DNA of 23,784 bases from a virus. The translations under genes and the position numbers were made by a program. The notes under the pieces are model-generated. The model did not search any database, had not been told where the DNA came from, and saw only the letters and a list, made by a program, of their open reading frames with translations. How positions within the stretch are numbered: position 1 is the stretch's first letter; every line of letters begins with the position of its first letter. Of this stretch, positions 1-23,784 are shown piece by piece. The stretch covers positions 1 to 23,784 of IMG/VR virus record IMGVR_UViG_3300012147_000087, one strand, 5' to 3'.

Positions 1-950
1 ATCAGCTTGTCTGTGGCTGTGCCAGCTTCCGCTTGGGCTTTTGTGGCTAAGTTATCAACACTGCCTCCCGCAAACTCAATCGCGTTGCCATTCACATCCA
101 AATCGCCGCCGAGTTGGGGGGTTAAATCGTCAACAACGGAAAAAGACACAGTAGAAACAAGTGTATCCAACTCGTCGATAGCAGCCTGTACATTTATAGC
201 CGTGAGGCCAGATGTGGCATTACTATAAGAAACGGTTGTAGCACTACCTGCGGCAGATGCTTGAGCTTTCAGTGCCCAGTGGCGAGCACTAAACTGCCCT
301 GTTACAACAGCCACGTCTTCATTTTCAGTAGCCCATTTTTGAGCGAGTATCGCGCTGGCTGTTGAATTTGAAGCGTTTGTAGCTGTGGTAGACACGGCTC
401 CGAGTACAGACGACGCAGAGGTAGCCGCCTCTGAGGCACTTGTACTTGCCGCCGTAGCCGAAGCCTGAGCGGCACTAAGAGTAGAGTTAGCAAGAGAGGT
501 TGTGGCAAGTAACTGTGTCATTGTAGCAGAGTCAGTAGCTGCTACGCCCGGTGCCAAGTTAGTGAGCTTATAAGCACCCATATTAACGTCCTGCCCAATA
601 ACTCCAAATCTACCGTCGAGGGCTTCCTGAGCAAGCATCAAAGCCTGTAGGAAACTCTCGTCGAGGTTACGCTCAATGAGGAGCGCACCGTCTTGGTAAT
701 CATGTTGTACAGACCCTTTAGGGATAGTACGTTCAAACACTAGACTATCCCCCGACACCAAAGAGGCACCACCCACACTTACCGTGCCAGATGTTACCCA
801 CGTAAGGGGTCGGTACAGTGGGTTACCCGAGCCATCAACCTCATCGTTTACGCGACAAGTAACATGGCTGCGGGACAAATAACCCAAGGTGAAGTCTACT
901 GCGAACACGGTCTGATCCGTATAAGTGTAGTTTATCCTTGTAAATGGCAT
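1..950 (-). CDS. Tail fibre protein, N-terminal 316 residues (T7 gp17-like), cut by window edge
   Basis: This reading frame is open from an ATG at 950 to the left edge, so the C-terminal receptor-binding part is missing. The start has a strong Shine-Dalgarno (AGGAGG, four bases before ATG) that overlaps the stop of the upstream gp16-like gene. Residues 1-145 match the T7 tail-fibre N-terminal domain that docks the fibre to the tail: MPFTRINYTYTDQTVFAVDF at the start, LIERNLDESF around 91-100 and MGAYKLTNLAPGVAATDSAT around 124-143. Residues 146-200 are Ala/Ser/Thr-rich and probably a helical or coiled-coil shaft. Residues 203-229 carry the common fibre motif AQKWA...SARHWALKA. Residues 276-288 carry LTPQLGGDLDVNG, also common in phage fibres. 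Family assignment is firm; receptor and host cannot be inferred from this part. Confidence 0.93.
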   Translation of the reverse strand, partial: MPFTRINYTYTDQTVFAVDFTLGYLSRSHVTCRVNDEVDGSGNPLYRPLTWVTSGTVSVGGASLVSGDSLVFERTIPKGSVQHDYQDGALLIERNLDESFLQALMLAQEALDGRFGVIGQDVNMGAYKLTNLAPGVAATDSATMTQLLATTSLANSTLSAAQASATAASTSASEAATSASSVLGAVSTTATNASNSTASAILAQKWATENEDVAVVTGQFSARHWALKAQASAAGSATTVSYSNATSGLTAINVQAAIDELDTLVSTVSFSVVDDLTPQLGGDLDVNGNAIEFAGGSVDNLATKAQAEAGTATDKL

Positions 951-958
951 AATGCCTC

Positions 959-3900
959 CTATTGTTCGTAGAATTTATCTAGTAGTAATGGAACTCCGTA
1001 AAGCCTACCCATGACTGGTATAGCCTTGAGTGAGTTTACAGTAGCCCGATCTAGCTGACCGTCGTCCAGCAGGTCTGCGGGGGTACGTATTACACCAGCT
1101 AACTGCCCTACGGCAGATATAGGCGCAGGCATACCAATAAGACCATCGTTAGCGTAACGATAGCGTTGTAAAGGTGACGTATTGTTTTCCTGCCCCATGT
1201 AGTCCAGACCCAGCATGTAGGATATGGGGTCTGTAACCATCAAAAGAGGCGATACGTGAGCGGACCAGCTTAGTGTACGGCGTGCTAGAGTTTCTGCATC
1301 CAAATCGTCCAGTTTACCGTTAATCGTTGCACTGGCTGTAACCGCTAGACCAGACCATGCCATGTTATATGCAAGTTCTGCTGCGGCCTGTCTATCAGCA
1401 AGACGAGCATTACGCATCGCTTTACTGAACATTGCGTTCATAGCGAATGTTTTGAGACTGGTCATAACAGAGGTTAGATCGTTTCTATTTGCAAAAGCAT
1501 GACCCTGACCGCGTCGTGTTTTCTGTACGTCGTAATCAACACTTAGCTTGTTTACACTGCGTAGGGTGTCCAGATCATCTGGGTCCCAGTTCTCAATGTT
1601 TAAATTAACAATGTGCCCTTTGTCATTACGAGTTATGACTGTCTGGTAATTATCTATAATGTTTCTCATGTTCTGATCTACACCCATCGAGCGTAAGCGT
1701 TTGTCAGAAATAGACCCATCTTTTATACCATTGAACAGAAAGTTTACGTTGATCTCGGAAGACAGTTTTTGCTGCCACCCGGTTACTTTATAAAACATAC
1801 TCACGTGACCCATAAGTCTTTGGCCTTTATCGAGAGCCATATCTATACTCTTGCCCAAGTTAGGTGTGTCCCACATAGGGAGTTTTCCAGAGTCGCCCCG
1901 ACCATACGTGACCTCATCCAAGTTAAGGATGCGTCCTTGTAACTCGTCCGGGCGGTAGTACGTCCCAGCCGCAGACATAGCGTCTACAACATCGTTTGGC
2001 ATACCTTTTAAATGCTCTAAAAACGACTTTCCTGTTTGTCTTTTAAAACCTACAGCATTGGACTTAGCCATTAGAATACCTGTCTCAGCAATCTGAGTGA
2101 TACCTAATTGCGATAAGTAGGCCAAACGCCCTGCACGATTCAACCGGCTCGTAAATGGAGTAACACCACCACTGTACGCACCCTCGTTGAACATAGAGAA
2201 TATGTCTTCCGCAATAGCTGCGGCTCTACGAGGATCGGTACCCTGTTGGCGAGCAGCGTCTTCTGCGGCCTGTACCCATGCTGCGACATCGCGCTTTTGC
2301 ATGAGACCGTCCGAAGCAGCTACACGACCTATTTCACCAGACTGTCCCCGAGAGGCGTTGTCCAGTGCACCGTAAACATCGTTGTTAATCAAATCAAGAA
2401 TAGTCTTGTCTGTGCCTGTAATCGGCTGAGTGTAGTCCATACCAATACGACTACGTGTAGTTTTAGAAGTACCTTTTTCTGGGTTGGTGTAAAGGATCGA
2501 GTTTACACGTTTCGTAATCTCTGCATCTGTCATACCGCGTTCTCTCATCACGTCTTCTATCGTAGCCCTACCGTCTTGCGACACACCCATAAGAGAACTC
2601 ATGGGGCTACCCTGTTTGAAGTCTTGAGCGTGGCGCTTTATGGCTGTCGCCAAGTCAAATGCTAAGTCTTCGTCTATGTCCGGGCTGTACGTAATGATTG
2701 CCTGCTTTACATCCTGTACGAGTTGCTTGGTCGTAACTTGACGCTCCATGCGGTTCCATGCGTCTTTATCCCAAGATACATGGAAGTGACCCTCAACTTC
2801 TTTTACGTCCTCAAAGCCCTCTGTCTTGTACTTTTTATGGTACCCAAACAAAACCTTGTAACCCGCACCAATATCTTCGGCAGCGGCTATGACGTGAGGA
2901 TCAGCAGGTATCGTACGACCCATTTTTTTATGGGCCATGTATTTCTGCACTTCTCTTCCAAACTCAAGGTGCCCCTCGTTGTGGACCCAGCGGCGTACAA
3001 GACTGTACCCTTTGTTCTTGGCCCAGCCCTGATAGCGACTACCGTAAAACGGTGTATAGGCTGATCGGGCTTTGTCTTCTACGAGGTTAGCAATGTTATC
3101 TGCACTGCGAGAGTTCGCAATTTGTCCCAGCGGACTGCTTAACATCGTGATAGCCATCTTTTGCAATACAGGGTTACCAGAGTTTATAGCTTTGTCGTAA
3201 TCAGGAGTCATACCGACTTTTTCGAACCCATCGTATATTTTACCCATGACTGTTTGTAAACCCTGTACAGGTAAGCTGGCAAACTCATCACGTTGTACAC
3301 CAAGCTCCCGTAATCCGTACGAATATTCGTCGTTGGTAGCAAGGCTGTTTTCAGCGTACTCAATGATCTCTTTAGACTTAGGACCGACCATAACGATGTC
3401 GTCCTGCGCTGTGAGCTTCCCAGAGCCTACAGAGGCGTTTAAATCCATTTCAGGTGGGTTGTTTAACTCTTGGCGTAAACGTCCCGCTAGAGTAGGCTCG
3501 GAGTCCACAACCTTAGAACCCATGACTTTATCACGGAGGTTGTTTACTCTGTTCTCCCAACCATCGGCAAACTGCTCTTGATTGGGGTTACCTGCTCTCT
3601 CTTTATGATACGCTGATCTGAGATTGAGGAAGTCTTCCACATTACCTTTAGCTTTTTTAAATAAGTCCTGAGCTACTTTGGGCCCGGCAATAACAGCAGT
3701 GTCCAGCATAACTGTCTTCTGTGCGTCTGTCATGTCGTTCGTTACAACTTTAGCATCGAACTCATTTTTATAAAACGTACGTGCGTATTTTTTAGCAGCA
3801 GGCTCGCCCCGCTTCTCACGAATGTTCATGATCTCTTGGAATTGTTGGGGGTACCACCTTTCGGAAATACCCATCATTGTACGACCACCAAGGTCTCCGA

Positions 3901-4930
3901 CCACGTTGGCATACTTACCTTCTGATTTCATAACAAAGTCGATACGGTCTTCCTGAGCTTTCAAGGGTTTGTCTTTACTCACACCCTTACGGAGCCGAGA
4001 AGCCAACCGCATAGTCTCTGTATCATCCATGAACTCGTTGAACTTCGATCCCGGCAACGCGGAACCGATACCCGCACCTAAGAGTGTATTGAACGCAATA
4101 ACTCCGGGGAGGTCGCTAGTATCCACTTGGGGATCAACCGCAGCGCGGCTACCCTCAACCATAAGAGCAGACGCAGCACCCGCCATAGCACCGTCTATAG
4201 TGTTGTCGAGTTTACGTGCTTTTATCCGGGTACCTGTTTCTTTTAGCTTCTGTATTCTACGGACATTCTTCATCTTTGAATACAGGCCACCACCTACGAC
4301 AACATCCACATCTGGGATACTGCCTATAAAGTACGGTACAACGCCTGTCCAAAAACCGGAGTTAGCGATGTGGCGAAGCTGCTCTTGTGTCGTAGCAATC
4401 TCCTCTTTACGCATACCGTATTCTAAACCACCCGCAGCAGTACCCAAGGAAGCTGCCTCAGGGCCCCGTGGGTCCAATCCCAACTCTGCTACGTCTCTGT
4501 CGATCATAGCGCGAGTTTCAGGATCAGAGTTGTCCCACGAGTCCTCTTTGTACGGATCGTTAAACATAACGTCCAGCATACCGTCAGGAATACTGTCGTT
4601 CTCCATAACCATTGCTACGTCCCGGGCTATAGCGTCCGTGATGCTATCATAAGCGGACATGTTTGCAGCCGCCTTTAGAGAACCACCAATCTGCTCTAAT
4701 ACAGTGGTGTTCTCCCGGAACTCTTCTTGTTCTGCGTCAGCTTGTGCTTTATTAGAGTCCTGTACAATACCGAAACGATTAGGGTCTCCACCTATAGTAG
4801 AAGCAATACCTAATGCAGCGTTTTTACGATCAATAATTTTAGACGTGGTAGACTCTGCCTCTACTTTAGCAGCAGCCTCGCGGGCTAATGCGCGGTCTCT
4901 CATGTTGGTTAGTACGCTATCATCAGTCAT
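959..4930 (-). CDS. Internal virion (ejection) protein, gp16-like, with embedded GH108-type muramidase domain
   Basis: A 1323-residue protein occupying the T7 gene 16 position, after gp14- and gp15-like genes and before the tail fibre. T7 gp16 enters the cell envelope at infection, helps form the DNA-ejection channel and cuts peptidoglycan. The start is supported by AGGAG seven bases before ATG. T7 gp16 (1318 aa) has a lytic transglycosylase near its N-terminus. Here residues about 325-470 instead resemble glycoside hydrolase family 108 plus its PG_binding_3 partner: SEGKYANVVGDLGGRTMMGI around 336-355 (E337 the likely catalytic acid), LDTAVIAGPKVAQDLF around 409-424, and DGWENRVNNLR around 456-466. 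Residues 190-295 contain Gly/Ala-rich hydrophobic stretches that could contact membrane. The remaining roughly 850 residues are helical with no motif I recognise. The role by position is near certain; the enzyme family is inferred from motif spacing. Confidence 0.92.
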   Translation of the reverse strand: MTDDSVLTNMRDRALAREAAAKVEAESTTSKIIDRKNAALGIASTIGGDPNRFGIVQDSNKAQADAEQEEFRENTTVLEQIGGSLKAAANMSAYDSITDAIARDVAMVMENDSIPDGMLDVMFNDPYKEDSWDNSDPETRAMIDRDVAELGLDPRGPEAASLGTAAGGLEYGMRKEEIATTQEQLRHIANSGFWTGVVPYFIGSIPDVDVVVGGGLYSKMKNVRRIQKLKETGTRIKARKLDNTIDGAMAGAASALMVEGSRAAVDPQVDTSDLPGVIAFNTLLGAGIGSALPGSKFNEFMDDTETMRLASRLRKGVSKDKPLKAQEDRIDFVMKSEGKYANVVGDLGGRTMMGISERWYPQQFQEIMNIREKRGEPAAKKYARTFYKNEFDAKVVTNDMTDAQKTVMLDTAVIAGPKVAQDLFKKAKGNVEDFLNLRSAYHKERAGNPNQEQFADGWENRVNNLRDKVMGSKVVDSEPTLAGRLRQELNNPPEMDLNASVGSGKLTAQDDIVMVGPKSKEIIEYAENSLATNDEYSYGLRELGVQRDEFASLPVQGLQTVMGKIYDGFEKVGMTPDYDKAINSGNPVLQKMAITMLSSPLGQIANSRSADNIANLVEDKARSAYTPFYGSRYQGWAKNKGYSLVRRWVHNEGHLEFGREVQKYMAHKKMGRTIPADPHVIAAAEDIGAGYKVLFGYHKKYKTEGFEDVKEVEGHFHVSWDKDAWNRMERQVTTKQLVQDVKQAIITYSPDIDEDLAFDLATAIKRHAQDFKQGSPMSSLMGVSQDGRATIEDVMRERGMTDAEITKRVNSILYTNPEKGTSKTTRSRIGMDYTQPITGTDKTILDLINNDVYGALDNASRGQSGEIGRVAASDGLMQKRDVAAWVQAAEDAARQQGTDPRRAAAIAEDIFSMFNEGAYSGGVTPFTSRLNRAGRLAYLSQLGITQIAETGILMAKSNAVGFKRQTGKSFLEHLKGMPNDVVDAMSAAGTYYRPDELQGRILNLDEVTYGRGDSGKLPMWDTPNLGKSIDMALDKGQRLMGHVSMFYKVTGWQQKLSSEINVNFLFNGIKDGSISDKRLRSMGVDQNMRNIIDNYQTVITRNDKGHIVNLNIENWDPDDLDTLRSVNKLSVDYDVQKTRRGQGHAFANRNDLTSVMTSLKTFAMNAMFSKAMRNARLADRQAAAELAYNMAWSGLAVTASATINGKLDDLDAETLARRTLSWSAHVSPLLMVTDPISYMLGLDYMGQENNTSPLQRYRYANDGLIGMPAPISAVGQLAGVIRTPADLLDDGQLDRATVNSLKAIPVMGRLYGVPLLLDKFYEQ

Positions 4931-4938
4931 GCAGACTC

Positions 4939-7302
4939 CTATTCATATTTTATATCTTTCAAGACTTGTTTGTAGTGGTCCCCAATTTCAGTAGCAGGTA
5001 CAGCGATGGTACCCAAAGGTCGTCTTTTTCGAGTATCACGTTCGGCGTACACTGTTATCAAAACAGTATTGTTACTGAGTGGGCGCACGTCCATAGGTAG
5101 CCGGGTACGCTCACGGCCCTGATACCCTATACGTGAACCGCTAGTAGGTAACGTAATGTCGGGAAACAGGGCTTCTTTATTGTCGTGTACGTACGAATAC
5201 ACTGCTGTTGTGGAAGCCATAACTTCGGGTATATCAGTAATCCCCAGCATTTCTCTAAAGGCTTGCCCGTTCATTGGGGGGACCATTGTCCCAGCAACCA
5301 ACTCCCATCGTGACAGGTCTTTTTTAACCATATTCGCAATACCTTCTGGGCGCATGTTAGAGTATATATTAGTGTACTCCTCAGCCCTACGCATGGACCA
5401 ATCTTTAATAGAGTCGCTGTTCTTAAAAGCATCCCGTACTTCTTGCTTTACGCTGGTAGTAACCAAACCGTCTGAGGGTGCGCCAACTATACTGGCCCAC
5501 ATCGACGGTTCTAAATCTTTAAAAAAGTTAGCAATGTCGTGATCCACTTTTTTCTTAACTTCCGATACTTTAGTACGCGGTGCGGGTTTCTGATCTTCCG
5601 GAATACGGGTTAATTCCCACGCACTCGTTAAAGCCATCGTGGGGTCCATAGAGCCGTTTTGTAGAAACGCAGCCGTGTTAAAATAATCGTATGTGTCACC
5701 TGCGTACTTTTTGAGTGTGCTTTCACTCACACCCCCTTGACGCATAGCCAAGAAGTAATGTAAGGAACTTTCCACCGCTGGTGAAACTTTACCGTCAACA
5801 AGTGGATGAGATGATCCGGCAAGGGCAAACACCCGCGCTACTTCTTTGTCCACAACTGATGTGGTTCTAAGAAACTCTACGTGTAAGTCTGCCTGATCCT
5901 CGGGTTTGTCGGAGGATTGCTGCACAATGTTACGCTGCATAGCCATAGAAATCTGCTGCTCATCCGGGTCTAATTCGTGAATTGTACCATTAGACAAAGC
6001 ATGAGATGCCCGCTTTTCTTTACGAGCTTGCTCTCTAATTGCTGCCGTATGCCGCTCCATGTCTTTAATCTCAGTGTCTATAATATTGTCCTGAGCGTTG
6101 CGGGCCGTTTCCATTAGGCCCATAACCATATCGTGAGGAAGCTTGAACTTATCGGCAATGAGGAGCCCCAAGTTTGTGATTTCTTCGGTATTTCCCTCAG
6201 CCGCTGCTGCAATAGTAAACTGTGTAAGTGCTTGTACAAAAGCGTCGTCGTGCATTATAGCGAGTTTGTCCACATCATCCTGTTGTCCGATCAGATCGTC
6301 AATGACCTCGTTCACATTAGAGCGTACAAAGTCTTCGCTGAACAGCATCTCCTGTTGAACTTGTGCCAGCTCTTCTTGAGCCTGTTGAGGACCGATATCA
6401 CCAGTCTTCGCACGCGTCTTAATATCACGGATACGCATACGGGTGTCGATAGAGGCTTCCTCTTCACGAATGGCCTGTGCGCTTTTTACTCCAAGCGTGA
6501 TACTTTCCATTTGCGCGGGACTAAACCCCCTATCTCGTAAGCCCTCAGAGCCACCGAAAGCGTCGTACAGCATAAAGTTACCTTCTTTAAGCTGGGGTAC
6601 GATAGCGTTCATAGCGGCTAGTCGTTTTTTGTCCGGGTGCACATCATCGAACTCATCGTACAACTCCACAGACTCTTGTACCATAGCAGGGTCGCCTGTA
6701 GAGGCATCCGCAAACAACATGCTACTAATCGTTGAGGTTGTCTCAGAGTCTAGGAACTCGGTGTTGGCCTCGACCTGTTTAGAAACAAGTTTACCAAAAC
6801 CCTCACTGCCCATAGACTGAAACATCTCACGGGCAAAGGAGTCGTTCGGATCGAGACCATTCATGACCTCTTTTAGTTGGGGCATTAGGACAGTCTTCTG
6901 GTACTCTGTGGAGTCCATACCCGCGTGTTCGTTGATTGCGTCATGTGCTGCTTTAGCGTACCACTCGGAGTATCCCGTTTTCATTTTAAGAGTTTGGTAG
7001 CCCTTTAAAACGTGTCGGTTGTATCCGGCATCAGCCATGTCTTGCTCAGACTTTCCCTGTGCCCGGAGCATAGCCCCAGTCACTTCGTCCTCACTTCTTT
7101 TCTTATCGAGGTATCCTTGTAAAGCCTGACCGCCCATACGGACACCTTCTGCGAGTGCCCGACCAGCAGCCCCGACTTGGCTCATGTCTCCCCCACGTGG
7201 GGCTTGAACACTAACCATACCGAGCTGTCTGACTGGTACATTGGCTTGCCCGCTAGGACCGCCTGAAGGAATAACCTGTCGTGTCTCTAATCCATCTACC
7301 AT
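4939..7302 (-). CDS. Internal virion protein, gp15-like
   Basis: A 787-residue protein between the gp14-like and gp16-like genes; T7 gp15 has 747 residues. In T7, gp15 is part of the internal core and, with gp14 and gp16, forms the trans-envelope conduit for genome ejection. The start is supported by AGGAG five bases before ATG at 7302. The sequence is soluble, helical and rich in charged residues, with a Gly/Pro-rich first 40 residues (IPSGGPSGQ, VQAPRGGDMSQVG) like other podoviral gp15 proteins. I see no signal peptide, clear membrane segment or catalytic motif. It ends eight bases before the next ATG, consistent with coupled translation. The assignment rests on position, length and composition more than on motifs, because this family is very divergent. 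Confidence 0.85.
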   Translation of the reverse strand: MVDGLETRQVIPSGGPSGQANVPVRQLGMVSVQAPRGGDMSQVGAAGRALAEGVRMGGQALQGYLDKKRSEDEVTGAMLRAQGKSEQDMADAGYNRHVLKGYQTLKMKTGYSEWYAKAAHDAINEHAGMDSTEYQKTVLMPQLKEVMNGLDPNDSFAREMFQSMGSEGFGKLVSKQVEANTEFLDSETTSTISSMLFADASTGDPAMVQESVELYDEFDDVHPDKKRLAAMNAIVPQLKEGNFMLYDAFGGSEGLRDRGFSPAQMESITLGVKSAQAIREEEASIDTRMRIRDIKTRAKTGDIGPQQAQEELAQVQQEMLFSEDFVRSNVNEVIDDLIGQQDDVDKLAIMHDDAFVQALTQFTIAAAAEGNTEEITNLGLLIADKFKLPHDMVMGLMETARNAQDNIIDTEIKDMERHTAAIREQARKEKRASHALSNGTIHELDPDEQQISMAMQRNIVQQSSDKPEDQADLHVEFLRTTSVVDKEVARVFALAGSSHPLVDGKVSPAVESSLHYFLAMRQGGVSESTLKKYAGDTYDYFNTAAFLQNGSMDPTMALTSAWELTRIPEDQKPAPRTKVSEVKKKVDHDIANFFKDLEPSMWASIVGAPSDGLVTTSVKQEVRDAFKNSDSIKDWSMRRAEEYTNIYSNMRPEGIANMVKKDLSRWELVAGTMVPPMNGQAFREMLGITDIPEVMASTTAVYSYVHDNKEALFPDITLPTSGSRIGYQGRERTRLPMDVRPLSNNTVLITVYAERDTRKRRPLGTIAVPATEIGDHYKQVLKDIKYE

Positions 7303-7313
7303 ATTATCTCCTA

Positions 7314-7805
7314 TTAACCCATGCCAGTCATATTGCCAGATTGTCTTACGTTGTTCCTTAATGCTTTAAACATGTACATACCCAAGCTTGGCTTAGGTAA
7401 ATAAGACAAGTCTTGGTTCTGTACAGCCGATAGAGCAGAGCTTCTACGTTGTTGCTTCTCTTGCAAGAAGTATTGCTGTAGATCGTCTGCTCTCTGTTTT
7501 TCCATCATACCCGCATTGCGCTTAACATCTAAAATAGACGCATCGACACTCCTGCCCCTAACACCCGCAGCCCCTGCGGCAACTACCGTGGAGCCTAGGG
7601 CACTAAGTTCGTCCCTCCGCATGTGTACTGCCCGCTTTGCGGACTGTTGGATGGTGAGGGTTGTGTTTTGCGTAATGCTATTTTGGTTCATAGCATTCGC
7701 AATATTCGTCATCTTATTACGGTAAGCCTGCATAGCCTTTTGGGCTTCCCAGCGTTTTTTATCGGCCCGGTATTCGAGGCCAGCACTGATATATTCTAGT
7801 ACCAT
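7314..7805 (-). CDS. Internal virion protein, gp14-like
   Basis: A 163-residue protein in the T7 gene 14 position; T7 gp14 has 196 residues. The family makes the smallest ejected core protein, which in T7 ends up in the host outer membrane as a pore. An Ala/Gly patch, STVVAAGAAGVRGRSVDASI around residues 72-91, matches the hallmark segment of podoviral gp14 proteins. It is followed by a long charged helix (KRNAGMMEKQRADDLQQYFL). The N-terminal 40 residues form a basic helix. The start has a very strong Shine-Dalgarno, AGGAGG, lying in the last codons of tail tubular B, so the two genes are translationally linked. There is no signal peptide, as expected for a protein packaged in the head first. 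Confidence 0.88.
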   Translation of the reverse strand: MVLEYISAGLEYRADKKRWEAQKAMQAYRNKMTNIANAMNQNSITQNTTLTIQQSAKRAVHMRRDELSALGSTVVAAGAAGVRGRSVDASILDVKRNAGMMEKQRADDLQQYFLQEKQQRRSSALSAVQNQDLSYLPKPSLGMYMFKALRNNVRQSGNMTGMG

Positions 7806-7806
7806 A

Positions 7807-10146
7807 TTATCCTCCTTCTATTCTCCGGCCCTTCTTACGCCACTGTCCAATCCACTCGATCTCAGTGAGTGACATAGGCAGGTGGCTGTCCGTATTGATT
7901 TCTATTTTTGATGTGTCTGCATTTTTCTTACAAGGAGCTGAAAACGCTCCCGAGAGGACTACAGGACGACCTATAAGGTTAGTAGGGGCACCAAGGGTGC
8001 GACCGTTGTATGTAACGCTTGCAGTGTAGCCATAGCTGTCTGTAATCACCACACGGAAGAACCCTGTGTCATCGAAGTGCACAGTGTACTGTTTAATGAT
8101 GAGTGTACCAGAACCGACCTTAACCCCGTTTTGATCGCGGACGTAAGGTGTGGTTGGTATGTAACGACTCAGGTACCGTCTACCGAAATAAATGGTGCCC
8201 CCGTTGAGATCATCTGCAAGGGTGACTGTATTCCCGGCTATACCCTGTATTGGGGCACGGAGTCCGGGGTTGGGGCATCCTGCGCCCTGTACTGCCACAT
8301 AGTTGGCTATGTCGTCCACTGTGTACGGTACTTCAAACTCTGTATCCACACTGTCTCGTTTAATCTTGTGATCGAGGTAAACTCTGTACTGAACGCCTAC
8401 ATCGGATGTGTCGTCCAAATCAAGAGTGTGTAGCTGATAAGAGTTGCCCTGCTTTTGAACAAGGTACAATAAGCTATCCACGAAGAACATGTGCTCCACG
8501 TCAAAGGCAAAACTCCAACGGCTCCATGATGTCTGTACTTTTTGACCGTTAAGCCAAATGTACTCATAAATGTACACAACTTTTGGGTCCGCATCTGTAC
8601 GAACAATCAGTTTACTAAAGTTTGTGGTGTTGATAAGCTGTATAGCTGTACCCACTACGTACTGTAGAACATGCTGTGTGATCGGGCGAGAGTCGTTTAC
8701 GTCTTGTGTACCATCTGTAAAGAACTCTTGGATACCGGAGTACGTACCGTACGGGAACGAGAAGAAGATATTTCTTCCGGCACCGACAGGCTTTGCAGTC
8801 AGGTCCGTTTCAAACTCGGTTGTCAAAACAAGAGAGCTATTACGAGGTGTCAAAGAGTTTCTACCAAACATGATAAACTGTGCCCGGTCTGAGAACAGGA
8901 TCAAGTCACGGTTATGAGGCACCACTGCCCGCAGAACAAACGTACCCAGAGAACTTGATATGTCAATGGGATCGTCGTCTGCAAGGGTTGTTGCGGACTG
9001 GTTAAAGAAGTCTGTGTGTTTGTTGGTGCGAGACAGGATCACGTTTACATTGGAGGTAAGAACCAACCTACCCTGAAATGAACTGATATCGTTCAGGGTG
9101 TGTCCAACAAATGAGGGCAGTGGGTTTGTTTCATCGTCTCCAACTGCGCGTCCTCCCCACGCACCAGCGATAAAATCGAAGGTACCGTCTCCGGTCTTTC
9201 TAAGAATATGTGGCATAGTGGCGGGGTCTAGCTTGTACTCTAGACCGGGGGCAACTGTCTCAACCCATGTACCGCTTTTACCAAAACCCTGACCTACGGT
9301 CGTACCGGGTTCATCTACAAGAAACTCAAGGTACCAATCATCAGCCGTAGCATTTACGCTTTCGCTAACTTTAACAAGGTACCCGTGCGGTGCAAACCGT
9401 GGTAGTCTACCTGTGTCATCCACTTGGTTGTTCACGGCAAACATATTTGATCCACCATCCCCATCACTCACAGTCACAGTAAAGGTACGTGTAGCGTGGG
9501 TAATGTACAACACATCGGAAACACGTACAGTGGTAAACCCGCCGATTGCAGCCAACTGTGTCATGATAGCATCTGTAGCAATGTCGTTAATGTGTGTGGA
9601 TGTTGATCCGTTGGGTGCAGTGTATGTTGAAGTAGCAGTATTTGTAGACCCATTGGCCTCAGTATAGTCAATGGTGATGGTGTACTTACGTCCGTACTGC
9701 CCACCCAGCAAGAATACAATAGCCGAGCCCTGCACGTAACTTCGAGTGTCCGGAAGCATGGCTACGACCTTGTTGGGGTCCACCACGTAGATATCTTCGT
9801 CGATACCTATAAAGTTTACAGGCCCGGCAGGAAGGTAGTCCGCAGCGTCGTCTACAACGGTTACCGTGTTTTCTGTACCGTCGAGGTTAAACATTTTGAT
9901 CTCGCCAGCTTTGTGGGCCATCTCAAAATGTCCTAAAGAGCCGCCATCGTAGTCCCGGAAGTTAAAACTGTCCGCACTGTCGATAAGCTGGGCCACGTAA
10001 TTTGTAGGCCCTCTTCGGGTAAGACCATTCACCGGATCACTTGAGCAATTCTCTTGCAGCTCGGCTTGACCGGGTAACCGCTCACGAGCTGGTTGTTGAC
10101 TTACTCCTTGGATTAGGCTTGATATAGAACCGTCTACCTTACTCAT
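7807..10146 (-). CDS. Tail tubular protein B (T7 gp12-like nozzle)
   Basis: A 779-residue protein, close to the 794 residues of T7 gp12, which forms the hexameric tail nozzle beneath the adaptor ring. The start follows tail tubular A by two bases and uses GGAG located in the end of that gene. The N-terminus (ISSLIQGVSQQPARERLPGQ around 7-26, then CSSDPVNGLTRRGPTNYVA) is the diagnostic signature of podoviral nozzle proteins. The body is rich in beta-forming and Thr/Asp/Gly segments, and the C-terminus contains LTEIEWIGQWRKKGRRI, also typical for the family. No enzymatic motif is visible. The protein closes the tail and is expected to anchor the fibre together with tail tubular A. Confidence 0.95.
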   Translation of the reverse strand: MSKVDGSISSLIQGVSQQPARERLPGQAELQENCSSDPVNGLTRRGPTNYVAQLIDSADSFNFRDYDGGSLGHFEMAHKAGEIKMFNLDGTENTVTVVDDAADYLPAGPVNFIGIDEDIYVVDPNKVVAMLPDTRSYVQGSAIVFLLGGQYGRKYTITIDYTEANGSTNTATSTYTAPNGSTSTHINDIATDAIMTQLAAIGGFTTVRVSDVLYITHATRTFTVTVSDGDGGSNMFAVNNQVDDTGRLPRFAPHGYLVKVSESVNATADDWYLEFLVDEPGTTVGQGFGKSGTWVETVAPGLEYKLDPATMPHILRKTGDGTFDFIAGAWGGRAVGDDETNPLPSFVGHTLNDISSFQGRLVLTSNVNVILSRTNKHTDFFNQSATTLADDDPIDISSSLGTFVLRAVVPHNRDLILFSDRAQFIMFGRNSLTPRNSSLVLTTEFETDLTAKPVGAGRNIFFSFPYGTYSGIQEFFTDGTQDVNDSRPITQHVLQYVVGTAIQLINTTNFSKLIVRTDADPKVVYIYEYIWLNGQKVQTSWSRWSFAFDVEHMFFVDSLLYLVQKQGNSYQLHTLDLDDTSDVGVQYRVYLDHKIKRDSVDTEFEVPYTVDDIANYVAVQGAGCPNPGLRAPIQGIAGNTVTLADDLNGGTIYFGRRYLSRYIPTTPYVRDQNGVKVGSGTLIIKQYTVHFDDTGFFRVVITDSYGYTASVTYNGRTLGAPTNLIGRPVVLSGAFSAPCKKNADTSKIEINTDSHLPMSLTEIEWIGQWRKKGRRIEGG

Positions 10147-10148
10147 AC

Positions 10149-10739
10149 TTAGGCTCCTCTGTCAATAAAATCGTTGTTTGATCCGCGAGTGTGGCGCAGA
10201 AGTTGTAGGCCCATGGGGCTCTGTCTAATGTTGACATCCTCGTTTGCGAGGTTATCTCTTTGGAGGTACGCAAAACTTTCGTTTTCGTCTTCTCGTAAAT
10301 CTCTTACAGTACCAGCATCACCATCTTCGTTACGGTAATATTCACGTACTGCCTTAGCTTCGATAAACGCAGAAGCTGCCTCGGGCAAGTCCTCGATATC
10401 TAGCTGCAACACGACCGTACAGCGTACATCTTTTGAAATTATGTACGTATTGTTTCCACGGTCGTAAAGTCTGCTCCCTCTTTTTACATACTGAGACTGG
10501 CTGTCTACAGGATCAGCAGAGAGTGTGTTTTGAGGTAAGACTACCTCCCCTGTCAAGTTGGGCGACAGGGTAATGTCTTCTCTATTAAAGTACCAACCAC
10601 GCGATTGTACGCGGGTGTCGATACGGTTCAATAAATTACTAGCTTGGATCGCAGCGGGGTCGGTGCTGTTCGTCGAACTCACCGGGGCCTCGCCGTTCAC
10701 AGCAAGCATAGAGTTTATGATTTCTAATCTTGTTGTCAT
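10149..10739 (-). CDS. Tail tubular protein A (T7 gp11-like adaptor)
   Basis: Encodes 196 residues from the ATG at 10739, the same length as T7 gp11, which forms the dodecameric adaptor ring between portal and nozzle. Diagnostic family segments are LEIINSMLAVNGEAPV near residues 5-20, SRGWYFNRE near 46-54, and LSPNLTGEVVLPQNTL. A longer reading frame begins at a TTG at 10787, but its first codons run through a perfect hairpin with a T-tract. The ATG at 10739 has GGAGA a few bases upstream and starts right at the family motif, so I use it. The gene is the first one after the capsid-distal terminator, so its level should depend on read-through or on a promoter near the terminator. Confidence 0.94.
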   Translation of the reverse strand: MTTRLEIINSMLAVNGEAPVSSTNSTDPAAIQASNLLNRIDTRVQSRGWYFNREDITLSPNLTGEVVLPQNTLSADPVDSQSQYVKRGSRLYDRGNNTYIISKDVRCTVVLQLDIEDLPEAASAFIEAKAVREYYRNEDGDAGTVRDLREDENESFAYLQRDNLANEDVNIRQSPMGLQLLRHTRGSNNDFIDRGA

Positions 10740-10751
10740 GATGTCTCCATA

Positions 10752-10785
10752 TATAAAAAGAGGGAACCCTGTTACGGGCTCCCTC
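10752..10785 (-). terminator. Intrinsic terminator between capsid and tail tubular A
   Basis: On the minus strand a 10-bp stem (GAGGGAGCCC paired with GGGTTCCCTC, one G-U pair, no mismatch or bulge) encloses a six-base loop GTAACA and is followed at once by TTTTTATAT. The hairpin covers 10760-10785 and the T-run 10755-10759. T7 has its main terminator T-phi at exactly this point, after the major capsid gene, and this looks like its counterpart. It would raise capsid mRNA relative to tail and ejection genes. The location and structure are seen directly; termination efficiency is inferred. Confidence 0.93.
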
Positions 10786-10839
10786 AAGGCGTAACCCTAG
10801 TAGTATAATCAGTAGATCAGGGACATCTAGGGCCTTACA

Positions 10840-11808
10840 TTAGGCGCGGTACTTGAATACAGCACCACAAACGTCGGGTCGGTTGATGGTTACACCAAAG
10901 GACATGTAGCTGTCAATAAAGTATTGAAGCTCTACTTCTGAGTAGTGGATTTTAGACGTAAGTGGGATCGTCTCACCAGCAAGGAGTGAACGTGGGTGCA
11001 GGATTACTGCTACCGCGTCTGACTCGGCAAGTGACACATCGTAAGCAGAGCCGTTAGCAGCGTTCGACAGCTTGTGGTTAGCAATAGCTGCTGTCGGGAT
11101 ACGTGCTGTAGCTGCAATACGTGAGCCTGCAAGGGTCATGATCTTACCGTTGGCGAAGTCGCCGTTACCGTCTGAGAAGTCTTTGTCGATCAACTTGTCA
11201 TTCTTGTAAAGCGTACGGTACTCAGTAGGGCGCACAAAGATAACACACTCGGCGGTATCAATGTCTTCCTCTTGCATCTCGACCAACAAGCCAGCAATCG
11301 CGTCTTCCAGTTTGTCTGGATCAGCTTCATCAGTAGCCGCAGCTAACTCTACGTTCTTACCTGCGCCGATTGAACCATTAAGGTTTGTCGGGGCGGCACT
11401 TAGAGCACCTTTGATTGCTTGAATGATAAACGCTTCGTCGAAGAACTTACCGAGTTCCATACCCTGATCTTCTGCAAGAGCGGAGCGAACATCGAAGTCT
11501 GCTTGGAATGAGTTTAGCAAGTCTTGGTTGTCACGGGCAAGAATAACTGTATCGACAGTCAATGATACACGACCATGATTGGTTGGTGTGGCGTTCGGAC
11601 GAACACCGCCTGTAACTTTAGACAAAGTTGTTTTGCCAAGACGACGACTGATAATACTGTCGGTCATCTTAACAGCGCGTACTTTAGCGTACGAGCGCAT
11701 GATTGAAGTTTTAGCAAATTGCTTTTCGACCATGCCTGTAAATTGTTCTACCATCTCTTCGGAAGGTAAAGACGATAGGTGGGAACTGTCTGATGGTAAA
11801 GTAGTCAT
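10840..11808 (-). CDS. Major capsid protein (T7 gp10A-like)
   Basis: A 322-residue protein between scaffold and tail tubular A; T7 gp10A has 345 residues. It should adopt the HK97 fold and build the T=7 head. Family-like segments include a segment following the N-terminal arm (MRSYAKVRAVKMTDSIISRR, about 38-57), a helical central domain, and VIFVRPTEYRTLYKNDKLID followed by DFSDGNGDFANGKIMTLAGS, which matches the P-domain/A-domain region of T7-type capsids. The start is supported by a very good Shine-Dalgarno, AAGGAG, eight or nine bases before ATG, in keeping with high expression. I looked for a slippery heptamer near the 3' end that would give a gp10B-like frameshift product and did not see one. 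The strong terminator follows 55 bases downstream of the stop. Confidence 0.95.
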   Translation of the reverse strand: MTTLPSDSSHLSSLPSEEMVEQFTGMVEKQFAKTSIMRSYAKVRAVKMTDSIISRRLGKTTLSKVTGGVRPNATPTNHGRVSLTVDTVILARDNQDLLNSFQADFDVRSALAEDQGMELGKFFDEAFIIQAIKGALSAAPTNLNGSIGAGKNVELAAATDEADPDKLEDAIAGLLVEMQEEDIDTAECVIFVRPTEYRTLYKNDKLIDKDFSDGNGDFANGKIMTLAGSRIAATARIPTAAIANHKLSNAANGSAYDVSLAESDAVAVILHPRSLLAGETIPLTSKIHYSEVELQYFIDSYMSFGVTINRPDVCGAVFKYRA

Positions 11809-11820
11809 AGGGTATTCTCC

Positions 11821-12618
11821 TTAGATGTTGTTTTTAATTCCGGATTGACGACGGGCCCAAAGAGCCTTACTTTCTTGATCGTACGTACCGTTTTTGTGGG
11901 CTTTTTCGACTGCATTGATGTAGTCCATTCGGCTCATTGGTTCTAAACCAGCCGAACCGGGGGTCTTGTCACCGACTTCGAGCTTCGCTGCGATAGTTGT
12001 TTCAGGGTCTGCGCGATACAGGTCAAACAGCTCTGTGATTGCAGCCTTGACAGCACGGGGGTTCCGGCTATCTACCATTTGGCGAATTTCTAGTAGGTCC
12101 TTAGCGAACTGTGGGTCTGCGGCCTCTTTTTCTCGTGCCCAGTCCCGCATTGCGTTAAAGTTGTCTTCACCTTCGGTAATGGCGTAGGAAGACTCCTTGA
12201 TTTCGTTCATAGCCTTGAACTCAGTGTTAAGGTAACTTTCAGTTAGCATCTTAACGACTTCGGCTTTGTCCTTGCCCAGCTTATCTACTAGGGCCTGCAT
12301 GTCCAGCTTACTCATGTCGCCTGTGTCGGAAACGCCTGCAAAGATAGCTTCGGTGTCCTCATCAGACAGTTTAGCTTCTTTGAGCATACTGTCTACTTGG
12401 CGCAAAGCGGGGTGGTCATGCTGCTCTTCATCGTCCGAGGTATCTTCCTCGGGTTCGTCAGGCTCTTCCGTAGGCTCCGGTTCCGGGTCAGCCTCCGGCG
12501 CAGGTTCCTCTACAACAGGCTCTTCTTTAGGAACGTCCTGTGAGGGCTCTTCAACCTTTACAGTCTCCTCGGCTGGTGTGTCGGGGGTTTCTGGGGTATC
12601 GGGGTTGTTATCAACCAT
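11821..12618 (-). CDS. Scaffolding / capsid assembly protein (T7 gp9-like)
   Basis: A 265-residue protein directly before the capsid gene; T7 gp9 has 307 residues. Scaffolding proteins line the procapsid and leave before DNA is packaged. The first 70 residues are extremely acidic and Pro/Glu-rich (NPDTPETPDTPAEE, then EADPEPEPTEEPDEPEEDTS) and should be disordered, as in other podoviral scaffolds. The middle is helical. The C-terminus is basic and ends with MDYINAVEKAHKNGTYDQES and a short Arg/Lys tail, the region that in related scaffolds contacts the coat protein. The start has AAGGA eight bases upstream, inside the end of the portal gene. Assignment rests on position and this charge pattern. 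Confidence 0.92.
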   Translation of the reverse strand: MVDNNPDTPETPDTPAEETVKVEEPSQDVPKEEPVVEEPAPEADPEPEPTEEPDEPEEDTSDDEEQHDHPALRQVDSMLKEAKLSDEDTEAIFAGVSDTGDMSKLDMQALVDKLGKDKAEVVKMLTESYLNTEFKAMNEIKESSYAITEGEDNFNAMRDWAREKEAADPQFAKDLLEIRQMVDSRNPRAVKAAITELFDLYRADPETTIAAKLEVGDKTPGSAGLEPMSRMDYINAVEKAHKNGTYDQESKALWARRQSGIKNNI

Positions 12619-12619
12619 G

Positions 12620-14146
12620 TTATATGTCCTTCGCTATTTCTTTGCCTGCGTCTGCTGCCATTGCTGAACCTGCTTCTGCCTGCATCATTTGCTCTTGTTG
12701 TTGTTGCGCTGCGGCCCGCTCTTCCTGTACTTGTTGTAATGTCTTAACAAATTTGGAATAGTCGATGCCGCGATTGTTACCAACCCACGTAAGCAGCTCA
12801 CCGAACTTCATGAACTCTAAGAACGGCTCCGGTATGGAACCGACCAAGGACAGGTCCTGTGTAAACATACGGTAGTTGTCGATATCACCCATGCGGGAAA
12901 GCGTATCCATCCCTGTCACGATGACCGGGTAGATGGTATCAGTACCAACACGGATGTCTTCTCGTGCCAGCATTAAACGCGCTACAGGCTCCTGCCAGTC
13001 TTCCGTAAAGCGGGAGTAAATCCCACCGAAAGACATCTCAAGTTCCTGAGCATCCTTACGTATCTCTTCTGCGGTGACACGTTCTGCGTCACGTGTAACC
13101 TCTGAGTTAAGTAGGAACGCCTGTCCAATCTGTCGATGGTAATCTTCCAGCACCATACGGACTTGTTGGAAGTCCATGTGCTTGTCAGATTTAACCGTCG
13201 TGATGTCGTTTTCCCTACCTGAGTGGTACGACCCGTTCTTTGCCTTGTTCAGCACAGATACGTCCACTACGGATGCCGGGTTTACCAAAAACTTAACAGA
13301 CGCGGAACTGATAACACCCTCAATCAAAGACTGGGATAATACTGCACTCGCTCCGAAAGCAGCCCGGTAGTCTTCAACCATACCACGCCCGTAGTCATCA
13401 CCCCGTTTGAGGTTCCATGCTAGGGCAACCCACGGAAGGTCCTTGCGACTGTACTCGTTTGAGTTGATAGTCAGCTCGACCATGTCCGCAGCTTGGCGTA
13501 CTTTGAATTTACCGTTATTTTCCAGCTTAATGCACGTGTACAGTGTCACGTTTGTACCGTCTTCATAGCGACGATCCATCTTGTCCGCACGGATGGCCTG
13601 TTGTACTTTTTTCGAGAATGTTTCAAACGCTTTCATGTCACGTGTGATAATCTCAATGACGGTGCCAGACAGGTCCCGTACAACGCAGTAATCACGTGTA
13701 CTGTATACTTGAGCCTTACCGTTAGGGTAATACATCAAGGAGTTACCCGTTACCACGAGGTACTTAGCTGCCATCGTTGCAGCGGTCCTGTGCCCGATCC
13801 TGTCGAGGGAACGGATTACTTTTTTCTCGCCTTTGACGAGGGCCTTGTCCATCTCTTCCATTGGTACGCCTGCGGCGACCATTTCATCGCGGGCAGCGTC
13901 TGCCAGCTCCAACCGTAAAAACGGGCGGTACGATGGGAACAGAGTTTCTGTGAGTTTATTACTCAGGTGGTTTACAGCACGTGCACCTATACTCGATAGG
14001 TTAGTATGCAGCTCTTCATCTTTTTCACCCTCCTCAGCATAGAGGTAGGGCAGGGTCCATTTAGCGTATCGTTCATTCCGGGTGTGTAGAGTTCCTTTAC
14101 GACCTTCTAGGGTATCCCATCTTTTCTTTAGAGAACTATCCGTCAT
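12620..14146 (-). CDS. Portal (head-tail connector) protein (T7 gp8-like)
   Basis: A 508-residue protein (T7 gp8 has 536) of the podoviral head-tail connector family, which forms the dodecameric ring for DNA packaging and tail attachment. Diagnostic segments are RAVNHLSNKLTETLFPSYRP around residues 53-72, ARDEMVAAGVPMEEMDKALV around 79-98, LPWVALAWNLKRGDDYGRGM in the clip/stem region, and VTAEEIRKDAQELEMSFGGI in the crown. The C-terminal 40 residues are Gln/Ala-rich (QQVQEERAAAQQQQEQ) and helical, as in many portals. It starts one base after the gp7.3-like gene stops; there is no close Shine-Dalgarno, only a G-run about 13 bases away, so reinitiation after the upstream gene is likely. Confidence 0.96.
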   Translation of the reverse strand: MTDSSLKKRWDTLEGRKGTLHTRNERYAKWTLPYLYAEEGEKDEELHTNLSSIGARAVNHLSNKLTETLFPSYRPFLRLELADAARDEMVAAGVPMEEMDKALVKGEKKVIRSLDRIGHRTAATMAAKYLVVTGNSLMYYPNGKAQVYSTRDYCVVRDLSGTVIEIITRDMKAFETFSKKVQQAIRADKMDRRYEDGTNVTLYTCIKLENNGKFKVRQAADMVELTINSNEYSRKDLPWVALAWNLKRGDDYGRGMVEDYRAAFGASAVLSQSLIEGVISSASVKFLVNPASVVDVSVLNKAKNGSYHSGRENDITTVKSDKHMDFQQVRMVLEDYHRQIGQAFLLNSEVTRDAERVTAEEIRKDAQELEMSFGGIYSRFTEDWQEPVARLMLAREDIRVGTDTIYPVIVTGMDTLSRMGDIDNYRMFTQDLSLVGSIPEPFLEFMKFGELLTWVGNNRGIDYSKFVKTLQQVQEERAAAQQQQEQMMQAEAGSAMAADAGKEIAKDI

Positions 14147-14147
14147 G

Positions 14148-14417
14148 TTAAATACTTAAACCCCCTCTGCCCAAAGAGCCAAGGGCATCACCCCGGGAGC
14201 TTGTTGATCCTGTCCCGGACTTACGGCCCGAAACTCGTTTATTTTTACTCGCGTCTTTACCCACCACAATTTTTGCCCCGGTGTCTTCCCGTCGGGTTGG
14301 TGCAGGTACTGCGGGTATCTCTGCTGGTGGAATAACCACAGCGGGGGCAGAGGGTGCATCACCTCCGAACAACGAGTCGAACGCAGAGGCGATCTTCTTA
14401 AATATTTTTTTAAACAT
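14148..14417 (-). CDS. Small virion/tail assembly protein, T7 gp7.3-like
   Basis: Encodes 89 residues immediately before the portal gene. The layout is that of T7 gp7.3 (99 aa), a virion protein needed for tail assembly and adsorption: an N-terminal basic amphipathic helix (MFKKIFKKIASAFDSLFG), a Pro/Ala-rich linker (PPAEIPAVPAPTRRE), then a basic Gly/Ser-rich tail with a GRK core (VSGRKSGTGSTSSRG) and a C-terminus GRGGLSI that parallels the GGGINI end of T7 gp7.3. The match is of pattern rather than residue by residue, but the position next to the portal supports it. The Shine-Dalgarno is weak (AAGG about 11 bases before ATG), in an AT-rich leader. Confidence 0.82.
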   Translation of the reverse strand: MFKKIFKKIASAFDSLFGGDAPSAPAVVIPPAEIPAVPAPTRREDTGAKIVVGKDASKNKRVSGRKSGTGSTSSRGDALGSLGRGGLSI

Positions 14418-14457
14418 TGTAATAATTACCTTACTTTAAATGTTATGTACAACACTT

Positions 14458-14703
14458 CTATGCTGTAAATACGTATTTGAACTTATCCCATATAGTAGTA
14501 AATACAGGACCTTCCTCAGTATCACTATCTACAACCACCTTATGTATATAATCTAGTACCTCTTGTTGAGCAGCACTTCGTTGTATATCTATCATATCTG
14601 TACCCTTATGTATATCAAGAGGGTTGATAGGGGGAAATACTAATAATAGTTTATTGTAGAACTTCCGTGATACGGGTGGTAATCTAATGTGGTCTATGTT
14701 CAT
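14458..14703 (-). CDS. Small conserved-looking phage protein, function unknown (81 aa)
   Basis: I start this gene at the ATG at 14703, which has AAGGA eight bases upstream. The frame also stays open to a GTG at 14790 (110 aa), but that GTG has no Shine-Dalgarno and the added 29 residues are an odd Tyr/Arg-rich string with YRYIRIYR that reads like translated promoter/leader DNA. The product begins MNIDHIRLPPVSRKFYNKLL and contains VFPPINPLDIHKGTDM, then IQRSAAQQEVLDYIHKVVVD. Its build (a short FPP-containing helix-turn followed by an AAQ-type helix) recalls small proteins found beside gp7.3-like genes in other podoviruses, but I cannot name a function. The gene is markedly AT-rich (near 35% G+C) against its neighbours. 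Confidence 0.7.
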   Translation of the reverse strand: MNIDHIRLPPVSRKFYNKLLLVFPPINPLDIHKGTDMIDIQRSAAQQEVLDYIHKVVVDSDTEEGPVFTTIWDKFKYVFTA

Positions 14704-14747
14704 CCTATATATCCTTATATACCTATACGGGTTTATGTGTCTAAAAT

Positions 14748-14770
14748 GTGCCCTATAAGCCTTATTACGT
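14748..14770 (-). promoter_or_regulatory. Candidate phage RNA polymerase promoter upstream of the structural genes
   Basis: On the minus strand the sequence ACGTAATAAGGCTTATAGGG, then CAC, has a T7-type look: a TATA box directly followed by GGG as the presumed start and an AT-rich upstream half containing TAATA. It lies in the roughly 90-base gap between the RNA polymerase stop and the 81-aa gene, where a promoter for the virion operon would be expected. It contains the near-palindrome ATAAG-G-CTTAT. I found no second strong copy in the window, so no consensus can be built, and the call is tentative. Confidence 0.35.
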
Positions 14771-14793
14771 AACAAATAGGGTATGGACACAAA

Positions 14794-17205
14794 CTATGCA
14801 AAAAAGTACTCAGACTCAAGTATTCTGTTGAGGTCTAAATCACCCCGATCCGGGGTCGGTGGGATACCACCATTAGGTAGCGACATGGCTGTTGTGATGT
14901 ACAGATCGTATAGCGGATCATGGTCTTTGTACATGTTCACAAATACTCTTTGTATTACATTACGAAACCGCTCTACGTCACAAGCATGTGTACCGAAGTC
15001 ATCGTGTATCATAGAAAATCTGGTAATACCGTGGTCCACGGCCTCGTTTATAGTCAGCATCATGTGTGCTGAGTCAAGACTGTGTACAAAGTTAGGGGCA
15101 ATACCCTGCATCTGCTTTTCTGGACTGATTATTTTCGTGTCTACTGATAACCTAAGCCGTATGTCGCCCATGAGTGAGGTGTGGACCCGTGTGCTGGTAG
15201 TCTTCTTGACAGCCATATACACTGGGAAGCCTGCGGGGTTTACCCACCAAACAGGGAGGTTACTGCCTGCGGTCTGTTTGGCAACTTCCTGTAGCCACGT
15301 CATAGCGTCCCTCGCGGATACAACAATGTCACTGATGGACTCCCACAGGCTATTGTTAAAGTAGCTAGCAGCCTTATTCACATCCTCGAAGAAGTACCTA
15401 TCGAGCTCCATGAGAGCATCCACGACAAACCCGAAACAGGAATATTTAGTAGAGCCGTAGGGTAAAGTCATTACAGGACGCTTGGCAATCTTACGAGATA
15501 TACCTCCGTGCTTATCTGCAAAAGCCAACCACTGAGTACGCTCCTCCGAATACGGCATTTCCTTGATCCGTTCCAAGGCCCTGTCCGCTACCTGTTGGTA
15601 AACATCAGCGGGTTGGTCGGATGGTACCAGATTGGTAGCGGCACCGCCCACAGTGTCCCGTAGCAGGGCTGAGAAGTTTTGTAAGCCATTACAGCTACCG
15701 TCCATACCTACAGGGAGATAACTGATAAACGCATCGGGATCATACACCGCTTCGGCGTATTCCAAACAGAACGCTAGGAACATATACGGTGAGTCTGCAT
15801 CGGACCAGAAGTCAAGGTACCCTAGCGGGTCCTCGGCTGTGCGTTGGATGTGCTGGATGTTATCCGTAACCCACCGTACGCGGTCGTCGAAGCTGACTTT
15901 GTCCACCCCGAAGCAGTTAGCACCGTGTACCGCCAACCAGTAAAGCCCATTCTCACCCAGCACCTTACCCTCTTTGAAAGTGAGCAACGCGCGGTTGAAG
16001 TCGGACCCTTGTGGGTTCAGCCCCGAGCTTGAAGCGTACACACGCCCTCTAAAATCGCACTGGTACACGAACCATATTTCTTTGTACTGGCTATAGTTAG
16101 AAGCCATCTGTATTACACGTGCAACCTCGTAAGCCCGAGAGGCTCGGCTGATCTCATCTGTGTACAACTGAGATATCTCTGCTTTCCAGACTAAGAACTC
16201 CTTGAAGGTTGCCGCATCCATCTCCTTAGGTGGGGTGTCCACCCGGAACTTCGGCATGTCTCTAGGCTCCTTATTCGGTAGGCCCACAGCAAGATTACGG
16301 CCCCATACATCTTTGAGGATGCCAAGGACAGCCCGGTTTATTTTCCACGGGGTTCGTTGCATCGCGTTCACAGCAGAGTAAACCACACTCAGGTCATGAT
16401 CTTGTACGAAATCTTGCTCGGGCCCGTTCAGGCCCTTAATAAAGGGTGTTCGTTGGCGCATGGCCTCAGACCAGTACCCACCACTGTTCAAGCCCGTCCA
16501 GTCGTCTGGTGGAATGATGCAGGGCTTCGTATAAGGGTGCAGGAGAGAGGCGTACTCGTTGTACGATCCTATCCACTCCACGGCCTCCGGGGTAGCAACG
16601 ACAATATAGCTGTACCGATTGTTTCGGAGCTTCTTTTTGGAGATGGTAACAAGGTCTGTTGCTTTCAGAACTTGGTCCAGTAACGCGGTACCCACGCCCA
16701 CTCTAACGTCCTTAGGCCACGAGTCCCACTGCATACCCTTTTTCTTGGAGGTCACTGCTAGTACATTACGCATGTGTCGGTAAGCCTTGGTGTTTTTACG
16801 GCTAAAGTCTTTCATGATCGTAGCGTAATACTCCGGGTTCATCTGCTTAAAAGCTGAGAACCTTTGCTCATCCTCTAGGAACAGACCAATGTCCATAGAC
16901 ACTTGTGTTACTGTGCGGGACAGGTGCAGCTTGTTAAGTACTGTCTTTAGGACTATGTAAGCTACAGACTCGTAGTTCATACCCTTGAGCATCTTTTTGT
17001 AACGCCCGTGTTTTCTGGCACCCTCATCGCAAAACTCTTCTATCTGTGCGGCTAATGGTCGGACCAGCTTGTTTAAAAGCTGTTGCCCATAGCCCGTGTC
17101 CGCACCGCGTCCTTGGTCCTGAGCAGCGGTTGCACTCGTAGTGTACCGCTCTACGCCTTGGAGTACCAAGTCGTCTTCTAACAATAGTTGATCCTGTAGC
17201 TCCAT
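14794..17205 (-). CDS. Single-subunit DNA-dependent RNA polymerase (T7 gp1-like)
   Basis: An 803-residue T7-family RNA polymerase (T7 883; phiKMV-type enzymes are also shorter). It transcribes phage genes from phage-specific promoters. Catalytic landmarks are all present: D502 in MDGSCNGLQNFSALLRD (T7 D537), K575 and Y583 in AKRPVMTLPYGS (T7 K631 and Y639, same eight-residue spacing), GIAPNFVHSLDSAH around 701-714, and D735 in MIHDDFGTH (T7 D812; the next residue is D instead of S). The specificity loop around 664-698 differs from T7 at promoter-reading positions. It starts by a TAATG overlap with the endonuclease VII gene, preceded by AAAGG. Its placement after the replication genes and before the virion genes is the phiKMV-type order. 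Confidence 0.98.
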   Translation of the reverse strand: MELQDQLLLEDDLVLQGVERYTTSATAAQDQGRGADTGYGQQLLNKLVRPLAAQIEEFCDEGARKHGRYKKMLKGMNYESVAYIVLKTVLNKLHLSRTVTQVSMDIGLFLEDEQRFSAFKQMNPEYYATIMKDFSRKNTKAYRHMRNVLAVTSKKKGMQWDSWPKDVRVGVGTALLDQVLKATDLVTISKKKLRNNRYSYIVVATPEAVEWIGSYNEYASLLHPYTKPCIIPPDDWTGLNSGGYWSEAMRQRTPFIKGLNGPEQDFVQDHDLSVVYSAVNAMQRTPWKINRAVLGILKDVWGRNLAVGLPNKEPRDMPKFRVDTPPKEMDAATFKEFLVWKAEISQLYTDEISRASRAYEVARVIQMASNYSQYKEIWFVYQCDFRGRVYASSSGLNPQGSDFNRALLTFKEGKVLGENGLYWLAVHGANCFGVDKVSFDDRVRWVTDNIQHIQRTAEDPLGYLDFWSDADSPYMFLAFCLEYAEAVYDPDAFISYLPVGMDGSCNGLQNFSALLRDTVGGAATNLVPSDQPADVYQQVADRALERIKEMPYSEERTQWLAFADKHGGISRKIAKRPVMTLPYGSTKYSCFGFVVDALMELDRYFFEDVNKAASYFNNSLWESISDIVVSARDAMTWLQEVAKQTAGSNLPVWWVNPAGFPVYMAVKKTTSTRVHTSLMGDIRLRLSVDTKIISPEKQMQGIAPNFVHSLDSAHMMLTINEAVDHGITRFSMIHDDFGTHACDVERFRNVIQRVFVNMYKDHDPLYDLYITTAMSLPNGGIPPTPDRGDLDLNRILESEYFFA

Positions 17206-17612
17206 TACTTTGCCTTTATGTTTTGAATTGCTTTCGCTTTTGCACGAGCCATACGTGTCTTCTTATTCCGTAACAGTCTTTTCTCGTCTTCTGTTTTGTG
17301 GGTTGGGTGGTAGACTGCGCTTGCACCGGGGTCCCCAAAGGTCACCCAGTATGCGATGATACGGTTTAAGAAGTCCTGCGGTCCGCGACCTCGGGCACCT
17401 CTCCGAGCAAGGTTGAGCACCTTACCCTCAATGCCGTTACAGTTACGGCATAGAACGCCTCGGACATGTCCCTGACTATGATCGTGATCCAGACACCAAT
17501 CTTTAGTAGGGATCGTCGCCAAGTCGATGGAGCAAATAGCGCACTCATACTTTTGCGCTTCCGCTAGTTTCTTCTTGTGCGAAAGTACCTGAGCGGTTGA
17601 CAATCTCTTCAT
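17205..17612 (-). CDS. Endonuclease VII-like Holliday junction resolvase
   Basis: Encodes 135 residues with the recombination endonuclease VII (T4 gp49) fold signature: zinc ligands C24-x2-C27 and C55-x2-C58, and the His-Me finger active site CLDHDHSQGHVRGVLCRNCN (D42, H43, N59 corresponding to T4 D40, H41 and N62). The enzyme resolves branched DNA before packaging; T7 itself uses the unrelated gp3 for this, while phiKMV-type phages carry endonuclease VII. The basic Lys/Arg/Ala tail probably binds DNA. The start at 17612 is fixed by AAGGA six or seven bases upstream and lies 68 bases inside the upstream gene, in another frame. The stop forms TAATG with the RNA polymerase start. Confidence 0.93.
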   Translation of the reverse strand: MKRLSTAQVLSHKKKLAEAQKYECAICSIDLATIPTKDWCLDHDHSQGHVRGVLCRNCNGIEGKVLNLARRGARGRGPQDFLNRIIAYWVTFGDPGASAVYHPTHKTEDEKRLLRNKKTRMARAKAKAIQNIKAK

Positions 17613-17877
17613 ACGATTTCCTTACCATGTTGTTGATGTAATCCTCTAGAAAGTCTGCATCTCGGGAAAACGTAGTGTGTCGAAACTTCCAGATACGGTA
17701 TAGAGTGGTTTTGCAAACAGTAATACCAATCTCTTTACTGTACCAATTACGGATGGCCCGAAATGCTCTACGGCGATCCACTTTATTGTCGCACGTGATC
17801 GTGAGGGCACAATAGTTAAGCTCTCCCTCAAAATCAAACCACGGCATTAACATTTGAACGATCATCTTCTTAGTCAT
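17545..17877 (-). CDS. Hypothetical protein, possible DNA-binding helix-turn-helix (110 aa)
   Basis: I do not recognise this 110-residue protein. It starts at an ATG at 17877, eight bases inside the previous gene, with only a weak GGAT upstream, and its last 68 bases are shared with the endonuclease VII gene. The N-terminal part is mixed alpha/beta (FDFEGELNYCALTITCDNK), followed by a basic helix (DRRRAFRAIRNWYSKE). The segment GITVCKTTLYRIWKFRHTTF around residues 51-70 has the spacing and character of a helix-turn-helix recognition unit, so DNA binding is plausible but unproven. The compact overlaps with exonuclease-side and resolvase genes suggest it is made with the DNA-processing proteins. 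Confidence 0.72.
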   Translation of the reverse strand: MTKKMIVQMLMPWFDFEGELNYCALTITCDNKVDRRRAFRAIRNWYSKEIGITVCKTTLYRIWKFRHTTFSRDADFLEDYINNMVRKSYEEIVNRSGTFAQEETSGSAKV

Positions 17878-18133
17878 ACTGTTTATCCACCTCTCTGATT
17901 ACAGCGCGTACAGTTCGTAGGCACTGGGCGATCTTCTCTGCTAGTTCAGGATGGTCATCGTAAACTGCCCAATACACCTCAAGGAGCATAGTGACGTGGG
18001 CCCTCAAGATTATGTCCTCTAGGATCATTTTGTCCAGAGGGTTGTACTCCGCGATAAGAGCGATCAAGTTTTCTACGGACTCATACGCGGCGATACATGT
18101 GGTTGCCTCTTCTGGGCTCATCATGTTTTTCAT
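17870..18133 (-). CDS. Hypothetical protein (87 aa)
   Basis: Function unknown. Encodes 87 residues, acidic overall and predicted by eye to be all-helical (AYESVENLIALIAEYNP, then MILEDIILRAHVTMLLEVYW, then LAEKIAQCLRTVRAVIREVD). There is no cysteine pair, signal peptide or convincing membrane helix. The ATG overlaps the exonuclease stop as ATGA and has a good AAGGAG five bases upstream within the end of the exonuclease gene, so the gene is very likely translated. A second in-frame ATG four codons in is less well placed. It may be a helical-bundle accessory of the replication/recombination block, but that is only positional inference. Confidence 0.8.
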   Translation of the reverse strand: MKNMMSPEEATTCIAAYESVENLIALIAEYNPLDKMILEDIILRAHVTMLLEVYWAVYDDHPELAEKIAQCLRTVRAVIREVDKQYD

Positions 18134-19179
18134 TTACACTCCTTAAAGTATTTTAGCACATCGAACTCACCGGGTTCGCGCCGCATCCAGAGTAGCTGTG
18201 CTTCTGCTACAAATACTTTCTGCCACGGGGCCTTTTTACCAGTCTCCCAGTGCTTAAACCCTACATCCTGTCCATACGCTTTATACAGACTGCACACTAA
18301 GGCGTATGCCTGTGCGTCGGTCTTTACCCGTTTCAACAGCTCGTAAGCTACTACAGGACCGCATGGTCCGGGTTTACGGTTGTCGAGTAAACCTTGGGCC
18401 TTAGAGCGGGCCTGTAGTGTCCCTGCGGGGTCTTGGAGTGTCTTTAGAGCTTTGGTTACAGCAGCAGTCGGTTTAACTGCATTTAAAACCCGTCCCGGTA
18501 GTGCCGGGATACCCTGTATGTTGTCGGCTGTGTCTCCTGTGAGCATCTGGGCCCAAAAGAACGCATTACCTTTACCCACGATCTTAGGGGAAGACTTAGA
18601 ACGATCCAGCTCAACGTACCCAAAACCTTCGACGGTTTCGAGGTCCCCGGTGTCCCAGTCAAGGTGGATACCCTGACACATCTGTAGGTCCTTATCTTTA
18701 GACACGAGAACAGATAATTCTGGGGTACCCGCCTGAATAGCGGACCAGTTCGCTTGGCATAAACCATCATCCGCTTCCTGTGTTTCCCAGCTCTTAGCAT
18801 GACGCTTACGCTCCATCCACGACTTGATCGTATGCAGGTGCTTGGGCTTGACCTTGTCCTTGCGGTTGCCTTGGTATTCTTTTTGGATCGCTAGAGTGTA
18901 GCGGTTACCTTTATCCCCGTGAGAAGCAGTCAGGTGCGATAACACCGTCTCTGCCCCCGCTAGTAAACGAAGGGTCTCAATGGCTACATCGTGATTGTGC
19001 ATCATGGTGTCTAAGGACTTTGTGTCGTCCGCAGATACCTGATAAGCCAAAAAGTCCCCGTCTACGTGCAGGACACGCCCCGAAACCATCGTAGGGTATA
19101 TTGGTTCTGGTAGGGCATGTCCTGTTACGGTAGAGGGATCAAGGCCGAATAGGTTTTTTAACTTCTCGGCCTTATCCAT
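18130..19179 (-). CDS. 5'-3' exonuclease (T7 gp6-like, FEN family)
   Basis: A 349-residue member of the 5'-3' exonuclease/flap endonuclease family; T7 gp6 has 300 residues. In T7 it removes RNA primers and degrades host DNA to feed replication. The metal-binding acidic residues are in place: VDGDFLAYQ (D40, D42), QEADDGLCQ (E135, D137, D138), LVSKDKDLQM (D162, D164) and TGDTADNIQGIPALPG (D216, D219). A YQGNRKDKVKP segment near 102-112 parallels the DNA-contacting YKANRK segment of T7 gp6. The N-terminus has about 35 extra residues before the first motif. The ATG overlaps the stop of the ssDNA-binding gene as TAATG and has no clear Shine-Dalgarno, so translation is probably coupled. Confidence 0.96.
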   Translation of the reverse strand: MDKAEKLKNLFGLDPSTVTGHALPEPIYPTMVSGRVLHVDGDFLAYQVSADDTKSLDTMMHNHDVAIETLRLLAGAETVLSHLTASHGDKGNRYTLAIQKEYQGNRKDKVKPKHLHTIKSWMERKRHAKSWETQEADDGLCQANWSAIQAGTPELSVLVSKDKDLQMCQGIHLDWDTGDLETVEGFGYVELDRSKSSPKIVGKGNAFFWAQMLTGDTADNIQGIPALPGRVLNAVKPTAAVTKALKTLQDPAGTLQARSKAQGLLDNRKPGPCGPVVAYELLKRVKTDAQAYALVCSLYKAYGQDVGFKHWETGKKAPWQKVFVAEAQLLWMRREPGEFDVLKYFKECK

Positions 19180-20147
19180 TAGTCTAAGCCTAACTCTGCA
19201 AGCATGTCGTCTGCATCATCAGAAGGGGATGTCGTCGCACTCCCAGCACTCCCAGTTGCCTTGGACTTTGTGGAGGTTTTCTTTTGAGGAGCAGGACCAG
19301 CATCTTTTTTCGCTACGGTCTTTTTTACAGGTGCTTTAGTGACCTCTTCTTCTACTTCCTCTTCTTTGGGCTCTTCCTCTTGGTCGTCAAGACCCAGCAG
19401 GAGTGTCTGCATGGCAGAACCTTCCCAATCCAGCGCGTCTTTGATCTTCTGCTGGATAAAGTTAGAAGATACTTCCTCTTCGATTTCTTCACCCGTCTTC
19501 TCGTTCTTCGTCTTTTTCTTGTATGTACCTTCGATCTCGATACTATCCCACTGTTCAAACGTGGGGTTTTCTACCAAGAACAACTGTAAGGGGTATGACG
19601 CAGGTGGTACCTTATTCGTGATGTCTGTGTGTCCCACCACGTCTCCTGTTTCTGGGTCCACTTTCTCGATCAGTGGGGACTCAATGATGTCGATAGAAGC
19701 ATAGGGATTACCCGAGCCCTTGGCGACACCGTGCGAGATGGTGAGGCGAAACACGTCGTCGAGCATGTGGTACATGTGATCCAGACCACGATTGTAATCC
19801 ATGTCCTTGAACAGCTTGTAAAATTTAGCTCTTTCGTTGACCTTCATACTCATGGGGAACGGACGGACGATACGACCTACGATCTTTTTCTTACCATCGA
19901 CCTCGATCTCGTCCATGTTGTTTTTACCGAAGCACTCAAAGACTAGCTGGACTTCCATCTCGGGAGACTTGGCTTGGCCCTTGTAGTCCCCTTGTGGGTG
20001 TGTACCCAGCTCAATATATCCCACGAGTCGAGCGGGACACTTACCGACTTCCGGGAGGCGCATACCGCCGCCTTTGGTTGGCTCACTGTGGTTAACTGAG
20101 CCCTTTGTGGACTTGGCTTGTTTTAGTAGTGATTGATTATTAGACAT
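19179..20147 (-). CDS. Single-stranded DNA-binding protein, extended, with acidic C-terminal tail
   Basis: A 322-residue protein between DNA polymerase and exonuclease, where a phage ssDNA-binding protein is expected (T7 gp2.5 is 232 aa). Residues about 25-170 look like an OB-fold: GGMRLPEVGKCPARLVGYIE, then SPEMEVQLVFECFGKN and a long loop with GRIVRPFPMSMKVNERAKF. The region after about 250 is low-complexity: Glu-rich (DDQEEEPKEEEVEEEV), then Lys/Ala/Thr/Ser-rich (PVKKTVAKK). It ends with DDADDMLAELGLD, the acidic tail with a hydrophobic end that SSB proteins use to recruit partners. The start has AAGG about eight bases upstream. I infer function from fold pattern, tail and neighbours; sequence identity to gp2.5 is not obvious. 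Confidence 0.82.
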   Translation of the reverse strand: MSNNQSLLKQAKSTKGSVNHSEPTKGGGMRLPEVGKCPARLVGYIELGTHPQGDYKGQAKSPEMEVQLVFECFGKNNMDEIEVDGKKKIVGRIVRPFPMSMKVNERAKFYKLFKDMDYNRGLDHMYHMLDDVFRLTISHGVAKGSGNPYASIDIIESPLIEKVDPETGDVVGHTDITNKVPPASYPLQLFLVENPTFEQWDSIEIEGTYKKKTKNEKTGEEIEEEVSSNFIQQKIKDALDWEGSAMQTLLLGLDDQEEEPKEEEVEEEVTKAPVKKTVAKKDAGPAPQKKTSTKSKATGSAGSATTSPSDDADDMLAELGLD

Positions 20148-20169
20148 TACTGTACCTTTTCGTTCGTTG

Positions 20170-22434
20170 TTATTTATGTTTTAATTCTAGCATGTTTGGC
20201 CCTACTTCAACTTCTACGGGAAATGGGACCGTGATCTCCACCCCGAATTGACGGAACCAATCGTCTACGGACTCCATTATCCGCTTTACATCGGCGCACA
20301 CCTGATCGACTACGTCGGGGTGGCTGTCCACCCATACACAGTCATGTACTGTATTGCACAGGAACGCCCTGCCACCGTAATTGTCGTTGGAGACGAAGTG
20401 CCTCCACAACCAGCCACAGGTGCCCTGTACAATTTCCCCGCCCGTACCCTGTATCGGGTAGTTTTTCATCTCTGTAGGGCTAAAGGACTCCTCGATCCCA
20501 CGATCACGCTGCCAGTCTTGAGCAGGCCATGATCTAAAGTGGTACATACAACCAGTGGGGGCTTGCCAGAACCCCCTACGGAAAGTACCTTGGTTTGTAG
20601 GATCAAAGAAATACGTTACATCTTTTTTGACCCGTTCTTCAACCTCCTCGTTAAATTTAACAATGCCCGGGTATGTAGCCTCATCTGCCGCGATGAGTTC
20701 TTTTACCTCATCGACCTCCATACCCGTAAAACTAGCAATCAAAACAGCACCCGCACCGTACGCCCGTTGAAACGAGAATATCTTAGCGGCTGTCCGTCTC
20801 TTCTTCCAAAGTGCGTGATCTGGGTGATCCTCATCCTTTACCAGAGCGAGGACCTCTTCGTAAGACACACCGTACTTCGGTTGGATCGCTACCCGCTTAC
20901 AGTGAAAGTCGATCTTATTACGCAAGTCTTTTAACAAATTGTAGTCTTTAGTGAGTACACCCTGCACGACAACTTCGAGCTGGCTGTAATCAGCTTCAAC
21001 CATAGTACCATCTTTAAAACGAGATGTAAACACCCTTTTTAAATTAGATTTATCAGCCCTCGGTACGTTTTGGAGGTTAGGGTTGTCTGAACTCAATCGT
21101 GACGTTACCGTAGCGCAGTGATTTAAGTTGTGATGTATGCGATTATCCCGCTGGTCTACTGCTGTGAGCATCCCTGTGAGCTGCCCGTCTTTTCCTCGGG
21201 ACAAGAAGTACGTGTTGATCTCCTTGTTTAAGTCCTCATAGCGTGAAAGAACCTCACAGAAGGGTACGCCACTGTGCTTCAAAGCTGAGATGGTGCCCCC
21301 GGAGGTGCTATAGAGGGGATTGCCCGCACCATCGAAGCTCTTGGTCTCCCAGTGAGGATATCCACGGGTGTATCCGGGGAAGGTGTAGTAAAAATCTTGG
21401 TACTTGGTTTTGTAATCCCCGGGAACCTTTACTTTCTTTGTCTTCGGCTCACCCTTCTTCTTACCACTGAGATAGTACAGCACGGATAGGCCCGACTCGG
21501 GGTCTACCAGCTCCCCTGAGGGCGACTGGGTAGCTTTGTCCTGTTGGATGGTAGACCCGTCACTCAGGACATAATGGTCCTGCTGTAGCGTACTCCGTGC
21601 GAGCTCACCTGTTTTCGGATCAGGGTACGTATCCTGCTTTCGATACTTCACCACCCCTCCAAAAATCAGACACGATTTATGCACACGTGATCCCCAGTTA
21701 AAAACAAGTTCTTCCGGCAGCACGGGTACGAACTCTTCCAAGGAGGCACTAGCCTCTACCCGTTGGGCACTGAGGTCCCTGAACTGTGCTGCGGCTTCCT
21801 CCATGTCTATCTGTAACCCGTTGTACTCCATCTCCGTCGTAGCACACAGACCGTCCATACGGGACCAGATGGCCTTAATCATACCTAATTCTTTGGCCCG
21901 CTTAATCTGACCGAGGAATATCTTTTCGGTATTGCCGATGTCTCCACCGTTACGCCCCTCTTCCAAAGTTCCAACCGTGTAGTCGATCAAGAGGTCTGGG
22001 TTTATGTCGGATGTTTGTACACCCGCATCCCAGAGAACTTTGATCTCATCAATTTTCTCTGTGCCACCGTATCGCGGAGCTGTCTCTGTTAGGGAGCAAT
22101 AGTGGAACCGCTGGTCCTGACCGTGTAGTAGGTACTCTACGTACTGGCAATCCCAGATACGCCCACCACGTTTAAAGAACGCTTTGAGGGCTGGGTTGGC
22201 CCACTGCCAAAGCATGTCGAACTTGTAGTTAAAGCCAACAAGTAGCGTGACGTGCTCCGGGATGTCTACCCACTGCGCGTCGTACCTGTCCTTGCAATAC
22301 GTCCAACTACACTTGTCGTCACCCTGTATCTTCCAACCGTGCATAACGATGTAGTTGTCAGGGTGCCACGGGGACCCTTTGCGCTTCTTGAAAACGCCCG
22401 TCTGTGTCTCTGTGTCGTGTACCATATAAACCAT
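20170..22434 (-). CDS. DNA polymerase, family A (T7 gp5-like) with 3'-5' exonuclease domain
   Basis: A 754-residue replicative polymerase (T7 gp5 has 704). The proofreading domain shows Exo I VHDTET (D7, E9), Exo II GFNYKFD (N69, D73) and Exo III GGDIGNTE (D165). Polymerase motifs are TSRLSSDNPNLQNVP (442-456 region), motif A ADYSQLEVVV (D482), motif B RTAAKIFSFQRAYGAG (R547, K551, Y559) and motif C TVHDCVWVD (H697, D698). Motif C has Cys where most family A enzymes have Glu. Residues about 255-375 form a Lys/Pro/Gly-rich insertion between the exonuclease/palm junction and the PLYSTSGG segment, which explains most of the extra length. The start has AAGGA eight bases upstream, overlapping the end of the preceding small gene. 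Expected to work with host thioredoxin or an equivalent, which is not visible here. Confidence 0.97.
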   Translation of the reverse strand: MVYMVHDTETQTGVFKKRKGSPWHPDNYIVMHGWKIQGDDKCSWTYCKDRYDAQWVDIPEHVTLLVGFNYKFDMLWQWANPALKAFFKRGGRIWDCQYVEYLLHGQDQRFHYCSLTETAPRYGGTEKIDEIKVLWDAGVQTSDINPDLLIDYTVGTLEEGRNGGDIGNTEKIFLGQIKRAKELGMIKAIWSRMDGLCATTEMEYNGLQIDMEEAAAQFRDLSAQRVEASASLEEFVPVLPEELVFNWGSRVHKSCLIFGGVVKYRKQDTYPDPKTGELARSTLQQDHYVLSDGSTIQQDKATQSPSGELVDPESGLSVLYYLSGKKKGEPKTKKVKVPGDYKTKYQDFYYTFPGYTRGYPHWETKSFDGAGNPLYSTSGGTISALKHSGVPFCEVLSRYEDLNKEINTYFLSRGKDGQLTGMLTAVDQRDNRIHHNLNHCATVTSRLSSDNPNLQNVPRADKSNLKRVFTSRFKDGTMVEADYSQLEVVVQGVLTKDYNLLKDLRNKIDFHCKRVAIQPKYGVSYEEVLALVKDEDHPDHALWKKRRTAAKIFSFQRAYGAGAVLIASFTGMEVDEVKELIAADEATYPGIVKFNEEVEERVKKDVTYFFDPTNQGTFRRGFWQAPTGCMYHFRSWPAQDWQRDRGIEESFSPTEMKNYPIQGTGGEIVQGTCGWLWRHFVSNDNYGGRAFLCNTVHDCVWVDSHPDVVDQVCADVKRIMESVDDWFRQFGVEITVPFPVEVEVGPNMLELKHK

Positions 22435-22447
22435 TGTGTTGTCCTTG

Positions 22448-22546
22448 TTAGGGTGCAGAGCCCCACCATGCTATAAACACTACGAGGCATAAGAAATAGA
22501 GCATGAGAATGAGGAAAAGTCGTGGGTCCGGCGCGTTAGAGTTCAT
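22448..22546 (-). CDS. Small single-pass membrane peptide (32 aa)
   Basis: A 33-codon gene filling the apparent gap before DNA polymerase. It begins at ATG 22546, eleven bases inside the 90-aa gene in another frame, with GAGGAA seven bases upstream, and stops at 22448, where the DNA polymerase ribosome site begins. The peptide starts MNSNAPDPR, has an uninterrupted hydrophobic stretch from L10 to W28 (LFLILMLYFLCLVVFIAWW) long enough for one membrane helix, and ends GSAP. Start, ribosome site, overlap and stop all fit the tight spacing of this operon, so I regard it as real. No family is recognised; tiny hydrophobic early/middle proteins of podoviruses often act on host membranes, but no specific role can be assigned. 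Confidence 0.72.
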   Translation of the reverse strand: MNSNAPDPRLFLILMLYFLCLVVFIAWWGSAP

Positions 22547-22808
22547 AGCCTAGTTCCTCAAGGTCTGACCGACAGTTTTCTGCATGTTGGAACGCTTTGT
22601 ACCGGGCAGATTTGTCCTCGTACGCACACGCTGCCCAGTATTGATTTTGGCGGCTCATGACCGGGTCGATTACAGCCCTGTCAGGATTAAAGCTGGCAAA
22701 GCGGCGGGCCTGTTCTATGGTGTCAAATCGGAACCCATCGACTTCATACGTATATGGGTGAGAAACCACCGTGATATATTTACCTAGACTTTTTTTACTC
22801 TTTAACAT
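22536..22808 (-). CDS. Hypothetical protein (90 aa)
   Basis: Function unknown. Encodes 90 residues starting one base after the DNA ligase stop, with GAGGAAG about eight bases upstream in the last ligase codons, so expression is well supported. The sequence is basic at the start (MLKSKKSLGKY), then has beta-like segments (ITVVSHPYTYEVDGFRFDT) followed by helices (IEQARRFASF, YKAFQHAENCRSDLEELG). There is no membrane segment, zinc motif or catalytic pattern I can identify. Its end overlaps the 32-aa membrane peptide gene by 11 bases. Its small size and place in the replication operon suggest an accessory or host-takeover protein, which is inference only. Confidence 0.82.
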   Translation of the reverse strand: MLKSKKSLGKYITVVSHPYTYEVDGFRFDTIEQARRFASFNPDRAVIDPVMSRQNQYWAACAYEDKSARYKAFQHAENCRSDLEELGYEL

Positions 22809-22809
22809 G

Positions 22810-23781
22810 TTATACTTCCTCGTTACTGTATTGTTTATCTGTACGCCATCTTTTAAATCGCGCTTCTCTAAGAGCTGTATAGCTGCTGTCCGTCATGTAC
22901 TGGACCTCCGCAATCAAACCTTTGCCTGTGAGGTCAGGGCACCCGTGTTTGCTGTAACGCATCCATAAGTCTCTGCGCTCCCGGTGAGTCAAAGACCCCG
23001 GGCCCACACCGATGGGCTCGCCGTTAAACATGGCTACAATTCGACCCACGGCCCGTAAACCTTGCCCGGGCTGCATCTCTTCTCCTAGAAATGACATGAC
23101 CTTGTTTGCAGTGGCTTCCTCAAAGGATATCACCTCTAAGTCTACGGTAGGCTGTGGCTTGTATTTCATCATGTTACGAGACCGCCCGCCCACTTTGTAA
23201 TGTGAGTCTACACCGCGTAAACAGCGGACCATCATACCCTCAAATAGCTTAGAAGAGGCCAAAAGATCGGTCATCGTCTCGAAGTATTCAAACAACTCGG
23301 CTTTACTTCCTGCTACCCCGGTCACGGGAACTCTACGAATACGTTGCCATACGAGAGTACCGTCTTGAACCGTGGACAAGCTGGTTAGGTTGTCGATGAA
23401 ATCTCGGATACGTCGAACACGTGTCTCGTACGGCTCAGTCTCCTTGCCCGCTACATAAACATCGTACACGTTCAGTACAATACGATTATCTGCGACACCG
23501 CGTCGGATGATACCAGCCGCGTCTTTAAACACATCGACACCCATAACGGTCAGCTCTCCAATGATGTGGGTGTTTACATCTACCCCGTCATGGCTAGAGT
23601 TGAGGTAGCGGATAATCTTGCCAGTGCTCGGTAGGGGTTTACCCTGACGACTTTGAGCCACCCAGCCCGTAGGTGTCTTGTAGAAGTCTGCGGCTACGCC
23701 ATCCAACTTTACACTAACCTCGACGGGATACGTGACTTTGTTCTCATCAAAGTTCACACCCAACATAATCTCGCTACTCAT
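22810..23781 (-). CDS. ATP-dependent DNA ligase (T7 gp1.3-like)
   Basis: A 323-residue ligase (T7 gp1.3 has 359) that seals nicks during phage DNA replication and recombination. The nucleotidyltransferase motifs are clear: motif I SVKLDGVAADF with the adenylated lysine K25, the following SRQGKPLPS segment (motif Ia/R), LNVYDVYV (motif III region), FEGMMVRC (motif IV, E and R), and NMMKYKPQPTVDLEVI (motif V, both lysines). The C-terminal OB domain runs through IVAMFNGEPIGVGPGS to FKRWRTDKQYS (motif VI-like RxxR/DK). It begins only three bases from the right window edge, so its upstream ribosome site is cut off and a longer N-terminus cannot be excluded, though motif I sits at the usual distance from this ATG. 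It heads the visible part of the operon. Confidence 0.95.
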   Translation of the reverse strand: MSSEIMLGVNFDENKVTYPVEVSVKLDGVAADFYKTPTGWVAQSRQGKPLPSTGKIIRYLNSSHDGVDVNTHIIGELTVMGVDVFKDAAGIIRRGVADNRIVLNVYDVYVAGKETEPYETRVRRIRDFIDNLTSLSTVQDGTLVWQRIRRVPVTGVAGSKAELFEYFETMTDLLASSKLFEGMMVRCLRGVDSHYKVGGRSRNMMKYKPQPTVDLEVISFEEATANKVMSFLGEEMQPGQGLRAVGRIVAMFNGEPIGVGPGSLTHRERRDLWMRYSKHGCPDLTGKGLIAEVQYMTDSSYTALREARFKRWRTDKQYSNEEV

Positions 23782-23784
23782 TTC

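Follow-up and report, generated by a model that had tools for sequence, protein, structure and literature searches.

The DNA analyzed here, hereafter the window, is the whole of the 23,784-nucleotide IMG/VR virus record IMGVR_UViG_3300012147_000087. This 23.8 kb record carries the late genes of a T7-like phage, all on the minus strand and preceded by genes for an RNA polymerase and for DNA metabolism; the fragment does not include the endolysin region of the phage. The late set encodes portal, scaffold, capsid and tail proteins, gp14-like, gp15-like and gp16-like ejection proteins, and a tail fibre, the last four in the order of T7-like ejectosomes. The gp14-like protein (163 aa; 7314..7805, minus strand) is matched by PF24072, T7_gp14 (E 1e-10). 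It is accompanied by a gp15-like protein of 787 aa (4939..7302, minus strand) and a gp16-like protein of 1323 aa (959..4930, minus strand).

Full-length homology and the place of the gene between the gp15-like and tail fibre genes assign the 1323-aa product to the T7 gp16-like ejection proteins. It is matched over residues 30-1316 by phrog_342, internal virion protein with endolysin domain (E 3.1e-89), and over residues 176-1319 by a profile of ten relatives (E 1e-108); its conserved C-lobe, residues 498-1320 (971..3439, minus strand), was aligned to the same ten relatives with HHalign (E 1e-58). The nearest sequences to this C-lobe come from Autographiviridae of alphaproteobacteria, at 20-27% identity, and the nozzle protein agrees with that placement, with up to 44% identity among named phages. 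No Pfam family matches the first 328 residues, and the T7-style transglycosylase that precedes TMH I was not found there. Pfam detected no SLT domain (PF01464) in the protein, and a match to SLT_L at residues 1164-1202 reached 15.4 bits, under the cut-off of 25. An N-terminal transglycosylase marks the T7 and Cd1 type and is not defining for the wider gp16-like family, because many of its other members also lack one.

The GH108 domain and its active site

A first-pass annotation had assigned the interval 3521-3958 to a GH108-type muramidase domain buried in an otherwise recognisable gp16-like protein. The phrog_342 match bears out the latter description, and the interval corresponds to residues 325-470 of the open frame at 959-4930, as annotated; that the gene lies on the minus strand had gone unstated. 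The three motifs quoted in support are present at residues 336-355, 409-424 and 456-466, and residue 337 is indeed a glutamate. Glyco_hydro_108 (PF05838) matches residues 331-416 (3683..3940, minus strand), covering positions 2-85 of the 85 in the profile with E 1.2e-9 and 39 bits (cut-off 21.2). No other Pfam family exceeds its cut-off in the protein, and a six-frame search of the record placed the match at the same site (43.8 bits, E 6.7e-13).

An AlphaFold model of residues 296-500 was computed from 40 aligned sequences, comprising the window and viral-contig loci only. It has a pLDDT of 86, exceeding 90 across most of the domain, and the folded domain spans residues 322-473 (3512..3967, minus strand), model residues 27-178 being aligned to 7dnp. 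This entry, the GH108 protein SagA of Brucella, is the best solved match to the model (Foldseek E 7e-4; VIA Z 14.3, with 140 residues aligned at 2.6 A). Further fold matches include 2ikb (Z 11.3) and GH46 chitosanases (up to Z 11.5); the latter and phage lysozymes rank below SagA in Z, as a shared lysozyme-like fold would predict. In the PDB, the profile built from the domain alignment found GH108-type proteins only, 7dnp at E 9e-53. The Glyco_hydro_108 assignment and the fold match are far beyond chance, and profile, catalytic glutamate motif and lysozyme-like fold all place the domain in GH108, in line with the annotated identity. Brucella abortus SagA shares both the fold and the active-site pattern of the window domain, from which it differs in being a stand-alone bacterial protein of 22-24% identity.

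E337 (3920..3922, minus strand) occupies the catalytic glutamate position of the family, as had been proposed, in a column invariant in the 40 aligned GH108 sequences. The surrounding motif is SEGKY, with EGKY for the usual EGGY, the third position being K and not G. D346 (3893..3895, minus strand), at the second carboxylate position, is likewise invariant, and T351 (3878..3880, minus strand) is nearly so; the eight invariant columns of the alignment, E337 and D346 among them, are all kept in the window domain. We take the resulting E-8x-D-4x-T pattern to resemble the Glu-Asp-Thr triad of T4-type lysozymes (E11, D20 and T26 in T4 lysozyme), and because of this resemblance it would favour hydrolysis over transglycosylation.

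The proposed PG_binding_3 partner did not materialize: the gp16-like protein has no match to PF09374 even at E up to 10, and its C-lobe is of the compact form. In two homologues, L002 and L156, matches to that family stay below threshold (21.4 and 22.5 bits, cut-off 24.6). The C-lobe of the window GH108 lacks the customary DGxIGPxT loop. Its absence was considered as a trait of virion-type domains and rejected as such, since free-standing compact GH108s also lack the loop.

Wall enzymes in the ejection proteins of relatives

The gp15-like protein of the window has no wall-cutting domain. No hydrolase was detected in it by Pfam at E up to 1, and a profile made from ten gp15-like relatives, with the window sequence left out, matches it in two pieces, profile positions 19-195 corresponding to residues 18-198 and positions 460-1013 to residues 203-722. 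The 264 columns missing at residues 198-203 (6694..6711, minus strand) are those in which relatives have SleB or SLT. A wall enzyme is thus present in gp16 and lacking in gp15, and Pfam detected none in the gp14-like, gp15-like or nozzle proteins.

Wherever a wall enzyme was detected in relatives, it sits in the gp15-like or the gp16-like protein. Hydrolase_2 (SleB) lies near residue 245 of the gp15-like protein in Rhizobium, Stappia and Nostoc phages, an Agrobacterium phage relative has an annotated cell wall hydrolase in its gp15-like protein, ParMal1 has SLT there, and LKA1 and MR16 have a PF00959 lysozyme at its C-terminus; across relatives, the gp15-like enzymes are of SleB, SLT, GH24 or GH108 type. 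In the gp16-like proteins of these relatives with a gp15 enzyme, Pfam detected no wall enzyme. Caulobacter phage Cd1 follows T7 in having SLT at the N-terminus of gp16. For MedPE-SWcel-C56, as for the Vibrio phage of L015, a wall enzyme was detected in neither protein. The window enzyme thus differs from that of most relatives in host protein and, probably, in chemistry.

The nearest relative found is the phage of IMGVR_UViG_3300002056_000005 (L149; 43,956 bp, IMG/VR), whose nozzle protein is 63% identical. Its gp15-like protein, 42% identical over the full length, is also without a hydrolase. The two gp16-like proteins share flanks of 32-33% identity around an insert region that spans residues 316-477 or so in the window (3500..3985, minus strand). 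Window residues 24-315 align with L149 residues 19-298 (E 2e-32); on the other side BLAST aligns 416-1320 with 452-1335 (E 9e-132), homology really resuming near residue 478 in a MAFFT alignment. At this site L149 holds, in an insert of residues 299-500, a domain matched by SLT in Pfam, a GH23 lytic transglycosylase of the phiKZ gp144 type (phmmer E 1.9e-34); this identity is read from sequence, the single-sequence structure being poor (pLDDT 55) and unused. The shared site, homologous flanks and enzyme-free gp15-like partners support a one-for-one exchange, in either direction, of GH108 and GH23 lytic transglycosylase at the same gp16 site, and are the strongest evidence for a swap.

The enzyme swap put forward earlier is thus supported as regards the exchange of a lytic transglycosylase, though not with T7 as the reference. 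T7 gp16 (internal virion protein D) has a GH23-type lytic transglycosylase at residues 1-156; the window protein resembles it in operon position, size, family (phrog_342) and presumed wall cutting at genome entry, and differs in having GH108 instead of GH23, in the enzyme lying behind and not before TMH I, and in having no N-terminal SLT. T7 is not the relevant comparison, since most relatives hold the enzyme in the gp15-like protein and have a gp16 without any. The internal site common to the window and L149 need not represent a displaced T7 N-terminal module.

Virion-associated muramidases are known from other T7-like ejectosomes, as in phiKMV gp36, SP6 gp36, K1-5 and LKA1 (PMC5380687; PMC8954989), where they are part of the gp15-position protein, unlike the putative muramidase of the window; in LKA1 and MR16 the PF00959 domain is C-terminal. 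Podovirus virion-associated lysins are listed in PMC5380687, the text of which does not use the term GH108. The hydrolase domain has also been noted to be exchangeable between homologues of gp16 and of gp15, with K1E and K1-5 named (PMC8954989). Podoviridae sp. ctHz2215 (MW202485) and L156 also have a compact GH108 inside an ejection protein, but the host protein is gp15-positioned in the former and truly gp15-like in the latter, not gp16-like. Large phage proteins with GH108 have further precedents in BFVD, where several entries 560-897 aa long bear the name TtsA-like GH108 protein. The modular principle and the exchange of hydrolases between ejection proteins are likewise known. A limited literature search found no published description of a wall enzyme at the internal gp16 site, and GH108 inside gp16, an internal site in common with GH23 and a place behind TMH I were not found described.

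Distribution and ancestry of the domain

GH108 at the internal gp16 site is known from one contig only. GH108 was found in 0 of 42 gp16-related records, with the window as positive control. Searched as a single protein against viral contigs, the gp16-like sequence gave no match, scans with two alignments returned L149 again and nothing else, and genome contigs of bacteria and archaea yielded no relative.

In a tree of 92 GH108 domains, in which the bootstrap was not fully settled and the window branch is long (1.81 changes per site), the window domain pairs with L237, a free-standing protein of 141 aa encoded on another viral contig and 37-39% identical (support 99/95). The pair falls in a group of 11, nine of which are proteins of more than 600 aa (99/94). 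Shared descent with the GH108s of ctHz2215 and L156 (six rows, one clade) was not rejected in a small tree (p 0.46); a single clade with these virion-protein domains was rejected in a larger tree that includes the closer L237 (p 0.003). An origin by copying from the phage's own type of endolysin is disfavoured, the GH108 endolysin of L149 (L229) lying far away in the tree; the endolysin of the window phage itself would be encoded outside the fragment. A recent foreign origin was not seen in composition, GC3 and codon use of the domain being ordinary and fitting the phage.

Likely position behind TMH I and proposed role at genome entry

Aligned to T7 gp16, a family profile of the N-terminal segment covers residues 267-405 in HHalign (E 6e-4, weak at 29% probability) and 276-433 in HMMER (8 bits, also weak). 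The two programs agree, and the aligned stretch coincides with TMH I, residues 243-410 of T7 gp16 (PMC8954989). By this weak alignment, residues 176-315 or thereabouts of the window protein (3986..4405, minus strand) would be the TMH I equivalent. The T7 gp16 model puts the N-terminal 228 residues in the periplasm and TMH II at 1119-1290, with residues 411-1118 cytoplasmic (PMC8954989). Because the segment before it aligns with TMH I, the GH108 domain may lie just behind the TMH I equivalent, where the modelled cytoplasmic part of T7 gp16 begins, which fits, as far as so weak an alignment goes, the earlier proposal that the module had shifted with respect to the membrane-active parts.

The linker at the GH108 site is 9 to 258 residues long in 44 gp16-like proteins. 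The three longest linkers contain GH23 in L149 and an ART-PolyVal domain in L036 and in L030, which is the same phage as L166; the records of the ART-PolyVal phages also include a SleB-type match. We read this linker as an insertion-tolerant bay. A wall enzyme placed there would either act before gp16 reaches its final place or belong to a protein whose topology differs from that of T7. We tentatively extend this to a possible, though not favoured, generalization: that the linker behind TMH I is a bay in which muramidase, lytic transglycosylase or ADP-ribosyltransferase can be exchanged, that with a wall enzyme this part of gp16 works in the periplasm, and that the T7 model, with residues 411-1118 cytoplasmic, covers only part of the ejection path, the enzyme acting in transit or TMH I not crossing as assumed.

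The domain is probably the entry muramidase of the window phage, packaged in the virion within the gp16-like protein, cutting host glycan strands by hydrolysis, and exchanged with GH23 at the same site in phages whose gp15-like protein lacks the usual enzyme. It would leave the head together with the gp16-like protein and hydrolyse the MurNAc-GlcNAc bond of the host peptidoglycan, letting the gp14-gp15-gp16 channel cross the wall; in the course of evolution it would have replaced, or been replaced by, the GH23 lytic transglycosylase. As the domain comes after the TMH I equivalent, it would most likely act while gp16 is still periplasmic, before or during inner-membrane insertion.

This role has to be set against further wall enzymes that the rest of the genome, beyond the fragment, could encode. 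Against it also stand a single sequence on a long branch with EGKY for EGGY, and the T7 topology, under which residues behind TMH I end in the peptidoglycan-free cytoplasm (PMC8954989). The same features would suit a vestigial or purely structural, inactive GH108, another virion protein opening the wall. We regard this as unlikely, given that the eight invariant columns are kept, including both carboxylates, and that neither the gp15-like partner nor the gp14-like and nozzle proteins have a wall enzyme of their own. The cytoplasmic location modelled for T7 gp16 residues 411-1118 (PMC8954989) would also agree with a cargo bay emptied into the host cytoplasm, where GH108 would play a role, or else play none during entry, and the ADP-ribosyltransferase domains in the same linker of L036 and L030/L166 are expected to have cytoplasmic targets. 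The substrate of GH108, however, lies outside the cytoplasm, and two unrelated wall enzymes at the site together with the lack of a gp15 enzyme point to a wall role, which makes the cargo explanation distinctly improbable.

Occurrence in one contig, with no close relative found to have GH108 at this site, might also reflect an assembly chimera of two metagenomic fragments joined within the gp16-like gene. Such an artefact is very improbable: the gene is one open frame of 1323 aa, GC3 and codon use are ordinary throughout the domain, both flanks come from one protein family and align to the same relative, L149, and the boundary falls in a linker where other phages have inserts.

For an entry muramidase at this site, the implications concern both mechanism and annotation. 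In T7-like entry, the threading of gp16 through the wall and the inner membrane has been modelled from partial structures only, and a wall enzyme that follows the first membrane-active region, at a site where related phages have two unrelated enzymes, would offer a direct test of gp16 topology. Within one phage clade, the wall cutter would differ in host protein and chemistry with the ejectosome still recognisable. The finding may also help to annotate virion lysins currently listed as hypothetical proteins or mislabelled as transglycosylases.

Position of the RNA polymerase gene

The T7-type RNA polymerase gene of the window (14794-17205, minus strand) follows those for DNA polymerase, exonuclease and endonuclease VII, and it lies immediately ahead of the structural genes. 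The same placement is found in phiKMV-like phages, whereas in T7 the polymerase occupies an early position.

Wall enzymes in the relatives

The genome of the window's nearest relative, L149, encodes a GH23 lytic transglycosylase of the phiKZ gp144 type within its gp16-like protein (L149:15808-19818, residues about 322-490). It also encodes a free-standing GH108 protein of 161 aa (L234:8477-8962), which is probably the endolysin of this phage and belongs to a different GH108 branch from the domain of the window.

Two wall-cutting domains, Hydrolase_2 (245-344) and Peptidase_M15_3 (446-527), are found in a single gp15-like protein in Nostoc phage NMeng1 (L011:2197-6096), which is classified as Atuphduovirus, yet has Nostoc as its stated host. 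In a scan limited to gp15-like proteins, no Pfam wall hydrolase was detected in those of L158, L165, L167, L170, L174 and L178; the wall enzyme of these six records may thus be of an undescribed type or located elsewhere. In Pseudomonas phage Oiolarie (L063; PP954862, 27,326 bp), the gp15-like protein is annotated as an endolysin. No gp16-like CDS follows its gene, and a misc_feature at the record end denotes a stretch resembling DNA transfer protein, so this genome may be rearranged or the gene broken.

ADP-ribosyltransferase domains in the gp16 linker

The linker that carries GH108 in the window harbors an ART-PolyVal ADP-ribosyltransferase domain in the gp16-like ejection proteins of two related records, L036 (2331-2663, plus strand; 55 bits) and L166 (residues 351-432; 44 bits), the cut-off being 31.2; L166 and L030 represent one phage. 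A match to the same family in Vibrio phage K437b g2 (L016; 429-614) scored 28.9 bits, below that cut-off. It is possible that the ADP-ribosyltransferase of the L036 and L166 proteins is an effector co-delivered with the DNA.
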